This document shows, piece after piece, positions 1 to 64,000 of a DNA stretch of 64,000 nt. The stretch's first letter is position 1; each line of letters starts with the position of its first letter. A program made the translations under genes and the position numbers. Origin of the DNA: Blastococcus sp. DSM 46786 (GTDB taxonomy: Bacteria; Actinomycetota; Actinomycetes; Mycobacteriales; Geodermatophilaceae); the NCBI RefSeq assembly GCF_900109665.1, contig NZ_FOAO01000007.1, positions 124,001 through 188,000 of the forward strand, written 5' to 3'. The notes below the pieces were generated by a model that made no database searches, had not been told where the DNA came from, and saw only the letters and a program-made list of their open reading frames with translations.

Positions 1-193
1 CGTCGCGCAGGCCGGCGTCCCGCTGCTCGCCGGTATCCGCGAGGCCGTGTACCGGCGCTCCATGCCGCTGGCCGCCCGGGCGCTGGAGATCACCGTGAGC
101 GAGGCGCCCGACCTCTCCGGCCGGGTCGGTGCCGCGCTGATGGCCATCGAGGAGTTCCTCGACGAGGAGTCGGTCCAGGCCCTGGCCAGGTGA
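1..193 (+). CDS. ROK-family regulator or sugar kinase, C-terminal fragment
   Basis: The gene enters from the left edge; only the last 63 codons are seen, read in the frame starting at base 2 and ending TGA at 191-193. The peptide contains PLLAGIREAVYRRSMPLAA followed by a GRVGAALMAIEEFL-like tail, the usual C-terminal end of ROK proteins, where a final helix follows a Gly-Ala-rich strand. ROK proteins in actinomycetes are mostly winged-helix repressors of sugar genes, with some glucokinases; the part that would decide (an N-terminal HTH) is outside the window. It lies directly upstream of, and in the same direction as, a sugar ABC transporter, so a role as its regulator is likely by context. 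Confidence 0.7.
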   Translation, partial: VAQAGVPLLAGIREAVYRRSMPLAARALEITVSEAPDLSGRVGAALMAIEEFLDEESVQALAR

Positions 194-293
194 GGCACGG
201 TCGCGCCGAGTGGGCCCCGGAGGTGCCCCGGAGGGGTCCGCGTAGGCGCCACGCAGCGGCTCAGCGCAGTCAGGGCACGGCACCTGGACGCGG

Positions 294-345
294 TGCGGTC
301 CGGAGGACCGCAGAGTCATGGCCGCGGTGTCGGCCGGAGGCCGAC
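294..345. terminator. Two tandem hairpins after the ROK gene
   Basis: Two perfect inverted repeats follow one another: TGCGGTCC / GGACCGCA (294-301 and 305-312) and GTCGGCC / GGCCGAC (329-335 and 339-345), both with a GGA loop. There is no T tract, as is usual for terminators in high-GC actinomycetes. They probably end the ROK transcript before the transporter promoter at 386-414. Confidence 0.5.
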
Positions 346-385
346 GGAGTGCACGTCTCGGTTCGGTAACCCGTGGCCCAGCGCC

Positions 386-414
386 TTGACCCCTTGTGAC
401 CCGGCACATATGTT
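386..414 (+). promoter_or_regulatory. Sigma-70-type promoter of the sugar ABC operon
   Basis: TTGACC at 386-391 and TATGTT at 409-414 are separated by exactly 17 bases, a good match to -35 and -10 boxes for the housekeeping sigma factor. The start codon is at 470 with GGAGGT at 458-463, leaving a leader of about 45 bases. ACT-N7-AGT at 428-440 is a possible but weak operator half-site pair. Confidence 0.55.
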
Positions 415-469
415 GCTGCCTCAACGGACTAATGGTCAGTGGTGAGCAAAAGTCTCCGGAGGTGGCGAC

Positions 470-2068
470 GTGGCCGGTGCACCGGGTGCGCGGAGCAGGG
501 ACGGCGCGGGGGCGCCCCTGCTGGCGATGCACGGGATCGTCAAGACCTTCCCGGGCGTGCGGGCGCTCGACGGCGTCGACCTCGACGTCCGCGCCGGTGA
601 GGTGCACTGCCTCCTCGGCCAGAACGGCGCGGGGAAGTCCACCCTGATCAAGGTGCTGGCCGGGGCGCACCAGCCCGACGGCGGGCGGATCGAGTGGCGG
701 GGTGAGCCGGTCGCGCTGACCAACCCCCAGACGGCGATGAAGCACGGGATCGCCACCATCTACCAGGAGCTCGACCTGGTCGCCGGCCTCACCGTGGCCG
801 ACAACATCTTCCTCGGGCGCGAGCGGTCGCGCTTCGGCCTGGCCCGCCCGGCGCCGGCGAACGAGGCCGCCGGGAAGCTCCTGGCCCGGCTCGGTCACCC
901 GGAGATCCGCCCCACCGCCGAGGTCGGCTCGCTGCCCGCGGCCGCGCAGCAGATGGTCAGCATCGCCCGGGCGCTGTCCCAGGACGCGAAGCTGATCGTC
1001 ATGGACGAGCCCTCGGCCGTCCTCGACAACGAAGAGGTCCAGCACCTGTTCGAGGTCATCCGCGACCTGACCCGCGACGGCGTCGCCGTGGTCTACATCT
1101 CCCACCGGCTGGAGGAGATCCGCGAGGTCGGCGACCGCATCACCGTGCTCAAGGACGGGCGCACCGTGGCCACCGGGCTGCCGGTGCGCGACACCTCCAC
1201 CCGCCAGGTGATCGAGCTGATGACCGGCCGCGACATCGAGTACGTCTTCCCCGACCGCCGCCCGGTCACCGCGGCGGAGCCGCTGCTCTCGGTCCGCGAC
1301 CTCGAGCTGCACGGCACCTTCCGCGGGGTGTCCTTCGACGTGCGGCCGGGCGAGGTGGTCGGTCTCGCCGGCCTCGTCGGGTCGGGGCGGTCGGAGATCC
1401 TCGAGACGATCTACGGCGCGCGCAGGGCGACCGGCGGCACCGTCACCGTGGCCGGGAAGCGGCTGCGCCCGGGCCGCGTCGCCGCCGCCGTGTCGGCCGG
1501 GGTGGGGCTGGCACCCGAGGAGCGCAAGAGCCAGGCGCTGCTGCTGGGCGACGCCGTCTACCGCAACATCAGCATCGCCAGCCTGGCCCGTTTCGCCCGC
1601 GGCGGCTTCCTCTCCGGCAGCAGCGAGAAGGACGCCGCGCGGGACCAGGTCCAGTCCCTCGACGTCCGCCCGGCCGACGTGACCCGCGAGGTGCGGACGC
1701 TCTCGGGCGGCAACCAGCAGAAGGTCGTGCTCGCCCGCTGGCTGCTGCGCGACTGCCGGGTGCTGCTCCTCGACGAACCGACCCGCGGGGTGGACGTCGG
1801 TGCCCGTTCGGAGATCTACGCGCTGATCCGCGACCTGGCCGACCGCGGCGTCGCCGTCGTCGTGGTCTCCAGCGAGATCCCGGAGGTCCTCGGCCTCGCC
1901 GACCGGGTGCTGGTGATCTCCGACGGATCCGTCGTCGCCGAGCAGGCGGCCGACGCGCTCGACGAGCACGCCGTGCTCGACCTCGTCATGGAGGGGACGG
2001 TCGGCCCGCGCCCGCGCGGCGACCGGCACCAGGCCACCGCACAGCAGCACGAAGGGGACGTGGCATGA
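470..2068 (+). CDS. Sugar ABC transporter ATP-binding protein (RbsA/MglA type)
   Basis: This 532-residue protein has two fused ABC ATPase domains, the layout of RbsA/XylG/MglA proteins that power import of pentoses, galactosides or inositol. The first domain has Walker A GQNGAGKST at about residues 50-58 and Walker B LIVMDEP at about 176-182, with an atypical signature (LPAAAQQM). The second has the degenerate P-loop GLVGSGRSE near 302 and a canonical signature LSGGNQQK near 410, as is normal for the family. The GTG start is supported by GGAGGT six bases upstream. The stop overlaps the permease start (ATGA), so the two are co-translated. The substrate cannot be read from the ATPase. Confidence 0.93.
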   Translation: MAGAPGARSRDGAGAPLLAMHGIVKTFPGVRALDGVDLDVRAGEVHCLLGQNGAGKSTLIKVLAGAHQPDGGRIEWRGEPVALTNPQTAMKHGIATIYQELDLVAGLTVADNIFLGRERSRFGLARPAPANEAAGKLLARLGHPEIRPTAEVGSLPAAAQQMVSIARALSQDAKLIVMDEPSAVLDNEEVQHLFEVIRDLTRDGVAVVYISHRLEEIREVGDRITVLKDGRTVATGLPVRDTSTRQVIELMTGRDIEYVFPDRRPVTAAEPLLSVRDLELHGTFRGVSFDVRPGEVVGLAGLVGSGRSEILETIYGARRATGGTVTVAGKRLRPGRVAAAVSAGVGLAPEERKSQALLLGDAVYRNISIASLARFARGGFLSGSSEKDAARDQVQSLDVRPADVTREVRTLSGGNQQKVVLARWLLRDCRVLLLDEPTRGVDVGARSEIYALIRDLADRGVAVVVVSSEIPEVLGLADRVLVISDGSVVAEQAADALDEHAVLDLVMEGTVGPRPRGDRHQATAQQHEGDVA

Positions 2069-3189
2069 CCGGCAGCACCGCGACGACCGGGGGAGCGGGC
2101 GCACCCGCGCCGTCGGAGGACCGCACGCCCGAGCGCACCGACGGGAAGCGCCCCGGCTTCATGGCCGGGTCGGCGGGGCCCCTGGTCGGGCTCGTCGTGG
2201 CCCTGGCACTGCTCTGCATCGTCGGCGCGGTCACCGCGCCGGAACGGTTCGTCGACATCGACAACGTCCTCACGATCCTGCGGCTGGCCGCCGTCATCGG
2301 CGTGGTCAGCGTCGGCATGACGTTCGTGATCATCGGCGGTGGCATCGACCTGTCCGTGGGCGCCCTGGTCGCGCTCTCGTCGGTGTGGGCCACCACGCTG
2401 GCCACCCAGCAGATGGCCGAGGACACCCACTGGATCGTCATGGTGTTCACGGCGATCGCGGTGGGGGCCGGGGCGGGGCTGGTCAACGGGATCGTCATCG
2501 CCTACGGACGCCTGGTCGCCTTCATCGCGACCCTGGCCATGCTCGCCGCGGCGCGGGGTCTGGCCGAGATCATCGCCAACCGCCGGACCCAGATCGTGCA
2601 GAACGAGGGCTTCCTCGACTTCTTCGGGGGCGATGTCCTGGGCGTGCCGTCCCTCGTGATCATCTGGGCCCTGGTGTCGGCCGGCGGCTGGGTCCTGCTC
2701 AACCGCACCACCTTCGGCCGGCACACCTTCGCCGTCGGCGGCAACGCCGAGGCCGCCCGGCTCGCCGGCATCCGCGTGCAGTGGCACACCCTCAAGCTCT
2801 ACGTGCTCTCCGGCATCACCTGCGGCATCGCCGCGGTGATGCTCATGGCGCGGACGACGACCGGCAGCTCGACCCACGGCACCCTGCTGGAGCTCGAGGT
2901 GATCGCCGCCGTCGTCATCGGGGGCACCCTGCTCACCGGTGGTCGCGGCACGATCGTCGGCACCGTCCTGGGCGTGCTGATCTTCACCACGCTCGAGAAC
3001 GTCTTCACGCTCAACAACCTGTCCAGCTCGGTCCAGGCCGTCGCCCAGGGCGTGATCATCGTGCTCGCCGTCCTGCTGCAGATGCGGCTGGCGGAGGGAC
3101 GCGGCGGCGGCTCGGGCCGGCTGTCCGGCCTGCGCTCGGGCCGGGGCGGGCCCGCCGGCGACCGCCCCGGCAGCGGCTCCACCCCCTGA
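2065..3189 (+). CDS. Sugar ABC transporter permease (RbsC type)
   Basis: A 374-residue inner-membrane permease of the BPD_transp_2 family, partner of the preceding ATPase and the following binding protein. After a hydrophilic first 35 residues it shows about ten hydrophobic segments, and the family hallmark GGIDLSVGALVAL lies near residue 95. The C-terminal 35 residues are Gly/Arg-rich and hydrophilic. The ATG overlaps the ATPase stop codon by four bases. The length exceeds the roughly 320 residues of RbsC because both tails are extended, which is common in actinomycetes. Confidence 0.92.
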   Translation: MTGSTATTGGAGAPAPSEDRTPERTDGKRPGFMAGSAGPLVGLVVALALLCIVGAVTAPERFVDIDNVLTILRLAAVIGVVSVGMTFVIIGGGIDLSVGALVALSSVWATTLATQQMAEDTHWIVMVFTAIAVGAGAGLVNGIVIAYGRLVAFIATLAMLAAARGLAEIIANRRTQIVQNEGFLDFFGGDVLGVPSLVIIWALVSAGGWVLLNRTTFGRHTFAVGGNAEAARLAGIRVQWHTLKLYVLSGITCGIAAVMLMARTTTGSSTHGTLLELEVIAAVVIGGTLLTGGRGTIVGTVLGVLIFTTLENVFTLNNLSSSVQAVAQGVIIVLAVLLQMRLAEGRGGGSGRLSGLRSGRGGPAGDRPGSGSTP

Positions 3190-3268
3190 TCCGACCCACC
3201 CGTCCACCCGCCCACCACCCACACCTGCCGGCGACCCGCCGGGAAGTGGCACACCGAGGAGAGATTCC

Positions 3269-4327
3269 ATGTCTGCAGCGAGGCAGCGTCCCTACCGTCG
3301 CCTGATGTCCACCGCGGTCGCCCTGGCCGGCGCCGGCGTGCTCGTCGCCGGCTGCACCAGCAACGAGCCCGAGACCTCCGCGTCGGGGGGTGGCGACGGG
3401 AACGCGGTCGCCAGCTCGAACGACGAGACCGGCGAGACCGTCCGGATCGGTTTCTCGGCCCCGGCCGCCGACCACGGCTGGATGGCCGGCATCACCGAGG
3501 CCGCCCGGGCCGAGGCCGAGAACTACGAGGACGTCGACCTGATCGTCGCCGAGGGCACCAACGACGTCAGCACGCAGATCAGCCAGGTCGAGACCTTCAT
3601 CAACGAGGGCGTCGACGCGATCGTGCTGCTGCCCTTCGACGGCGCCGCGATGACCCCGGTCGCGCTGCAGGCGATGGAGGCCGGCATCCCGGTCATCAAC
3701 GTCGACCGCGAGTTCAACAGCCCGTTCGCCGCCCGCGCCACCATCCTGGGCGACAACTACGGCATGGGCGTCTCCGCCGGCACCTACATCTGCGAGCAGG
3801 TCGGCGACAATCCCGACGCCGTCGTCGCGGAGATCGCCGGCATCGACTCGCTGCCCCTGACCCAGGACCGCAGCCAGGGCTTCGCCGACGCGCTCGCCGA
3901 CTGCGGTCTCGACGTGGACAACCGCGTCGCGGCGGACTTCACGGTCGAGGGCGGCGAGGAGGCCGCGGCCAACCTGCTGCAGGCCGCGCCGCAGATCGAC
4001 GCCCTGTGGAACCACGACGACGACCAAGGTGTGGGCGTGCTCGCCGCCATCGAGAACGCCGGCCGCGACGAGTTCGTCATGGTCGGTGGCGCCGGGTCGG
4101 CGAACGCCATGCGCGAGATCCAGGAAGGGAACTCCGTCCTCCAGGCGACCGTCATCTACCCGCACACCCAGGCCGCCGACGGCATCGCGCTGGCGCGCCT
4201 GATCGCGCAGGGGAAGTCGCTCTCGGACCTGGTCTCGCCCGAGGTCCCGCGGGAGATCGTGCTCAACGCCCCCGTCGTCACCTCGGAGAACGTCGAGGAC
4301 TACATCGACCGCGCGTTCGAGTCCTGA
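3269..4327 (+). CDS. Sugar ABC transporter substrate-binding lipoprotein
   Basis: A 352-residue extracytoplasmic binding protein of the Peripla_BP_4 (ribose/galactose-binding) type. The N-terminus is basic (RQRPYRR), then hydrophobic, ending in lipobox LVAGC with the lipidated cysteine at residue 29; a Gly/Ser/Asn linker follows. The fold core [18 protein letters not shown] and [16 protein letters not shown] are typical of this family. It is preceded by GGAGAG at 3257-3262. Specificity is unknown; the downstream Gfo/Idh/MocA and TIM-barrel enzymes suggest a sugar, inositol or anhydrosugar. A strong hairpin after the gene (4337-4374) may set its expression apart from that of the enzymes downstream. 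Confidence 0.92.
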
Positions 4328-4336
4328 TCCGTCCAC

Positions 4337-4374
4337 GGTGCAGCAGGGAAGCGCTCGCGCTTCCCTGCTGCACC
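4337..4374 (+). terminator. Strong hairpin between transporter and catabolic genes
   Basis: A 17-bp perfect stem (4337-4353 with 4358-4374; arm begins GGTGCAGCAGGGAAGCG) closes on a CTCG loop. It begins ten bases after the binding-protein stop and ends 21 bases before the next start. No T tract is present. It may be a partial terminator or an mRNA-stabilising hairpin that raises binding-protein levels relative to the downstream enzymes. Confidence 0.6.
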
Positions 4375-4395
4375 ACCCCCGCTCCGGAGTTGCAC

Positions 4396-5571
4396 ATGAC
4401 CCCCACCCTCGGCATCGGGCTGATCGGCTACGCCTTCATGGGCGCCGCGCACTCGCACGCCTGGCGCACCGCCCCCCACTTCTTCGACCTCCCCCTGCGG
4501 CCGGAGCTGACCGTGCTGGCCGGCCGCGACCAGGCCAAGGTCACCGAGGCCGCCGGCAAGCTCGGCTGGCGCGGGACCGAGACCGACTGGCGCCGGGTGA
4601 TCGAGCGCGAGGACGTCGACCTGGTCGACGTCTGCACGCCCGGGAACACCCACGCCGAGATCGCGATCGCCGCGCTCGAGGCCGGCAAGCACGTGCTCTG
4701 CGAGAAGCCGCTGGCCAACACCGTGGCCGAGGCCGAGGCGATGGCCGAGGCCGCGGCGAAGGCGGCCGCTCGAGGCGTGCGGTCGATGGTCGGCTTCACC
4801 TACCGGCGGGTGCCGGCCATCGGGCTGGCCCGCAAGCTCGTCGCCGAGGGCCGGCTCGGCCAGATCCGGCACGTGCGGGCGCAGTACCTGCAGGACTGGA
4901 TCGCCGACCCGGCCGCGCCGATGTCGTGGCGGCTGGAGAAGGACAAGGCCGGCTCCGGGGCGCTGGGCGACATCGGTGCGCACGTCGTCGACCTGACCCA
5001 GCACATCACCGGGCAGGTGCTCACCGGGGTCAGCGCCACGCTGGAGACCTTCGTGACGGAGCGGCCGCTGCCGACCGAGACCGGGAAGCTCGGCGGGGTC
5101 GGCGGCTCGGAGACGGGGCAGGTCACCGTCGACGACGCCGCGGTGTTCCTCGGGCGGTTCACCGGGGGAGCGCTCGGCGTCTTCGAGGCGACCCGCTTCG
5201 CCCTCGGCCGCAAGAACGGCATCCGGATCGAGATCAACGGCTCGGCCGGCAGCCTGGCCTTCGACTTCGAGGACATGAACGTCCTGCAGTTCTTCGACGG
5301 CAGCGAGCCCGCGGAGACCGCCGGCTTCCGCCGCATCATCGTCACCGAACCCGGGCACCCCTACGTCGGTGCCTGGTGGCCGGCCGGTCACGGCCTGGGC
5401 TACGAGCACGGGTTCACCCACCAGGTCGTCGACCTGGTCACCGCCATCGCCGCCGGCGAGGACCCGATGCCGTCGTTCGCCGACGGTCTGCAGGTGCAGC
5501 GGGTGCTCGACGCCGTCGAACGCAGCGCCGCCGACAGCTCGCGCTGGACCCCGATCCGAGGAGAGAACTGA
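4396..5571 (+). CDS. Gfo/Idh/MocA-family sugar dehydrogenase
   Basis: A 391-residue NAD(P)-dependent oxidoreductase. The N-terminal Rossmann fold has [16 protein letters not shown] at residues 8-23; the conserved EKPL motif is at 103-106, and GDIGAH (191-196) carries the Asp and His that act in substrate binding and catalysis in this family. Other segments ([14 protein letters not shown], the HPY...[10 protein letters not shown] region and PSFADGLQ near the end) resemble the branch containing levoglucosan and related 3-dehydrogenases, which oxidise C3 of a pyranose. That substrate is inference only. The ATG is preceded by CTCCGGAG at 4382-4389. The stop overlaps the next start (TGATG), giving an operon with the isomerase-like gene. 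Confidence 0.85.
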
Positions 5572-6578
5572 TGCCGCGCCCCGTCACCCTCTTCACCGGC
5601 CAGTGGGCCGACCTGCCCTTCGAGGAGATGTGCCGGCTGGCCTCCGGATGGGGCTACGACGGCCTGGAGATCGCCTGCTGGGGCGACCACCTCGACGTCG
5701 AGCGCGCGGCGGAGGACGACTCCTACGTGGCCGATCGGCTCGGGCTGCTGGAGAAGCACGGCCTGAAGGTGTTCGCCATCTCCAACCACCTCAACGGCCA
5801 GGCCGTCTGCGACGACCCGATCGACGAGCGGCACCGCGGCATGGTGCACCCGCGCGTCTGGGGCGACGGTGACCCCGAGGGCGTGCGGCAGCGGGCCGCC
5901 GAGGAGATGAAGCTGACCGCGCGGGCGGCGCGCAACCTCGGTGTCGACGTCGTCGTCGGCTTCACCGGCTCCAAGATCTGGAAGACCGTGGCGATGTTCC
6001 CGCCGGTGCCCGAGTCGATGATCGCCGACGGCTACCAGGACTTCGCCGACCGCTGGAACCCGATCCTCGACGTCTTCGACGAGGTGGGCGTGCGGTTCGC
6101 CCACGAGGTGCACCCGTCGGAGATCGCCTACGACTACTGGACGACGGTCCGCGCGATGGAGGCCATCGGCCACCGGGAGGCCTTCGGGCTGAACTGGGAC
6201 CCGTCGCACTTCGTGTGGCAGGACCTGGACCCGGTGTCGTTCCTCTGGGACTTCAAGGACCGGATCTACCACGTCGACTGCAAGGACGCGAAGAAGCAGG
6301 TGGGCAACGGCCGCAACGGGCGGATGGGCTCGCACCTGCCCTGGGCCGACCCGCGGCGGGGCTGGGACTTCGTCTCCACCGGGCACGGCGACGTCCCGTG
6401 GGAGGCCTGCTTCCGGATGCTCAACACCATCGGCTACGACGGGCCGATCTCGATCGAGTGGGAGGACGCCGGCATGGACCGCCTGGTCGGCGCGCCCGAG
6501 GCCCTGGAGTTCGTGCGCCGGCTGGCCTTCGACCCGCCGTCGGCCGCGTTCGACGCCGCGTTCTCCAGCGGCAGCTAG
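5571..6578 (+). CDS. Sugar phosphate isomerase/epimerase-like TIM-barrel protein
   Basis: A 335-residue protein of the xylose-isomerase-like TIM-barrel superfamily. Likely metal ligands are seen in order in [28 protein letters not shown] and SIEWED, each in the position of a conserved strand end. Family members isomerise or epimerise sugars, dehydrate inosose or eliminate from 3-keto-sugars. The start overlaps the stop of the preceding dehydrogenase, and a shared pathway is very likely: oxidation of a sugar by the Gfo/Idh/MocA enzyme followed by rearrangement or elimination here. The gene ends in a convergent gap that carries a large palindrome. Confidence 0.82.
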
Positions 6579-6628
6579 CGCACCGGGGCGGCCGGAGACG
6601 TCCGGCCGCACCCCCGGTGGCACGGTGC

Positions 6629-6670
6629 CGACTCGTCGTCATGTCGTCCGGCTGACATGACGACGAGTCG
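6629..6670. repeat. 17-bp inverted repeat in a convergent gap
   Basis: CGACTCGTCGTCATGTC at 6629-6645 is perfectly complemented by 6654-6670, with an 8-base spacer. It lies between the ends of two converging genes (6578 and 6685), so it can work as a bidirectional terminator, but its length also fits a dispersed palindromic repeat. Confidence 0.7.
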
Positions 6671-6684
6671 ACATCTCGCCGAGA

Positions 6685-8340
6685 TCAGCGACTCCGGCGC
6701 GCCAGAGCGGCCCCGCCCGCGGCGACGGCCGCCGCGCCGCCGGCGACCCAGCGGCGGTAGGGGTGGGGCTCCAGGATGCGGCGGGCGCACAGCGACCCGG
6801 AGACGCCGTTGGTGCCGCCGCCGGGCCAGGTGGCGGCACCGACGAGGTAGAGGCCCTCGATCGGCATCTCGTAGGTGGAGGCGCCGGGCCACGGGCGGAA
6901 GAAGAAGTTCTGCCACAGGTGGTGGCTGCCCGAGACGCTGTCGCCGCCCACCAGGTTCGGGTTGGACCGTTCGAGGTCCAGCGGGGAGAGCACCGTCCGC
7001 GCCAGCACGCTGTCCCGCGCACCCGGCGCGTACTCCTCCAGCTTCGCCAGCACCCGGTCGGCCACCGGCTCCCTGGCCTCGTCCCAGTGGGTGGCGGTGA
7101 TCTCCCCGGCCGCGTCGCCACGGATCTCCGACGGCAGCATCCGCACCTGGACCCACACCACCTGCCGGTCGTCCGGGGAGCGGGTCGGGTCGACCTGCGA
7201 GGTCTGCCCGACGATGAGCAGCGGGCTGTCGGGCAACTGCCCCGCCAGGGCCTGCTGGTAGGTGCGTGCCAGGTCGTCGACGTAGGGCGCGACGTGCACG
7301 TAGGCGAAGCGGGACAGCTCCTCCTCGGCCTGCCACTGCAGCGGCCGGTCCAGCGCGAGGTGCACGACCATCGTGCCCGGCCCGTACCGGTAGCGCTCGG
7401 CCCGCGTGCGGGTGGTGTCGCTGACCGCGGGATCGTCGCGCAGCAGGTCCCCGAAGAGCTGGGTGGGCGTGGTGCCGGCGACCACGGTGCGGCGCACCCG
7501 GATCTCCTCGCCGTCGCCGAGGCGCACCCCGGTGACGCGGTCGCCGTCGGTGAGCACGCGGGTGACCGGGCTGCCGGTGCGCACCTCGCCACCGGCCTCG
7601 CGCACCAGGGCGGCCAGCGCCTCGGGCAGGCGGGAGATGCCGCCCTCGGCCACGGCGATGCCCTGCTCCATGTCGGTGAAGGTCTCGAGGAAGGGGAACA
7701 TGGCCCCGCCGGACACGTCGGGGCCGTAGTCCAGGTGCATGCCCCACGTGGCGATGAGCGCCTTGGCCTCCGGGGTCTCGAACCAGGTGTCGCCCAGCTC
7801 GCGGGTCGAGGCCGACAGGGTCCGCAGCAGCTCCAGCGTGTCGAACACCCCGGCCGCCCGTACCCCCTTGGCGAGGCCGGCGAGCGCGCGCAGGCTCGGC
7901 AGCGACGTGGAGTACAGCGGCATCAGGGCCTTCATGAACATGCCGTAGCGCTCGTGCAGCCCCCGCCAGCCGGCGAGGTCGCGGGCGCTGTGCTCGCCGA
8001 GCAGCCGTTCGGTGCGCTCGACGTCCGAGTAGACCCGCAGGCTGCGCCCGTCGGGGAAGACGTTGCTGTAGGAGCGCTCGCTCACCGCCGGCCGGAAGCC
8101 GTGCCGGGCGAGGTCGTCACCGAACTCCTGGAACGCCGGGCTGGCGAGGAAGAGGTTGATGTTCGTCGCGTAGAGGTCGTGCACCAGCCCCGGCTGCGTG
8201 ACCTCGCCGCTGCGGGTCGCGCCGCCGATCTCGTCGTTGCGTTCGGCCACGAGCACGTCCCAGCCGGCGCGGGCGAGCGAGACGGCGGTGATCAGGGCGT
8301 TGTGGCCGGAGCCGATGACGACGGCGTCGACGGTGCGCAC
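6685..8340 (-). CDS. FAD-dependent oxidoreductase, phytoene-desaturase/PYROXD2-like
   Basis: A 551-residue flavoprotein. The N-terminus VRTVDAVVIGSGHNALI is the FAD dinucleotide-binding fold, and near the C-terminus LYLVGAATWPGGGTNGV is the second FAD-contact region of the carotenoid desaturase/amine oxidase superfamily. The last 35 residues contain a hydrophobic Ala/Gly stretch followed by Arg/Ser, possibly a membrane anchor. I place the start at the GTG at 8338-8340 because GGAGGAAG lies a few bases upstream, although the frame stays open further. The best analogues are PYROXD2-like proteins of unknown substrate; no crtB or other carotenoid gene is nearby, so a carotenoid role is not supported. 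Confidence 0.82.
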   Translation of the reverse strand: MRTVDAVVIGSGHNALITAVSLARAGWDVLVAERNDEIGGATRSGEVTQPGLVHDLYATNINLFLASPAFQEFGDDLARHGFRPAVSERSYSNVFPDGRSLRVYSDVERTERLLGEHSARDLAGWRGLHERYGMFMKALMPLYSTSLPSLRALAGLAKGVRAAGVFDTLELLRTLSASTRELGDTWFETPEAKALIATWGMHLDYGPDVSGGAMFPFLETFTDMEQGIAVAEGGISRLPEALAALVREAGGEVRTGSPVTRVLTDGDRVTGVRLGDGEEIRVRRTVVAGTTPTQLFGDLLRDDPAVSDTTRTRAERYRYGPGTMVVHLALDRPLQWQAEEELSRFAYVHVAPYVDDLARTYQQALAGQLPDSPLLIVGQTSQVDPTRSPDDRQVVWVQVRMLPSEIRGDAAGEITATHWDEAREPVADRVLAKLEEYAPGARDSVLARTVLSPLDLERSNPNLVGGDSVSGSHHLWQNFFFRPWPGASTYEMPIEGLYLVGAATWPGGGTNGVSGSLCARRILEPHPYRRWVAGGAAAVAAGGAALARRSR

Positions 8341-8459
8341 GGGCGCTTCCTCCCGGTCGGTGGCGGGTCCAGGCGCCGGAGGCAGGACGTCACCAGCTTC
8401 GGGCACCCGGCCCGGGACTGCCCAGCAACGAGGGGCACCGATGCGAGCGAGGCACCGGC

Positions 8460-8610
8460 GTCATCCATTCGTCATGTGCGGGTCCGGCGACGTCGACCCA
8501 GAACAGGTAGCCGGCGGTCAACGCGCCGAAGACGATGTGCGCCCGGCGTCGCCCCCGGTGCCCAGCCGGGAGAGCGTGGCGACACCGGCGACGCCCACCG
8601 TCTCCCGCGG
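8460..8610 (-). pseudogene. Possible coding remnant downstream of the small membrane protein
   Basis: The minus strand encodes a membrane-segment-like stretch (HIVFGALTAGYLFWVD) with no plausible start and in a different frame from the gene upstream. It lies in the 279-base gap between 8341 and 8619. It may be a decayed gene end or chance. I cannot name a parent family. Confidence 0.25.
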
Positions 8611-8619
8611 CGGTCCTCC

Positions 8620-9027
8620 TCAGCGGCGGTGTGCGGTCAGCACGGCGAGCGCACCGAGCACGACGGTGCCCGCGGCCTCCACCCAGAGCGACTCCCACCA
8701 CAGCTGGGCGGCGGTCGTCTCCTGGAAGCCGAAGAGCCCCACCGTGGTCGACAGCAGCAGCGCGGCCAGGGTGCCGAGGCACAGCAGGGCCCCGGCGGCG
8801 GCGGCCCAGGGCAGCAGCCGCCGGGGGGCGACGGCCACGGCCAGTGCGCCGCCGAGAGCGAGCACTGTGTCGAGAGCGAACGCCGGGCCGATGACGTCGA
8901 TGTCGCGGTAGCCCTGCTGCCACAGGTAGCCGTGGATCACCGCCACCCCGAGCAGCAGCGCGACGCCGAGGATGCGCAGCACGAGCACGGTAGGGGAGGA
9001 CCGCCGGGCGGTCGGGCCGGCGACCAT
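8620..9027 (-). CDS. Small four-helix membrane protein, unknown function
   Basis: A 135-residue protein with about four hydrophobic segments (starting LVLRILGVALLLGVAVIHGYL, then near 45-65, 70-92 and 110-130). I recognise no named family. It starts with ATG overlapping the stop of the upstream cupredoxin gene (TGATG on the minus strand), so the two are translated together. A copper- or redox-related membrane partner for the cupredoxin is possible from this coupling, but no metal-binding motif is visible in this protein. Confidence 0.65.
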   Translation of the reverse strand: MVAGPTARRSSPTVLVLRILGVALLLGVAVIHGYLWQQGYRDIDVIGPAFALDTVLALGGALAVAVAPRRLLPWAAAAGALLCLGTLAALLLSTTVGLFGFQETTAAQLWWESLWVEAAGTVVLGALAVLTAHRR

Positions 9028-9527
9028 CAGGTGACCGTGACCTGGACCTCCATGCCCAGGGCGCGATGGTTGGCCACGGAGCAGTAGAACACGTACTCAC
9101 CGGGTTCGAGGTCGACGGTCAGCGTGGCCGTCTCACCGGAGCTGATGACATCGGTGGAGGCGATGTCCTCGCCGTCCTGCTCGACGACGATGTTGTGGCT
9201 GGCCTCGCCTTCGTTGACCAGCTCGATGGTGAGTTCCCCGGCGCTGAACTCGGTGGTCGGCAGTTCGTAGTCGAAGTCGACCGCGGCGATCGTGACCTCC
9301 TGAGCGCCGGCCTCGTCGGTCTCGGTCTCCGTGGTCTCGGGCTCCGTGGTCTCGGCCTCCGTGGGCTCGGCCGATGTCGGCGGCGCCTCCTCCTCCACCG
9401 TGGGGGTGGTGCCGCCGGTCGCGGTGCCGGCGTCGTCGTCCGAGCCGCCGCAGGCGCTCAACGTCAGCGCGGCGGCACAGGCGAGTGCGGCCGCAGCCCG
9501 GCGGTGCTGGGTCCTGCTGTGGGTCAC
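9027..9527 (-). CDS. Cupredoxin-domain lipoprotein (plastocyanin-like)
   Basis: A 166-residue secreted lipoprotein. A basic start (HSRTQHRR) and hydrophobic segment end in lipobox LSAC with the cysteine at residue 26. A Glu/Thr-rich linker of about 45 residues follows, then one cupredoxin domain. The type-1 copper ligands are all visible: His111 (SHNIVV), Cys149, His154 and Met159 (FYCSVANHRALGM). It probably carries electrons or binds copper at the outer face of the membrane. The GTG start is chosen because GAGGAG lies seven bases upstream; an earlier ATG in the same frame lacks such a site. It is translationally coupled to the downstream membrane protein. Confidence 0.85.
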   Translation of the reverse strand: MTHSRTQHRRAAAALACAAALTLSACGGSDDDAGTATGGTTPTVEEEAPPTSAEPTEAETTEPETTETETDEAGAQEVTIAAVDFDYELPTTEFSAGELTIELVNEGEASHNIVVEQDGEDIASTDVISSGETATLTVDLEPGEYVFYCSVANHRALGMEVQVTVT

Positions 9528-9655
9528 GCGAATCTCCTCGGTCGTCATGTGCCTCGCGACCTGCATGCTGCGCCGCGACGCGTGGCTGTACCCGGAGTTC
9601 GACCGTGCCCCGCCGGACGGTTCGCAACCGTCTGTTACAGGACCGTCATGCGACG

Positions 9656-9688
9656 GCCGAGCTGGACGACGGTGCCGACCAGCTCGGC
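9656..9688 (-). terminator. Hairpin terminator of the DEAD-box helicase gene
   Basis: GCCGAGCTGG (9656-9665) pairs perfectly with CCAGCTCGGC (9679-9688) across a 13-base loop. It begins 12 bases after the helicase stop codon on the minus strand. Confidence 0.55.
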
Positions 9689-9700
9689 GTCAGGAACCGG

Positions 9701-11296
9701 TCAGCGGCCGCCGCGGCGCGAGCGCGCGCTGAAGGAGGCCGCCGACGACGAGCCCGCGCGGGCCGCCAGCTCGGCGCGGGTGCGGGCCGGACCGCTCGGC
9801 CGGCCGGACCCGGAGCCCCCGCGGGCACCACCCGAGGACGCGGCCTTCGGAGAACCACCGCCCGCGGACCCGCGGCCCGAACCGCCGCGACGACGACCGC
9901 CGCCGCCCTGCCCCTGCGGTTCCGGCGCGGGCGCCGGCTCCACGTGGGGTGCTGCCGGGCCGGTGAGCTCCTCGATCTGCGCGGCACCGGGCCGGATCTG
10001 GCTGACGATCGGGCTGATGCCGGCCTGGCGGGTGAGGGTGCGCACCTCGCCGGTCTGGTCGGGCGTGGTCACGGTGACGACGGTGCCGCCGGCGCCGGCG
10101 CGAGCGGTACGGCCCGAGCGGTGCAGGTAGGCCTTGTGCTCCGTCGGCGGGTCCACGTGCACGACCAGGGCGACGTCGTCGACGTGGATCCCGCGGGCGG
10201 CGATGTCGGTCGCGCACAGCACCCGGGTCGAGCCGTTGCTGAACGCCTCGAGGTTGCGCTCGCGGGCGTTCTGGCTGAGGTTGCCGTGCAGGTCGACGGC
10301 GGGGATGCCCGACGCGGTGAGCTGCTTGGCGAGCTTCTTGGCCTGGTGCTTGGTGCGGGTGAACAGCACGCTGCGGCCCAGCCCCGCGGCCAGCAGCCGC
10401 ACGACCTCGCCCTTGTCGGCGCTCTGCACGTGGAAGACGTGGTGGGTCATCGTGCTGACCGGTGCGACGGCCGGGTCGACCGAGTGGGTGGTCGGGTTGC
10501 TCAGGTAGCGCTTGACCAGCACGTCGACGCCGTTGTCGAGGGTGGCCGAGAACAGCATCCGCTGCCCGACCTTCGGCGTCCGGTCCATGATCCGCTTGAC
10601 GCCGGGCAGGAAGCCCAGGTCGGCCATGTGGTCGGCCTCGTCGAGGATGGTGATCTCCACGCCGCCGAGGTCGCAGTGCCCCTGGCCGATGAGGTCCTCG
10701 AGCCGGCCCGGGCAGGCGATGACGACGTCGACGCCGCGGGCGAGCGCCTGCACCTGCGGGTTCTGGCCGACGCCACCGAAGATCGTGGTGGCGTTCATGC
10801 CCAGCGCGCGGGCCAGCGGGTCGACGACGGCGAACACCTGGTTGGCCAGCTCGCGGGTCGGCACCAGCACCAGCGCGCGGGGGCGCCTGGCCTGCCGCCG
10901 GGTGCCGGAGGTCGCGAGCCGGGCGATGAGCGGGATGGAGAAGGCCAGGGTCTTGCCCGAGCCGGTGCGCCCGCGGCCGAGGACGTCACGGCCGCCGAGG
11001 CTGTCGGGGAGCGTCGCGACCTGGATGGGGAACGGCGCGGTGATGCCGCTGGCCGCGAGGACCTCGACCATCGGCGCGGGGACGCCCAGGGCCTCGAAGG
11101 TGCTGTCGGTGGGCAGGACGGTGGCGTCGGCCCCGACGGGGACGACGGGCGGCGCCGGGACGGCGGCGGGGGTCTGCGAGGTGGTCTGCTGCTCGCCGGC
11201 GGGGCGGGTGCCCGCGCCGCGGCCGCGGCCGCCCCGGCGACGGCGCGGTCGCCCGTCGGCGGCGGGGGTGGACGGGGTGGTGTTCTGCGAAGTCAT
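9701..11296 (-). CDS. DEAD-box ATP-dependent RNA helicase
   Basis: A 531-residue superfamily 2 RNA helicase. Residues 1-60 are a low-complexity Arg/Gly/Pro-rich extension. The core begins with a Q motif (GITAPFPIQ, about 84-92), then Walker A GRTGSGKT (109-116), the DEAD box in ILDEADHMADLG, SAT in LFSATLDNG and motif VI HRSGRTARAG. The C-terminal tail of about 90 residues is rich in Arg, Gly and Ser (GGRRRGGSGRG), an RNA-binding extension usual for cold-shock/ribosome-assembly helicases in actinomycetes. The ATG is preceded by GAGG. Upstream lies a leader region without a gene up to the GlxA remnant near 11551, which could hold a long regulated 5' UTR. Confidence 0.93.
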   Translation of the reverse strand: MTSQNTTPSTPAADGRPRRRRGGRGRGAGTRPAGEQQTTSQTPAAVPAPPVVPVGADATVLPTDSTFEALGVPAPMVEVLAASGITAPFPIQVATLPDSLGGRDVLGRGRTGSGKTLAFSIPLIARLATSGTRRQARRPRALVLVPTRELANQVFAVVDPLARALGMNATTIFGGVGQNPQVQALARGVDVVIACPGRLEDLIGQGHCDLGGVEITILDEADHMADLGFLPGVKRIMDRTPKVGQRMLFSATLDNGVDVLVKRYLSNPTTHSVDPAVAPVSTMTHHVFHVQSADKGEVVRLLAAGLGRSVLFTRTKHQAKKLAKQLTASGIPAVDLHGNLSQNARERNLEAFSNGSTRVLCATDIAARGIHVDDVALVVHVDPPTEHKAYLHRSGRTARAGAGGTVVTVTTPDQTGEVRTLTRQAGISPIVSQIRPGAAQIEELTGPAAPHVEPAPAPEPQGQGGGGRRRGGSGRGSAGGGSPKAASSGGARGGSGSGRPSGPARTRAELAARAGSSSAASFSARSRRGGR

Positions 11297-11544
11297 CGGT
11301 TCCTCGACACTCGAGTGGCCGCACGAGCACCTCGGCGCGGACGAGCGCGGCGCTCCTGCACGCGGGCAGGGCGGGCTCGCATCGTCGGCGAGACGTCGGT
11401 CAGCCTGGCGCGCCTCGGTGGCGCAGCCTGGGCCCGACGTCGATTCCTGCCGCTCCGGATGAGCGAGGGCGGCGCCGGTACACCCCACTCAACCAGACCC
11501 GGCGCCCGCGTGGTCCCACCCGGGGGGAGTGACAGGTCACATCG

Positions 11545-11686
11545 GGTGAGGCGCCGGTCCGCGATAGGTCCTGCGCCGGGCGACCCGGCCGGCCACCTCG
11601 CTGCCGTGGTCCCGGCGGATCACGTGGAGGAGGAGGTCGATCCCGGCGGCGTTGCCTGCGGAGGTGAGGACGTCGCCGTCCTCCCG
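11545..11686 (-). pseudogene. Remnant of a GlxA-family (DJ-1/PfpI + AraC) regulator
   Basis: Translating the minus strand gives DVLTSAGNAAGIDLLLHV then IRRDHGSEVAGRVARR, which is the end of the DJ-1/PfpI domain typical of GlxA-type transcriptional regulators. The frame then changes to unrelated residues and a stop (TGA at 11545-11547). Neither the start nor the AraC HTH domain is present, so only about 40 recognisable codons survive. The remnant abuts a headless MFS gene on the other strand, marking a deletion junction near 11680-11690. Confidence 0.65.
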
Positions 11687-12445
11687 CTGGTGGCCTGGCT
11701 GCTCCGCGACCGGCCACGCGACGTCGGGGCCGTCCTCTACAGCGGGACGGCGGCCGACGACGTCGAGCCGGTCCGTGCCGGTGCCGCGCGCGCAGCGGTC
11801 CAGGGGCTGGTGCTCGCCGCGAGGTCACGGCCGTTCTGGCTGCTGGCGGCCGGCTTCTTCATCTGCGGCATGTCGACCAACGGGCTGGTGCAGCCGCACT
11901 TCATCCCGGCCGCGCACGACCACGGCATGCCGGTGACCACGGCGGCCGGGCTGCTGGCCGTCGTCGGGGTCTTCGACATCGCCGGCACCGTCTTCTCCGG
12001 CTGGCTCACCGACCGCGTCGACCCGCGGGTGCTGCTGCTGGCCTACTACGGGCTGCGCGGCCTGTCGCTGTTCGCGCTGCCGACCCTGTTCGGGCCGGAC
12101 CTGCACGTCAGCATGATCGCCTTCATCGTCTTCCACGGCCTGGACTGGCTGGCCACGGTGCCGCCCACGCTGGCGCTGTGCCGCGAGCACTTCGGCGCCC
12201 GCGCGCCCGTCGTCTTCGGCTGGGTCTTCGCCTCCCACCAGGTCGGCGCGGCGGTCGCGGCGTTCGGCGGCGGGGTGATCCGCGACGTCACCGGCTCCTA
12301 CGACCTCGCCTGGTTCCTCGCCGGCGGGCTGTGCCTGGTCGCGGCCGCTGCCGCCATCTCCATCCGCCGCAACCTGGCCCCGCCCACGGCGACCGCGTTG
12401 CCGACCGATCGCGGGGAGGCCGCGGCCGCGCAGGCCCACGGCTGA
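11684..12445 (+). pseudogene. Truncated MFS transporter (C-terminal half only)
   Basis: Homology-like sequence starts at LPLVAWLLRDRPRDVG, the cytoplasmic loop that normally follows the sixth helix of an MFS carrier, and continues through six further hydrophobic segments (from FWLLAAGFFICGM to LAWFLAGGLCLVAAAAAI). The first six helices are missing. The frame stays open upstream, with an ATG at 11459, but that part is not MFS-like and overlaps the antisense GlxA remnant. I therefore read this as a 5'-deleted pseudogene. The remaining frame is undamaged, so the deletion is probably recent. Confidence 0.65.
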
Positions 12446-12454
12446 CGGAGGGCT

Positions 12455-12528
12455 CCTCCCTCATCGTGGCGCGTCCTCCCGCACCGCGGACCGTGAGGGA
12501 GGGCGCGCCATGATCAGGTTCCCTGATC
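12455..12528. repeat. Complex palindromes in a convergent gap
   Basis: An 18-bp stem with two wobble pairs joins 12463-12480 to 12497-12514. A competing perfect 9-bp stem joins 12455-12463 to 12494-12502. Immediately after is a tight hairpin GATCAGG-TTC-CCTGATC (12512-12528). The block fills the gap between the truncated MFS gene and the GMC oxidoreductase, both of which end here. Confidence 0.6.
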
Positions 12529-12544
12529 CCAGCGCAGACGGTCG

Positions 12545-14155
12545 TCAGCCGGCGGTCAGCTGCGCAGCCGGTGCACGGCCCAGGACCAGGTCGGCCGCCC
12601 GCTCGGCGATCATGATCGTCGGGGCGTTGGTGTTGCCGCGCACCAGCGTCGGCATCACCGAGGCGTCGACCACCCGCAGGCCCTGGATGCCGTGCACCCG
12701 CAGCTGCGGGTCGACGACGGCCCGCTCGTCGGTGCCCATCCGGCAGGAGGAGACCGGGTGGTACAGCGACTCGAGGGTGTCGCGCACCGTCTGCCGCAGG
12801 GCCTCGCGGCCGTGCACGCCGCGCCCCGGCGACCACTCCTCGGCGAGCACCGGGGCGAGCGGGCCGGTCGCGGCGATCTCCCGGGCCTGCTCCACCCCGG
12901 AGACCAGCGCGTCGAGGTCCCGCTCGTCGCTGAGGTAGCCGGCGTCGATGGCGGGTGCCCACGTCGGGTCGGCCGAGCGCAGCCGTACCGAGCCCCGCGA
13001 CTGCACGTGCACCAGCACGACGGCCGAGGTGAACGCCTCGGCGTCGGGGTCGATCTCCGCCTGCTTCCAGAACTTCACCGGCAGGAAGTGCATCTGCAGG
13101 TCCGGCTCGGCCAGGTCGGGGTTCGATCGGGTGAACAGGCCGGCCTCGGCGAGGTTGGAGGTCAGCGGCCCGCGGCCGGTCGCCTTCCACCGCGCCAGGT
13201 TGAGCGGCGTCTCGGCCAGCCGCAGCGACTTCCCGGAGCGCACGTTCCAGATCACCGGCACGAGCGGGTGGTCCTGCAGGCCGGCGCCCACCCCCGGGAG
13301 GTCGTGCACGACGTCGACGCCGACCTCGCGCAGGTGGTCGGCCGGGCCGATCCCCGAGAGCATGAGCAGCTGCGGGGAGTTCACCGCGCCGCCGGAGAGC
13401 ACCACCTCGCGGGTGGCGCGCACCGTGCGCAGCTCCCCGCCGCAGCGGTACTCGACGCCGGTGGCGCGGCCGTGCTCGACCAGCACCCGGGTGGTCAGCG
13501 CCCCGGTCCGCACGGTGAGGTTGGGCCGGCCCGCGGCGGGGTGCAGGTAGGCGTCGGCGGCAGACCAGCGGCGGCCGCGCTTCTGGGTCACCTGGTACGG
13601 GCCGGCGCCCTCCTGCGTGGCGCCGTTGAAGTCGGGGTTGCGCGGGTGGCCGGCGGCCACCGCCGACTCGATCACCGCCGTCGTCCACGGGTGGGGCGAG
13701 CGCAGGTCCTCCACGCGCAGCGGGCCGCCGACCCCGTGCCACGCGTCGGCGCCGCGGGCGTTGTCCTCCATGCGCTTGAACAGCGGCAGCACCTGCTCGT
13801 AGGACCAAGCCGGGTCACCGGTCAGCTGCGCCCACTGGTCGTAGTCGGCGCGTGCCCCGCGGACGTAGATCATCGCGTTGATCGACGAGGACCCGCCGAG
13901 CAGCTTCCCCCGCGGCCAGAAGAGCTTCCGGCCGCCGAGGCCCGGCTGCTCGTCGGTCGTGTAGTTCCAGTCGTGCCGGGTGCGCCACACCTTGTAGAGC
14001 CCCGCGGGGATCTTGACCTCGAGCACCGAGTCGGGGCCACCGGCCTCCAGCACGAGCACCCGCACGGTCGGGTCCTCGGTGAGGCGCCCGGCCAGCGCGC
14101 TGCCGGCCGAGCCGGCCCCGACGACGACGACGTCGTACTCCTCGTGCGCGCCCAT
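12545..14155 (-). CDS. GMC-family oxidoreductase (choline dehydrogenase-like)
   Basis: A 536-residue FAD enzyme of the glucose-methanol-choline family, which oxidises alcohols to aldehydes. The FAD fold DVVVVGAGSAGSALAG is at residues 8-23. The GMC signature region with GKLLGGSSSINAMIYVRG follows near 90, and the catalytic C-terminal His region (YHPVSSCRMG) and GNTNAPTIMIAERAADL close the protein. Its ATG overlaps the stop of the upstream aldehyde dehydrogenase (TGATG), so the two form an operon that would take an alcohol through the aldehyde to the acid. Choline to betaine is one option, but no choline transporter is nearby and many GMC enzymes act on other alcohols. Confidence 0.88.
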   Translation of the reverse strand: MGAHEEYDVVVVGAGSAGSALAGRLTEDPTVRVLVLEAGGPDSVLEVKIPAGLYKVWRTRHDWNYTTDEQPGLGGRKLFWPRGKLLGGSSSINAMIYVRGARADYDQWAQLTGDPAWSYEQVLPLFKRMEDNARGADAWHGVGGPLRVEDLRSPHPWTTAVIESAVAAGHPRNPDFNGATQEGAGPYQVTQKRGRRWSAADAYLHPAAGRPNLTVRTGALTTRVLVEHGRATGVEYRCGGELRTVRATREVVLSGGAVNSPQLLMLSGIGPADHLREVGVDVVHDLPGVGAGLQDHPLVPVIWNVRSGKSLRLAETPLNLARWKATGRGPLTSNLAEAGLFTRSNPDLAEPDLQMHFLPVKFWKQAEIDPDAEAFTSAVVLVHVQSRGSVRLRSADPTWAPAIDAGYLSDERDLDALVSGVEQAREIAATGPLAPVLAEEWSPGRGVHGREALRQTVRDTLESLYHPVSSCRMGTDERAVVDPQLRVHGIQGLRVVDASVMPTLVRGNTNAPTIMIAERAADLVLGRAPAAQLTAG

Positions 14156-15708
14156 CAGCGGTGCCGCCCGTGGACCATGCCCATGACCCGGGCCAGCGCG
14201 TCGGCAGCGTTGGCCGGACGGCCGAAGCTCATCAGGTTCACCGGCAGCGGCACGCGCTGGCGGGTGATGGCCTTGGCGCGGGTGAACTCCTTGAGCCCGT
14301 CCTCGCCGTGGATGCGGCCGAAGCCGGAGTCGCCCACGCCGCCGAAGGGCAGCGCGGGCACGGAGGCGAAGGTCAGTACCGAGTTGATCGACGTCATGCC
14401 GCTGCGCATCCGGCGGGCGAGGTCCATCGCCCTGTCCTTGGACGCCGAGAAGACCGCACCGGCCAGGCCGTAGCTCGTGTCGTTGGCCCGCTGCAGCGCC
14501 TCCTCGGCGTCGCGCACCCTCGTGATGGTGAGCGTGGGGCCGAAGGTCTCCTCCTGCACCGCCGCCGAGGTCTCGGGGACGTCGAGCAGCACGGTGGGCG
14601 CGACGTACCCCTCGGCGGGGAACGCATCGGCGTCCGTCCCGCCGGTGACCACGCGGGCGCCCGCGGCCTCGGCGTCGGCGACGTGCCGGCGGACCACCTC
14701 GATCTGCGAGGACATGGTCATCGGGCCGTAGGTCGCCTCGCCGTCGGCACCGGGGCGCAGCGTGCGCACCTGGGCGGTGACGGCGTCGACGAAGCGGTCG
14801 TAGACCGCCTCGGTGGCGTACACCCGCTCGATCCCGATGCAGGTCTGGCCGCCGTTGCTCATCGCGCCCCAGACGGCGGCGTCGGCGGCGGCGGCCACGT
14901 CGGCGTCGTCGTCGACGATCATCGCGTCCTTGCCGCCGAGCTCCATCAGCACCGGGGTGAGGGTCTCGGCGCAGGCGGCCATGACCTTCTTCCCGGTGGC
15001 GGCCGACCCGGTGAACGCCAGCTTGTCGACCGGTACGCGGCACAACGCCGCACCGGTGGCGCCGTAGCCGGTGACGACCTGGAAGGCGTCCGCGTTGTCG
15101 GGGACGGCGGCCCGCCACGCGGCGGCCAGCCACGCACCGACGGCGGGCGTGTGCTCGGAGGGCTTGAAGACGACCGCGTTGCCGGCGGCCAGCGCGTAGG
15201 CGATCGAGCCCATCGGCGTGAACACCGGGTAGTTCCACGGGCCGATGACGCCGACGACGCCCAGCGGCTGGTACTCCAGGTAGGCGGCGTGGTTGGCCGC
15301 GAGCAGGCCGGGGCTGACCCGGCGCGGGCCGAGGGTCTTGCGCGCGTGGCCGGCGGCCCACGCCAGGTGGTCGACGGCCAGGGTGATCTCGAGGATGGCG
15401 TCGGCGTGCGGCTTGCCGTTCTCGCGGTGCACCAGGTCGGCGAGCTCGTGCATGCGCCGGGCCAGGTACCCGCGGTAGGCCGAGAGCCGCTGCTTGCGGC
15501 CGTCGAAGCCCAGCGCCGCCCAGCGCTCCGCGGCGGCACGGGCGCGGGTGACGGTCTCGCCGACCGCGGCCTCGTCGTGCACGGGGAAGACGCCGACGAC
15601 GGCGCCGCTGGCCGGCGCGGTCGACTCGAAGGTCTCGGTGGTGGCGTGCCGGTCGACCGTTCCCGCGGCGGAGCCGGTGACCGTGTCCAACTGCTCGGCG
15701 AGCGACAT
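14155..15708 (-). CDS. NAD(P)-dependent aldehyde dehydrogenase
   Basis: About 517 residues of the ALDH superfamily. PWNYPVFTPMG near 158-168 is the cofactor-binding loop, FTGSAATGKKVM follows, the general base is in MELGGKD (near 257) and the catalytic nucleophile is Cys290 in GGQTCIG. The length and the GPWNYP-type motif fit succinate-semialdehyde or long-chain aldehyde dehydrogenases. I chose the ATG at 15706-15708; an in-frame GTG three codons upstream (15715-15717) is equally possible because neither has a clear ribosome-binding site. It is coupled to the downstream GMC oxidoreductase. Confidence 0.88.
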   Translation of the reverse strand: MSLAEQLDTVTGSAAGTVDRHATTETFESTAPASGAVVGVFPVHDEAAVGETVTRARAAAERWAALGFDGRKQRLSAYRGYLARRMHELADLVHRENGKPHADAILEITLAVDHLAWAAGHARKTLGPRRVSPGLLAANHAAYLEYQPLGVVGVIGPWNYPVFTPMGSIAYALAAGNAVVFKPSEHTPAVGAWLAAAWRAAVPDNADAFQVVTGYGATGAALCRVPVDKLAFTGSAATGKKVMAACAETLTPVLMELGGKDAMIVDDDADVAAAADAAVWGAMSNGGQTCIGIERVYATEAVYDRFVDAVTAQVRTLRPGADGEATYGPMTMSSQIEVVRRHVADAEAAGARVVTGGTDADAFPAEGYVAPTVLLDVPETSAAVQEETFGPTLTITRVRDAEEALQRANDTSYGLAGAVFSASKDRAMDLARRMRSGMTSINSVLTFASVPALPFGGVGDSGFGRIHGEDGLKEFTRAKAITRQRVPLPVNLMSFGRPANAADALARVMGMVHGRHR

Positions 15709-15774
15709 GTGGCGCACGTTACCGGCGGGTCACAGACATCGGGGCGGGGGTTCGCCCGGTCGGGGTCAGCGCGC

Positions 15775-16206
15775 TCAGGCGCCGCCGTCGACCACGGCCC
15801 AGGCGGTCTTGGCGCCGGCTTCGGGGAACCAGCCGTGCGCCGCCGACAGATCGGCCACCAGGTACAGCCCGAAGCCGCCGAGCCCGGGGTCGCGGCCCTG
15901 GGCCGGCGCGGGCGGGACGTCGACGGCGGAGTCGCGGACCGCGATCAGCCACCGGTCGCCGTCGCGGCCGAGGACCGCCGCGACCGGGACCCCGCCGTGG
16001 CGCAGCGCGTTGGAGGTGAGCTCGTCGGCGATCAGCACCAGCCGCTCCGACCAGTGGTCGCGCTCGGGGTGGGCGACGGTGCGGCTGCCGGTCGTGGACA
16101 GCCGGAGCCGGGCGCGCAGTGCGGCCAGCTCGCCCAGGGAGGACAGCTTCTGGCACCACACCTCGGGGAACGGTCGCGGTGGTCGCGCGGCCTGCCAGAG
16201 CCCCAC
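15775..16206 (-). CDS. RsbW-like anti-sigma factor / serine kinase (HATPase_c)
   Basis: A 143-residue single-domain GHKL ATPase of the anti-sigma type. The N box LIADELTSNALRHGG contains the Glu and Asn that hold Mg-ATP, followed by DSAVD and the glycine-rich G2 region GLGGFGLYLV. Such proteins bind a stress sigma factor or an STAS antagonist and phosphorylate the antagonist. The GTG start has a GGGGAGAGG upstream. The partner may be the STAS protein at 17668-18072, or a distant sigma factor, since none is encoded in this window. Confidence 0.8.
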   Translation of the reverse strand: MGLWQAARPPRPFPEVWCQKLSSLGELAALRARLRLSTTGSRTVAHPERDHWSERLVLIADELTSNALRHGGVPVAAVLGRDGDRWLIAVRDSAVDVPPAPAQGRDPGLGGFGLYLVADLSAAHGWFPEAGAKTAWAVVDGGA

Positions 16207-16543
16207 CGGTCACCGCCTCTCCCCGCCGGCTCTGCTCACCGGTCGTGGCGCCCCCCTGCCCGTTCCGGTGCGGCGCGAATCCTCACCTCACCCCGAAGAG
16301 GGGGCCGGAGCTGGACGGCCGGGCCCGGCGGCCGGGCGCGTCGTCACCACCCGCCCGCGCGCCCGCCGGGACCGGTGGGGGCCGCCGTCCGGCGGCGCAT
16401 CCGTGCCCCCGCGGGCGGGCGCGGCACAGGTGCCCGGGGAGCTCGCGCTCTGCCCAGCCGGCGTGGGCAGAGCGCGAGCTCCCGGGAGAGGGACCGCTGC
16501 CCGCCGGCCGGGCGGGCGTCCGGAGCAGGAACGGGACCGGAGC
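16207..16543. other. 337-bp gap with a 20-bp perfect inverted repeat
   Basis: No gene is seen here. GGGAGCTCGCGCTCTGCCCA at 16437-16456 is perfectly complementary to 16464-16483 across a 7-base loop (GCCGGCG). Both flanking genes are read on the minus strand, so the stem follows the hypothetical gene at 16544-16915 and would end its transcript before the RsbW-like gene. The rest is very GC-rich with no further signal I can support. Confidence 0.7.
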
Positions 16544-16915
16544 TCAGCTGCCCCAGCGCGGGATGGCGGCCGCGCCGGGCGCATGGCCGTGCGTGGCCGG
16601 TCGGCCGTCGTTGCGCCGGGTGCTCGTCCCGGCGGCTCCCGGCGCCGGGGACACCGACTGCCAGCAGCGGAACAGCGACAGCCACCGCTCGGCGGTCAGC
16701 TCCGCCGGCCGGGTGGTGGGCGGGAGGCCCTCCTGCCGCAGCCAGCGGACGCCGGCCGTCCCCGGCAGCTGGGCTCTCAGGAGCGCGCCCAGCGGGGCCG
16801 ACGGCGAGGCGAGGACGGCGTGGGCGAGCCGGTCGAACGCGGCGGTCTCGCTCTCGGGGAGCGCGGTGCGGGCGTCGGCGGCCGGGCCGGCCGGTTCAGG
16901 GGTGCTTCGTGACAC
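16544..16915 (-). CDS. Hypothetical protein, 123 residues
   Basis: I do not recognise a family. The protein is soluble, with an Ala/Pro-rich N-terminus, then a probable helical core (FDRLAHAVLASP, PLGALLRAQLPG, ERWLSLFRCWQSV) and a polar disordered tail. The start is a GTG at 16913-16915 with GGAGG seven bases upstream, which is good support for a real gene. A promoter and a 10-codon leaderless ORF lie about 135 bases upstream on the same strand. It sits between partner-switching genes (RsbW-like and, further on, RsbV-like), so a stress connection is possible but not shown. Confidence 0.55.
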   Translation of the reverse strand: MSRSTPEPAGPAADARTALPESETAAFDRLAHAVLASPSAPLGALLRAQLPGTAGVRWLRQEGLPPTTRPAELTAERWLSLFRCWQSVSPAPGAAGTSTRRNDGRPATHGHAPGAAAIPRWGS

Positions 16916-17050
16916 GGGGTGCCTCCGGGGAGGTGCGGTGGGGGGCGCCCCGCGGGCACGGCAGGGACCGGGCGGGGGCGCAGGGGAGCGGGCGCCCGGG
17001 AGGACCGGGCGCGGACGGCGGGCGGGGATACCGGCCCGCGGCGCGTCAGC

Positions 17051-17083
17051 TCAGGAGGTGCGCAGTCGCACGGAGTACCGCAT
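17051..17083 (-). CDS. Candidate 10-residue leader peptide
   Basis: ATG at 17081-17083 opens the frame MRYSVRLRTS and a stop. A -10 box TAGCGT (17092-17097 on the minus strand) ends eight bases before this ATG, with TCGACG 17 bases further upstream as -35. The first transcribed base would therefore be at or next to the ATG, a leaderless arrangement. The next gene on this strand starts 135 bases downstream. It is basic (three Arg in ten) and may be a translated leader or simply a chance ORF. Confidence 0.35.
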   Translation of the reverse strand: MRYSVRLRTS

Positions 17084-17125
17084 GGGGAGGGACGCTAGGC
17101 CGGAACCGCCCCGGCGTCGACCGGA

Positions 17126-17449
17126 TTAACGAGAGGCGTCCCGCGCCGCCTTGCGCGCCTGGTGGGCCTCCCAGCGGGCGCGGTCGCGCGCCCGGGCGTC
17201 GGCGTTGCGCTCCCACTTGTCCTTGCGGCGGCGCGCGCGGGCCAGCTCCCGCTCCTCGAAGGTCGCGTGCGACTCCCAGCCCTGCGCGGCTGCGGCCAGG
17301 GCGAGCACGGTGAGCGCCGCGATGGCGACCGCGGCGGCGAGGATCGGGTCGAGCACGGCGAACGCGCCCACCGCGACGGCCAGCGCGACGAGGCCGCCCA
17401 CGACCAGCAGCGGGGACGGGCGGCGGGACGAGGGGCGGGGCTCGGTCAC
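17126..17449 (-). CDS. Small two-helix membrane protein with basic tail
   Basis: A 107-residue protein with two adjacent hydrophobic segments (LLVVGGLVALAVAVGAFAVL and a second at about 36-55), followed by a strongly charged tail rich in Arg, Lys, Glu and Ala (ERELARARRRKDKWERNADA) that is probably helical and cytoplasmic. I know no function for it. The start is set at GTG 17447-17449: a -10-like GATACT ends six bases upstream, implying a leaderless message. The frame is open further upstream, but that stretch lacks a promoter or ribosome-binding site. Confidence 0.6.
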   Translation of the reverse strand: MTEPRPSSRRPSPLLVVGGLVALAVAVGAFAVLDPILAAAVAIAALTVLALAAAAQGWESHATFEERELARARRRKDKWERNADARARDRARWEAHQARKAARDASR

Positions 17450-17667
17450 GAGACCAGTATCCGTCGCCGGGCGGGGCCGGCGGCGGACCGTCCCCGCGGC
17501 CGCCGGTGCCGGGTCGGCCACGTGCGGCGGCGACCCTTGCGCCCCGCCCCGGCGATGCCTACGGTCAGGATCGCGGTTCAAGCAGCAGCCGCGAACCCAG
17601 TGCTGGTCGTCGTGTCGTTCGCGTCCGCAGGCTCACTGGTCCGGTTCTGGCCCCGAGAGGCAAACCC

Positions 17668-18072
17668 GTGACCGCTTCCTCGCTCGACCGTCCGCTCACG
17701 GGATCCGTCCAGTCCGCGGCCGGGCTGGACCTCCCACCCGCCGCGCCCCTCGCCCTCGAGGTGGCCGGTACCGCTGCCCTGCCGCGCCTCACCGTCGCCG
17801 GCGAGGTCGACTGCACCTCCGCCCCGCAGGTCGCCGCCGTCCTCGACGAGCTGGTCGCGGCTGCGCCGCAGGAGGTCCTCGTCGACCTGACCGCCGTCAC
17901 GTTCCTCGACTCCGCCGGTCTGTGCACCCTGGCCGCCGGGCACCGCAAGGCGCTGGCCGGCGGTGGGCGGCTGCGGGTCCTGGCCGCCACCCGTGCGGTC
18001 GTCAGGCCGCTGCAGATCACCGGGCTCTGGGACCTCCTCGGCGGCGAACGGGTCGGCGGCGCCGCGACCTGA
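17668..18072 (+). CDS. STAS-domain anti-sigma factor antagonist (RsbV-like)
   Basis: A 134-residue protein. After a 30-residue N-terminal extension, the STAS domain runs from LEVAGTAALPRLTVAGEVDC to the C-terminus. The phosphorylatable serine lies in FLDSAGLCTL, matching the D-S-A/S-G motif of SpoIIAA and RsbV. In the partner-switching scheme the unphosphorylated form captures an RsbW-type kinase and frees the sigma factor. The GTG start has GAGAGG upstream. Likely partners in this window are the RsbW-like protein (15775-16206) and the RsbP-like phosphatase (31290-33533), but several paralogues are usual in actinomycetes, so pairing is inference. Confidence 0.85.
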   Translation: MTASSLDRPLTGSVQSAAGLDLPPAAPLALEVAGTAALPRLTVAGEVDCTSAPQVAAVLDELVAAAPQEVLVDLTAVTFLDSAGLCTLAAGHRKALAGGGRLRVLAATRAVVRPLQITGLWDLLGGERVGGAAT

Positions 18073-18194
18073 TCGCCGCCCGGACCCGCCCTTCGGGGGC
18101 CGGGGGCGCGCGGCGACCGCCCGCGGGGCAGACTCGGGGCGCGACGCCCGGAGCCGGACCGGGTGCCGGGAGCGGACGAACGAGGAGGACCACC

Positions 18195-19406
18195 GTGCGC
18201 GATGCGGTCATCTGCGAGCCCCTGCGGACGCCGGTCGGCGGGTTCGGGGGCTCGCTGCGCGACGTCCCCGTCCAGGAGCTGGCGGCGACGGTGATCCGTG
18301 CGCTCCTGGAGCGCACCGGGCTGCCGCCCGAGTCGGTGGACGACGTCCTGCTCGGCCACTGCTACCCGACGATGGACGCGCCGGCCCTCGGCCGGGTCGC
18401 CGCCCTCGACGCCGGCCTGCCGGTGACGGCCTCGGGCCTCCAGGTCGACCGCCGCTGCGGCTCGGGCCTGCAGGCGGTCGTCTACGCGGCGCTGCAGGTG
18501 CGGTCCGGCGCCTCCGACGTCGTCCTCGCCGGTGGCGCGGAGTCGATGAGCAACGCGCCGTTCTACTCGACCGCCATGCGCTGGGGCGTCAAGCCCGGGC
18601 CCGGCGTGCTGCTGGAGGACGGGCTGGCCCGCGGCCGGGTCACCGCCGGCGGGCAGAACCACCCCGTGCCCGGCGGGATGCTCGAGACCGCGGAGAACGT
18701 CCGGCGCGACTACGGCATCGGCCGCCAGGAGCAGGACGAGTACGCCGTCCGCAGCCACCAGCGGGCCGCGGCCGCCACCGCCGAGGGGCGGTTCGCCGAC
18801 GAGATCGTGCCGGTGACGGTCAAGCACCGGAAGGGCGAGACCGTCGTCGAGCGCGACGAGCACATCCGCCCTGACTCCACGGTGGAGACCCTCGCCAAGC
18901 TCCGCCCGATCCTCGGCAAGAACGACCCCGACGCCACCGTCACCGCGGGCAACGCCTCCGGGCAGAACGACGGCGCCGCCGTCGCCATCGTCACCCACCC
19001 GGAGAAGGCCGCCGAGCTCGGCCTGCGGCCGCTGGCCCGCCTGGTGTCCTTCGGGGTGGGCGGGGTGCCGCCGAAGACCATGGGCATCGGCCCGGTGCCG
19101 GCCACCGCCAAGGCGCTCGCCCAGGCCGACCTCAAGCTCTCCGACGTCGACCTCATCGAGCTCAACGAGGCGTTCGCCAGCCAGGTGCTCGCCGTCGCCA
19201 AGGAGTGGGGCTTCACCGACTCCGACTGGGAGCGCACCAACGTCAACGGCTCGGGCATCTCGCTGGGCCACCCGGTGGGCGCGACCGGGGGCCGGATCCT
19301 GGCCACGCTGCTGCGCGAGATGGACCGCCGCGGCGCCCGCTACGGCCTCGAGACGATGTGCATCGGCGGCGGGCAGGGCCTCGCCGCGCTGTTCGAGCGC
19401 GTCTGA
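18195..19406 (+). CDS. Acetyl-CoA C-acetyltransferase / thiolase
   Basis: A 403-residue thiolase. The nucleophile Cys88 lies in RRCGSGLQAV, His359 in SLGHPVGATG and the second catalytic Cys389 in MCIGGGQG, so all three key residues are present. It condenses two acetyl-CoA to acetoacetyl-CoA or cleaves 3-ketoacyl-CoA. The GTG start has GAGGAGGA seven bases upstream. The next gene is a FabG/PhaB-like reductase, so the pair could make or break 3-hydroxyacyl-CoA, as in polyhydroxybutyrate metabolism, although no PHA synthase is in the window. A hairpin separates the two genes. Confidence 0.92.
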   Translation: MRDAVICEPLRTPVGGFGGSLRDVPVQELAATVIRALLERTGLPPESVDDVLLGHCYPTMDAPALGRVAALDAGLPVTASGLQVDRRCGSGLQAVVYAALQVRSGASDVVLAGGAESMSNAPFYSTAMRWGVKPGPGVLLEDGLARGRVTAGGQNHPVPGGMLETAENVRRDYGIGRQEQDEYAVRSHQRAAAATAEGRFADEIVPVTVKHRKGETVVERDEHIRPDSTVETLAKLRPILGKNDPDATVTAGNASGQNDGAAVAIVTHPEKAAELGLRPLARLVSFGVGGVPPKTMGIGPVPATAKALAQADLKLSDVDLIELNEAFASQVLAVAKEWGFTDSDWERTNVNGSGISLGHPVGATGGRILATLLREMDRRGARYGLETMCIGGGQGLAALFERV

Positions 19407-19413
19407 AGAAGGA

Positions 19414-19464
19414 CCCCGCTGCCCCCCACCGCTCGCGAGCTCGCGGCGGGCCCCTGCAGCGGGG
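19414..19464 (+). terminator. Hairpin between thiolase and reductase genes
   Basis: CCCCGCTGC (19414-19422) pairs with GCAGCGGGG (19456-19464), with further GC-rich pairing inside the loop. It starts seven bases after the thiolase stop and may attenuate transcription into the reductase gene. Confidence 0.5.
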
Positions 19465-19495
19465 CCGTTCCATCCCGTCGACCAGAGGAGTCTGC

Positions 19496-20257
19496 ATGTC
19501 CGAGTCCACTGCCCGCGTCGCGATCGTCACCGGAGCCGCCCGCGGCATCGGTGCGGCCACCGCGCTGCGGCTGGCCCAGGACGGCTTCGCCGTCGCGGTG
19601 ATCGACCTGAAGGAGGACGACGCCCGGGGCACCGTCGAGGCGATCGAGGCCGCCGGCGGCCGGGCGCTGGCCGTGGGGGCCGACGTCGGTGACGCCGAGC
19701 AGGTGCAGGCGGCCGTCGACCGGATCGCCGCGGAGCTGGGCCCGCCGGTGGTGCTGGTGAACAACGCCGGGGTCACCCGGGACAACATGCTGTTCAAGAT
19801 GAGCGACGCCGACTGGGACGTGGTCATGCACGTGCACCTGCGCGGCTCGTTCCTCATGACCCGCGCCGCCCAGAAGCACATGATCGACCAGAAGTGGGGG
19901 CGCATCGTCAACCTGTCGAGCACGTCCGCTCTGGGCAACCGCGGCCAGGCCAACTACGCCACCGCCAAGGCCGGTCTGCAGGGCTTCACCAAGACCCTCG
20001 CCATCGAGCTGGGCAAGTTCGGCGTGACCGCCAACTGCATCGCGCCGGGCTTCATCCAGACGGAGATGACCAAGGCCACCGCCGAGCGGATCGGCGAGGA
20101 CTGGGAGTCCTACGTGCAGAAGCGCGCGGCGGCGATCCCGGTCGCCCGCGCCGGCGTGCCGGAGGACATCGCGCACACCGTCTCGTTCTTCTGCAGCGAG
20201 GGCGCCGGGTTCGTCTCCGGGCAGGTCGTCTACGTCGCCGGCGGTCCGCGCACCTAG
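19496..20257 (+). CDS. SDR-family 3-oxoacyl-(ACP/CoA) reductase, FabG-like
   Basis: A 253-residue short-chain dehydrogenase. Cofactor motif TGAARGIGAA is at residues 12-21, NNAGVTRDN follows near 90, the catalytic Ser is in NLSST, and Tyr154 and Lys158 form the normal YxxxK (NYATAKAG). The sequence reads like acetoacetyl-CoA reductase or FabG. The ATG has AGAGGAG upstream. Together with the preceding thiolase it can interconvert acetyl-CoA and 3-hydroxybutyryl-CoA. The gene ends at a convergent gap with a palindromic repeat. Confidence 0.88.
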   Translation: MSESTARVAIVTGAARGIGAATALRLAQDGFAVAVIDLKEDDARGTVEAIEAAGGRALAVGADVGDAEQVQAAVDRIAAELGPPVVLVNNAGVTRDNMLFKMSDADWDVVMHVHLRGSFLMTRAAQKHMIDQKWGRIVNLSSTSALGNRGQANYATAKAGLQGFTKTLAIELGKFGVTANCIAPGFIQTEMTKATAERIGEDWESYVQKRAAAIPVARAGVPEDIAHTVSFFCSEGAGFVSGQVVYVAGGPRT

Positions 20258-20321
20258 GACCGCGTCACGCAACCTTCGACTGGTTCAAGCTGGGCCGGGT
20301 AGCGCTTCGCGTCAGGACAGT

Positions 20322-20368
20322 GTGCGCAGACGCGCCATTCCCGTGCCGAGAACTGACCATCTGCGCAC
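20322..20368. repeat. Palindromic element ending in GTGCGCAGA / TCTGCGCAC
   Basis: GTGCGCAGA (20322-20330) and TCTGCGCAC (20360-20368) are perfect inverted copies around a 29-base core, in the convergent gap 20258-20435. Its ends and size match the element at 25994-26040 (TGTGCGC-N-GACG ... GCGCAC), suggesting a dispersed repeat family. Nothing else is seen in this gap. Confidence 0.55.
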
Positions 20369-20435
20369 TCCGTCGCCAGCAGCGGCGGTCTCGGGAAGGC
20401 AGCCGCCAGGCAGGCGAACGTCGACGGCCGCAGTA

Positions 20436-21314
20436 CTAGGACGAGGGGTCGCGGTCGGGGTACCGCGCGCGGGCGAGGGCGTAGACCCCGAACGCCGCGA
20501 ACCCGGCCGCGACACCGCCGAGCAGCCACGGCCCGGCGCCCACCCCCGCGATCGCCGTCATCGCGCCGTCCAGGCCGGTCGCGGTGGAGGCGTCGAGCGA
20601 GGTGGCCGCCTGCCACAGCAGGACGCCGACCAGCGCGAAGGCGACGCCCTTCGCCAGGTACCCGATCCGCCCCAGCACCTCGATCGCCGGTTCCCAGCGG
20701 TCGGGGGCCGCGGGCAGGTCGATGTCGCGCATGAAGCCGCCGGTGCAGCCGCGCACGAACGTGTAGATCCCGACGGCGACCACCCCGGCCGCGACCGCGC
20801 CGATGAAGACGGCCCCGCCGGGGATCAGCAGCGTCTCCTCGGTGAGCTCGCGCAGCCGCTCGTCGGCCTCGTACTCGAACCCGAGGGCGAACAGCAGCGC
20901 GGTGAGCCCGAGGACGCCGTACACCGCGCCCTTGGCCAGGCACTTGGCGCAGACGACGGCGGTGCGCACCCGGTGCTCGCCGTCCAGCAGCCCGTGCCAC
21001 CAGAGCAGCACCTCCGCGGCCTGCCAGACGGCCAGCGACAGCATGCCCAGGCCGATCGCGACCAGCAGCAGCCGCCCGCCGGGCCCACCGGCGACCGTGA
21101 GCAGCGCGCCGGTCTGGTCGGGATCGGCGCCGCGCAGCCCCATCGCCATGCGCACCGCGAGCACGGCGATGAGCAGGTGCATCGCCCCGTAGGCGATGAG
21201 GCCGGCGCGGGCGAGGTGGACCAGCACCGGGTGGTCGGTGACCCGGCGGATCCGGACGACGACGTCGTGGAGGCGGTGGGCCAGCGCCCGGACCGAGGGC
21301 GCCGGCGGGCTCAC
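20436..21314 (-). CDS. DUF1206 membrane protein (second of a tandem pair)
   Basis: A 292-residue integral membrane protein with about six hydrophobic segments arranged as three DUF1206 repeats, each of two helices: HLARAGLIAYGAMHLLIAVL, LAKGAVYGVLGLTALLFAL and IGYLAKGVAFALVGVLLWQA start the three units. The function of DUF1206 is unknown. The GTG start overlaps the stop of the upstream paralogue (GTGA), so the two are co-translated. The protein ends in RARYPDRDPSS, almost the same as the RARYPERT end of its neighbour, showing duplication. Confidence 0.85.
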   Translation of the reverse strand: MSPPAPSVRALAHRLHDVVVRIRRVTDHPVLVHLARAGLIAYGAMHLLIAVLAVRMAMGLRGADPDQTGALLTVAGGPGGRLLLVAIGLGMLSLAVWQAAEVLLWWHGLLDGEHRVRTAVVCAKCLAKGAVYGVLGLTALLFALGFEYEADERLRELTEETLLIPGGAVFIGAVAAGVVAVGIYTFVRGCTGGFMRDIDLPAAPDRWEPAIEVLGRIGYLAKGVAFALVGVLLWQAATSLDASTATGLDGAMTAIAGVGAGPWLLGGVAAGFAAFGVYALARARYPDRDPSS

Positions 21315-22150
21315 GTGCGCTCGGGATAGCGCGCGCGGACGAAGCAGTAGGCGCCGAAGGCGGCGATCCCGACGGCGACGAGGGTCAGCAGCACCGGCCC
21401 GGCGGGCGCGGTCAGCAGCGTCTGCAGCGCGCCGTCCAGGCCGGACGCCTTGGCGGGGTCGAACGTGACCGCCGCCCACACGAGCAGCCCGCCGACGAGC
21501 CCGAGCGCGACCCCCTTGGCGGGGAAGCCGACCTGGCCGAGCCGGGTGACCAGCCGCCGGGCGGAGGACGAGCAGTCGCTGAGGTCGATCTCCTTGAGGA
21601 ACTTCTTGGTGACGCCCTTGTGGACGAGGTAGACCGCGACGCCCACGACGACCAGCCCGGCGGCGCCGACCAGCCAGCGGCCGGCGGGCCAGCCGAAGAC
21701 GCCGGCGGCGGCCTGCTGCTGGGACCCGCCGCCGGACTGCCCGCCCCCGGTGGCGAACCGGATCGCGAGCACGGCCAGGGCGGTGTAGACCACCGCCTTG
21801 GCTGCCGCCTTCACGGTCTTCTCCACCGCCGTGGTGCGGGCCTTGCCCGACGCCGACCAGCCGTGCCGCCAGCGGAGGATCTCGGCGGCCTGCCAGAGCG
21901 CCAGCGCGACCAGCCCGATGCCGAGCACCCACAGCAGCGGCTCGCCCAGCGGCTGCTCGGCCAGGGTGGCCAGCGCCCCGGACTGGTCGGCCTGCTCGCC
22001 GGCCCGGCCCCAGGCGAGCTGCAGCGCCAGCCAGGCGATGAGCACGTGCACCAGCCCGTAGGCGACCAGCCCCACGCGGGCCAGGTGCTCCAGGCCGTCG
22101 CTGTTCCCGGCCCGGCCCGCGACCGAGCCGGCCCTGTCCTGCACGCTCAT
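21311..22150 (-). CDS. DUF1206 membrane protein (first of a tandem pair)
   Basis: A 279-residue paralogue of the downstream gene with the same three two-helix repeats (HLARVGLVAYGLVHVLIAWL, AVVYTALAVLAIRFA, VGFPAKGVALGLVGGLLVW). A Gly/Ser/Gln linker (GGGQSGGGSQQQ) lies between repeats 2 and 3. The ATG has GGAGG seven bases upstream. Being first in the pair with the better ribosome-binding site, it likely drives translation of the second. A homo- or hetero-oligomeric membrane complex is plausible but not shown. Confidence 0.85.
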   Translation of the reverse strand: MSVQDRAGSVAGRAGNSDGLEHLARVGLVAYGLVHVLIAWLALQLAWGRAGEQADQSGALATLAEQPLGEPLLWVLGIGLVALALWQAAEILRWRHGWSASGKARTTAVEKTVKAAAKAVVYTALAVLAIRFATGGGQSGGGSQQQAAAGVFGWPAGRWLVGAAGLVVVGVAVYLVHKGVTKKFLKEIDLSDCSSSARRLVTRLGQVGFPAKGVALGLVGGLLVWAAVTFDPAKASGLDGALQTLLTAPAGPVLLTLVAVGIAAFGAYCFVRARYPERT

Positions 22151-22264
22151 CGCGGTGCCTCCTGCTCCGGCTCCGATGGCGGAGCGCCATGCGGTGATCA
22201 GCGTGGCACGGCCCACGTCCCGGTGCCTCCCCGTCCGGCGTGCGGCGTGGGGGACACTGGGTGC

Positions 22265-22924
22265 GTGGCGAACGGAACCGGAATCCTCTCGGCCGGCACG
22301 GTCGGCGCGGCGACCCCCGAGGTCGCCCGGCGCACCTGGCCGCGGTGGCTGGCCCTGGGTGTGGCGATGATCGCGGTCGCGGTCGTCGCCGTCGTCTGGG
22401 ACGCCGGTGCCCGCCTGCTGCTCGGCGGCGTGGGGCTGTTCCTGGCCGCGCGGGGGACGGTCCTGCTCCGGGGTGCCCGCGCCGGCGTCGTCCCCGGCGA
22501 GGTGGCCGGGCGGGCGCGGTCGCTGGGCACGGTGGCCGTGGTGGCCGGGGCCGCGGCCCTCGTCGTCGCCGTCACCTCGGCGTCCCTCGCGGCGGCGGTC
22601 CTCCTCGTCGGCGTCCCCCTGCTGCTCCTCGGCACGTCGCTCGGCCTGCTGGGCCGGGGCGGCGCGGCGAGGCGCGGGGGGCAGGCGCTGCTGGTCTGGT
22701 CGGTGCTGGTCACCGCTCTGCTGGTGGTCACCGGCGTGCTGCAGGGCGCCGACCGGGCCGCCGACGTCGCCACCGTGGTGGCCGCGCTGGTCCTCGCGGT
22801 GCTCGGCGTCCCGCTGCTGATCGGCGCGGCGCACCTGCGCACGGTGGCGGCGGCGCCCGCCCCGGCGCCGGTGGGCTCCGGCTGCGGTGGCTGCGCCTGC
22901 GGCGCGGGCGGCTGCGGGGCCTGA
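22265..22924 (+). CDS. Membrane protein with Cys/Gly-rich C-terminal tail
   Basis: A 219-residue protein with about six hydrophobic segments beginning at WLALGVAMIAVAVVAVVW. The C-terminus ends in a proline/alanine linker and a short cluster GCGGCACGAGGCGA with four cysteines, which could bind a metal or be lipid-modified. No family is recognised. The GTG start follows a GACACT box by six bases, which suggests a leaderless mRNA, and no ribosome-binding site is present. It is divergent from the DUF1206 pair and precedes the SIR2 gene by 29 bases, so it may share that transcript. Confidence 0.6.
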   Translation: MANGTGILSAGTVGAATPEVARRTWPRWLALGVAMIAVAVVAVVWDAGARLLLGGVGLFLAARGTVLLRGARAGVVPGEVAGRARSLGTVAVVAGAAALVVAVTSASLAAAVLLVGVPLLLLGTSLGLLGRGGAARRGGQALLVWSVLVTALLVVTGVLQGADRAADVATVVAALVLAVLGVPLLIGAAHLRTVAAAPAPAPVGSGCGGCACGAGGCGA

Positions 22925-22953
22925 CCGGCGCGCATGCCCCGCGGGCCCTGGGT

Positions 22954-24588
22954 ATGGCCCAGCCCGTGAGCGGACACGTCTTCGTCGTCGGGGCGGACCT
23001 GACGCGGCTGTCCTGCGACGACGTCCTGGTGCCCACCGACCGCTCGCTGCGGGTGGCCCGCGGTTGGTGCGCCCTGCTGCCCGACGAGCTGATCACCGAC
23101 CGGCGGGCGGACGGCGACTGCGTCGCGATGTCGTGGACCGGGGACGAGCGGGTGCTCGAGGTGCCCGGGGACGGCGCACGGCGCGCGTGGCTGGTCGACA
23201 CCGTCGACGGGGGCGCCGATGGAACGGGGAGCCGGGGGCGGTCCTGGCTGCTCGACGGGGCCCGCGAGGCGCTGGCCGCCGTCGCCCGGCGCGAGGTGCG
23301 CGAACCGGTGCTCGGGCGCGCACGGCGGTTGGTCGGGCTGCCCGCGCTGGGCACCGGCTGGGGCGGAGCCGCGGGCGAGCGCGGGGCCCTGCTGCAGCAG
23401 CTGCTGCCGGTGCTGCGCGAGGCCGCCGAGGAGCACGGCTTCGACGTCGCCCTGGTGCTGCGCCGGCCCAGCGACCTCGCCGCCGCCCAGCGGGTGCGGC
23501 GCGGCGAGGAGGGCGGCTGGGACCTGCCCGGGCGCCTGCGGGACCTGGCCGTGGACCTGGGCGAGCGCGCCCGCCGGGGTCAGCTGGCGGTCTTCATCGG
23601 CGCGGGGGTCAGCGCCGCCGCGGGGTTGCCGACGTGGGAGCAGCTGGTGCACGAGCTGGCGACCCGGTCGGGCCTGGACGACGCGCTGCGCGTGGGCCTC
23701 GCCCGGCTGCCGGCGCAGGACGCGGCGGCGCTGCTGGCCCGCGAGCTGGGCGCCGACGAGCTGGCGGCGTTCGTCCAGGAGCGGTTCGGGCCCGGCCACT
23801 ACGCCCTCGCGCACGCGCTGATCGCCGATCTGCCGGTGCAGGAGTTCGTGACCACGAACTACGACCCGCTGGTGGAGCTCGCCGCCGGTGACATCGGCCG
23901 GCAGGTGACCGTGCTGCCCCACGACGAGGCCCGGCCGGGGGCGCCGTGGCTGCTCAAGCTGCACGGGGACGCCGCGCACCCGGAGAGCGTGGTGCTGACC
24001 CGCGAGGAGTACCTGCAGTTCGGCAACACCGGTGCGGCGCTGGCGGGGGTGCTGCACTCGCTGCTGCTCACCCGGCACGTGCTGTTCGTGGGCACCTCGA
24101 TGCTGGACGACGACCTGATCCGGATCGCCCACCAGGTGCGCATCGCGCTGCAGACCCAGGGGGCGGGGACGGCACGGCGCACCGGGACCGTGCTCGCGCT
24201 GCAGGAGGACCCGGCCCGCGCCCGCCTGTGGGAGCAGGACGTCGAGACGGTGGCGATGAGCCCCGCGGACGCCTCGCCGGCCGAGGCCGCGCGCCGGCTG
24301 GAGGTGCTGCTCGACCTCATCGGCTGCCTGTCCACGCCGCCCACCGGCTACCTGCTGGACCCTGCCTACCGCGGGCTGCTCGACGAGGAGGAGCGGGTGC
24401 TCGCCGAGGCGCTGGCCGGGGTGGCCGCGGCGCTGCCCGGGGACGCCTCGTCCACGGTCGGGCAGGAGGTCGCCGGCCTGCTGCGCCGGCTGGGCCACGG
24501 CAGCTGCGCCGCCGACGGGGAGGACCCGCCCGTCGGCGTCGCCACCCGGCCCCGCGACGACCGGACGCAGGAGCAGCGGCCGGGCTGA
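22954..24588 (+). CDS. SIR2-domain protein with macrodomain-like N-terminus
   Basis: A 544-residue two-part protein. The C-terminal part (about 195-450) is a SIR2-like NAD-binding domain: FIGAGVSAAAGLPTW near 213, TTNYDPLVE near 299, the catalytic-type His337 in LKLHGDA and FVGTSMLDDDL near 377. The N-terminal part begins HVFVVGADLTRLSCDDVLVP and contains LPALGTGWGG at about 130-139, the pattern of a macrodomain (GDIT-like strand, then a PALGTG-like loop), which in other proteins binds ADP-ribose. Known SIR2 domains of this type are NADases in phage-defence systems or deacylases/ADP-ribosyltransferases. No membrane segment or signal is seen. The role is unproven; see findings. Confidence 0.78.
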   Translation: MAQPVSGHVFVVGADLTRLSCDDVLVPTDRSLRVARGWCALLPDELITDRRADGDCVAMSWTGDERVLEVPGDGARRAWLVDTVDGGADGTGSRGRSWLLDGAREALAAVARREVREPVLGRARRLVGLPALGTGWGGAAGERGALLQQLLPVLREAAEEHGFDVALVLRRPSDLAAAQRVRRGEEGGWDLPGRLRDLAVDLGERARRGQLAVFIGAGVSAAAGLPTWEQLVHELATRSGLDDALRVGLARLPAQDAAALLARELGADELAAFVQERFGPGHYALAHALIADLPVQEFVTTNYDPLVELAAGDIGRQVTVLPHDEARPGAPWLLKLHGDAAHPESVVLTREEYLQFGNTGAALAGVLHSLLLTRHVLFVGTSMLDDDLIRIAHQVRIALQTQGAGTARRTGTVLALQEDPARARLWEQDVETVAMSPADASPAEAARRLEVLLDLIGCLSTPPTGYLLDPAYRGLLDEEERVLAEALAGVAAALPGDASSTVGQEVAGLLRRLGHGSCAADGEDPPVGVATRPRDDRTQEQRPG

Positions 24589-24608
24589 GGGGTTGCCCAC
24601 CTGCGCGG

Positions 24609-25856
24609 ATGGGCACGGCACGGCTCATGCCACGTCTGGAGAACAGCCTGAAACTGCTGTCGAAGGGCTACGCCTGGCTACCCGACGAGCGCCGGCGGGC
24701 CGGCCGGGACGCGGTCGGGGTCCGGCTGGGCGGGATGCCGGCCGTCGGCATCGAGGGCCCCGAGGCGGCCCGCTTCCTCTACGACGAGGACCACGTGCGC
24801 CGCTCGCACGCCATCCCGGAGCCGGTGCAGGGCACGCTCTTCGGCAAGGGTGCGGTGCACACGCTGGACGGCGAGATGCACCGGGTGCGCAAGGCGATGT
24901 TCGTCGCGCTGCTGATGCGCGAGGACGGCATCGCCTCGCTGGTGGAGCGCACGACCGCGGCCTGGGACGCCGCGGTGCCCGAGTGGTCCCGCCGGTCGGA
25001 GATCGTGCTGTTCGACGAGGCGAGCCGGGTGCTGGCCGGTTCCGTGGCCCGGTGGACGGGCGTGCCGGTGCGCGACGAGGAGGTGCCCGGCCTCGCCCGC
25101 GACATGGTGGCCATGGTCGACGGCTTCGCGACCGGTGGGCCCCGCCACTTCCGGGCGCGCCGGGCCCGGGGCCGCCGGGAGCGGTGGCTGCAGCAGCTGG
25201 TCCGGGACGTGCGCAGCGGGCGGGCCCGGGTGGAGGAGGGCTCGGCGGTCGAGGTGGTGTCGCAGCACCGGGACGCCGACGGCGCCCAGCTACCGGCGGA
25301 CGTGGCCGCGGTGGAGCTGGTCAACATCATCCGGCCGACGACGGCGGTCGCCTGGTTCATGGCCTTCTCGGGCCACGCGCTGATCCGCTGGCCGGGCAAC
25401 CGGGAGCGGCTGGCGAGCGGTGACCCGGCATTCGCCGAGGCGTGGGCGCACGAGGTGCGGCGGTTCTACCCGTTCGCCCCGTTCATCGGCGGCCGCTCCC
25501 CGCAACGCAACGAGTTCGCCGGCGAGGAGATCCCCGAGAACGCCATGGTGCTGCTGGACCTGTACGGGCAGAACCACGACCCGGCGCTCTGGGACACCCC
25601 GTACGCCTTCCGCCCCGAGCGGTTCCTCGACCGCAAGATCGGCGAGTGGGAGCTGGTGCCGCAGGGCGGCGGCGACCCGCGCACCAACCACCGCTGCCCG
25701 GGGGAGCAGATCACCGTCGCGCTCATCTCGGCCCTCGCGGTGCGGCTGGCCCGGCTGGAGTGGGAGGCGCCCGAGCAGGACCTGACGATGGCGCTGCACC
25801 GGATCCCGGCCAGGCCGAGGAGCGGCGTGCGGCTGCGGGTGCGCGGCGGGACCTGA
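24609..25856 (+). CDS. CYP152-type cytochrome P450 fatty-acid peroxygenase
   Basis: A 415-residue P450. The heme-ligand Cys363 lies in NHRCPGEQ, preceded by the CYP152 signature LVPQGGGDPRTN. The I-helix has the Arg-Pro pair (Arg242-Pro243, IIRPTTAVAW) that replaces the usual acid-alcohol pair in peroxygenases, and LLDLYGQNHDP and PERF are also in place. With the first ATG, Cys363 and Arg242 fall at the same numbers as in Bacillus subtilis P450-BSbeta, which supports this start; ATG 24627 is an alternative. Such enzymes hydroxylate fatty acids at the alpha or beta carbon with H2O2 and need no reductase, and some decarboxylate them to terminal alkenes. Confidence 0.9.
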   Translation: MGTARLMPRLENSLKLLSKGYAWLPDERRRAGRDAVGVRLGGMPAVGIEGPEAARFLYDEDHVRRSHAIPEPVQGTLFGKGAVHTLDGEMHRVRKAMFVALLMREDGIASLVERTTAAWDAAVPEWSRRSEIVLFDEASRVLAGSVARWTGVPVRDEEVPGLARDMVAMVDGFATGGPRHFRARRARGRRERWLQQLVRDVRSGRARVEEGSAVEVVSQHRDADGAQLPADVAAVELVNIIRPTTAVAWFMAFSGHALIRWPGNRERLASGDPAFAEAWAHEVRRFYPFAPFIGGRSPQRNEFAGEEIPENAMVLLDLYGQNHDPALWDTPYAFRPERFLDRKIGEWELVPQGGGDPRTNHRCPGEQITVALISALAVRLARLEWEAPEQDLTMALHRIPARPRSGVRLRVRGGT

Positions 25857-25962
25857 GGCGGGCGCCCCGCCACGTGCGCTCCGGTACGGCACACGTGGAC
25901 GGTCCTGCGGGACACCGCCACGGAGGTCGAGGCCCTGACGCACCGGCCCCCTCACGGATCTC

Positions 25963-26052
25963 ACCGGCCAGCGTGTGCACTCACCGGTCAGCGTGTGCGC
26001 TGACGTCCACCCGAGCGCTCGAAAGTGGGCGTCGGCGCACACGCTGGCCGGT
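25963..26052. repeat. Palindromic element with a duplicated left arm
   Basis: The 18-base arm ACCGGNCAGCGTGTGCNC occurs twice in direct orientation (25963-25980 and 25983-26000) and once inverted (26035-26052, 17 of 18 paired with either copy). It occupies the convergent gap 25857-26089 between the P450 and helicase genes. Its inner ends match the element at 20321-20368. Confidence 0.65.
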
Positions 26053-26089
26053 CGTCGATCGCCCACCCGACGCCGGAGCAGCAGCGCGG

Positions 26090-28411
26090 TCAGCGGGGGT
26101 CGAGCCGCTTCAGCTCCGGGGGGAGTTCGCCGGCGTGCACCACGCCCAGTCGCTGGGTGGCCCGGGTGAGCGCCACGTAGAGGTCGTTGTGGCCGCGCAC
26201 GCCCTCGGTGAGGATCCCGCCCGGGTCGGCGACCAGCACCGAGTCGAACTCCAGGCCCTTGCTGCCCTCGGGCGTGAGCACCACCGGCCCGGCGGTCAGG
26301 TCGCCGTCGGCCGAGGCGGCGGGCACCCGGGCGCGGACGGCGTCGATGACGGCGGCCAGCCGGCTGCGCGGCACGACGACGCCGAGGGTGCCCTCCTCGC
26401 GGTCCAGCTCGGCCGCGGCCCCGGCGACGGCCGCGACCAGATGCTCCTCGGCGACCGCGCGGGCCCACGGCTGCTCACCGGTGGAGCGCACCGACCGGGC
26501 CGCCGAGGTGGCGGCCCCGCCCGCGGCCAGCACGTCGGTGGCGACGTCCATGATCTCCGCGGGCGTGCGGTAGTTGACGGTCAGCTCCTCCAGGCGCCAG
26601 CCGCGCATGTCCCGGGGCCCCAGCGCCGGCTCGAGCACCTCGGCCCAGCTGCTGGCACCGGCGGCCGAGCCGGTCTGCGCGACGTCGCCGACCAGGGTCA
26701 TCGACCGGGTGGGGCAGCGGCGCAGCAGCACCCGCCAGGCCATGGCCGAGAGCTCCTGCGCCTCGTCGACGATGACGTGCCCGTAGGTCCAGGTGCGGTC
26801 GGCGGCGGCGCGCTGGGCCGTCGACCGCGAGTCGCCGACCTCCTGCCGCTCGGCCAGGCCCTCGGCGTCGAGGAGGTCGCCGGCGGAGAGCTCCTCGGAC
26901 TCATCCTCGGTCTCCCAGTCGGTCGAGCGGGAGCCGTGCAGCAGGTCGAGGGTCTCCTGGGCGTGGCGCAGCCGGCGCTGCCGCTCCCGGCGGGCGGCGG
27001 CCCGCTCGGCGCTGTCGTCGATGCCGAGCAGCTCGTCGGCCTCCTCGAGGAGGGGCACGTCGGCCGGCGTCCACGGCGCGGACGCCGGCCGCAGCAGCAG
27101 CTCGCGGTCGGCCTCGGGCCACCCGCGGGTCGCGGCCGCCAGCCGGCGGGGGTCGGCGAAGAGGTCGCGCAGCAGGCGCTCGGCGCTCAGCCGGGGCCAC
27201 AGCCGCTCGACCAGGGCGTGCACGGCGGGCTCGGCGGCGACCTCCTGCAGCAGCGCGGCGAGGTCGCCCCGGCCGAGCAGGTTGCCGCCGTCGAGCACGT
27301 TCGCGCCGAGCTTGTCGGCGTACTTGCCGGCGAGCAGGTCGATGACCGCGCGGACGAACGCCGGCCGGGCCTCGTTGTGCAGCCGGGAGACCGCCCGGGC
27401 GCGGCTGCGCGCGCGGGCGGCGTCGGCCTTGGTGAAGCGCAGCGGCAGCCCGTCGACGGTGAGGTTCGCCGGCGCGTCCAGGACGGCCTGCCGGTTGCGG
27501 ACGGCGGTGGCGACGACGTCGACCATCGCCAGCCGCCCCTTGACCTCGGCGACCTCCGGTGCCTCGGCCGCGTGCGCCTGCAGCCCCGGCCGCAGGCCGC
27601 CCATGTCGGTGAGCACCACCCCGGTCTCGCCGAGGGAGGGCAGCACGTCGGCGATGTAGCCGAGGAAGGTGGGGGAGGGCCCGACGACGAGCAGCCCGCT
27701 GCGGGCCAGCCGCTCGCGGTGGGTGTAGAGGAGGTAGGCCGCGCGGTGCAGGGCGACGGCGGTCTTGCCCGTGCCGGGACCGCCCTGCACGACCAGGACG
27801 CCGCGGTGGTCGGCCCGGATGATCCGGTCCTGCTCGGCCTGGATGGTGCGGACGATGTCGTTCATCCGGCCGGTGCGGTTCGCGTTGAGCGCGGCCAGCA
27901 GCACCGACTCGCCGGCCAGCCCGGACCGCTGCGCGAGGTCCGGGTCGGAGAGGTCGAGGGTCTCGTCGGTGACGCCGACGACGGTGCGGCCGCGGGTGCG
28001 GATGTGCCGGCGGCGGCGCACGCCGAGGTCGTGCAGGGGCGTGGCGGTGTAGAAGGGCTGGGCCGCGGGGGCGCGCCAGTCGACGAGCAGCGGCTCCTCG
28101 CCGCCGTCCTCCGCGAAGAGCCCGATGCGGCCGATGTACCGGGGGACGTCGACGTCGTGCCGGTCGAGCCGGCCGAAGCACAGCCCGCTGTCGGCGGCGT
28201 CCAGCGCGACGATCCGCTGGGAGTGCAGCTCGACCGCAGCCTCGCGCTCCCCGACGGCCTGCGGGTTGTGCGGCACGGTGGCCAGGGCCTCGTCGAGCCG
28301 GGCGACGGTGCGGGCGCGGACCTCGTCGAGCCGGCGGTGCAACACGCTGACGTAGGCCTGCTCGGCCGCGATCCCGTCGTCGGGGGACCCGGTCGCACGA
28401 ACTGTCGTCAC
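26090..28411 (-). CDS. HelD/HelR-like RNA polymerase-associated helicase
   Basis: A 773-residue superfamily 1 ATPase of the UvrD/Rep-like class. The N-terminal 190 residues are a coiled-coil arm (EQAYVSVLHRRLDEVRARTV) followed by a small barrel-like region (GRLDRHDVDVPRYIGRIG). Walker A VVQGGPGTGKTAVALHRAA is near 207-225, DEAQELSAMAWR near 549 and a C-terminal motif VALTRATQRL at the end. This arrangement matches HelD, which releases stalled RNA polymerase, and its actinomycete form HelR, which also protects against rifampicin. I see no rifampicin-associated element in the promoter. The start is GTG 28409-28411. It is divergent from a NUDIX gene, with a palindrome between. Confidence 0.85.
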   Translation of the reverse strand: MTTVRATGSPDDGIAAEQAYVSVLHRRLDEVRARTVARLDEALATVPHNPQAVGEREAAVELHSQRIVALDAADSGLCFGRLDRHDVDVPRYIGRIGLFAEDGGEEPLLVDWRAPAAQPFYTATPLHDLGVRRRRHIRTRGRTVVGVTDETLDLSDPDLAQRSGLAGESVLLAALNANRTGRMNDIVRTIQAEQDRIIRADHRGVLVVQGGPGTGKTAVALHRAAYLLYTHRERLARSGLLVVGPSPTFLGYIADVLPSLGETGVVLTDMGGLRPGLQAHAAEAPEVAEVKGRLAMVDVVATAVRNRQAVLDAPANLTVDGLPLRFTKADAARARSRARAVSRLHNEARPAFVRAVIDLLAGKYADKLGANVLDGGNLLGRGDLAALLQEVAAEPAVHALVERLWPRLSAERLLRDLFADPRRLAAATRGWPEADRELLLRPASAPWTPADVPLLEEADELLGIDDSAERAAARRERQRRLRHAQETLDLLHGSRSTDWETEDESEELSAGDLLDAEGLAERQEVGDSRSTAQRAAADRTWTYGHVIVDEAQELSAMAWRVLLRRCPTRSMTLVGDVAQTGSAAGASSWAEVLEPALGPRDMRGWRLEELTVNYRTPAEIMDVATDVLAAGGAATSAARSVRSTGEQPWARAVAEEHLVAAVAGAAAELDREEGTLGVVVPRSRLAAVIDAVRARVPAASADGDLTAGPVVLTPEGSKGLEFDSVLVADPGGILTEGVRGHNDLYVALTRATQRLGVVHAGELPPELKRLDPR

Positions 28412-28446
28412 AACCTCTTCGCTCTCTGGTGGTGAGGGGAGTGCGC

Positions 28447-28465
28447 ACGGCACGCCGCGTGCCGT
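28447..28465. promoter_or_regulatory. Perfect 19-bp palindrome between helicase and NUDIX genes
   Basis: ACGGCACGC-C-GCGTGCCGT has nine perfect pairs around one central base and lies 36 bases upstream of the helicase start and 73 upstream of the NUDIX start. The size and symmetry fit a dimeric repressor site. It is itself flanked by GTGCGCA (28441-28447) and TGCGCAC (28485-28491), so it could instead be another palindromic repeat. Confidence 0.4.
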
Positions 28466-28524
28466 TCCGGGCAGCTGCTCATTCTGCGCACGCGGACCCT
28501 GCGCGGGCGCCGTGCCTCGCGCAC

Positions 28525-28530
28525 TAGCGT
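28525..28530 (+). promoter_or_regulatory. -10 box of a leaderless NUDIX transcript
   Basis: TAGCGT ends seven bases before the GTG at 28538, so transcription would start at the start codon. No ribosome-binding site precedes the GTG, consistent with leaderless translation. Confidence 0.5.
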
Positions 28531-28537
28531 CCTGCGT

Positions 28538-29212
28538 GTGACGCAGATTCCCGGCATCGACGTCCCGGACGCCCGCGGCCGCACCGGCCTGGACCGGGTG
28601 GGGCGGGACCTCAGCGGCAACCCGCGGGTGCGCATCACCGACGTGGAGCTCGTGGCGAGCGCCTGGCACGTGCTGCGCCGGACCACCTTCGAGTACCGCC
28701 GCGCGGACGGCACCTGGGTGACCGAGGCGCGGGAGACCTACGACCGCGGCAACGGGGCGACCATCCTGCTGCACGACGTCGCCCGCGGGACCGTCCTGCT
28801 CTCCCGGCAGTTCCGCTTCCCGGTGTACGTGAACGGCCACCCCGACGGCATGCTCCTCGAGGCCGCCGCCGGGCTGCTCGACGAGGACGACGCCGAGACC
28901 GCCATCCGCCGCGAGGCCGAGGAGGAGCTCGGGGTGACGGTGGGCGAGCTCCAGCACGTGTTCGACGTCTGGATGAGCCCCGGCTCGGTCACCGAGCGGC
29001 TGCACTTCTACGCCGCCCCCTACACGGCGGCCGACCGCACGGCCGGCGGCGGCGGGTTGGCCGAGGAGGGGGAGGACATCGAGGTGGTGGAGCTGCCGTT
29101 CGACGAAGCGCTGCGGATGGTGGCCGACGGCCGGATCGCCGACGCGAAGACGATCATGCTGCTGCAGTGGGCGGCGCTGCAGGGCCCGTTCGCCGCAGGG
29201 GCGCGCCGGTAG
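28538..29212 (+). CDS. NUDIX hydrolase, NudK-like (GDP-mannose/ADP-ribose class)
   Basis: A 224-residue NUDIX protein. The Nudix box lies near 110-131 in [20 protein letters not shown], with the REAEEE core that binds Mg. The preceding [20 protein letters not shown] and the box form GLLDEDD resemble E. coli NudK, which hydrolyses GDP-mannose, and related ADP-sugar pyrophosphatases. It is divergent from the HelD-like gene and appears to be transcribed as a leaderless mRNA. The SIR2/macrodomain-like protein four kilobases away also concerns ADP-ribose chemistry, but no link is shown. Confidence 0.83.
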
Positions 29213-29287
29213 CCGGCCGGCGCGGGCGGGGGATCAGTTCGCGTTCCATCGCCACTCTGCGGACACCTTCCCGACACGCTGGTTCCC

Positions 29288-29293
29288 TAGCGT
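29288..29293 (+). promoter_or_regulatory. -10 box upstream of the zinc-ribbon gene
   Basis: TAGCGT, the same hexamer seen before the NUDIX gene, lies 29 bases upstream of ATG 29323, so this message has a short leader with ribosome-binding site GAGGAGG. A -35 box is not clear. Confidence 0.35.
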
Positions 29294-29322
29294 CGTCGGC
29301 ACGACGACGAGGAGGACCGGCC

Positions 29323-29430
29323 ATGAGCACCGCGACGAAGGAGCGGACCACCTGGGTCTGCGACAACTGCCACGGGCGCGAGATGAGCGCCCGCAAGCGC
29401 TGCCGCGACTGCGGGACGTCCCGCTGCTGA
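29323..29430 (+). CDS. 35-residue zinc-ribbon-like protein
   Basis: A very small protein with two Cys-x2-Cys pairs (CDNC at about 14-17 and CRDC near 27-30) separated by a basic loop, and a further terminal cysteine. This is a minimal zinc ribbon. GAGGAGG lies nine bases before the ATG and a TAGCGT -10 box further upstream, so it is likely to be expressed. The basic loop (REMSARKRCR) suggests a nucleic-acid or ribosome partner. I do not recognise a named family. The gap to the convergent hemerythrin-like gene is only 27 bases and holds CCCGG/CCGGG. Confidence 0.65.
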   Translation: MSTATKERTTWVCDNCHGREMSARKRCRDCGTSRC

Positions 29431-29457
29431 CCCGGCACCGGGCCGGGACGGCTCAGC

Positions 29458-30213
29458 TCAGGCGGCGGGCGGGGCGCCGCGCAGCCGGACGACGGCGGCG
29501 CGGTAGCGACCGCCACCCCAGAGCCGCCAGGCCAGCCGCCTGCCGCGCGGCAGGCCACCGAGCAGGCGGGCGCGGTCGGCGGCGCTGCAGTCCTCCAGGG
29601 CCAGCCCCAGCACGAGCAGCTGCTCGCGCCCGGAGAGCCCGCAGCGCGCGGTGCGCATGACCGGTGCCCACCCGGCGTCGGTCAGGTGGGCGTCGAGCAG
29701 GGGGAGCAGGATGGCCTCCTCCTCGGCGGTCTGGGCGTCGACGTCGTCGGCCAGCCGCCGGCAGGCGCGGGCGAAGGCCTCCCGTGCCCTTCCGCTGCCG
29801 GAGCAGGCCCACTGGCGGGCCGCGGTGTCCAGGTCGCGCAGCGCGGCGTCGATCCGGGCGCACGAGGAGGTCCAGCCGGCGACGGCGGCGGCCACGGCCG
29901 GGCGGGCGCCCTTCGGTGCGCTGCGCAGGAGCGCGGGCCACACCGCGTCCCGCTCGACGGCGTGGTGGTGCAGCAGCAGCCGGGCCACCAGCCCGGCGTG
30001 GCGGGTGAGCGTCCCGGTGCGGGCGCACTCGTCGTCGGGCGCCCAGGTGGCGACGTCGGCCAGCGTGCGCAGCTCCCGGCGCACGAGCTGGTGCAGCACC
30101 CGCTGGTAGGTCGCCGCCCGGCCCGGGGCCCGGGGGGTCGCGACGGGCGGCGCCGGGTCGACCGGGCGCCGGGGGAGCGGGACGGCGGGGGGAAGGACCG
30201 CGGTAGCGGTCAT
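29458..30213 (-). CDS. Hemerythrin/HHE-domain-like protein
   Basis: A 251-residue helical protein. The helices VLHQLVRRELRTLADVA, LTRHAGLVARLLLHHHAVER and TAEEEAILLPLLDAHL place His and Glu residues as in hemerythrin-like four-helix bundles that bind a di-iron centre or sense oxygen/NO. The HHHxxE core is clear, while other ligands are less certain. The first 30 residues are Pro/Ala-rich and probably disordered; the last 40 are basic. The ATG at 30211-30213 has GAGGTG upstream. It is divergent from the RsbQ gene, so it may belong to the stress regulon, but this is inference. Confidence 0.7.
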   Translation of the reverse strand: MTATAVLPPAVPLPRRPVDPAPPVATPRAPGRAATYQRVLHQLVRRELRTLADVATWAPDDECARTGTLTRHAGLVARLLLHHHAVERDAVWPALLRSAPKGARPAVAAAVAGWTSSCARIDAALRDLDTAARQWACSGSGRAREAFARACRRLADDVDAQTAEEEAILLPLLDAHLTDAGWAPVMRTARCGLSGREQLLVLGLALEDCSAADRARLLGGLPRGRRLAWRLWGGGRYRAAVVRLRGAPPAA

Positions 30214-30456
30214 GGCGCGCACCTCGTTCAGCGGTTCGGGCCGGGGCTCCGGGATCGGCCGGAGCGCGGGATGCCGGGAGGGTAGGGCCGGCCGTCCACC
30301 GGGGGCAGCGGTTTTCCGGATCGGCCCGGGCGGCGCGGAGGGCGTCCGGCGGCGCGGAGCCGTGCGTCGTCCCCGGTTCACCGAGCGTGACCCGGGACGA
30401 TCCGGAACCGTTCCGCCGCGATCGCGCGGATCGACCACACGCGGCGTCCGTTCCAC

Positions 30457-30462
30457 TACGGT
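30457..30462 (+). promoter_or_regulatory. -10 box of a leaderless rsbQ transcript
   Basis: TACGGT ends seven bases before the GTG of the RsbQ-like gene, placing the transcript start at the start codon. I found no convincing -35 box and no GTTT/GGGTAT-type stress promoter. Confidence 0.45.
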
Positions 30463-30469
30463 CGGGTCC

Positions 30470-31270
30470 GTGGGCAGCGTCGTCACTCGCAACCGGGTGA
30501 ACGTCAGCGGCCTGCCCCAGGGGCGGCCGATGGTGTTCGCGCACGGCTTCGGCTGCGACCAGACGCTGTGGCGGCTGGTGGCCCCGGACTTCGCCGTCGA
30601 CCACCGGGTCGTGCTGTTCGACCACGTCGGGTCGGGGCAGTCGGACCTGTCGGCCTACGACCCCGAGAAGTACGACTCGCTCGACGGGTACGCGTGCGAC
30701 GTCGTCGAGATCTGCCGCGAGCTGGGTCTCACCGACGTCGTCTTCGTCGGCCACTCGGTGAGCGCGATGATCGGCGTGCTCGCCTACCACCGGGCGCCCG
30801 AGGTGTTCGGCGCGATGGTGATGGTCGGGCCCAGCCCCCGGTACGTCGACGACGAGGGCTACGTGGGCGGGTTCAGCCGCACCGACATCGTGGAGCTGCT
30901 CGACGCCCTGGACAGCAACCACCTGGGCTGGTCGACGCAGATCGCGCCGGTGATCATGGGCAACCCCGACCGGCCGGAGCTGGCCGAGGAGCTGACGAAC
31001 AGCTTCTGCCGCACCGCGCCGCACATCGCCCGGCAGTTCGCGCGGGTCACCTTCCTGTCGGACAACCGCGCCGATCTGCAGGGCATCGAGGTGCCCACGC
31101 TGGTGCTGCAGTGCAGCGCCGACGCGATCGCGCCGGACGCGGTCGGCGAGTACGTGCACCGGCAGATCCCCGGCAGCGCGCTCGTGCGCATGCGGGCCAC
31201 GGGCCACGTCCCCCAGCTCTCCGCGCCGGAGGAGACCACGGCCGCCATCCGCGCGTTCCTGACGCCGTGA
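30470..31270 (+). CDS. rsbQ: RsbQ-like alpha/beta hydrolase, stress-sigma activator
   Basis: A 266-residue alpha/beta hydrolase that follows Bacillus subtilis RsbQ almost throughout: VFAHGFGCDQTLWR, FDHVGSGQSDL, VFVGHSVSAMIG and MVMVGPSPRY are all in place. The catalytic triad is Ser96, Asp218 and His246, against Ser96, Asp219 and His247 in RsbQ. In Bacillus, RsbQ supplies a small hydrophobic ligand for the PAS domain of the phosphatase RsbP in the energy-stress pathway. The next gene is an RsbP-type PAS phosphatase 19 bases downstream, which makes the assignment strong. Translation appears leaderless from a GTG. Confidence 0.92.
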   Translation: MGSVVTRNRVNVSGLPQGRPMVFAHGFGCDQTLWRLVAPDFAVDHRVVLFDHVGSGQSDLSAYDPEKYDSLDGYACDVVEICRELGLTDVVFVGHSVSAMIGVLAYHRAPEVFGAMVMVGPSPRYVDDEGYVGGFSRTDIVELLDALDSNHLGWSTQIAPVIMGNPDRPELAEELTNSFCRTAPHIARQFARVTFLSDNRADLQGIEVPTLVLQCSADAIAPDAVGEYVHRQIPGSALVRMRATGHVPQLSAPEETTAAIRAFLTP

Positions 31271-31289
31271 CCACCCCGGACGGCGTCCG

Positions 31290-33533
31290 GTGACCGGCCC
31301 CGAGGACGCGGGCGGCCGGCTGGAGCGCCTGCTCGACGAGGACCCCGCCGACCTCTACGAGAACGCGCCGATGGGGTACCTCTCCACGCTGCCCGACGGG
31401 CGGATCGTGAAGGCCAACCGCACCTTCTGCGCGTGGACCGGGCGGGCGCCGGAGGACCTGCTGGACCACCGGTTCCAGGACCTGCTCAGCGTCGGGGGAC
31501 GGGTCTTCTACAACACCCACCTGCTGCCGCTGCTGCGCCTGCAGGGCATGGTGCGCGAGATCGCCATCGACATCACCCGCATCGACGGCTCGCTGCTGCC
31601 CTGCCTGCTCAACGCCGTCGAGGTGCGCGACGAGGACGGCGCCCCGCTGCTGGTGCGGGCGACCCTGTTCGAGGCGACGGCGCGGCGCCGGTACGAACGG
31701 GAGCTGCTGGCGGCGCAGCGGCTGGCGGAGGAGTCCGAGGCCCGCTCGCGGGTGGTGCAGAAGGTGGTCTTCGACCTGGCCGCCGCGGCGACGCCGGAGG
31801 ACGTGGCGACGGTGATCGTGCAGCGCGGGCGCGCGGCGCTGCGGGGCAGCGGCGCCGCGCTCGTGCTGGTCGAGGGCGAGGCGGACGCGCAGGAGCTGCC
31901 GGCGCTGCGGCCGGTGCGCTCGGAGGGGGTGTCGCGGGAGCTGCTGCGGCGGCTGCGGGAGGCCGCCGGCAGCCGGCTGGCCCTGGAGCTGGCCCAGGGG
32001 CTGCGGTCGATCGTGCTCGACGACCGGCTGCGGGCCGATCAGCCGGAGCTCGCGGCGACGATGGCGGCCGACGGCTTGACCGACCTCGTCGTCGTCCCGG
32101 TGTCGGCCGACTCCAAACGGCTGGGCGTGCTGGTGCTGGCGCGCGGTGCGCCGGTGCGCGGGAACCTGATCAGCCTGGAGGAGCCGGGGGAGCACCGGCC
32201 GCTCACCCCGGCCGAGGTGGACCTGCTGTGGACGCTCGGCCGGCAGGCGGGGCAGGCCCTGGAGCGCGTGCGGCTGCACGAGCAGACCCGCCAGCAGGGC
32301 GAGCGGGCGGCGTTCCTGCTCGAGGCGGCGCGGCTGATGAGCGAGGCCCGCGACGTGACCGAGACGGTGCACCGGCTGGCCGGGCTGGTGGTGTCGCGGC
32401 TGGCCGACGTCTGCGTGATCGACATGGTCACCGAGCAGGGGCTGCACCAGCCCGTGGCGCGGCACCGGGACCCGGACCGCCAGCCGGTGCTCGACCGGCT
32501 GCGCGGCAGCCACCCGCCGGCGAGGTCCCCGATGCACCCCTCGGTGCGCGCGCTGCGCGAGGGCCGGACGCAGTGGATCCGCGACCTGGAGGAGGCGCGG
32601 GCGGTGCTCGACGCCGTCGCCCCCGACGACGCCTTCCGCGAGGCCGTCGGCCACCTGGAGCTGGTCGGCGTGGTGGGCGTGCCGATGATCGTGGACGGCC
32701 GGCGGCTCGGCGTCGTCACGTTCGGGGCCGACCGGCACCGCGCGCCGTTCACCGCCGCCGACGTCGAGGTGGCCGAGCAGCTGGCCCTGCAGCTGTCGCA
32801 GGTGGTGGACAAGGCGCTGCGGCTGGAGTTCGAGGAGCGCACCTCCCACACGTTGCAGGCCAGCCTGCTGCCGCCCTCGCCCCCGGTCATCCCCGGGCTC
32901 ACGACCGCGGTGCGGTACCTGGCGGCGACGCGGGGGGTCGACGTGGGCGGCGACTTCTACGACGTCGTCCGGCTGCCCGGGGATCAGGTGGGGCTCACGG
33001 TGGGGGACGTCGTCGGACACGACATCACGGCGGCGGCGACGATGGGGCAGCTGCGCAGCGTGACGCGGGCGATGTCGGCCGATCGACCCTCGCCGGCCGT
33101 GCTCGTCGACCGGCTGCAGCACAACTGGGAGCTGTTCGAGCTGCAGCGGATGGCGACCGCGCTGTTCGCGACGCTGGACCCGGCGTCGGGGGAGCTGCGG
33201 CTCGCCTCGGCCGGGCACCTGCCGCCGCTGCTGTGCACCCCGGGCCGGGCGGAGCTGCTGCCGGTGCGCCCGACCCGCATGCTCGGAGCGCCGCCGGCGC
33301 CGGCGGTGGAGTGGAGCGGTGCCCTGCCGGAGGGCGCGGCGCTGCTGCTGTTCACCGACGGGCTGGTGGAGAGCCCGGGGGCCGACATCGACGCGGGGCT
33401 GGCCCGGCTGGTCGAGGTGGCGGCGCGGGCGTGGGCGGGGGACCCCGAGCAGCTCTGCGACCGGCTGCTCTCCGAGCTGACCGGGGAGCACCGGGCCGAC
33501 GACATCGCCCTGCTCGCGCTCACCCGCACCTGA
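31290..33533 (+). CDS. rsbP: RsbP-like PP2C phosphatase with PAS and two GAF domains
   Basis: A 747-residue sensor phosphatase. The PAS domain (about 20-130; ENAPMGYLSTLPDGRIVKAN) is followed by a helical linker (ELLAAQRLAEESEAR), a first GAF domain (about 150-330), a second (about 345-515; DVTETVHRLAGLVVSRLADV) and a C-terminal SpoIIE/PP2C domain (about 525-747) with metal-binding Asp and Gly in DVGGDFYDVV and VGDVVGHD. It should dephosphorylate an RsbV-type STAS protein when RsbQ delivers its signal. The two GAF domains are extra compared with Bacillus RsbP (PAS, coiled coil, PP2C), so more inputs are likely. It is co-transcribed with rsbQ. Confidence 0.9.
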   Translation: MTGPEDAGGRLERLLDEDPADLYENAPMGYLSTLPDGRIVKANRTFCAWTGRAPEDLLDHRFQDLLSVGGRVFYNTHLLPLLRLQGMVREIAIDITRIDGSLLPCLLNAVEVRDEDGAPLLVRATLFEATARRRYERELLAAQRLAEESEARSRVVQKVVFDLAAAATPEDVATVIVQRGRAALRGSGAALVLVEGEADAQELPALRPVRSEGVSRELLRRLREAAGSRLALELAQGLRSIVLDDRLRADQPELAATMAADGLTDLVVVPVSADSKRLGVLVLARGAPVRGNLISLEEPGEHRPLTPAEVDLLWTLGRQAGQALERVRLHEQTRQQGERAAFLLEAARLMSEARDVTETVHRLAGLVVSRLADVCVIDMVTEQGLHQPVARHRDPDRQPVLDRLRGSHPPARSPMHPSVRALREGRTQWIRDLEEARAVLDAVAPDDAFREAVGHLELVGVVGVPMIVDGRRLGVVTFGADRHRAPFTAADVEVAEQLALQLSQVVDKALRLEFEERTSHTLQASLLPPSPPVIPGLTTAVRYLAATRGVDVGGDFYDVVRLPGDQVGLTVGDVVGHDITAAATMGQLRSVTRAMSADRPSPAVLVDRLQHNWELFELQRMATALFATLDPASGELRLASAGHLPPLLCTPGRAELLPVRPTRMLGAPPAPAVEWSGALPEGAALLLFTDGLVESPGADIDAGLARLVEVAARAWAGDPEQLCDRLLSELTGEHRADDIALLALTRT

Positions 33534-33611
33534 CGGCGGGCGCCGACCACCTTCCGGACGCCGTGGTTTCGGGTCACCATGGGAAAGCGCGACCCCGGGG
33601 AGGAGACAGTG

Positions 33612-33929
33612 ATGGACTCGTCGGCTCGTGGGAACCCGGTCACCGACGCCATCGACGGCGCGACCGGTGACTGGACGCTGTCGGGGGACGCGATGCGCTG
33701 GTCGCCCGAACTGGCGGAGCGGACGCCGGCCACCGGTGAGCTCGGCGGGCTGGAGACCGCCGCGGGCGTCGGCGCCGCGCTGGGGCTGGACGTCCAGGGG
33801 GTGCGGCGGCTGGTCTCGGGCGCGCTGGTCTCGCTGGGCGCGGTGGCCTCCGACGTCGTCACCGAGCTGCGCCAGCTGACCCGCGGCGATCCGGAGGAGG
33901 ACGCACCCACCGACGTCCAGCCGGGCTGA
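33612..33929 (+). CDS. Hypothetical 105-residue protein after rsbP
   Basis: I recognise no family. The protein is soluble with an acidic tail (GDPEEDAPTDVQPG) and a helical central part (TAAGVGAALGLDVQGVRRLV) that reads like a small helix-turn-helix or adaptor. GGGGAGGAG lies eight bases before the ATG, which is strong support for translation; an upstream ATG at 33579 lacks this. It follows the phosphatase gene by 78 bases in the same direction. Confidence 0.55.
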   Translation: MDSSARGNPVTDAIDGATGDWTLSGDAMRWSPELAERTPATGELGGLETAAGVGAALGLDVQGVRRLVSGALVSLGAVASDVVTELRQLTRGDPEEDAPTDVQPG

Positions 33930-34014
33930 ACGGGGGCAAAGGGGGGCTGCCGGGCGGGGCGGTGCGGGCGACCTGTAGAACGGGCGTGAGCACGGCCACC
34001 CCCGAGGGAGTCGC

Positions 34015-35175
34015 ATGAGCAACTCGTTGACACTGGCGCCCGCACCGCGGTCCGAGGCAGCCGAGCAGGTGCGGGCGGAGGTGCGCGAGTTCCTCGCCGC
34101 CGAGCTCGCCGCCGGGACCTTCCGGACGCACGTCGACACCTGGCTGTCCGGCGTCGACCCGGCGTTCTCGAAGAAGCTCGGGGAGCGAGGCTGGCTCGGC
34201 ATGACCTGGCCGAAGAGGTACGGCGGCCACGAGCGGTCGGCGATGGAGCGCTACGCCGTCACCGAGGAGCTGCTCGCCGCGGGCGCCCCGGTGGCCGCGC
34301 ACTGGATCGCCGACCGGCAGTCCGGACCGAACCTGCTCACCTACGGCACGGAGAAGCAGCGGGAGGAGATCCTGCCGCGCATCGTCGCGGGCGAGTGCTT
34401 CTTCGTCATCGGGATGAGCGAGCCGGACTCGGGCTCAGACCTCGCCTCGATCCGCACGAGGGCCATGCGGAACGGCGACGGCGACTGGGTGGTCAACGGC
34501 GCGAAGGTGTGGACGTCGAACGCGCACCACTCCCACTACGGGATCGTGCTGGTGCGCACCTCGCCGGCCGACCCGTCGAGCCGGCACGCCGGCATGTCGC
34601 AGCTGCTGGTCGACCTCTCGCTTCCGGGCATCTCGATCAACCCGATCCGCATCCTCGACGGCGGCCACCACTTCAACGAGGTGGTGTTCGAGGACGTCGT
34701 CGTCCCCGGCGACATGCTGCTGGGCGAGGAGGGCAACGGCTGGCACCAGGTGACCGCCGAGCTCGCGTTCGAGCGCTCCGGCCCGGAGCGGTTCCTGTCG
34801 ACCTACCCGCTCGTCGCCGAGTTCGGGCGCCGGGTGGCCGAGACGGGCGATCCCGGGCAGCTGGCCGCGCTCGGCCGGCTCTCGGCGCGGCTGCTCGCGC
34901 TGCGGCAGATGTCGCTGCGGATCGCCGCGGCGCTGGACCGCGGGGAGCTGCCCAACATCCCGGCGGCGCTGGTCAAGGACGTGGGGACGACGTTCGAGGC
35001 GGACGTCGTCGAGGAGGTCCGCAAGGTGGTCGACGTGACGCCGTCGCTGGACTCGCCGGACCCGCTGGCGCGGGCGCTGGCGGAGGCGCAGCTGCACCAG
35101 CCGGGCTTCACGCTGCGCGGCGGGACCAACGAGATCCTTCGCGGGATCGTGGCTCGTGGATTGGGCCTGCGATGA
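34015..35175 (+). CDS. Acyl-CoA dehydrogenase, first subunit of a pair
   Basis: A 386-residue acyl-CoA dehydrogenase. The FAD/substrate region FFVIGMSEPDSGSDLASIRT, the mid-domain VWTSNAHHSHYGIVLVRT and the C-terminal GGTNEILRGIVARGLGL are complete. It is followed 79 bases downstream by a shorter, diverged acyl-CoA dehydrogenase, the layout of the actinobacterial alpha2-beta2 enzymes (FadE26/27-type) that act on bulky substrates such as steroid side chains. It closely resembles the enzyme at 62309-63445, suggesting duplicated pathways. A CoA-transferase gene follows the pair. Confidence 0.9.
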   Translation: MSNSLTLAPAPRSEAAEQVRAEVREFLAAELAAGTFRTHVDTWLSGVDPAFSKKLGERGWLGMTWPKRYGGHERSAMERYAVTEELLAAGAPVAAHWIADRQSGPNLLTYGTEKQREEILPRIVAGECFFVIGMSEPDSGSDLASIRTRAMRNGDGDWVVNGAKVWTSNAHHSHYGIVLVRTSPADPSSRHAGMSQLLVDLSLPGISINPIRILDGGHHFNEVVFEDVVVPGDMLLGEEGNGWHQVTAELAFERSGPERFLSTYPLVAEFGRRVAETGDPGQLAALGRLSARLLALRQMSLRIAAALDRGELPNIPAALVKDVGTTFEADVVEEVRKVVDVTPSLDSPDPLARALAEAQLHQPGFTLRGGTNEILRGIVARGLGLR

Positions 35176-35254
35176 CCACAGCGAGCGAGCATCGCGGCGA
35201 GGGACGAGCGAGGAGCGGAGCGAGCGCGGTGTCGAGCCAGGGGGTAGAGCGCTG

Positions 35255-36328
35255 ATGGCATCGGACCAGGACCTGGTGGTCGGGACCGTCAAGGACATCC
35301 TGAGCGGCTTCGAGCCGTTCGTGCTCACCGCCGAGCGCCGCTGGGACGCCGGGCTGTGGTCGGCGCTGGGCGACGCCGGGCTGACCGGGGTGGGCCTGCC
35401 CGAGGAGGCCGGCGGCTCGGGGGGCGAGCTGGCCGACGCGGTGGCGATCGTGCGGACGCTCGCCGCCGGCGCCGCGGCGGTGCCGGTGGCCGAGCAGCTG
35501 CTGGTGGCGGGCCCGGCGCTGGTGGCCGCGGACCTCGAGCTGCCCTCGCCGGAGGAGCCGACGACGTTCGCCGTCGCCGACGCGGTGACCGTGCACCCGG
35601 TCGACAACGGTGACGGGCCGGGGCGGTTCACGCTCTCCGGGACGGTCGCCGACGTGGCGTGGGCGGGTGCGGCGCGGCACGTCGTCGTCCTGGCGCCGGC
35701 CCCGGCGGGGATGGAGGGGGCGGTGCTGGCGCTGGTCGACGCGTCGTCGCTGCCGGCGGGGGACGCGTTCAACCTCGCCGGTGAACCGCGCGGGTCGCTG
35801 GTGCTCGACCAGGTCGGCACCTCCGGCGCGCTGCTGACGGTGGGGCAGGCCGACGAGGTGCGGGCCCGCTACGCGCTGGCGCGGGCGGTCCAGATGGCCG
35901 CGGCGCTGGAGCAGGTGCTGGCGTGGACGGTGCAGTACGCGGGGGAGCGGCACCAGTTCGGCCGGCCGCTGGGCAAGTTCCAGGCGATCCAGATGGAGCT
36001 CGCGGAGATGGCCGGCGAGGTGACGGCGGTGACGGCGCTGACCGACGCCGCGGTGCAGTCGCTGGACCGTGCCGAGAACGTCGTGCCGGCCGCCGCGGCG
36101 GCGAAGGTGCGGGCCGGCGCCGCCGTCGAGGTGGTGGCACGGCTGGCGCACCAGGTGCACGGCGCGATCGGGTTCACCCAGGAGCACAAGCTGCACCACC
36201 TGACGCGGCGGCTGTGGTCGTGGCGGGACGAGGCCGGCAGCGAGCTGGTGTGGTCGCGGGTGCTGGCGTCGGGGTTGCTGGCCGGTGGGCCGGACGAGCT
36301 CTGGCCGGCGCTGACCCGCGCGGTCTGA
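35255..36328 (+). CDS. Acyl-CoA dehydrogenase-like second subunit
   Basis: A 357-residue protein of the acyl-CoA dehydrogenase fold but more diverged. GGSGGELADAVAIVRTLAAG is in the N-terminal helical domain, the middle beta domain is reduced, and the C-terminal domain keeps GERHQFGRPLGKFQAIQ and HGAIGFTQEHKLHHLTRRLW. In heteromeric enzymes of this class one subunit carries the catalytic base and the other completes the FAD site. Its partner is the gene upstream. The 79-base spacer contains iterated GAGCG motifs; the ribosome-binding site is weak, so coupling to the upstream gene is likely. Confidence 0.85.
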   Translation: MASDQDLVVGTVKDILSGFEPFVLTAERRWDAGLWSALGDAGLTGVGLPEEAGGSGGELADAVAIVRTLAAGAAAVPVAEQLLVAGPALVAADLELPSPEEPTTFAVADAVTVHPVDNGDGPGRFTLSGTVADVAWAGAARHVVVLAPAPAGMEGAVLALVDASSLPAGDAFNLAGEPRGSLVLDQVGTSGALLTVGQADEVRARYALARAVQMAAALEQVLAWTVQYAGERHQFGRPLGKFQAIQMELAEMAGEVTAVTALTDAAVQSLDRAENVVPAAAAAKVRAGAAVEVVARLAHQVHGAIGFTQEHKLHHLTRRLWSWRDEAGSELVWSRVLASGLLAGGPDELWPALTRAV

Positions 36329-36331
36329 GCG

Positions 36332-37555
36332 GTGCCGTCCGGGCGGGGACCGCTGGCCGACGTCACCGTCCTGGACCTGACCTCGACCTTCCTGGGCCCC
36401 TACTGCGCCGAGCTGATGGCGCAGATGGGCGCCCGGGTGGTCAAGGTGGAACCGCCCGAGGGCGACATCATCCGGTACGTGGCCGATGACCGGCACTCCG
36501 GCCTGGGCCCGGCGTTCCTCACCTTCAACCGGGGCAAGGAGTCCGTCGTCCTCGACCTCGCGACGGCGGCCGGCCGGGACGCCCTCGACCGGCTGATCGA
36601 CACCGCTGACGTCTTCCTGCACAACATGCGCCCGGGGGCGATGCGCAAGCTGCGCATCGACCCGGGCGCGGTGCTGGCGCGCAACCCGCGGCTGGTCTAC
36701 TGCCACGCCGTCGGCTACGGCTCGGCCGGGCCGTACCGCGACGAGCCCGCCTACGACGACGTCGTGCAGGGCGTCTCGGGGGTCGCGGCGGTGCAGGGCG
36801 GCACCGCCGAGCCGCAGTACGTGCGGACGCAGGTGGTGGACAAGACCGTCGGGGTCATGGCGCTGGCCGCGGTCCTCGCCGCCCTGCACGAGCGCGACGT
36901 CTCGGGCGAGGGCCAGGCCGTCGAGGTGCCGATGTTCGAGTCGATGGCGACCTTCCTGCTCATGGAGCAGCAGGGGCAGCGGGTCTACGCCGGCCGCACC
37001 GGCGGCACCGGGTACGCGCGCACCGCCTCGCCGTACCGCAAGCCCTACCGCACCGCCGACGGCACGATCTCGGTGCTGCTCTACACCGACGGCCAGTGGC
37101 GCACCTTCTTCCGCCTCGTCGACCGCCCGGACCTCGCCGACGACCCCGAGCTGCACAGCATCCGGGGGCGGACGAAGCGGATCGACGAGTTGTACGCCCT
37201 GGTCGAGGAGGCGCTGGCGCAGCGGACGACCGGCGAGTGGATCGAGCTGCTACGCGCGCACGCCGTCCCCGCGATGCCGGTGCACGCCATCGAGGACCTC
37301 TTCGCCGACGAGCACCTCGCGGCGGTGGGCCTGTTCGAGGACGTCGAGCACCCCACCGAGGGGCCGCTCGTGCACGCCCGTCTGCCGTGGACCTTCTCCC
37401 GCAGCGGCGCGCCGCACCTGCCCGGCGCCCCCGCGCTCGGGGAGCACTCCGGCCCGGTGCTGCGCGCGGTCGGGCTGGACGACGACGCGATCCGGGCGGC
37501 GAGCGGCCGTCCGCACCACCCCGCCGGCGAGCCGCACGCCGGCCCACCCGCCTGA
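36332..37555 (+). CDS. CaiB/BaiF family (class III) CoA-transferase
   Basis: A 407-residue class III CoA-transferase. VTVLDLTSTFLGPYCAELM and GARVVKVEPPEGDIIRY form the N-terminal Rossmann-like part. The conserved Asp that forms the acyl-aspartyl intermediate lies in YDDVVQGVSG. The protein starts three bases after the stop of the acyl-CoA dehydrogenase subunit, so it is in that operon and probably activates the free acid to the CoA ester, or swaps CoA with succinyl-CoA, for the dehydrogenase. The donor and acceptor acids cannot be inferred. Confidence 0.9.
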   Translation: MPSGRGPLADVTVLDLTSTFLGPYCAELMAQMGARVVKVEPPEGDIIRYVADDRHSGLGPAFLTFNRGKESVVLDLATAAGRDALDRLIDTADVFLHNMRPGAMRKLRIDPGAVLARNPRLVYCHAVGYGSAGPYRDEPAYDDVVQGVSGVAAVQGGTAEPQYVRTQVVDKTVGVMALAAVLAALHERDVSGEGQAVEVPMFESMATFLLMEQQGQRVYAGRTGGTGYARTASPYRKPYRTADGTISVLLYTDGQWRTFFRLVDRPDLADDPELHSIRGRTKRIDELYALVEEALAQRTTGEWIELLRAHAVPAMPVHAIEDLFADEHLAAVGLFEDVEHPTEGPLVHARLPWTFSRSGAPHLPGAPALGEHSGPVLRAVGLDDDAIRAASGRPHHPAGEPHAGPPA

Positions 37556-37568
37556 GCCGCCGGGTCCC

Positions 37569-37629
37569 GCAGGAATCCGTGCAGGTGTGGTCATCCGAGC
37601 TTCAGTACCGCCTCCTTGCGCATCCCTGC
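37569..37629. repeat. Imperfect palindrome in the convergent gap
   Basis: GCAGGAATCCGTGCAGG (37569-37585) is partly complementary to CCTTGCGCATCCCTGC (37614-37629), with several mismatches, between the ends of the CoA-transferase and MFS genes. The minus strand also reads a ten-codon frame MRKEAVLKLG, probably accidental. It is likely a terminator or a repeat. Confidence 0.35.
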
Positions 37630-37631
37630 GG

Positions 37632-38855
37632 TCACGCCCGTCCCCCCGACGCGGCGGCCGCGCGGTCGGACAGCACGAGCAGGACGGCGGCGGCCAGCGC
37701 GCAGCCGGCGATCGCGGTGAACCCGGCGCCGTAGCCCACGGCCGTGATCAGCGCCCCCACTGCGACGGGCGCCACCACGCGGCCGAGCTGGACGGCCAGC
37801 GCCTGCTGGCCCGACACCGCCGCGAACACCGGTTCGGGGACGAAGTGCCCGAGCAGGGCGGGGCGGGCGATGTTGAGGACGCCGAAGCCGACGCCGAACA
37901 GCAGCACGAACGCCACGGTGGCCGCCGGTTGGGGGAGCAGGAAGAGCGCCGCGACGCCGACGGCCTGGCCGAGCACCATCGCCGCCGTCACGTGCCCGAT
38001 CCCCACCCGCGCGGCGAGGACCGTGAGGACGACCCGCCCGGTCACCGACAGCGCCCCCAGCCCACCGGCGGCCACCGCGGCCAGCCCGGCCGGTGCGCCG
38101 CCCTCGAGCAGGTAGGCGACGAGGAACACGGCCACGGCGGCGTTGGCCACCATCTGCAGCGCCGCGGCCAGGGTCAGCCAGCGCACCGCGGGCCGCCGGT
38201 AGGCACCGCCCGGGCCCCGGAACGGGGACAGGTCGACGTCGGGCGCGGCCGACGCGGCGGCGGAGGGCGGTGGGTCGCCGTCCGCACGACCGTCGGGCAG
38301 CAGACCCAGGTCGGTCGGGGACCGGCGCAGCACCAGCGCGTGCGGCAGCGCGCACGCCGCGACGACCGCGGCGAGGACGACCAGGGCCGGCCGCCAGCCC
38401 ACGCCGTCGATGAGGAACTGGGAGGTGGGCAGGAAGATCGTCGAGGCGAACCCGGCGACCACCGTCAGGGTCAGCAGCGCGCGGGGGCGGTCGCGGTGGA
38501 ACCAGGTGTTGATGACCGCGTAGGCCGGTTCGTAGAGCACCGCCGCGCTCGCCAGGCCGATGCCGGCGAACGCCAGGTACAGCTGCACGAGGTCCTGCGC
38601 CTGCGACCAGGCGAGCACCGAGGCACCGCCCAGCAGGCTGCCGGTGGTCATCACCCACCGCGCACCCCACCGGTCCAGCCACCGCCCGACCACGACGGCA
38701 CCCAGCCCGCTCAGCGCCAGCGACAGCGTCAGGGCCCCGGAGAGCTGGGCGGTCGAGGCGTCCAGCTCCTCGCGCATCGGCACGAGGAAGACGGCGAAGG
38801 AGTAGTAGAGGACGCCGTAGGAGGCGGTTTCGGTGACGGCGAGCGCCCAGACCAT
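37632..38855 (-). CDS. MFS transporter
   Basis: A 407-residue major facilitator with twelve hydrophobic segments. The motif-A-like loop GRWLDRWGARWVM follows the second helix, and a second cytoplasmic loop with RRSPTDLGLLPDG separates the two halves. It looks like the oxalate/formate or monocarboxylate antiporter-like branch. The ATG used here (MVWALAV) has no good ribosome-binding site. The frame is open for a further stretch including DFPGWR, the usual residues just before this start, so a non-standard upstream start is possible. It lies downstream of an SDR and a GntR gene on the same strand, so an organic-acid role is plausible. Confidence 0.83.
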   Translation of the reverse strand: MVWALAVTETASYGVLYYSFAVFLVPMREELDASTAQLSGALTLSLALSGLGAVVVGRWLDRWGARWVMTTGSLLGGASVLAWSQAQDLVQLYLAFAGIGLASAAVLYEPAYAVINTWFHRDRPRALLTLTVVAGFASTIFLPTSQFLIDGVGWRPALVVLAAVVAACALPHALVLRRSPTDLGLLPDGRADGDPPPSAAASAAPDVDLSPFRGPGGAYRRPAVRWLTLAAALQMVANAAVAVFLVAYLLEGGAPAGLAAVAAGGLGALSVTGRVVLTVLAARVGIGHVTAAMVLGQAVGVAALFLLPQPAATVAFVLLFGVGFGVLNIARPALLGHFVPEPVFAAVSGQQALAVQLGRVVAPVAVGALITAVGYGAGFTAIAGCALAAAVLLVLSDRAAAASGGRA

Positions 38856-38922
38856 GCGCCAGCCGGGGAAGTCCCGGCGGCGGGTGACCAGCGGGGTGCG
38901 CCCGCCCCGGCTCAGCGCGGGC

Positions 38923-39678
38923 TCACTTGCGACGGGCGATCTTGCCGGAGCCGGCCTGGTCCAGCGGGTAGACCAGGACGTCGGCGATCACCACGTGCGG
39001 CGGCTGGTTGGCGACCCAGGTGACCACGTTGGCGATGTCGGCGGCCACCAGCGGCGTGACGCCGTCGTACACCGCGGCGGCGGCCTCCTTGTCGCCGTGG
39101 AAGCGGACCTCGGAGAACTCGGTCTCGACCATGCCCGGGTCGACCTCGCTGATCTTGACGCCGCTGCCGAGCACGTCCATGCGCATGCCCCGGGTGATCC
39201 GCTCGACCGCGGCCTTGGTGGCGCAGTAGACGGTGCCGCCCGGGTAGACCTCGCGTCCGGCGTTCGACCCGATGTTGATCACGTGCCCCGAGCCGCGCTC
39301 GACCATGCCGGGCAGCACGGCGCCCGAGACGTTCAGCAGCCCGCGCACGTTGGTGTCGAGCATCTGGTCCCAGTCGTCCGGGTCGTCCTCGTGCAGCGGC
39401 GTCTTCCCCCGGGCCAGCCCGGCGTTGTTCACCAGGACGTCGATCGGCGACCAGCCGTCGGGCAGCGAGCCGATCACCTCGTCGACCTGCGCCCGGTCGC
39501 GCACGTCGAGGGCCACCGGCAGGACGGCGTCCCCGTGCTCGGCCCGGAGGTCCTCCAGCCGGTCGGTGCGCCGGGCCGCGGCGATCACCCGGGCCCCCTG
39601 GGCGAGGAAGGCGTCGACGCAGGCGCGGCCGATGCCGCTGGAGGCGCCGGTCACGAGGACGACGGGGGTGGTTGCCAT
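38923..39678 (-). CDS. SDR-family oxidoreductase (YdfG-like)
   Basis: A 251-residue classical short-chain dehydrogenase: TGASSGIGRA at about 10-19, NNAGLARGK near 87 and the catalytic YCATKAAVER. The order of features resembles 3-hydroxy acid dehydrogenase YdfG, which oxidises L-allo-threonine, serine and 3-hydroxy acids with NADP. A 3-hydroxy acid substrate would fit the neighbouring carboxylate island, but this is inference. It lies between the GntR regulator and the MFS gene on the same strand. Confidence 0.83.
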   Translation of the reverse strand: MATTPVVLVTGASSGIGRACVDAFLAQGARVIAAARRTDRLEDLRAEHGDAVLPVALDVRDRAQVDEVIGSLPDGWSPIDVLVNNAGLARGKTPLHEDDPDDWDQMLDTNVRGLLNVSGAVLPGMVERGSGHVINIGSNAGREVYPGGTVYCATKAAVERITRGMRMDVLGSGVKISEVDPGMVETEFSEVRFHGDKEAAAAVYDGVTPLVAADIANVVTWVANQPPHVVIADVLVYPLDQAGSGKIARRK

Positions 39679-39725
39679 GGGGGCCTTCTTCCGTGGGAGG
39701 GGACTGCCGTGGGAGGGCTCGACCG

Positions 39726-40451
39726 TCACCGACCGGGGCCGGTCGCCTGCGCCCCGGTGCCCGGCACCGGGACCAGGTCGGTCTCGTGCACGTCGCCGTC
39801 GGGGTGGATCTCCAGGTAGGAGTTCCGCGACAGCGCGACGTGCCGGTGCATCGCCTCGGCCGCGCGGGCGGCCTCGCCGGCGGCGATCAGCTCGGCCACC
39901 TGGCGGTGCTCGTGCCAGGCGCGCGGCGCGATGGAGGACACCAGCGGGGCGAAGAACCAGCGGCTGCGGAGGGAGAGCTGCTCGCCGAACTGGAGCAGGA
40001 GGTGGTTGCGGGCGTGCACGAGGACGGCCCGGTGGAAGCGCGCCGTGTGCGCGGCCATCTCCTGGGAGGGCACCCCGCGCCGCCAGTCGGCGTCGGCACG
40101 GTCGCAGATCTCCAGCAGCTCCGCGGCGTCCTCGGGGGTGCGGCGCACGGCGGCCAGGTGGGCCGCCTCGCGCTCGACCAGCTGGCGGGCCTCGAAGAAC
40201 TCGTGCACCTGCTGCCGGGTGGGCTTGTTGACGAACGCGCCGTGCCGGGGACGCAGCGTGATCCAGCCGTCCCGGTGCAGGCGCTGCAGCGCCTCGCGCA
40301 CCGGCCCGCGGCTGACCCCGAGCTGCGCGGCCAGCCGCTCCTCGACGAGGTGGTCGCCGGGCGCCAGGGACCGGCTGATCAGCAGCTCCTGGAGGCGCTC
40401 GTACACGTGCTCGCGCAGGGGCAGGGCGGCGATGGGCAGTGCGTCGGACAT
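39726..40451 (-). CDS. GntR-family regulator, FadR/FCD subfamily
   Basis: A 241-residue repressor-type protein. The N-terminal winged HTH (REHVYERLQELLISRSLAPG, then VSRGPVREALQRLHRDGWI) is typical GntR, and the C-terminal FCD helical domain carries metal/ligand-binding His and Asp residues in FHRAVLVHARNHLL and RAWHEHRQV. FCD regulators usually sense carboxylic acids. It is divergent from the TAXI/TRAP operon, with an operator-like palindrome between at 40491-40519, so control of the carboxylate island is likely. Confidence 0.87.
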   Translation of the reverse strand: MSDALPIAALPLREHVYERLQELLISRSLAPGDHLVEERLAAQLGVSRGPVREALQRLHRDGWITLRPRHGAFVNKPTRQQVHEFFEARQLVEREAAHLAAVRRTPEDAAELLEICDRADADWRRGVPSQEMAAHTARFHRAVLVHARNHLLLQFGEQLSLRSRWFFAPLVSSIAPRAWHEHRQVAELIAAGEAARAAEAMHRHVALSRNSYLEIHPDGDVHETDLVPVPGTGAQATGPGR

Positions 40452-40490
40452 CGGCCGGCCTCCACGCGACGCTCGGAAAAGTCATCGTTC

Positions 40491-40519
40491 CGAGACACTG
40501 TAAACAGTAGACAGTCTCG
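40491..40519. promoter_or_regulatory. Probable GntR operator in the divergent promoter region
   Basis: ACTGTAAACAGT (40497-40508) contains GT-AA-AC, the spacing expected for GntR/FCD operators, and is nested in CGAGAC (40491-40496) / GTCTCG (40514-40519). It lies 40 bases before the regulator start and about 140 before the TAXI gene. The region is AT-richer than its surroundings, as promoters are here. Confidence 0.5.
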
Positions 40520-40660
40520 AATGTGAGCTGCTTCACTCCTGTGATTCGATGAACGGCATGTTGCTGACGCCCCCTCCGGCTGCGGGTGGGCCGGCATGCG
40601 GGCGGGCCCGCATCCGGTGCCCCGGCCGCCGCCGGGCCGGCACCGACAGGAAGGCCCACG

Positions 40661-41677
40661 ATGATCTCGACCCCCGGCTCCCACCCCGGCACGCGGTCGC
40701 GCCTCCTCCTCTCCCTGGGGGTCGCCACCACGCTCGCGCTCACGGCCTGCGGCGGCGACGCGGCCGACGACACGGCCAGCGGCGGCGACGGTGACACGCA
40801 GTCGTTCGACCAGCAGCTGACGTTCGCCACCGGCGGCACCGGCGGCGTCTACTTCCCCTACGGCGGTGGCATCGCCAACGTGCTGAGCTCCGAGATCCCG
40901 GGGCTCACGGTGACGGTCCAGGAGACCAACGCATCCGTCGACAACATGCAGCTGCTCGACACCGAGCAGGCGCAGCTGGCGCTGGCGCTCGGTGACGTCG
41001 TCTCCGACGCGGCCAACGGCGAGAACACCTTCAGCGAGGCGCTGGAGATCTGCTCGCTCGGCAACATCTACAACAACTTCGTCCACTTCTTCACGACGGC
41101 GGACACGGGCATCACCTCCATCGAGGACCTGCAGGGCAGGCGCGTCTCGCCCGGCGCCGTGGGCTCGGCCTCGGAGGTCACCGCGGACCGGATCATGGAG
41201 GCCGCCGGCCTGGACCCGCAGGCCGACATCGAGCGCGTCCAGCTGGGTGTCGCCGAGACCGTCGCCGCGATCCAGGACGGCACCGTCGACGCCGGCGCCT
41301 GGTCCGGCGGCCTGCCGACGGGCGCCATCGTCGACCTGGCGAGCACCGGCGACCTGGTGCTCATCCCGACCGGCGAGTACGCCGAGCCGCTGTCCGAGGA
41401 GTACGGCGACTTCTACTTCGCCGAGGACATCCCGGCCGGTACCTACGAGGGCCAGGAGGAGGCGGTGTCCAACGTCGTGTCGCCGAACATCCTCGTGGTC
41501 CGCAGCGACATGGACGAGGCCCTGCAGGAGGCCATCACCCGCACGATCTTCGAGAACCAGGAGCAGCTGCTCACCGTGCACCCGGCGGCCGAGGAGCTGA
41601 ACGCGGAGACCGCCGACGAGGTCGAGTTCATCGAGACCTGCCCCGGCGCGCAGACCTACTTCGACTCGGTCGGCTGA
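40661..41677 (+). CDS. TAXI-family TRAP transporter solute-binding lipoprotein
   Basis: A 338-residue binding protein. The signal peptide ends in lipobox LTAC with Cys30, then an acidic Gly/Asp/Ser linker. TFATGGTGGVYFPYGGGIANVL is the hallmark TAXI segment, and LQGRRVSPGAVGSASEVT and DAGAWSGGLPTGAI follow in the normal order. TAXI proteins deliver dicarboxylates or related acids to a fused TRAP permease. The next two genes (DUF1850 and TRAP 4TM/12TM permease) complete the system. Its promoter is shared with the divergent GntR gene. Confidence 0.92.
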   Translation: MISTPGSHPGTRSRLLLSLGVATTLALTACGGDAADDTASGGDGDTQSFDQQLTFATGGTGGVYFPYGGGIANVLSSEIPGLTVTVQETNASVDNMQLLDTEQAQLALALGDVVSDAANGENTFSEALEICSLGNIYNNFVHFFTTADTGITSIEDLQGRRVSPGAVGSASEVTADRIMEAAGLDPQADIERVQLGVAETVAAIQDGTVDAGAWSGGLPTGAIVDLASTGDLVLIPTGEYAEPLSEEYGDFYFAEDIPAGTYEGQEEAVSNVVSPNILVVRSDMDEALQEAITRTIFENQEQLLTVHPAAEELNAETADEVEFIETCPGAQTYFDSVG

Positions 41678-41757
41678 CCGGCAGCCCGACCCGTGCGCTG
41701 CCGGGTGCCGGAGCGAGCTCCGGCCCCGGCGGCCCCGGGCCCTCCCGACGCCCGCTC

Positions 41758-42288
41758 GTGGCACGCCACCTCGTCCTCGCCGTCGTCGCGGTGCTCGTGA
41801 CCGTGACGGCGGCCGGGGTCGCGGTCGCGGTCGCGACCGCGGAGGGCGGGACCGTCGCGGTGGGCGACGGGGCGCGGGCGGTCACCGTGCGCGCGCCGGA
41901 CGGCACGGAGATCGCCCGCATCCCGCTGGACGGCGAGACGTTCGCCGTCGGCTACCGCAACAGCATCTACCGGACCCTCGCCGAAGAGCGGTACCGCGTG
42001 CTCGCCGACGGCAGGTTCGAGCTCGTCGAGCTCGCCGCGGAGCAGGTCGCGGTGCTCGAGGAGTACTACGCCGTGCCCGACCCGCCCCGCCCGGCCCCGC
42101 CCGGGGACCGGATGGCGTACGTGGTCCCACCGGACCCGGCCCGGCCGGCGGTGTTCACCCAGCTCAACATCGCCGCCACCGACCTGGGCGAGCGGACGCT
42201 CCACGTGCCCGGCGCCGAGCCGGTCCCGATCTGGCAGCTCGTCGTCACCGACGACCCGACCGTGATTCTCGACATCGAGGAGAACTGA
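41758..42288 (+). CDS. DUF1850 protein of the TAXI/TRAP transporter
   Basis: A 176-residue protein with an N-terminal signal/anchor helix (LVLAVVAVLVTVTAAGVAVA) and a DUF1850 domain: IPLDGETFAVGYRNSIYRTL, then FELVELAAEQVAVLEEYY. DUF1850 genes are almost always found between the TAXI binding protein and its fused permease, and the product is thought to be a third subunit. The start is a GTG, and the stop overlaps the permease ATG (TGATG), indicating co-translation. Confidence 0.82.
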   Translation: MARHLVLAVVAVLVTVTAAGVAVAVATAEGGTVAVGDGARAVTVRAPDGTEIARIPLDGETFAVGYRNSIYRTLAEERYRVLADGRFELVELAAEQVAVLEEYYAVPDPPRPAPPGDRMAYVVPPDPARPAVFTQLNIAATDLGERTLHVPGAEPVPIWQLVVTDDPTVILDIEEN

Positions 42289-44531
42289 TGAATCTCCGAC
42301 GCCTCACGCACCGGCGGGCCGGGCCGGAGACCACCGGCGGCGCCACCCGGGTCGCCGACGACCGGGCGGGCGACGTCCCCGGCGCACCACCGGCCAGCCC
42401 GGGCGCGCGGGACGGGGTCGAGGACGCCTCCACCGTGGACAAGAGCCTCGACCGCGAGCGGGAGGTGGACCCCGACGAGATCGACGAGGAGGCGCTGCTC
42501 GCCGAGTACGAGGCGGAGAAGCCGGCCCGGCACCTCACCGGGATCCCTGGCCACGTCGTCGCGGTCGTGGGCGTCGGGCTGGCCCTCTTCGCCCTCTACT
42601 GGGTGTTCAACCCCATGCCGCGGCAGGTGTACCTGCCGCTGTTCCTCAGCGTGGGGCTCTTCCTCACCTTCCTGACCTACCGCGGCTGGGGCCGGTCGGA
42701 GAAGGACAAGCTGCAGGGCAAGGCCGACCACCCGAACGTCCTCGACTGGGCCCTCGCCCTGGCCTCGCTGGTGCCGGGCCTCTACATGGTCTCCGACTGG
42801 CAGGGCTTCTTCCGCCGGGCGATCGTCCCGACGGACACCGACCTCATCATCGGCACCCTGCTCGTCCTGCTGGTGCTGGAAGCGGCCCGGCGCACGGTGG
42901 GGCTGCTCGTCCCGCTCGTGGTGCTCGGGTTCCTGGCCATGGCGTACTTCGGTTCCGCGATGCCGAGCCCGTTCACCACCGCGGACTTCCAGTGGACGCG
43001 GCTCATCGGGCACAACGTCATGGGCACCCAGGGGATCTTCGGCGTACCGCTCGACGTCGCCGCGACCTACATCATCCTGTTCACCATCTACGGCGCCGTG
43101 CTGGCGGCCTCCGGCGCGACGAAGTTCTTCATCGACCTGTCGTTCGCCGCCTTCGGCCAGTCGAAGGCCGGTCCCGGTCGCACCGTGACGCTGTCGGGCT
43201 TCCTGCTGGGCACGGTGTCGGGCTCGGGCGTGGCGACGACGGTGACCCTCGGTGGCTTCGGCTGGCCGCTGCTGCGCAAGGCCGGCTACGCGCCGGAGGC
43301 CGGTGGCGGTGTGCTCGCAGCGGCCGGCATCGGCGCGATCATGTCGCCGCCCACCCTCGGCGCCGCGGCGTTCATCATCGCCGAGCTGCTCAACGTCTCC
43401 TACCTCGAGGTGCTGATCTGGGCGACGATCCCCACGATCCTGTACTACCTCGGCATCGTCCTCGCGATCGAGTTCGACGCCCGCCGGCACGGCACGCACC
43501 AGGTCGAGGTGGAGGAGAAGTCGGCGTGGCGGCTGCTCCTCCGCTTCGGGTACCACTTCAGCTCGCTGGCCGCGATCGTCTTCTTCCTGGCCCTGGGCTA
43601 CACGCCCTTCCGCGCCGTCGTGTATGCCACCGCGCTGGCCTTCCTGCTCAGCTGGCTGGACCGCGAGCACTGGATGACGCCGAAGCGGGTCTGGCACGCG
43701 CTCGGCCAGGGTGCGGTCGGGGCGCTCTCGGTCATCCCGGTGATGGCGGTCGCCGGGATCATCGTCGGCGTCATGACCCTCACCGGTCTGGCCCTGCGGC
43801 TGGCCGGCATCATCGTCGACTTCGCCGGCGGCAGCCTCGCGCTCACCGCGTTGTTCTCGGCGGTCGTGGTGATCCTGCTCGGGCTGGCGGTGCCGGTCAC
43901 GGCGAGCTTCATCATCTCGTTCGTGATCATCTCGCCGGCGCTCCAGCAGGTGGGCGTCGAGCCGTTCGCGGCGGCGATGTTCATCTTCTACTACGCCGTG
44001 CTGAGCGAGGTGTCCCCGCCGACGGCGCTCTCGCCCTTCGCGGCCGCGGCGATCACCGGCGGCAAACCGGTGCCCACGATGTGGCTCACCTGGAAGTACA
44101 CCCTGCCGGCGTTCCTCGTGCCGTTCATCTTCGTGCTCTCGGAGAACGGCATCGGGCTGCTGTTCGAGGGTGGTGCCGGGACGGTCGCCATCGCCTTCGT
44201 CGCCGCGGTGCTCGCGGTCGGCGCGCTCGCGGTGGTCACCGGCAAGTGGCTCATCGGGCCGGCCGCCTGGCCCGAGCGGCTGCTCTTCCTGGGTGCGGCC
44301 GTGGCGCTGCTGGTCATGGAGCCGCTGTGGATCGCCATCGGTCTGGGGTTCGGCGCGCTCGGCACCGTGGTGCACCTGGTCATGCGCAGGAGAGCGGGGG
44401 ACGACGTCGCCGGTGCGGTGAAGGGGATGGTCCCCGGGCGCGGTGGGGGAGCGGGCGACGACGCCGCGGCCCCGACCGGGTCGACGGCGGACGCCACCAG
44501 CCCGGGCACCGACCGTCCCGGGGAGCGCTGA
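42288..44531 (+). CDS. TRAP transporter permease, 4TM/12TM fusion
   Basis: A 747-residue fused DctQM-type permease. The first 80 residues are hydrophilic and acidic, followed by about sixteen hydrophobic segments starting at HVVAVVGVGLALFALYWVF. GSGVATTVTLGGFGWPLL and GIGAIMSPPTLGAAAF are the characteristic DctM substrate-binding segments. It uses an ion gradient to import the solute captured by the TAXI protein. The last 50 residues are polar. The start overlaps the DUF1850 stop. Confidence 0.92.
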   Translation: MNLRRLTHRRAGPETTGGATRVADDRAGDVPGAPPASPGARDGVEDASTVDKSLDREREVDPDEIDEEALLAEYEAEKPARHLTGIPGHVVAVVGVGLALFALYWVFNPMPRQVYLPLFLSVGLFLTFLTYRGWGRSEKDKLQGKADHPNVLDWALALASLVPGLYMVSDWQGFFRRAIVPTDTDLIIGTLLVLLVLEAARRTVGLLVPLVVLGFLAMAYFGSAMPSPFTTADFQWTRLIGHNVMGTQGIFGVPLDVAATYIILFTIYGAVLAASGATKFFIDLSFAAFGQSKAGPGRTVTLSGFLLGTVSGSGVATTVTLGGFGWPLLRKAGYAPEAGGGVLAAAGIGAIMSPPTLGAAAFIIAELLNVSYLEVLIWATIPTILYYLGIVLAIEFDARRHGTHQVEVEEKSAWRLLLRFGYHFSSLAAIVFFLALGYTPFRAVVYATALAFLLSWLDREHWMTPKRVWHALGQGAVGALSVIPVMAVAGIIVGVMTLTGLALRLAGIIVDFAGGSLALTALFSAVVVILLGLAVPVTASFIISFVIISPALQQVGVEPFAAAMFIFYYAVLSEVSPPTALSPFAAAAITGGKPVPTMWLTWKYTLPAFLVPFIFVLSENGIGLLFEGGAGTVAIAFVAAVLAVGALAVVTGKWLIGPAAWPERLLFLGAAVALLVMEPLWIAIGLGFGALGTVVHLVMRRRAGDDVAGAVKGMVPGRGGGAGDDAAAPTGSTADATSPGTDRPGER

Positions 44532-44561
44532 CGTGGGCGGTCCCGCCCCGCGGGGGGCGTC

Positions 44562-45401
44562 GTGATCTCCGGGGTCGCCGACCTGCACGTCCACGGCGCG
44601 CCGAGCCTCGTGGAGCGGCACGGCTTCGACCACGAGGTCGTCGGCGCGCACGGGTCGGTCGGCGTCGACCTCGTGGTCCTCAAGGCGCACGAGGGCTCGA
44701 CCGTCGAGCGGGCGGTCTTCGCCGCCCAGCGCGGCGAGGCGGCCGGCGTCGAGGTGTACGGCGGGATCGTGCTCAACTCGCCGGTCGGGGGCGCCAACCC
44801 GGACGCGGTCGAGGTGGCGGCGCGGCTCGGGGGCCGGGTGGTGTGGATGCCGACGGTGTCGGCGCCGGCGCACATCGACTCGCCGTCCAGCCCGGCCAGG
44901 TCGGTGCACCGCGGCATGGTGTTCCGCCGGGTGGACGTCGTGGACGACGCGGGTGCGCTGCTGCCCGCGTGGCAGGACGTGCTCGACGTCGTCGCCGCCT
45001 ACGACCTCGTGCTGGCCTCGGGCCACCTCACCTGCGCGCAGACCCTGGCGCTGTTCCGGGCGGCGAAGGCGGCGGGGGTGACCCGGATGCTGTTCAACCA
45101 CCCGCGGATGCCGTTCCTGGAGTGGGACGACGACGCGGCGCCGGAGCTCGCCCGGCTCGGCGTGGTGCTGGAGCTCGGCATCCTGCCCGACATCCTGACC
45201 ACCGACGGCCCGCCCTCGACGACGCTCGGCGAGGTGTACCCCCACGACATGCTGGCCTTCGGCGGCGACCTCGGGCACGCGCACCACCCGACCATGGAGC
45301 AGGCGCTGCCGGGCTGGCTGGCGGACCTCGAGCGGTCGGTGGGGGAGGCGGACGCCGAGCTGATCCTGACCACGGTCGGGCGACGGCTGGTGCGGCGGTG
45401 A
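44562..45401 (+). CDS. DUF6282 family protein, putative metal-dependent hydrolase
   Basis: A 279-residue amidohydrolase-like protein: DLHVHGAPS at the N-terminus supplies the HxH metal site, LVLASGHLTCAQTL and LFNHPRM hold further histidines, and FGGDLGHAHHPTM ends the barrel. I assign it to the DUF6282 group from memory; its reaction is not known. The GTG start lies 30 bases after the permease, and the stop overlaps the start of the fusion dehydrogenase (GTGA), so it belongs to the carboxylate catabolic operon and may open a lactone or remove an acyl group. Confidence 0.65.
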   Translation: MISGVADLHVHGAPSLVERHGFDHEVVGAHGSVGVDLVVLKAHEGSTVERAVFAAQRGEAAGVEVYGGIVLNSPVGGANPDAVEVAARLGGRVVWMPTVSAPAHIDSPSSPARSVHRGMVFRRVDVVDDAGALLPAWQDVLDVVAAYDLVLASGHLTCAQTLALFRAAKAAGVTRMLFNHPRMPFLEWDDDAAPELARLGVVLELGILPDILTTDGPPSTTLGEVYPHDMLAFGGDLGHAHHPTMEQALPGWLADLERSVGEADAELILTTVGRRLVRR

Positions 45402-47584
45402 TCCGGGTCGCGCTGCTGCCGGGGGACGGCGTCGGCGCGGAGGTGCTGGAGGGGCCGACCCGGCTGCTGCGGCAGCTGGCCGAGCAGGGCCTGGTGGAGG
45501 TCACCGGGCCGTGGCCGGTCGGGGCGCGGGCCGCCGCCGTCACCGGCGAGGTGCTCCCCGAGGAGACGCTCGCCGCCTGCGACGACGCGGACGCGATCCT
45601 GCTCGGCGCCGTGGGGGAGGACCCCGGCGTCCCGCCCGAGGTCTGCCCGCGGCCCGAGGTCGCCCTGCACCGGCTGCGGGCCCGCTACGACCTGCGCCTC
45701 TCGGTGCGCGACATCCCGCTCGGCGAGGACGGCGACCTCACCGTCGTGCGCAACCTCATCGGCGGCTCCTACGGCACCGGGCCGGCCGACCGCACCTACT
45801 CGGCGGGCGGCGGCGAGGCCGCGGACGTGCTGCGGCTGACCCCGGAGCGCGTCGCCGAGGTGGTCGAGCTCGGCATCGACCGGCTGCTGCAGCAGGGTGG
45901 CGGCACGGCGGCCGGCCGCCTGGTGTCGGTGGACAAGGCGAACCTCTACGCCACCGGCCGGCTGTGGCGGCAGGTCGCCACCGACGTCGCCGGCCGCCGC
46001 GGCGTCCCCGTCGAGCACCGCTACGTCGACCGCGCCGCCTTCGAGCTGGGGTCGGGCGCCGAGGTGCCCGCGGTGATCGTCACCGAGGGGCTGCTCGGCG
46101 ACATCCTCAGCGATCTCGCCGCCGGGCGGGCCGGCTCGCCGGCGCTCTGCGGGTCGGCCTCGATCCACCCGGGCCCGCCGGCGCAGGGACGCTGCCAGGG
46201 GTTGTTCGAGCCGGCGCACGGCTCGGCGCCGCGGCGGGCGGGTCTGCGCCAGGTCGACCCGCTCGGTGGCTTCCTCGCCCTGGTCGCGCTGCTGCAGCAC
46301 TTCGACGCGACCCGGGCGCTGGGCGACCGGCTGCGCGCGGCGACGCACACCGTGCTGCGGCAGGGCCCCTGGACCTACGACCTCGCCCCGGCCGGCGTCG
46401 CGCCGGCCTCCACCTTCGAGGTCGCCGACGCCGTGCTCGCCGCGTTCGGCTCGACGGCCCCCGGCGACGCGCGCGGGCCGGTGGAGGTGCGGCCCGAGCC
46501 GGACGTGCGGGTGCCGGCCGAGGTCCTGGCGTCCTGGACGACCGACGTGCTGGAGTCCGTCGGCGTGCGCCCGGCGCATGCCCGGGACGTGGCGCACGTG
46601 CTGGGCTACGCCGACCTCTCGGGCATCGACTCGCACGGGATCGCCCGGCTGCCGGCGTACGTGACCATGATCGGCAACGGGGCCATCGCCGCGGACGGCG
46701 ACCCGGTGGTGCACTCCGACGGCGGGGCGGTCGCCCTCGTCGACGGGCAGGGGCTGCTCGGCCACCCGGTCACGACCGTGGCGCTGGAGGAGGCGGTCGA
46801 GCGGGCGCGGCGGTATGGCGTCGGCTGGGTCAACGTGCGCCGCAGCAGCCACCACGGCGCGAGCGGCTCCTACGTGCACGACGTCGCGACGCAGGGCCTG
46901 GTCGGGCTGGTGGCCACGAACACCGGTCCCATCGTCGCCCCGACGGGGACCGGCCGGCCGTACTTCGGCACCAACCCGCTGGCGCTGGGCGTGCCGGTGG
47001 CCGGCGAGGAGCCGATGGTGTTCGACATGGCCACCTCCGCGGTGGCCGGCGGCAAGTTCGAGATCGCGCTCCGGCAGGGGCTGCCCGTGCCCCTCGGCTG
47101 GGGTCTGACCGCCGAGGGCGAGCCGACGACCGACCCCGCGGCGGTCTTCCCGGGCAAGGGTGCGCTGCTGCCGCTGGGCAGCGACCGCGAGCGCTCGAGC
47201 CACAAGGGGTACGGACTGGGCCTGCTGGTCGAGGTGCTCACCGGGGTGCTCGCCGGCGGCCCGCTCGGCCCGGAGGTCGGCAACCTGACGTTCCGGTCCG
47301 AGCCCCGGCCACCGGGCACCAGCCACCTCGTCGTCGTCCTCGACCCGGCGCGGCTGGGGGACGCCGCGCACATGCGCGGCGAGATGCACCGGATGCTGGC
47401 CGAGCTGCGGGGGCTCCTGCCCGTCGACGAGGAGCTGCCGGTGCGCACCCCCGGCCAGCGCGCCGCCGCCGAGCGCGCGCGCCGGCGGGCCGACGGTGTG
47501 CCGCTGGACCGGGAGACGCACGCGGCGCTGGTCTCCCTCGGCGACCGGCTCGGCCGGCCGCTGGGGGCCGCCGCCCGTGGCTGA
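45398..47584 (+). CDS. Fused isopropylmalate/tartrate-like and Ldh2-type dehydrogenase
   Basis: One uninterrupted 728-residue frame with two complete dehydrogenase domains. Residues 1 to about 355 form a beta-decarboxylating dehydrogenase (LeuB/tartrate/D-malate type): NLIGGSYGTGP, the catalytic Lys near 180 in VDKANLY, YVDRAAFEL and VTEGLLGDILSD with metal-binding Asp residues, and LFEPAHGSAP. Residues about 367-728 form an Ldh2 (malate/L-lactate/sulfolactate) dehydrogenase: His413 in GIDSHGIARLP, SHHGASGSY, FGTNPLALGVP and SHKGYGLGLL. Normally these are separate proteins with unrelated folds. Sequential oxidation then oxidative decarboxylation of a hydroxy acid is the simplest reading. It overlaps the upstream gene by four bases. 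Confidence 0.88.
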   Translation: MIRVALLPGDGVGAEVLEGPTRLLRQLAEQGLVEVTGPWPVGARAAAVTGEVLPEETLAACDDADAILLGAVGEDPGVPPEVCPRPEVALHRLRARYDLRLSVRDIPLGEDGDLTVVRNLIGGSYGTGPADRTYSAGGGEAADVLRLTPERVAEVVELGIDRLLQQGGGTAAGRLVSVDKANLYATGRLWRQVATDVAGRRGVPVEHRYVDRAAFELGSGAEVPAVIVTEGLLGDILSDLAAGRAGSPALCGSASIHPGPPAQGRCQGLFEPAHGSAPRRAGLRQVDPLGGFLALVALLQHFDATRALGDRLRAATHTVLRQGPWTYDLAPAGVAPASTFEVADAVLAAFGSTAPGDARGPVEVRPEPDVRVPAEVLASWTTDVLESVGVRPAHARDVAHVLGYADLSGIDSHGIARLPAYVTMIGNGAIAADGDPVVHSDGGAVALVDGQGLLGHPVTTVALEEAVERARRYGVGWVNVRRSSHHGASGSYVHDVATQGLVGLVATNTGPIVAPTGTGRPYFGTNPLALGVPVAGEEPMVFDMATSAVAGGKFEIALRQGLPVPLGWGLTAEGEPTTDPAAVFPGKGALLPLGSDRERSSHKGYGLGLLVEVLTGVLAGGPLGPEVGNLTFRSEPRPPGTSHLVVVLDPARLGDAAHMRGEMHRMLAELRGLLPVDEELPVRTPGQRAAAERARRRADGVPLDRETHAALVSLGDRLGRPLGAAARG

Positions 47585-47660
47585 GGGGACCGACGCCCGT
47601 GGCTGAGGGGACTGCCGCTCGTGGCTGAGGGGATCGCCGCCCGTGGCTGAGGGGACCGAC
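47573..47660 (+). repeat. Four tandem 22-bp copies of a stop/start cassette
   Basis: GTGGCTGAGGGG recurs at 47577, 47599, 47621 and 47643, exactly 22 bases apart, within the unit CGCCCGTGGCTGAGGGGACC. Copy 1 contains the stop of the fusion dehydrogenase (TGA 47582-47584) and copy 4 contains the GTG start of the MFS gene. Copies 1-3 each open a nine-codon frame (MAEGTDARG, MAEGTAARG, MAEGIAARG) closed by the TGA of the next copy. Confidence 0.9.
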
Positions 47661-48926
47661 GCCGCCCCCGCCGGGCCGCCGGCGCCCGCGGCCGGCCCGG
47701 TCGCCTCCGGCCGCGCCGTGGTGCAGGGCGTCTCGGTCTCGGTGCTCGGCGTGCTGCCGGCCTTCCTCGTCGGCGCGCTCGCGGTGCAGATCCGGGCGGA
47801 CCTGGGGGTGGGCCTCGGCGTCTTCGGTCTCGCCGCCGCCACGCTCTTCGCCGTCTCCGGGTCCCTCGCCCGGCCGGGTGGCCGGCTGGTGCAGCGGCTG
47901 GGCTCCCGGCGGGGCACCGCGCTGGCGGCGCTGCTGTCCATCGCCTCGCTGAGCGTGATCGCGCTCGCCCAGTCGGCGGCCTGGCTGATGGTCGGGCTGG
48001 CGGTCGGCGGCCTCGGCAACGCCGTCGCCCAGCCCTCGGCCAACCTCGGCATCTCCGAGCTGGTCACCGAGGCGCGGCTGGGGCTGGCCTTCGGCATCAA
48101 GCAGTCCTCGATCCCCGCGGCGACGCTGCTCGGGGGGCTGGCCGTGCCGGGCATCGCGCTGGTGCTGGGCTGGCGGTGGGCGGTGCTCGCCGCGATCGGC
48201 CTGGCGCTGGGGCTGCTGCTGTGGGCCGTCCTCACCGGCCGGGACGCCCGGTCCCGGGCCCCCGCGGCCGTGGACCGGGGGCCGGACAAGGGGATCCCGC
48301 GCCGGGGGCTGGTCGTGCTCACCGTCGGCGGGTTCCTCGGGGCGGCGGCGGCGACCTCCACCGGGGTGTTCCTGGTCGACTCCGCCGTCGCCGCCGGTCT
48401 GCGCCCGGGCGCCGCGGGTCTGCTGTTCGCGGCCTGCTCCGTGGTCGGCCTCGGTGCCCGGGTGTGGTTCGGGTGGCTCGCCGACCGGTACCCCGACCGC
48501 AGCCGCTACCTGTTCATCGCCAACCTCCTGGCCGGTGGGGCGGTCGCCTACCTGCTGCTGGCCACCGGTGCCGCACCGCTGTTCGTGGCGGGGTCATTCG
48601 GGGCCTACCTGCTCGGCTGGGCCTGGACGGGGCTGTTCCACTTCGCGGTGATCCGCGACAACCGGACGGCGGCGGCCTCGGTGACCGGCTTCGTGCAGAC
48701 CGGCCTGTCCCTCGGTGCGGCCGGCGGGCCGCTGCTGTTCGGCGTGGTGGCGCAGGCCTTCTCCTACCGCGCGGCGTGGTCCACCGCGGCGGTGCTGAGC
48801 CTGGCGGCGGCGCTGACGGTGCGTTCGGCCCGCCGCACCGTCCGCCGCTCCCGCGGCCTGCCGGTGACGTCGCTGCGGCACCCGTGGCGGCCGGGAGCCG
48901 TGCCCGACCTGCACTCCCCGACCTGA
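47643..48926 (+). CDS. MFS transporter in the carboxylate island
   Basis: A 427-residue major facilitator with twelve hydrophobic segments from VVQGVSVSVLGVLPAFLVG on. SLARPGGRLVQRLGSRRGT is the motif-A loop. The sixth/seventh helix loop is basic, and the C-terminal tail is polar. The GTG start is the fourth copy of a 22-bp repeat, so initiation efficiency may depend on repeat number. It lies between the fusion dehydrogenase and the RraA-like gene on the same strand, so import or export of the pathway substrate is likely. It resembles the minus-strand MFS at 50567-51811 in its order of loops. Confidence 0.87.
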   Translation: MAEGTDAAPAGPPAPAAGPVASGRAVVQGVSVSVLGVLPAFLVGALAVQIRADLGVGLGVFGLAAATLFAVSGSLARPGGRLVQRLGSRRGTALAALLSIASLSVIALAQSAAWLMVGLAVGGLGNAVAQPSANLGISELVTEARLGLAFGIKQSSIPAATLLGGLAVPGIALVLGWRWAVLAAIGLALGLLLWAVLTGRDARSRAPAAVDRGPDKGIPRRGLVVLTVGGFLGAAAATSTGVFLVDSAVAAGLRPGAAGLLFAACSVVGLGARVWFGWLADRYPDRSRYLFIANLLAGGAVAYLLLATGAAPLFVAGSFGAYLLGWAWTGLFHFAVIRDNRTAAASVTGFVQTGLSLGAAGGPLLFGVVAQAFSYRAAWSTAAVLSLAAALTVRSARRTVRRSRGLPVTSLRHPWRPGAVPDLHSPT

Positions 48927-48986
48927 TCGGCGCGCCCGGCCCGGACCCCGTCCGGCGCCGCGGCGCACCACGAGAGGAGCACCCCG

Positions 48987-49670
48987 ATGAGCACCTGCCG
49001 GCTGCACCCGCCGGGCCCCCGGCCCGACCCCGCGCTGCTCGCCCGGGCCCGCGCGCTGCCGACCAGCATCCTGTCCGACAGCCTGGAGCGCGCCCAGGGT
49101 GCGACGGGCCTGCACTGGGTGCCGGGCGCCGCCTGGCCGCGGGTCGCCGGGCCGGCGTTCACCGTGCGCACCCGGCCCGGGGACAACCTGGTGGTCCACC
49201 GCGCCCTGGACCTCGCCGGGCCGGGCGACGTGCTCGTCGTCGACGGCGGCGGCGCTCTGGACCGGGCCGTGCTGGGCGAGATCATGGCGCGCTACGCCGC
49301 CGCCCGGGGCCTGGCCGCGCTGGTCGTGGACGGCGCCGTCCGCGACCGCGAGGGCCTGGGCGAGGGGCCGGTGCCGGTCTTCGCCCGGGGCATCAACCAC
49401 CTCGGGCCCTACAAGGACGGCCCGGGGGAGCTGCGCGGCCCGGTGCAGGCCGGTGGCGCGGTGGTGCACGACGGCGACCTGGTCGTGGGCGACGGCGACG
49501 GTGTCGTGGTGGTGCCGCACGCGCGGGCCGCGGAGGTGGTGGCGGCCGGGGAGGAGCGGCTGGCCGCCGAGGAGGAGATGTTCCGGCAGATCGCCGCCGG
49601 CACCCTGGACCGCTCCTGGGTCACCGCGGCGCTGACCGAGACGCCCGCCGGCGAGGAGGGTGCGCGGTGA
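48987..49670 (+). CDS. RraA-family protein, 4-hydroxy-2-oxoacid aldolase-like
   Basis: A 227-residue RraA/HMG-aldolase fold protein. TSILSDSLERAQGATG is at the N-terminus, GDVLVVDGGGALDRAVLGEI and ALVVDGAVRDREGL carry the conserved Gly and the Arg-Asp pair used for metal and pyruvate binding in HMG/CHA aldolases. These enzymes split 4-hydroxy-4-methyl- or 4-carboxy-4-hydroxy-2-oxo acids to pyruvate and a second oxo acid. The ATG has GAGAGGAG upstream. The stop overlaps the next start (GTGA). A catabolic aldolase role is favoured by the neighbours; inhibition of RNase E, the other RraA role, is unlikely here. Confidence 0.82.
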   Translation: MSTCRLHPPGPRPDPALLARARALPTSILSDSLERAQGATGLHWVPGAAWPRVAGPAFTVRTRPGDNLVVHRALDLAGPGDVLVVDGGGALDRAVLGEIMARYAAARGLAALVVDGAVRDREGLGEGPVPVFARGINHLGPYKDGPGELRGPVQAGGAVVHDGDLVVGDGDGVVVVPHARAAEVVAAGEERLAAEEEMFRQIAAGTLDRSWVTAALTETPAGEEGAR

Positions 49671-50560
49671 GCGCCCGCTGGGGGCTGATCGGGTTCGGCG
49701 AGGCCGGCCGGGTCATCGGCGGGGCCGTCGCCGCCGCGGGCGCGGACCTGCTGGTGCACGACCGCGTCCTGCTGGACCCCGCCCGCGGTCCGGCGGCGCG
49801 CGCGGCGATCGAGGCCACGGGTGCCGGAGCGGCCGAGGACCTCGCGGCCCTGGCCGACCGGGACGTCGTGCTCTCCCTGGTCACGCCGGGAACCGCGGTC
49901 GCGGTGGCGGTGGAGTGCGCCGTCCGCGCCCGGGACGACGTCCTCTACGTCGACCTCAACTCCACCGCGCCGGGTGACAAGCGCGCCGTGGCCGACGCCC
50001 TCGGCGGCGACCGGGTGGTCGACGGCGTGATGACTGGCGGGGGCATCCGGCTCGACGGCGCGGCCATCCCGATCTCGCTCGCCGGTCCCGAGGCGGCCCG
50101 CGCGGCCGAGCTGCTGCGCGGGGTGGGGCTGCAGGCCGCCGTCGTCGGCAGCGAGGTCGGGGCCGCCGCGGCGCTGAAGATGCTGCGCAGCGTCGTCGTC
50201 AAGGGCATGGAGGGGCTCTGGGTGGAGGCGCTGCTGGCCGCCCGGGAGCTGGGCGTCGTCGAGCCGCTGATCGCCATGGTCGAGGAGACGCTGGACCGCT
50301 ACCCGACCCGCGACTTCGCCACGATGCTGGTGACCACGCACGTCGGCCACGCCGGGCGGCGGCAGGTCGAGGTGCGCATGGCCCGCGACACCGTCGCCGG
50401 GACCGGGGTGCCGCCGCTGCTGTCCGGCGGGCTGGTGGCGCGCCACGAGCTGACCGCACGGGGCCTGGCCGCGGCCGGGCACGAACCCGGGTCGGTGCCG
50501 GCGTCGCTGGCCGAGGCCCTCGACGTCCTGGCGCGGCTGCCCGCCGACCCGCCGGGCTGA
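49667..50560 (+). CDS. NAD(P)-dependent dehydrogenase, 6-PGDH-like with DUF1932
   Basis: A 297-residue protein of the beta-hydroxyacid dehydrogenase fold: the Rossmann motif GLIGFGEAGRVIG is at about 7-19, VDLNSTAPGDKRAV is the usual second motif, and GAAAALKMLRSVVVKGMEGL carries the catalytic Lys region. The C-terminal 75 residues are the DUF1932 helical domain. Relatives reduce or oxidise 3-hydroxy acids, or reduce a keto group in aldolase-linked pathways. It is co-translated with the RraA-like gene and ends six bases before a convergent MFS gene. Confidence 0.82.
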   Translation: MSARWGLIGFGEAGRVIGGAVAAAGADLLVHDRVLLDPARGPAARAAIEATGAGAAEDLAALADRDVVLSLVTPGTAVAVAVECAVRARDDVLYVDLNSTAPGDKRAVADALGGDRVVDGVMTGGGIRLDGAAIPISLAGPEAARAAELLRGVGLQAAVVGSEVGAAAALKMLRSVVVKGMEGLWVEALLAARELGVVEPLIAMVEETLDRYPTRDFATMLVTTHVGHAGRRQVEVRMARDTVAGTGVPPLLSGGLVARHELTARGLAAAGHEPGSVPASLAEALDVLARLPADPPG

Positions 50561-50566
50561 TCCCGG

Positions 50567-51811
50567 TCAGCCGGAGCGGGCCTGCCGGCGCAGCCGCTGG
50601 GCCGCCACGAGCTCCGGCCGGTCGTGCATCAGCATCCGCCGGCCCTGCACGACCACCGCGCCCGCCACCGCCGACAGGGCGGCGGTGGCGTACCAGGCGA
50701 CCGCGTAGGAGCTCGAGGCGACGACGACGCCGAACGCCAGCGGCCCGAGCGCCGCCCCGGCGCCCATCCCGCCCTGGGTGATGGAGGTGGCCCGGGCGGC
50801 CATGCCCGGGTGCATGCGGGCCACCGAGTAGGTGGAGAGCCCCGCCCAGGCCCAGCCGGTGCAGTAGCCGATCACCGCGCCCGCGGCCACCAGGACCTCG
50901 ACGCCGGTGCCCAGCAGGGCGTAGGCGAGGCCGCCGATCGACATCTGCGCGGCGACGACGAGCAGCCACCGGGTGCGCACCCGGTCGGCCAGCCAGCCGA
51001 ACGCCACCCGCGCGGCCGCACCCACGCCGCTGGCCACCGCGGCGAGCACCCCGGCGGTCGCGGGCGCGATGCCCGAGTCGACGGCGGTGGCGACGAAGAA
51101 CGACCCGAGCGCGTTGCCGGTGGCCGCGCCCAGCATGAGCCCGATGGCGAGCACGACCAGCGCCGCCCGGTGGAACGGGCCCGCCGCCTCCGAGGTCTGG
51201 GCGGCGTCGCGGGCCGGCAGCCGGGCGCCCCCGGGGACGCCGAGCAGGACGAGCAGGGCGAGCACGCTGCCGATCACGAAGGCGGTGCGCCAGCCCAGCG
51301 GGATGGCGACGAGCGGGACGGCGACACCGGCGAGCATGGTCGACAGCGGGATCGCCGCCTGCTTGGTGCCGTAGGCGAGGCCGTGGCGGTCGGGGGTCAC
51401 CGCCCGGGCGATCAGGTCGTTGCTCGCCGGCTGGCCGATGCCGTTGCCCCAGCCCGCGACCAGCAGCGCGCCGACCAGGATGGCGGTGTGCTGCGCGGCC
51501 AGGGCGACGGCGAGCATCGACAGGCCGCCCACGAGGGCGGAGAGCCGGACCACCGGCGAGGTGCCGAAGCGGCGCACCACGACGCCGGCGGTGAGGGCGG
51601 AGACCGCCGAGACGAGGAAGAAGCAGGCGACCAGGACGCCCAGGAGCGAGGGCCCGAAGTCGAGTTCCTCCCGGATCTGCACCCACAGCACGCCGACCAT
51701 GTAGATCGGCAGCACCCCGACCGTCGTGACGGTCACCGCGGCGACCGCGGCCGCGCGCGAGCTCGCCGGGCCGCGGTCCCTCCGCCGTGCGCGCACGGCG
51801 GTCAGGCCCAC
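50567..51811 (-). CDS. MFS transporter next to the hydroxyglutarate oxidase
   Basis: A 414-residue major facilitator with twelve hydrophobic segments, starting after a basic N-terminus (RARRRDRGP) at AVAAVTVTTVGVLPIYMVG. FFLVSAVSALTAGVVVRRFG is the motif-A region, and AFGWLADRVRTRWLLV lies in the second half. The GTG start is ten bases downstream of the stop of the L-2-hydroxyglutarate oxidase-like gene, forming a two-gene operon. Its partner suggests transport of a 2-hydroxy acid. Confidence 0.87.
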   Translation of the reverse strand: MGLTAVRARRRDRGPASSRAAAVAAVTVTTVGVLPIYMVGVLWVQIREELDFGPSLLGVLVACFFLVSAVSALTAGVVVRRFGTSPVVRLSALVGGLSMLAVALAAQHTAILVGALLVAGWGNGIGQPASNDLIARAVTPDRHGLAYGTKQAAIPLSTMLAGVAVPLVAIPLGWRTAFVIGSVLALLVLLGVPGGARLPARDAAQTSEAAGPFHRAALVVLAIGLMLGAATGNALGSFFVATAVDSGIAPATAGVLAAVASGVGAAARVAFGWLADRVRTRWLLVVAAQMSIGGLAYALLGTGVEVLVAAGAVIGYCTGWAWAGLSTYSVARMHPGMAARATSITQGGMGAGAALGPLAFGVVVASSSYAVAWYATAALSAVAGAVVVQGRRMLMHDRPELVAAQRLRRQARSG

Positions 51812-51821
51812 CGCGCCGCGC

Positions 51822-53045
51822 TCACGCGTCGGGGCGGCGGTCGAGCAGGTCGTCGACGATGTGCTCGGCGATGGCCAGGGACGACGTGGCGGCCGGCGAG
51901 GGCGCGTTGCGCACGGCGACGACCGCGCCGGTGCGGGTGATGCGGAAGTCGTCGACGAGGCTGCCGTCGGTCTCGAGGGCCTGGGCGCGGATCCCCGCGT
52001 CGGCCGGCACCAGGTCGGCGACGGCCAGGTCGGGCACGTAGCGCTGGGCGGCCCGGGTGAAGGCCCGCTTGCTCAGCGAGCCGTACATCTCCGCGACGCC
52101 GGTGCGCCAGTGCTGCCGGGCGAACCGGCGGAACCCGGCGTAGCGGGCGGTCTCGGCCAGCTCCCGGAGGTCGACGTCGCGACGGCGGTAGCCCTCGCGC
52201 GCCAGCGCCAGGACGGCGTTGGGGCCGACCAGCACCTCGCCGTCGAACCGCGGGGTCAGGTGCACCCCGAGGAACGGGTACCGCGGGTCGGGCACCGGGT
52301 ACACGAGGCCGTTGACCAGCTCCCGCTTGCCGGGGACCAGCGCGAAGTACTCCCCGCGGAAGGGGACGATGCGCGGGGCCCCCACGTCGCCGGCCAGCTG
52401 CGCGAGCCGGTCGACCTGCAGCCCGGCGCAGAGGACGACCTGGTCGACGACGACCTCCTCGCCGCTGCCCCCGCGGACGACGACCTCCTCGCCGGGCCCA
52501 CCCGTGGTGTGCCGCAGGTCGGTGACGGGGAAGCCGGTGCGGATGGTGGCCCCGCGGGCCTCGGCGTCGGCGGCGAGCTGCCGCGTGATGCCCGCGTAGT
52601 CGACGATCGCCGTGCTGGGGGAGTGCAGGGCGCCGACGCCGGTGACGTGGGGCTCGAGCTCGGCCAGCTCGCCCCGGCCGATGATGCGGATGCCGGGGAC
52701 CCCGTTGGCGCGGGCCCGCTCGGCGATGGCCCCGAGCCGGTGCTCCTCGGCGTCGTCGAGGGCGACGAGCACCTTGCCGATCTCGTCGTAGCCCAGGTCG
52801 TGCTCGGCGCAGAACTCCTTGAGCAGTGCCACGCCGCGGCGGCAGAGGACCGCCTTGAGGGAGCCGGGCTCGTAGTAGAGGCCCGCGTGCACGACCCCGC
52901 TGTTGCGCCCGGTCTGGTGGGCCGCGAGGCGGTCCTCCTTCTCCAGGAGGGTCACCTGCGCGTCGGGCCGCAGCTGGAGCAGCCGCCGCGCCACCGCCGT
53001 CCCGATGATGCCGCCGCCGACGACGGCGACGCGAGCCGAAGACAT
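51822..53045 (-). CDS. lhgO: L-2-hydroxyglutarate oxidase/dehydrogenase-like flavoprotein
   Basis: A 407-residue FAD enzyme of the DAO family closest in pattern to LhgO: VAVVGGGIIGTAVARRLL at the N-terminus, HQTGRNSGVVHAGLYYEPGS with the flavin-contact His, and VPFRGEYFALVPGKRELVNG plus VPDPRYPFLGVHLTPRFDGE later, all of which are typical. LhgO oxidises L-2-hydroxyglutarate to 2-oxoglutarate and passes electrons to the membrane quinone pool. The ATG has GGAGG six bases upstream. The gene is divergent from the DHDPS-family gene, and both may respond to the same regulator. Confidence 0.85.
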   Translation of the reverse strand: MSSARVAVVGGGIIGTAVARRLLQLRPDAQVTLLEKEDRLAAHQTGRNSGVVHAGLYYEPGSLKAVLCRRGVALLKEFCAEHDLGYDEIGKVLVALDDAEEHRLGAIAERARANGVPGIRIIGRGELAELEPHVTGVGALHSPSTAIVDYAGITRQLAADAEARGATIRTGFPVTDLRHTTGGPGEEVVVRGGSGEEVVVDQVVLCAGLQVDRLAQLAGDVGAPRIVPFRGEYFALVPGKRELVNGLVYPVPDPRYPFLGVHLTPRFDGEVLVGPNAVLALAREGYRRRDVDLRELAETARYAGFRRFARQHWRTGVAEMYGSLSKRAFTRAAQRYVPDLAVADLVPADAGIRAQALETDGSLVDDFRITRTGAVVAVRNAPSPAATSSLAIAEHIVDDLLDRRPDA

Positions 53046-53079
53046 GGATCCTCCGATCTGGGCCCCCGTGGGACCCGCC

Positions 53080-53128
53080 CTGAGCATCGCCCGAGGAACC
53101 GTTACGGTGACCTTGTGATGTCGATCAC
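53080..53128 (+). promoter_or_regulatory. Promoter and palindrome before the Cys-Cys leader ORF
   Basis: CTGAGC (53080-53085) and TACGGT (53103-53108) are 17 bases apart. The first codons of the leader ORF start six or nine bases after the -10, so the message is leaderless. GTGAT-N4-ATCAC (53115-53128) overlaps the leader start and could be an operator. Confidence 0.5.
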
Positions 53129-53180
53129 CGAGTGTTGCAGCCCGTCGCAGGACACGTTCGCACAGGGTGCTCGGCGGTGA
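53118..53180 (+). CDS. Candidate 20-residue leader peptide with tandem cysteines
   Basis: The frame reads MSITECCSPSQDTFAQGARR and stops at TGA 53178-53180. An in-frame GTG directly precedes the ATG and sits six bases after a -10 box, so either is a good leaderless start. The stop overlaps the GTG start of the DHDPS-family gene (GTGA), so ribosomes finishing the leader can restart on the gene. Tandem Cys codons (TGT TGC) at positions 6-7 recall the polycysteine leaderless ORFs described in mycobacteria as cysteine-responsive attenuators. Expression is not proven. Confidence 0.5.
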   Translation: MSITECCSPSQDTFAQGARR

Positions 53181-54064
53181 CCTCGCTGCGGGGGGTCCTG
53201 CCCATCACCCTCACCCCGTTCACCGACGACGGCGCGGTCGACGAGGGGAGCATCGACACCCTGGTCGAGGACTACCTCGGCGCCGGGGCCCACGGCCTGA
53301 CGATCCTCGGCATCATGGGCGAGGCCGCAAAGCTCCTCGACGAGGAGCGGGAGCGGGTGCTCCGGCGCTACGTCGGGGCGACCGCCGGGCGGGTGCCGGT
53401 CGTGGCCGGGGTGTCGGCCCGCGCGACGCACATGGCACTGGACTACGCACGGCGGGCCGAGGACGCCGGCGCCGCGGCGGTCATGCTCGCGCCGCCGGAG
53501 AACACGAAGAACCTCGACCTGGTCTTCGAGCACTTCCGCCGGGTGGCCGAGGCGGTCTCGGTGCCGGTGGTCGTGCAGGACGAGCCGGTGAACACCGGGG
53601 TCACCATGCCGGCGCCCTTCCTCGTGCGGCTGCTCGAGGAGATCGAGGGGTGCCGGTACCTCAAGCTCGAGGAGACGCCGACGCTGCCGAAGATCACCGC
53701 GGTGCGGAAGGCGGTCACCTCGCCGGTGGGCATCTTCGGCGGCCTCGGCGGCGTGTACCTCTACGAGGAGCTGCTCCGCGGGGCCGACGGGATCATGACC
53801 GGGTTCGGCTTCCCGCAGGTGCTGGTGGGCACCTACGAGAAGTTCGTGGCCGGCGACCGCGCGGAGGCCCAGCAGTACTTCTTCCGGCACCTGCCGCTCA
53901 TCCGCTACGAGGCCCAGCTGGGCGTCGGCGGGGTGACCATCCGCAAGCAGGTGTTCGCCCGGCGCGGGGCGATCAGCTCGCCGCACGCCCGCTTCCCGGC
54001 CCCGCCGGTCGACGACGTCACCCTCGCCGAGCTCGACGACCTGATCGCGGCCGTCGGTCTCTGA
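53177..54064 (+). CDS. Dihydrodipicolinate synthase-family lyase/aldolase
   Basis: A 295-residue class I aldolase-fold protein (DapA/NAL family). LPITLTPFTDDGAVDEGSID starts the barrel, Lys163 in RYLKLEETP is the Schiff-base lysine, and GGLGGVYLYEELLRGADGIM follows. The usual YNxP motif with its catalytic Tyr is replaced by QDEPVNTG, so it is not a normal DapA and probably cleaves or dehydrates another 2-oxo acid. The GTG start lies in a GTGA overlap with the Cys-Cys leader ORF, and a few in-frame upstream codons (from 53132) are an alternative. It heads an operon with FAH, SDR and FAH genes. Confidence 0.85.
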   Translation: MTSLRGVLPITLTPFTDDGAVDEGSIDTLVEDYLGAGAHGLTILGIMGEAAKLLDEERERVLRRYVGATAGRVPVVAGVSARATHMALDYARRAEDAGAAAVMLAPPENTKNLDLVFEHFRRVAEAVSVPVVVQDEPVNTGVTMPAPFLVRLLEEIEGCRYLKLEETPTLPKITAVRKAVTSPVGIFGGLGGVYLYEELLRGADGIMTGFGFPQVLVGTYEKFVAGDRAEAQQYFFRHLPLIRYEAQLGVGGVTIRKQVFARRGAISSPHARFPAPPVDDVTLAELDDLIAAVGL

Positions 54065-54094
54065 CCGGCGGCCCCCGAGAGACGGGATCCTCCT

Positions 54095-54949
54095 GTGCGA
54101 CTGACCTCCCTGCGGATCGACGGCGCCGAGCCGGCGGCGCTGGTCCGGCCCTCCGGCGCCGTGCTGCTGACCGCCGTGAACGAGGCCCTGGGCACCACCT
54201 GGCCGGGCACGGTGCAGGAACTGCTGGAGCAGGGGCAGGTCGAGGCGTTGCGGGAGTGGGTGGGCGGCGCCCCGGCCGGCGTGCTCGACGAGCTGGCCAT
54301 CCCGCAGGACCAGCTCACCTACGCGCCGCTCTACCGGCGGCCCCGCAAGATCTGGGGGATCGGGCTGAACTACGTCGAGCACGCGGCGGACCTGTCGGAG
54401 AAGGCGCCGTCGACCGAGCCGGCGAGCTTCCTCAAGCCCGACACCGCGATCATCGGCCCGGGGGATGCGATCCGGATCCCGCCGCAGTCGCAGCGGACCA
54501 CGGCCGAGGGCGAGCTCGGCGTCGTCATCGGCCGGGCGTGCAAGGACGTCGACGAGACCGACGCCCCCGGCGTCGTCGCCGGGTTCACCACGATCGTGGA
54601 CATGACCGCCGAGGACATCCTCGAGAAGAACCCGCGGTACCTGACCCGGTCGAAGAGCTTCGACACGTTCTTCAGCTTCGGCCCGGAGCTGGTCACCGTC
54701 GACGAGGTGCCCGACGTCGACGCACTCGAGGTCGCGACGATCCACAACGGCGAGGTGCACCGGCGCAACGTCGTCTCCAACATGACGTTCCGGCCGTGGT
54801 GGCTGGTGGCCTTCCATTCGCGGGTCATGACCCTGCTGCCCGGCGACATCATCTCGACCGGCACCCCCGGTGCCGTGCACATCCGGCCCGGCGACACCGC
54901 CGGTTGCTCGATCGCCGGCTTCCGTGACCTCTCGAACCCCGTGGAGTGA
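54095..54949 (+). CDS. Fumarylacetoacetate hydrolase-family protein (first copy)
   Basis: A 284-residue FAH-family protein. After a 75-residue N-terminal domain, KIWGIGLNYVEHAADL starts the catalytic domain. FLKPDTAIIGPGDAI, EGELGVVIGRAC with the metal-binding Glu residues and VDMTAEDILEKNPRYLTRSK with the Asp and Lys are all visible. Members hydrolyse acylpyruvates, decarboxylate oxaloacetate or hydrate/isomerise 2-oxo-enoic acids. The GTG start lies 30 bases after the lyase gene. It differs clearly from the second FAH protein at 55741, so the two probably do different steps. Confidence 0.83.
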   Translation: MRLTSLRIDGAEPAALVRPSGAVLLTAVNEALGTTWPGTVQELLEQGQVEALREWVGGAPAGVLDELAIPQDQLTYAPLYRRPRKIWGIGLNYVEHAADLSEKAPSTEPASFLKPDTAIIGPGDAIRIPPQSQRTTAEGELGVVIGRACKDVDETDAPGVVAGFTTIVDMTAEDILEKNPRYLTRSKSFDTFFSFGPELVTVDEVPDVDALEVATIHNGEVHRRNVVSNMTFRPWWLVAFHSRVMTLLPGDIISTGTPGAVHIRPGDTAGCSIAGFRDLSNPVE

Positions 54950-54952
54950 CCG

Positions 54953-55741
54953 ATGGACCTGCAGCTGACCGGTAGGACCGCGCTCGTGACCGCGGCCAGC
55001 AAGGGGCTGGGGCGGGCGACCGCCACCCAGCTGGCCGCCGAGGGCGCGAAGGTGATGATCTCCAGCCGCGGCGCGGAGCAGCTCGCGAAGACGGCGGCCG
55101 AGATCGCCGAGGCCACCGGGGCGCAGGTCGAGCACTGCCCGGCCGACGTCGCCGACCCCGCCGACGTCGAGCGGCTGCTGGAGGAGACGCGGAGCCGCCT
55201 CGGGGGCGTGGACGTGCTCGTCGCCAACGCCGGCGGCCCCCCGCCCGGCGGGTTCGACGCGGTCGACGACGCGAAGTGGTACCAGGCGCACGACCTGAAC
55301 CTCATGAGCACGGTGCGGCTCATCCGCGGCGTGCTGCCGCACATGCGCGAGCAGAGCTGGGGCCGCATCGCCGTCGTCACGTCGTCGTCGGTCAAGCAGC
55401 CGATCGAGAACCTGCTGCTGTCCAACACGTACCGGGTCGCCGTCGTCGGCCTGGCCAAGTCGCTGGCCACGGAGTTCGCCCGCGAGGGCGTGCTGGTCAA
55501 CACCGTCGGCCCCGGCCGCATCGCGACCGACCGCGTGGCCTCCCTGGACGCCAACCGCGCCAAGCAGACCGGCCTCTCGGTCGAGGAGGTGCGGGCGCAG
55601 TCGGAGAAGACGATCCCGCTGGGGCGCTACGGGGAGGCCGACGAGTTCGGCCGGGTGGCGGCGTTCCTCGTCTCCGGCGCGAACACGTACCTGACCGGGC
55701 AGAACCTGCTCGTCGACGGCGGCCTGGTCAAGGCCATCTGA
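54953..55741 (+). CDS. SDR-family protein with altered catalytic motif
   Basis: A 262-residue short-chain dehydrogenase. The cofactor motif TAASKGLGRATA is at about 13-24 and ANAGGPPPGGF near 90. Where classical SDRs have YxxxK this protein reads SNTYR (Ser157 to Arg161), aligned through the following GLAKSLATEF, so both the catalytic Tyr and Lys appear replaced while the Ser (VVTSSSVKQP) is kept. A recognised minority of FabG-like SDRs have an SNxxR form of this motif; their activity is poorly known. It lies between two FAH genes, with the start four bases after the upstream stop and a TGATG overlap with the next start. Confidence 0.82.
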   Translation: MDLQLTGRTALVTAASKGLGRATATQLAAEGAKVMISSRGAEQLAKTAAEIAEATGAQVEHCPADVADPADVERLLEETRSRLGGVDVLVANAGGPPPGGFDAVDDAKWYQAHDLNLMSTVRLIRGVLPHMREQSWGRIAVVTSSSVKQPIENLLLSNTYRVAVVGLAKSLATEFAREGVLVNTVGPGRIATDRVASLDANRAKQTGLSVEEVRAQSEKTIPLGRYGEADEFGRVAAFLVSGANTYLTGQNLLVDGGLVKAI

Positions 55742-56514
55742 TGCGCATCGCCCGCTACCAGGCCACCAGCGGCGGCGCCCCCGCCTACGCCGTCGTCGAG
55801 GGCGACGGCGACGATGCCGTGCTCCACGCCCTCGAGGGGCTGCCCTACGACGGCCTCCAGCGCACCGGTGAGCAGCTGCCGCTGGCCGAGACGCAGCTGC
55901 TGGCGCCGGTCGAGCCGAGCAAGGTCGTCGCGTTCGGGCGGAACTACGCCGAGCACGCCAAGGAGCTCGGCAACGAGGTCCCCGAGATCCCGATCGTCTT
56001 CCTCAAGCCGTCCACCTCGGTCGTCGGCCCCGACGCCGAGGTCGAGTACCCGGCGCTCACCTCCGACCTGCACTACGAGGGCGAGCTCGCGGTCGTCATC
56101 GGCCGGCGCTGCAAGGCGGTCGCGGCCGGGGACGTCGCCGGAGTGGTGTTCGGCTACACCGTGGCCAACGACCTCACGATGCGCGACGTCCAGAAGCGCG
56201 AGGGGCAGTGGACCCGCGGCAAGGGTTTTGACGGGGCCTGCCCGCTGGGGCCGTGGGTGGAGACCGACGTCGACCCCTCCGCACTCGCGCTGCGGTCCAC
56301 CGTCAACGGGGAGCTCCGGCAGGACGGCACGACCGCGGACATGCTGCGCGACGTCGCCGAGTGCGTCTCCTGGGTGAGCCAGGCGATGACGCTGCTGCCC
56401 GGCGACGTCGTGCTGACCGGCACGCCGGCCGGGGTCGGGTCGCTGCAGCGCGGGGACGACATCGCGGTGACCATCGAGGGCATCGGCACGCTGGCCACCC
56501 GCATCGCCGGCTGA
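55741..56514 (+). CDS. Fumarylacetoacetate hydrolase-family protein (second copy)
   Basis: A 257-residue FAH-family protein of the shorter HpcE/acylpyruvase type. VVAFGRNYAEHAKELG begins the catalytic domain, FLKPSTSVVGPDAEV, YEGELAVVIGRRC and YTVANDLTMRDVQKREGQW follow with metal ligands, and GDVVLTGTPAGVG is near the end. The start overlaps the SDR stop (TGATG). It is last in the DHDPS/FAH/SDR/FAH operon. Likely reactions are acylpyruvate hydrolysis or 2-oxo-diacid isomerisation/decarboxylation. Confidence 0.85.
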   Translation: MRIARYQATSGGAPAYAVVEGDGDDAVLHALEGLPYDGLQRTGEQLPLAETQLLAPVEPSKVVAFGRNYAEHAKELGNEVPEIPIVFLKPSTSVVGPDAEVEYPALTSDLHYEGELAVVIGRRCKAVAAGDVAGVVFGYTVANDLTMRDVQKREGQWTRGKGFDGACPLGPWVETDVDPSALALRSTVNGELRQDGTTADMLRDVAECVSWVSQAMTLLPGDVVLTGTPAGVGSLQRGDDIAVTIEGIGTLATRIAG

Positions 56515-56553
56515 AGCAGGCGCTCACTGTCCCTGCCCGCTGGTGCGTCCTCG

Positions 56554-56660
56554 CGCGCGGGTTGAGCCGGGTTCGAAGCTGCCCACGCGCGGGTTGAGCC
56601 GGGCCAGCGGACGTTGAGCCGTGTCTGCACGCGGCTTGACGTTCCCTGGCGCGGTTCAAC
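56554..56660. repeat. Iterated GTTGAGCCG-like repeats
   Basis: CGCGCGGGTTGAGCCGG occurs twice, exactly 32 bases apart (56554-56570 and 56586-56602). Degenerate copies follow at 56612-56621 (CGTTGAGCCG) and 56628-56641 (CACGCGGCTTGACG), and an inverted-type copy (GCGGTTCAACC) near 56651. They lie in the gap between the second FAH gene and the frameshifted membrane gene. No other signal is seen in that gap apart from the -10 box at 56741. Confidence 0.6.
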
Positions 56661-56740
56661 CCTCGGGCCCGATCGGGGGATCCGGGGCTCGACGTGGCTC
56701 CCGACCTCCACGCGATCCGTGGCCCGCACGATGACGTGGC

Positions 56741-56746
56741 TAGGCT
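56741..56746 (+). promoter_or_regulatory. -10 box of a leaderless small-gene transcript
   Basis: TAGGCT ends seven bases before the GTG at 56754, the same spacing as at the NUDIX and rsbQ genes. Confidence 0.4.
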
Positions 56747-56753
56747 GCCGCCG

Positions 56754-56985
56754 GTGTCCAGGACGTGGCTCGGTCGTTCCCCGCGAGGGCTGGATCTCGG
56801 CTTCTGGATCGTGCTGGTCGGGCTTCTTCCTCGTCGCACTGGTGCTGGCAGTCCTCGACGGGGACGACGGCTGGCGGATCGCCATGGCCGCCCTGTGGTT
56901 GATCATCTCGAGCGTGTGGCTCGTCCGCACGCTCCGCGCCCGGCGGAACCGTCCTCAGGAGGAGTGCGAGCGCCCCTCGTCGTGA
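56754..56985 (+). pseudogene. Small two-helix membrane protein with a +1 frameshift
   Basis: From GTG 56754 the frame reads SRTWLGRSPRGLDLGFWIVLV, an amphipathic start and half a membrane helix, then falls into unrelated residues. In the next frame the helix continues as GFFLVALVLAVLDGD, followed by a second helix MAALWLIISSVWLV and a basic tail RTLRARRNRP, ending at 56985. Removing one G from the GGG near 56818-56821 restores one continuous protein of about 77 residues. Either a recent mutation or a sequencing error explains this. Confidence 0.55.
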
Positions 56986-57302
56986 GAGCCGCCCGCGGTC
57001 GCGCAGCGATCCCGCCGGCGCTTCCGTCGAGCTGCGACCCGGGGAAGCAGCGGGTCCTACGCCTCGGGTTCTCCCCGGTGGTCCCCGGTCGGGTTGTGGT
57101 GGTGGCGGCGAACGCGCAGCGACCGGACGAAGAGCCCCACCAGGATGAGTGCGGCGTGACCCGCGGACTCGCTCATAGCGGCCCACTACGGGACATCGCG
57201 GATTGCGGAGAGTGACTGTCCGGCTGAGCGCTCAACCAAGAGCGCGGCCATGCCGAGGTGGAGGTTCCGCTGGTGGGCGTCTGCGTCCCGATGCACTGAG
57301 AC
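56986..57302. other. Gene-poor 317-bp gap
   Basis: The only candidate here is a 39-codon minus-strand frame (57057-57176). Base composition is slightly less GC-rich than in the rest of the window. I see no palindrome or promoter that I can support. Confidence 0.4.
57057..57176 (-). CDS. Candidate 39-residue membrane peptide
   Basis: The frame starts MSESAGHAALILVGLFVRSL and continues with a basic, His-rich tail, giving one short hydrophobic helix then positive charge. There is no clear ribosome-binding site; TAGTGG on the minus strand six bases before the ATG could be a weak -10 for a leaderless message. It is too short to distinguish from chance. Confidence 0.3.
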   Translation of the reverse strand: MSESAGHAALILVGLFVRSLRVRRHHHNPTGDHRGEPEA

Positions 57303-58316
57303 CTATGTCCAAGCGAGGACGGTGAGTTCGCGCTCGCCTGACCAGTAGCAGGCACGGGACCTTCCGCTCCAAGGCGCCGGCCACGCGCGGGTGCGGTGTT
57401 GCGCCAGCAGCTGAAGCGAGAGGGGTTCGACCAGGGTCAGGCCCTGGGCGGTCGTGAGGACGACCCGGCCCGCGTTGTCGGCAGTGAGCCGCACAGCACC
57501 ACGAATGTCCGGGTCATCAAGTGCTTGCCAGAGCCAGCTCGCCTTGTCCGAGCTGACCTCGGTCAAGTCGTCGTTGAGCAACGCCAGGCGCAGCCCCACG
57601 AATGGGGACCGCAACTTGTGCAGCAGCTTTCCGGGGGCGACGTCGCGCAGCAGCGCGTGACCGAGGCTCTCATCGAAGCTGGCATCGACCGTGCCGAGCA
57701 CGGCCACGGTGCCGTGCGGGGTCCGGCAAGCCGCCAGCCCACGGGGCGCTTCCTCACTGCTGACCGTGTGCCATGTCCGCGTGTCGAGCGTGAAGACGGC
57801 TCCACTGCCCAGCGCCCATAGGCGGGCATGCCCCGTGGCAGCGGGCAGGAGGAAGAACGGCGGTTCTGCGGGCAGCCTTCGCAGGACCTGGCCGGTCACG
57901 GTGTTGACGAGCTTGGACGTCTGTCGGAACCAGCGGCCGACGGCCACCACCTCCGAGCCGAGGTCCAGCATCGTCTGTTCATGCGCGTCCTTGCCGGTGC
58001 CGAGGCCAGCGCCTCGGCTCGGACCGACGACTGGCTCCGGCACGACGCGGACGGGCGTCAGGCCGCGGTAGGTGAGTAGCAGGCCACTGCCGTCTGCCCG
58101 GAGGTGTCCGTCAGCGATGGGTGTGAGCTGACGCCCCACGGCCGCGGTGCCGCTGTCTACGTCGACGACCACCCACGGCCCGGCTGCCGCGTTCGACTCG
58201 AGCGCCGCGAGCACCAGGGGCCCGTCGTCCTGGCAGACCAGCCGGCTCCAGGGGTCGATCGGTGCAGGGGCGGTGTCGACAGCCAGTTGGGACTTCCAGA
58301 ACGCCGTCATCACCAT
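57303..58316 (-). CDS. Hypothetical protein, 337 residues, repeat-like
   Basis: I recognise no family. The sequence alternates short beta-strand-like segments with turns (GPWVVVDVDSGTAAVGRQL, GLLLTYRGLTPVRVVPEPV, GAVFTLDTRTWHTVSSEEA, GTVAVLGTVDASF, GRVVLTTAQGLTLVEPL), as in a beta-propeller. There is no signal peptide and no membrane segment. Codon use is a little less GC-biased than in neighbouring operons, and the gene stands alone in a gene-poor stretch, which may indicate acquisition. The start is ATG 58314-58316, with a second ATG two codons later. Confidence 0.6.
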   Translation of the reverse strand: MVMTAFWKSQLAVDTAPAPIDPWSRLVCQDDGPLVLAALESNAAAGPWVVVDVDSGTAAVGRQLTPIADGHLRADGSGLLLTYRGLTPVRVVPEPVVGPSRGAGLGTGKDAHEQTMLDLGSEVVAVGRWFRQTSKLVNTVTGQVLRRLPAEPPFFLLPAATGHARLWALGSGAVFTLDTRTWHTVSSEEAPRGLAACRTPHGTVAVLGTVDASFDESLGHALLRDVAPGKLLHKLRSPFVGLRLALLNDDLTEVSSDKASWLWQALDDPDIRGAVRLTADNAGRVVLTTAQGLTLVEPLSLQLLAQHRTRAWPAPWSGRSRACYWSGERELTVLAWT

Positions 58317-58539
58317 CCGATCGCCATGCCACCCGGTGGGGTAGGGATGCCGTTCTCGAGTGAGCAGCCCGCGACAGGTTACCGACGAGCGGAGGGATGG
58401 CCGTGCACTTCATCGGTGGCCGCCGGTCCTTACAGCCGCCTTCAAGGCCCAGGAGTACGGCCGCCGGTGTCACGGCACGGCGAACTCGTACCCACCAACT
58501 CATCGTGCTGCCGAATCCGCCGCCGGCTGATCCGGGCGC

Positions 58540-59226
58540 TCACCGGTGGGCGGGGAGCCCCAGGGACTGCGCCCACAACCGGGTCAGCGTCTCCACCAGG
58601 CGCTCCTGCTCGAAGTCGCCGCCGAGCACCAGCCAGTAGTGCACCAGGCCGTTCACCATCGCGACGAGCGCGTGCGCGCTGTACTCCGCGTCCAGGTCGG
58701 CGGCGACGACGCCGTCGGCCTGGTACCGCTCGATGCTGTGCCGGACCCGGCCGACCATCCGCTCGCGGGCCGCCTGCCGCACCGCGCGCACCTCGGGGTC
58801 GAAGGTGGTGACCTGCTCGAACAGCGCCATGAGGGCGGTGTTCTCCCGGTACATCGCGACGAACCGGCGGTTGGCCCGCTCGATGGCGGTGACGGGATCC
58901 GCCGGGCGGTCGCGGGCGCCGCGATCGGTCTCCGCGCCGCTGCCGAGGGAGGCGTAGAGGTCGTCCATGGTGGCCGCGACCAGGGCCCGGAACACGTCGG
59001 TCTTGGACCGGAAGTAGGTGTAGAAGCTGCCGTGCGCGACACCGGCCGCGGCGGAGATGTCGGTGACGCGCGCGTCGAGGAAGCCGTCCCGCTCGAAGAC
59101 CTGCCGGGCGGCGGCGAGCAGCCGGACGCGCATGGCGCGGCCGCGCTCGGTGACCGGTGCCGCCGGAGCGGCGGCGGGGCCGGCCGGGGCCGCGCTCGGC
59201 CCGTCGGCGGAACCGGGGAGCTGCAC
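58540..59226 (-). CDS. TetR-family regulator of the acyl-CoA operon
   Basis: A 228-residue TetR protein. After a 30-residue Ala/Pro-rich extension the HTH domain reads LLAAARQVFERDGFLDARVT then AAAGVAHGSFYTYFRSKTDV, the standard TetR DNA-binding form. The C-terminal domain is helical and variable. The GTG start has AAGGAGG upstream. It is divergent from the acyl-CoA synthetase gene, and a 24-bp palindrome lies between, so it most likely represses this operon and responds to an acyl-CoA. Confidence 0.88.
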   Translation of the reverse strand: MQLPGSADGPSAAPAGPAAAPAAPVTERGRAMRVRLLAAARQVFERDGFLDARVTDISAAAGVAHGSFYTYFRSKTDVFRALVAATMDDLYASLGSGAETDRGARDRPADPVTAIERANRRFVAMYRENTALMALFEQVTTFDPEVRAVRQAARERMVGRVRHSIERYQADGVVAADLDAEYSAHALVAMVNGLVHYWLVLGGDFEQERLVETLTRLWAQSLGLPAHR

Positions 59227-59258
59227 CAGGGGCCTCCTTCCCGGAACGCTCGGGCGTG

Positions 59259-59282
59259 GTTGACACTGACGTCGGTGTCAAC
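59259..59282. promoter_or_regulatory. 24-bp palindromic operator, probably of the TetR protein
   Basis: The two halves GTTGACACTGAC and GTCGGTGTCAAC are reverse complements at 11 of 12 positions. The site lies 33 bases from the tetR start and 48 from the synthetase start, where it could control both. TTGACA inside the left half could also serve as a -35 box. Confidence 0.65.
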
Positions 59283-59329
59283 TTAGCTGGTCCTGCCCAC
59301 CCCGTCGCCCGCCCGAAAGGCGGATCCCG

Positions 59330-61474
59330 TTGACCGGATCGCCGACCGACGCCCGCCCCGGTGGGTTCGGCGCCCTGCTGCGGCCGCGCGGGATCGCGCT
59401 GCTGGGCATCTCCGGGCGCACCGAGAACCTCATGTCCCGGCCGCTGCGCTACCTGGTCGAGCACGGCTACACCGGCGCGCTCTACCCGGTGAACCCCAAC
59501 TACGAGGAGCTGGTCGGGCAGCGCTGCTACCCGACGCTGGCCGACGTCCCGGGGCCGGTCGACCTGGTGCTCGTGCTCGTCGCCGCCGACCGGGTCGAGG
59601 ACGCGATCCGGCAGGCGGCCGCGGTCGGCGCCTCGGCCGCCGTCGTCTACGCCTCCGGCTTCGCCGAGGTGGGGCCGGAGGGGCTGGCGCTGCAGCAGCG
59701 GCTGGCGGAGGTGGCGCGGGAGACCGGCGTCCGGGTGCTGGGGCCCAACTGCCAGGGTTTCCTCTACGCGCCGACCGGCGTGGTGGCCACCTTCACCGCG
59801 GCGGCCGACCGGCCGCTCACCTCCGACAGCGGCGTCGCCTACGTCGGGCAGAGCGGGGCGGTCGGCGGCTCGGTGCTCGACCTCGCCACCGACATGGGGC
59901 TGGGCCTGTCGTTCTGGGCGAGCACCGGCAACCAGGCCGACCTCGACCTGCTGGAGGTCTCCCGGGAGCTCCTGGAGGACCCGGCGATCCGGGTCCTGAT
60001 GCTCTACGTGGAGGCCACCGACGACGGGCAGGCCTACGCCGCGCTCGCCCGCCGGGCGCGCGAGACGGGCCGGCACCTGGTGGTGCTGCGGTCGGGTCGC
60101 TCCAGCGCCGGGCGCCGCGCGGTGGCCAGCCACACCGGTTCCATGCTCGGGGACGACGTCGCCTTCGTGCTCACGTCCGAGGAGCACGGCGTGGTGCTCG
60201 TCCACGACATCGACGAGCTGCTGTCGGTGGCGGCGCTGCTCTCCACCGGCAAGCGGTCGGAGGGGCGGCGGGTCGCCGTCGTCACCACCTCGGGCGGCGC
60301 CGGCAGCCTCGCGGCCGACCAGTGCGAGGACCTCGGCCTGGAGATGCCCGAGCTCTCCGCCGACACCCAGGACCGGCTGCGCCCGCTGATCCCGGCGTTC
60401 GGCGCGCTGGCCAACCCGGTCGACGTCACCGCCCAGCTGTTCAACCGGGGGGCGCACGCCTTCGGCGACGTCTGCCGGATCGTCGCCGACGACCCGTCGG
60501 TGGACGCGATCGCGGTCTTCGTGACGATGGTGGTCGGCGACGCCGGCGCCCGGCTCGCCGAGGACCTGGTGCTCACGGCCGCCAAGCTGCCGGTGCCGCT
60601 GCTCGTCGGCTGGATCGCCGGCCAGGAGCTGACCACCGAGGGGCGGCGGGTGCTCCGCGACGCGGGCATCCCGGTCTTCGGCTCGGTCGGCGGGGTGGTC
60701 CGCGCCGCCGCGCGCATGGCGCCGCCGGCGCACCGGGGGGCGGCGCCCGCGCTGCCGCCCGCCCCCTCGGTGCCGGCTGCCCGGATCCGGGAACTGCTGG
60801 ACGCCGACGTCGTCGACGGGCCCGAGCTGCTCCGCGCCATCGGCATCGCGCAGCCCTCCGCCACGCTGGTGACCACGCCGGAGGAGGCCCGCGAGGCCGT
60901 CGCCGCGCTGCCCGGCCCGGGGGTGCTCAAGCTGGCCGCCGGCGACCTGGCGCACAAGAGCGAGGTCGGCGGCGTGCGGGTCGGCGTCCCCGCCCAGGAG
61001 GCCGCCGCCGTCTTCACCGAGCTGGTCGAGGCGGCCCGCCGGCACCACGTACCCGGCGTCGAGGGCGTGCAGGTGCAGGAGCTCATCCCGCCCGGCACCG
61101 AGCTGATCCTCGCCGCGACCGCCGGCCGCGACGGCTTCCCCCCGGTGGTCACCGTCGGCCTGGGCGGGATCACCACCGAGCTCTACCGCGACATCGTCAG
61201 CGGCCTCGCGCCGGTGACCCCGGAACGGGCCTGGGCGATGCTGCGCGGCCTGCGCGCCTGGCCGCTGCTCGCCGGCTTCCGCGGTGCGCCGCCGGCCGAC
61301 GTCGCCGCCGCCGTCGACGCGGTGGTGCGGTTGTCGCAGGCCGCCGTCGCCGGGGGTGACAGGCTGGCCGAGTTCGAGGTCAACCCCCTGATCGTCGGGG
61401 CGCAGGGCGGCGGGGCGACCGCCGTCGACGTGCTGGTGCGCACCACCGGCCACCGCGCCCCGCTCGGCGAGTAG
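59330..61474 (+). CDS. ADP-forming acyl-CoA synthetase (acetate-CoA ligase family)
   Basis: A 714-residue fused acyl-CoA synthetase of the NDP-forming superfamily. The N-terminal CoA-binding domain begins RPRGIALLGISGRTENLMS, with YPVNPNYEELVG. The ligase part contains GPNCQGFLYAPTG, VGQSGAVGGSVLDL and ASHTGSMLGDD. The C-terminal ATP-grasp part has LKLAAGDLAHKSEVGG and NPLIVGAQGGG. It would activate an acid to its CoA ester with ATP, giving ADP. The start is a TTG with AAAGGCGGA upstream. It heads an operon with an enoyl-CoA hydratase and an acyl-CoA dehydrogenase pair. Confidence 0.87.
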   Translation: MTGSPTDARPGGFGALLRPRGIALLGISGRTENLMSRPLRYLVEHGYTGALYPVNPNYEELVGQRCYPTLADVPGPVDLVLVLVAADRVEDAIRQAAAVGASAAVVYASGFAEVGPEGLALQQRLAEVARETGVRVLGPNCQGFLYAPTGVVATFTAAADRPLTSDSGVAYVGQSGAVGGSVLDLATDMGLGLSFWASTGNQADLDLLEVSRELLEDPAIRVLMLYVEATDDGQAYAALARRARETGRHLVVLRSGRSSAGRRAVASHTGSMLGDDVAFVLTSEEHGVVLVHDIDELLSVAALLSTGKRSEGRRVAVVTTSGGAGSLAADQCEDLGLEMPELSADTQDRLRPLIPAFGALANPVDVTAQLFNRGAHAFGDVCRIVADDPSVDAIAVFVTMVVGDAGARLAEDLVLTAAKLPVPLLVGWIAGQELTTEGRRVLRDAGIPVFGSVGGVVRAAARMAPPAHRGAAPALPPAPSVPAARIRELLDADVVDGPELLRAIGIAQPSATLVTTPEEAREAVAALPGPGVLKLAAGDLAHKSEVGGVRVGVPAQEAAAVFTELVEAARRHHVPGVEGVQVQELIPPGTELILAATAGRDGFPPVVTVGLGGITTELYRDIVSGLAPVTPERAWAMLRGLRAWPLLAGFRGAPPADVAAAVDAVVRLSQAAVAGGDRLAEFEVNPLIVGAQGGGATAVDVLVRTTGHRAPLGE

Positions 61475-61504
61475 CACCACTCAACAGAGAGGCAGGACCC
61501 CCGC

Positions 61505-62242
61505 GTGGGACAGGTACACCTGGAGAAGCAGGGCGGCGTCGCCGTCCTCACCGTCGACAACGTCGAGGTGAAGAACGGCCTGACGCCCGAGATGGGCATG
61601 CAGCTGTCGGAGCTGTGCGACGAGGTGGACCGCGACCCCGCCATCGGCGCCGCGGTCGTGCGCGGCAAGGACGGCATGTTCTGCTCGGGTGCCGACCGCC
61701 GCCGCTGGACGGCCGGCTCCGACCAGGCCGAGGACAAGACCTACAAGGAGCTGGGCGCCGTCTACCAGGCGTTCCGCCGGGTGGGCGTGCTGCAGGTGCC
61801 GACGATCGCCGCCGTCCGCGGCGCGGCCGTGGGCGCCGGGCTCAACCTGGCCCTCGCCACGGACCTGCGCATCGTCTCCGAGAGCGCGCGGCTGCTCGCC
61901 GGCTTCCTGCGCATCGGGCTGCACCCGGGCGGTGGCTACTTCACCATCAGCTCCCGGACGGCGGGCCGCGAGGCCACCGCCGCGATGGGGCTGTTCAGCG
62001 AGCAGATCGACGGCGTCCGCGCCGCCGAGATCGGGCTGGCGTGGAAGGCGGTGCCCGACGAGCAGGTCGAGGACCTGGCCCTGGAGCTCGCCGGTCGTGC
62101 CGCCCAGGACCCGGAGCTGGCCCGCGAGGCGGCCCGGTCGTTCCGCACCGAGGCCGGCCCGCCCGGGATCGGCTGGGAGGCCGCCCTGCACTTCGAGCGG
62201 GCCACGCAGATGTGGTCCCAGCGGCGGCGCGAGACCGCCTGA
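61505..62242 (+). CDS. Enoyl-CoA hydratase/isomerase-family protein
   Basis: A 245-residue crotonase-fold protein. FCSGADRRRW lies in the first oxyanion-hole region, and VRGAAVGAGLNLALATDLRI supplies the second. One of the two Glu residues used by classical enoyl-CoA hydratases is not clearly in place, so isomerase or hydrolase activity cannot be excluded. The GTG start lies 30 bases after the synthetase gene, in the same operon. A strong hairpin follows. Confidence 0.83.
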   Translation: MGQVHLEKQGGVAVLTVDNVEVKNGLTPEMGMQLSELCDEVDRDPAIGAAVVRGKDGMFCSGADRRRWTAGSDQAEDKTYKELGAVYQAFRRVGVLQVPTIAAVRGAAVGAGLNLALATDLRIVSESARLLAGFLRIGLHPGGGYFTISSRTAGREATAAMGLFSEQIDGVRAAEIGLAWKAVPDEQVEDLALELAGRAAQDPELAREAARSFRTEAGPPGIGWEAALHFERATQMWSQRRRETA

Positions 62243-62248
62243 GCACTC

Positions 62249-62283
62249 CCCGCCGGGCCGCCGCACCTCGGCGGCCCGGCGGG
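62249..62283 (+). terminator. 15-bp perfect hairpin after the hydratase gene
   Basis: CCGCCGGGCCGCCG with one more leading C (62249-62263) pairs fully with 62269-62283 around a CACCT loop. It sits between the enoyl-CoA hydratase and the acyl-CoA dehydrogenase genes and could be a partial terminator or processing/stability element inside the operon. Confidence 0.6.
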
Positions 62284-62308
62284 CACCCCCGACCGGAGGA
62301 GACCGGCC

Positions 62309-63445
62309 ATGCAGTTCGGCGCCACCACCCTCACCCCCGCCGAGGAGTCGCTGCGCGCCGAGGTGCGCGACTTCCTGGCCGCGGAACTGCCCGCCGACCA
62401 CCGGCCGGCGCTCGGCTTCGCCGGCCGCTACGACCCGGACTTCTCCCGGAAGCTCGCCGCCCGCGGGTGGGTGGGGATGGCGATCCCGCCCGAGTACGGC
62501 GGGCACGGCCGCAGCGCGGTGGAGCGCTTCGTCGTCGCCGAGGAACTGCTCGCCGCCGGCGCCCCGATCGGGGCGCACTTCGTGGCCGACCGCCAGACCG
62601 GCCCGACGCTGCTGCACTTCGGCACGGAGGAGCAGCGCCGCCGCTTCCTGCCGGGCATCGCGGCGGGGGAGATCTACTTCTCGCTCGGGATGAGCGAGCC
62701 CGACTCCGGCTCCGACCTTGCCTCGGTGCGCACCCGGGCGACCCGGGTGGACGGCGGCTGGACCGTCACCGGCACCAAGGTGTGGACCAGCGAGGCGCAC
62801 CGCAACCACTTCTTCGCCGTGCTGTGCCGGACCTCCCCGATGGAGGAGGGCCGCAAGCACGCCGGGCTGTCGCAGCTGATCGTCGACCTGCACGCCGACG
62901 GCGTGACGATCTCGCCGATCCCGTACCTCGACGGGTCGCACCACTTCAACGAGGTCGCCCTCGAGGACGTCTTCGTGCCCGACGACATGGTCCTCGGCGA
63001 AATCGGCTCGGGCTGGCAGCAGGTCACCAGCGAGCTGGCCTACGAGCGCAGCGGGCCCGACCGGTGGCTCTCGACGTTCCCGGTGCTGCGGGAGTTCGTG
63101 CGCGAGGGCGCCGGCAAGGCGGTCGCCGACGACGAGGCGACGGTCATCGGGCGGCTCGCCGCGCGGGCCTGGGCGATCCGGGCGCTGTCGCTGTCGGTGG
63201 CCCGCGCCCTGGACGCCGGGGAGGTGCCGGCGATCGAGGCGGCGCTGGTCAAGGAGGTCGGCACCCGATTCGAGCAGGACCTGGTCGAGGCGCTGCGGGG
63301 AGCCGCCGAGACCGAGGTCGACCAGGGCACGGGCACGCTGTTCCAGCAGTTGCTGGCCGAGGCCGTGCTGACCTCGCCGTCCTACACGCTGCGCGGCGGC
63401 ACCACCGAGATCCTGCGGTCCGTGGCCGCGAAGGGGCTGGCATGA
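62309..63445 (+). CDS. Acyl-CoA dehydrogenase, first subunit of a second pair
   Basis: A 378-residue acyl-CoA dehydrogenase closely similar in layout to the one at 34015-35175. IYFSLGMSEPDSGSDLASVR, VWTSEAHRNHFFAVL, HHFNEVALEDVFVP and GGTTEILRSVAAKGLA occur in the same order. GGAGGAGACC precedes the ATG. The stop overlaps the start of the second subunit (ATGA), so the subunits are made together. This is again the heteromeric type linked to bulky acyl-CoA substrates. Confidence 0.9.
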   Translation: MQFGATTLTPAEESLRAEVRDFLAAELPADHRPALGFAGRYDPDFSRKLAARGWVGMAIPPEYGGHGRSAVERFVVAEELLAAGAPIGAHFVADRQTGPTLLHFGTEEQRRRFLPGIAAGEIYFSLGMSEPDSGSDLASVRTRATRVDGGWTVTGTKVWTSEAHRNHFFAVLCRTSPMEEGRKHAGLSQLIVDLHADGVTISPIPYLDGSHHFNEVALEDVFVPDDMVLGEIGSGWQQVTSELAYERSGPDRWLSTFPVLREFVREGAGKAVADDEATVIGRLAARAWAIRALSLSVARALDAGEVPAIEAALVKEVGTRFEQDLVEALRGAAETEVDQGTGTLFQQLLAEAVLTSPSYTLRGGTTEILRSVAAKGLA

Positions 63446-64000
63446 GCGAGCACAGCACGATGCTGACCGAGGTGGCCGCGGGGCTGATGCGCGACCTGTG
63501 CACCCCGGAGGACGTGGTCGCGGCCGAGGCCACCGGCTGGAGCGACCGGCTGTGGTCGGCGCTGGCCGAGGCGGGCTTCCCCTACGTGTCGGTGCCGGAG
63601 GAGGTCGGCGGCTCGGGTGGCGACGTCGCCGATGCTTGCGCGCTGCTGGCCGTGGCCGGGCGCTTCGCCGCGCCGGTGCCGCTGGCCGAGAGCGGGCTGC
63701 TGGCCGGCTGGGCGCTGGCCGCTGCGGGACTGGAGCTGCCGGAGGGTCCGGTGTCGGTGGCGGCGGGCCGGCCCGGCGACGTCGTCGAGCTCTCCGGCGG
63801 GCCGGGGCGGTGGCGGCTCACCGCGCGGGTGCAGCGGGTGCCCTGGGGCGCTCGGAGCACCCGGGTGGTGCTGCTGGCGTCCGTCGGCGGGGAGCGGCAC
63901 GTCGTCTCGGCGCCGACGGCGGTGGCGCAGGTCGAGCCGGGCCGCAACCTCGCCGCGGAGCCCCGCGACACCCTGGCCTGGGACGACGTCCCGCTGGCCG
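63442..64000 (+). CDS. Acyl-CoA dehydrogenase-like second subunit, truncated by window
   Basis: The gene runs off the right edge after 186 codons. The visible part has the N-terminal helical domain (LTEVAAGLMRDLCTPEDVVA, VPEEVGGSGGDVADACALLA) and the start of the beta domain, as in the protein at 35255-36328. It starts in an ATGA overlap with the first subunit. Completion outside the window is expected. Confidence 0.8.
   Translation, partial: MSEHSTMLTEVAAGLMRDLCTPEDVVAAEATGWSDRLWSALAEAGFPYVSVPEEVGGSGGDVADACALLAVAGRFAAPVPLAESGLLAGWALAAAGLELPEGPVSVAAGRPGDVVELSGGPGRWRLTARVQRVPWGARSTRVVLLASVGGERHVVSAPTAVAQVEPGRNLAAEPRDTLAWDDVPLA

Follow-up and report, generated by a model that had tools for sequence, protein, structure and literature searches.

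The gene analysed here encodes a predicted macrodomain joined to a SIR2_2-type domain, and this macro-SIR2 fusion is, as judged by sequence comparison, a stable actinobacterial family. Sequence and structural models support both domain families, the intact catalytic-type residues, the conserved fusion and, in relatives, a linkage to ADP-ribose genes. The copy in the window (the whole stretch of DNA that was analysed, 64,000 nucleotides) is a derived Geodermatophilaceae lineage, and it forms a presence/absence cassette flanked on one side by a gene for a Cys-tailed membrane protein and on the other by one for a CYP152 peroxygenase. Since its relatives are often found next to other ADP-ribose-handling genes, a role of macro-SIR2 as a switch in stress or defence seems probable. 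Coordinates are collected in Table 1, where conservation is given for the alignment rows lying outside the core (window-type) clade.

Table 1. The macro-SIR2 gene, its domains and motifs, and the flanking genes, in window coordinates
Feature	Position	Strand	Basis or remark
Macro-SIR2 fusion gene	22954..24588	+	ATG start, 544 aa, TGA stop, single open frame
N-terminal macrodomain, residues ~8-190	22975..23523	+	Family profile, AF2 model, Foldseek, VIA-align
GADLT, first-strand motif, G13-T17	22990..23004	+	D15 kept in 13/23 non-core rows
LPALGTGWGG, phosphate-loop pattern, L129-G138	23338..23367	+	G133, G138 kept in 23/23 non-core rows
SIR2_2/ThsA-type domain, residues ~205-460	23566..24333	+	Pfam SIR2_2, PADLOC ThsA, PDB ThsA
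GAGVS, NAD-binding-type motif, G216-S220	23599..23613	+	G216, G218 kept in 23/23 non-core rows
TTNYD, catalytic-type Asn302, T300-D304	23851..23865	+	N302 kept in 23/23 non-core rows
KLHGD, catalytic-type His337, K335-D339	23956..23970	+	H337 kept in 22/23 non-core rows
GTSMLDDD, C-terminal SIR2 motif, G380-D387	24091..24114	+	G380, D385 kept in 23/23 non-core rows
Membrane-protein-like gene, C-x2-C-x-C tail	22265..22924	+	Neighbour, 29 bp upstream of macro-SIR2
CYP152-type fatty-acid peroxygenase gene (cytochrome P450)	24609..25856	+	Neighbour, ~20 bp downstream of macro-SIR2

Domain composition of the fusion protein

The N-terminal half of the window protein has no Pfam family above cut-off, and Pfam Macro was unmatched by all 26 diverse family members scanned singly. 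We built a profile from the N-domains of the same 26 members and searched it against the PDB. The first five matches were macroH2A chains: 7ny6 (macroH2A1.1; the best, E 1.5e-8), 1yd9 (8.7e-5), 1zr3 (2e-4) and the carrier fusions 5iit (3.3e-4) and 7d3y (6.6e-4). TTHA0132 (2dx6) came sixth with E 0.0098, and the remaining eight matches (E 0.22-1.4) were unrelated chains. An AF2 model of residues 4-192, made from 19 sequences, had a pLDDT of 68.8 and a pTM of 0.69. Foldseek matched this model to YmdB, the VEEV macrodomain with ADP-ribose, macroH2A1.1 and MacroD2 at a probability of about 1.00, with E below 0.001 in one row only, a macroH2A carrier fusion. The 50 matches listed by VIA-align were macrodomain entries (some under carrier-fusion titles) and designed serine hydrolases, most of which presumably use a macro scaffold; among these matches Z ranged from 8.8 to 10.3 and rmsd from 3.4 to 4.2, a Z near 10 being moderate by the tool's own note. 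Sequence profile and modelled fold agree independently, and the assignment of the N-terminal half to the macrodomains, made in the first-pass annotation, holds on both; an alternative fold was not obtained. TM-macro ThsA structures were absent among the listed profile, Foldseek and VIA-align matches, an absence that carries no evidential weight.

The two motifs behind that earlier assignment, a GDxT-like first strand and the LPALGTGWGG pattern, were both located, with the loop glycines kept throughout (Table 1). Several relatives show a textbook GDLT as their first-strand motif, and D15 of the window protein is aligned with the Asp of the macroH2A 'ADI'. As D15 is kept in little more than half of the non-core rows, some members of the family may have a different ligand; D22 is kept in 22 of the 23. 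The phosphate loop falls in or beside a stretch of the N-domain model with pLDDT below 50. 'NAAN' is a motif of MacroD-type or hydrolase macrodomains, and its position reads 'VPTD' in the window protein, which would suggest a reader more than an eraser. ADP-ribose binding by the macro half is a prediction from sequence.

Profile searches of the C-terminal half, as proposed in the first-pass annotation, gave a SIR2_2/ThsA-type domain. Pfam SIR2_2 matched residues 297-427 (E 8e-27; 94.5 bits against a cut-off of 24.5). The best PADLOC model was ThsA (residues 205-402, E 7e-31), the match spanning positions 16-215 of 478 in the profile, which is the SIR2 part of the model only. In a phmmer search of the PDB, the best matches were the ThsA structures 7uxt (5.3e-19) and 8wc0 (2.7e-15), followed by KomC and DSR2 chains among others. 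NCBIfam gave only matches far under cut-off, the deacylase model, whose cut-off is 243, scoring 12 bits. A full SIR2 motif set had been claimed for this half, and GAGVS, TTNYD, KLHGD (with His337) and GTSMLDDD were all found. D304, E308, K335 and G338 are also kept in 23 of 23 non-core rows, and N302 and H337 are invariant in 19 core rows. The assignment to the SIR2_2 type (ThsA, DSR2, KomC), with intact catalytic-type residues, therefore holds at the sequence level. None of the five cysteines of the window protein (21, 39, 56, 458 and 518) lies in a CxxC, so that the zinc-binding CxxC pattern is absent; the available part of PMC12700824 describes the zinc-binding module as absent from FAM118 and ThsA as well. 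Residues 428-544 matched no Pfam family at E up to 10, SLOG/STALD included.

The full-length AF2 model (19 close sequences, window included) had a pLDDT of 42.7, too low to show domain packing or gating. Purifying selection acts on both halves. By simple Nei-Gojobori estimates, dN/dS between the window gene and seven Blastococcus relatives was 0.12-0.26 for the SIR2 half and 0.19-0.32 for the macro half; the medians over 18 relatives were 0.26 and 0.42, respectively, and 0.59 for the tail (461-544).

Spread of the fusion and the Geodermatophilaceae cassette

Related loci include 20 named ones, in Blastococcus, Geodermatophilus and one Frankiales MAG, at 72-93% identity over the best segment; a full-length orthologue, 93% identical, is present in Blastococcus sp. 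MG754426. At the order level, 38 of 298 genomes have a match at E <= 1e-20, some of them forming a divergent group with 35-45% identity, and at the phylum level 7 of 396 match at E <= 1e-30. The N-domain profile matches 14 of 394 class genomes; SIR2 stands directly behind the macrodomain in 13 of them, and in the fourteenth (G684) the contig end interrupts the gene. This contig end apart, no case of this macrodomain type lacking SIR2 was met in the class sample. In a quick ML tree of 53 rows, the 37 core rows form one clade with a support of 100, and the non-core rows sit on long branches whose branching order is unsure. The fusion is not confined to a few genomes, and its motif residues N302, H337, G133 and G138 are conserved as listed in Table 1. 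The macro-SIR2 frame is split in L019 and L021 (Blastococcus sp. KM273128 and Candidatus Blastococcus massiliensis), by decay or draft error.

Mobile-element collections were also searched. Fifteen loci in a viral contig collection matched, all from query residue 197 or later. None of 135 plasmid records covers 80% of the query, and the 30 plasmid matches listed of these 135 begin at residue 165 or later; the phage collection gave one record, matching residues 192-385. These match positions indicate that the SIR2 half alone is seen in those collections.

The source genome of the window has 4.59 Mb in 47 contigs, the window lying on the contig labelled C14. A Cys-tailed membrane protein had been noted 29 bases upstream of macro-SIR2; the gap is indeed 29 bases, and the C-x2-C-x-C tail (22883-22921; CGGCACGAGGCGA) is kept in 13/13 named loci examined, these being 13 of the 15 named loci where the membrane gene was found. 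No Pfam family was found for this gene. The P450 was identified by PDB matches to P450 152A1 and fatty-acid peroxygenases at E about 1e-101. Beyond the P450, a UvrD-type helicase (-) and a NUDIX hydrolase (+) occupy 26093-29212 of the window; the helicase was matched in 22 loci and the NUDIX in 3. Two adjacent DUF1206 membrane proteins, with three repeats each, lie at 20436-22150 (-).

Of the 48 core loci (some genomes counted twice), 44 show a same-strand P450 within the fetched stretch, and BLAST found the membrane gene in 34. Across 57 family genomes, the membrane gene is present in 47, the P450 in 34 and macro-SIR2 of any type in 28. The membrane protein was considered as a dedicated partner and rejected, since it is more widespread than macro-SIR2 and is present without it too. 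Core-type macro-SIR2 occurs in 24 of the 57, and in 22 of these 24 it stands between the membrane gene and the P450 on a single contig, the two flanks being 1.6-3.5 kb apart. Ten genomes have both flanks on one contig without macro-SIR2. Five of these are near-seamless empty sites with the flanks 28-74 bp apart (G213, G1009, G1019, G1021 and G120; junctions read); the remaining five have gaps of 390 bp (two genomes), 1189 bp (two genomes) and 3084 bp (one genome). As the core clade follows genera, repeated loss of the cassette is the simpler reading of this pattern; gain is also possible. Of 23 genomes from two genera (g1 and g4), 22 retain the core gene at one constant site, which sets it apart from most mobile defence genes.

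ADP-ribose genes near divergent relatives

The genes around divergent members were first inspected by eye and then checked against Pfam. Pfam found near these relatives an ADP-ribosylglycohydrolase (ARG) fused to a dual-specificity phosphatase, ARPP-1, a NUDIX protein with an NrtR winged helix, and NERD with a UvrD-type helicase. Local HMMs made from the island genes served to search 25 non-core loci, each with a flank of ~8 kb or less; L095 and L096, which repeat L054 and L057, were left out of this count. ARG (PF03747) is present in 12 of the 25 (L052, L053, where it is broken, L055-L059, L061, L086, L114, L115 and L117), and all 12 have a NrtR-like gene. ARPP-1 occurs in eight of these 12 (L052, L053, L055, L056, L058, L059, L086 and L114), as does NERD (L052, L055, L056, L057, L058, L061, L086 and L114). 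Pfam confirms ARG and NrtR in L086, L114, L115 and L117, and ARPP-1 in L086 and L114; the NrtR-like gene of L058 has a Pfam NUDIX match and no NrtR_WHD match.

ARG was not found in the stretch read at the other 13 loci (L054, L060, L062, L063, L087-L089, L112, L113, L116, L118, L119 and L120, which reaches the contig end). It lies 14.6 kb from macro-SIR2 in L054 and 42 kb in L060, and L053 has an intact ARG about 18 kb away in addition to the broken one nearby. L087-L089 belong to family f30 (same phylum, other class), where macro-SIR2 stands alone at a shared locus beside an SDR-like gene (by eye).

ARG genes are scarce (present in 15 of 17 genomes, with at most two matches each), and their nearness to macro-SIR2 is therefore unlikely to arise by chance. 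With the f30 loci and L120 set aside, chance nearness was estimated at ~0.45% per locus; for the observed 12/21 this gives P about 2e-23, a rough value that ignores relatedness. Island gene order and spacing vary between lineages, which argues against a single inherited block. ARPP-1 was found in 17 of 298 order genomes, 16 of them above cut-off. Since five ARPP-1 islands (L090-L094; ARG/ARPP-1/NrtR) are without macro-SIR2, the fusion is an optional module of the island. The borders of L090 and L091 carry ORFs that by eye resemble a short-patch-repair endonuclease, L091 also having a DNA methylase-like one, as in defence islands.

None of ARG, NrtR, ARPP-1 and NERD was found in the 11 core loci searched, of 20 named. 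The macro-SIR2 of the window has no linked ARG, NrtR or ARPP-1: its genome has one ARG match on contig C7 and one NrtR_WHD match on C12, and ARPP-1 was not found in it. Linkage to ADP-ribose genes was seen for the relatives, but not for the window copy.

Proposed mechanism, known systems and alternative readings

On the most likely reading, for which the chances appear evenly balanced from sequence and models, macro-SIR2 is a single-polypeptide sensor-effector, in which an ADP-ribose-reading macrodomain would gate a SIR2_2-type NAD+ glycohydrolase. The macrodomain would bind ADP-ribose or a close derivative, either released from ADP-ribosylated molecules or synthesized by another enzyme, and would thereby control the C-terminal SIR2 part. 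With the ligand present, the SIR2 part would hydrolyse NAD+, and its product ADP-ribose could in turn influence the macrodomain. Under attack by phages or another stress, the cell would then lose NAD+ and stop growing. In the island relatives, ADP-ribose may be signal, product and substrate in a circuit with NrtR, ARG and ARPP-1. NADase activity, ligand binding, gating and the biological role are what we infer in this scheme. In the known SIR2 immune NADases, activation comes, to our knowledge, from a SLOG domain (ThsA) or from other proteins, and a macrodomain-gated NADase would be a direct product-or-damage sensor within one chain. In the available part of PMC9503650, macroH2A is given as a version possibly sensing ADP-ribose derivatives instead of acting on them.

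Two variants of ThsA, SIR2-SLOG and TM-macro, are reported in the accessible text of PMC11204291. Like the ThsA of type I Thoeris, macro-SIR2 joins a SIR2_2-type domain to the kind of domain that reads ADP-ribose-type nucleotides; unlike it, the window protein has a macrodomain as its putative sensor, placed N-terminally, and neither a C-terminal SLOG family nor, in its genome, a ThsB was found. TM-macro ThsA likewise carries a macrodomain within the effector protein, with nucleotide sensing proposed (PMC11204291, as far as available), but its effector is a transmembrane part instead of a SIR2 enzyme, and no TIR partner was found for macro-SIR2. The macrodomain of the window protein begins at about residue 8 and SIR2 comes next, which leaves little room for a transmembrane part of the TM-macro style.

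GcvH-L and LplA2 are neighbours of SirTM-macro systems. These systems, from bacteria and fungi, resemble the fusion in having a sirtuin and a macrodomain side by side; they differ in being encoded by two genes, according to the portion of PMC9503650 at hand, whereas here the two are fused and the sirtuin is SIR2_2 by Pfam. Section 3.8 of that paper describes ARG systems with NrtR-like regulators, a phosphatase and ARPP, and with optional Macro and NADAR genes; these were chosen for the absence of coupled ARTs or sirtuins, and regulators related to NrtR sense ADP-ribose. The macro-SIR2 relatives resemble these ARG-centred systems in adjoining ARG-phosphatase, ARPP-1, NrtR and NERD-helicase genes, but macro-SIR2 is coupled in the relatives, and the window copy lies outside such islands. 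'Macro' is named among the extra domains of SIR2_2 proteins in a FAM118 sirtuin tree (PMC12700824, legend of Extended Data Fig. 2). These proteins have the same domain pair, although it is given as a label only, with no family, neighbourhood or function in the available text. The SIR2-Macro architecture is therefore already noted in print. The first-pass annotation had named the gene the best candidate in the window for an undescribed NAD or ADP-ribose-based system; this is borne out in part, since relatives are linked to ADP-ribose genes and the window copy is not. No description of the macro-SIR2 family or of its ARG linkage was found in open-licence PMC papers.

The evidence on ARG and on the flanking genes may also be read differently. 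The SIR2 half could ADP-ribosylate a target in a SirTM-like manner, with the macrodomain reading or removing the mark and the island ARG as eraser, which we consider unlikely. The half is SIR2_2/ThsA and not of the deacylase family (NCBIfam), and 'VPTD' stands in place of the MacroD-type 'NAAN'; on the other hand, ARG is an ADP-ribosyl eraser family found near the relatives, and Sirtuin-Macro pairs with a protein-ADP-ribosylating sirtuin are described in the available part of PMC9503650. It is likewise unlikely, in our estimate, that the protein is a housekeeping or stress enzyme of Geodermatophilaceae, serving NAD/ADP-ribose homeostasis tied to CYP152 and the membrane protein under redox or peroxide stress, with no anti-phage role. 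The same-strand P450 of most core loci would fit, as would the near-constant presence in g1 and g4 and a core clade that follows genera; against it, the P450 and the membrane gene manage without macro-SIR2 at the five near-seamless empty sites, and the relatives sit in variable islands.

A Thoeris-like effector answering a TIR-made messenger, the macrodomain replacing the SLOG of ThsA, seems very improbable to us, even though the SIR2 half is closest to ThsA and TM-macro ThsA binds ADP-ribose and IAD through its macrodomain (PMC11204291, available part). The genome of the window has no match to TIR_2 (PF13676) or ThsB_TIR (PF08937), and none of 17 genomes has such a match on the macro-SIR2 contig at a distance of 100 kb or less; the TIR_2 matches of G057, G229, G262 and G385 are on contigs other than that of macro-SIR2, where the distance is unmeasurable. 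A Thoeris partner for macro-SIR2 was thus sought with both families and not found.

The sensor-effector reading can be extended tentatively, though the extension is unlikely to be right as a whole: macro-SIR2 would be an undescribed class of ADP-ribose-gated NADases and the missing NAD-consuming effector of the ARG/ARPP/NrtR systems. ADP-ribose freed by ARG or a phage enzyme would lift NrtR repression and activate macro-SIR2, whose product would reinforce the ADP-ribose signal, and the Geodermatophilaceae lineage would have split off as a stand-alone switch beside the peroxygenase. Should the ARG linkage prove functional, it would provide the NAD-consuming enzyme whose absence was a selection criterion for the published ARG systems, and would shift the proposed role of these systems from repair alone to repair plus shutdown.

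The genome of the window also encodes a second SIR2-like protein (L064:8967-11686, on contig C15), 32% identical to residues 208-489 of the macro-SIR2 protein. This contig is a small one, and an uncharacterised ORF lies immediately upstream of the gene.
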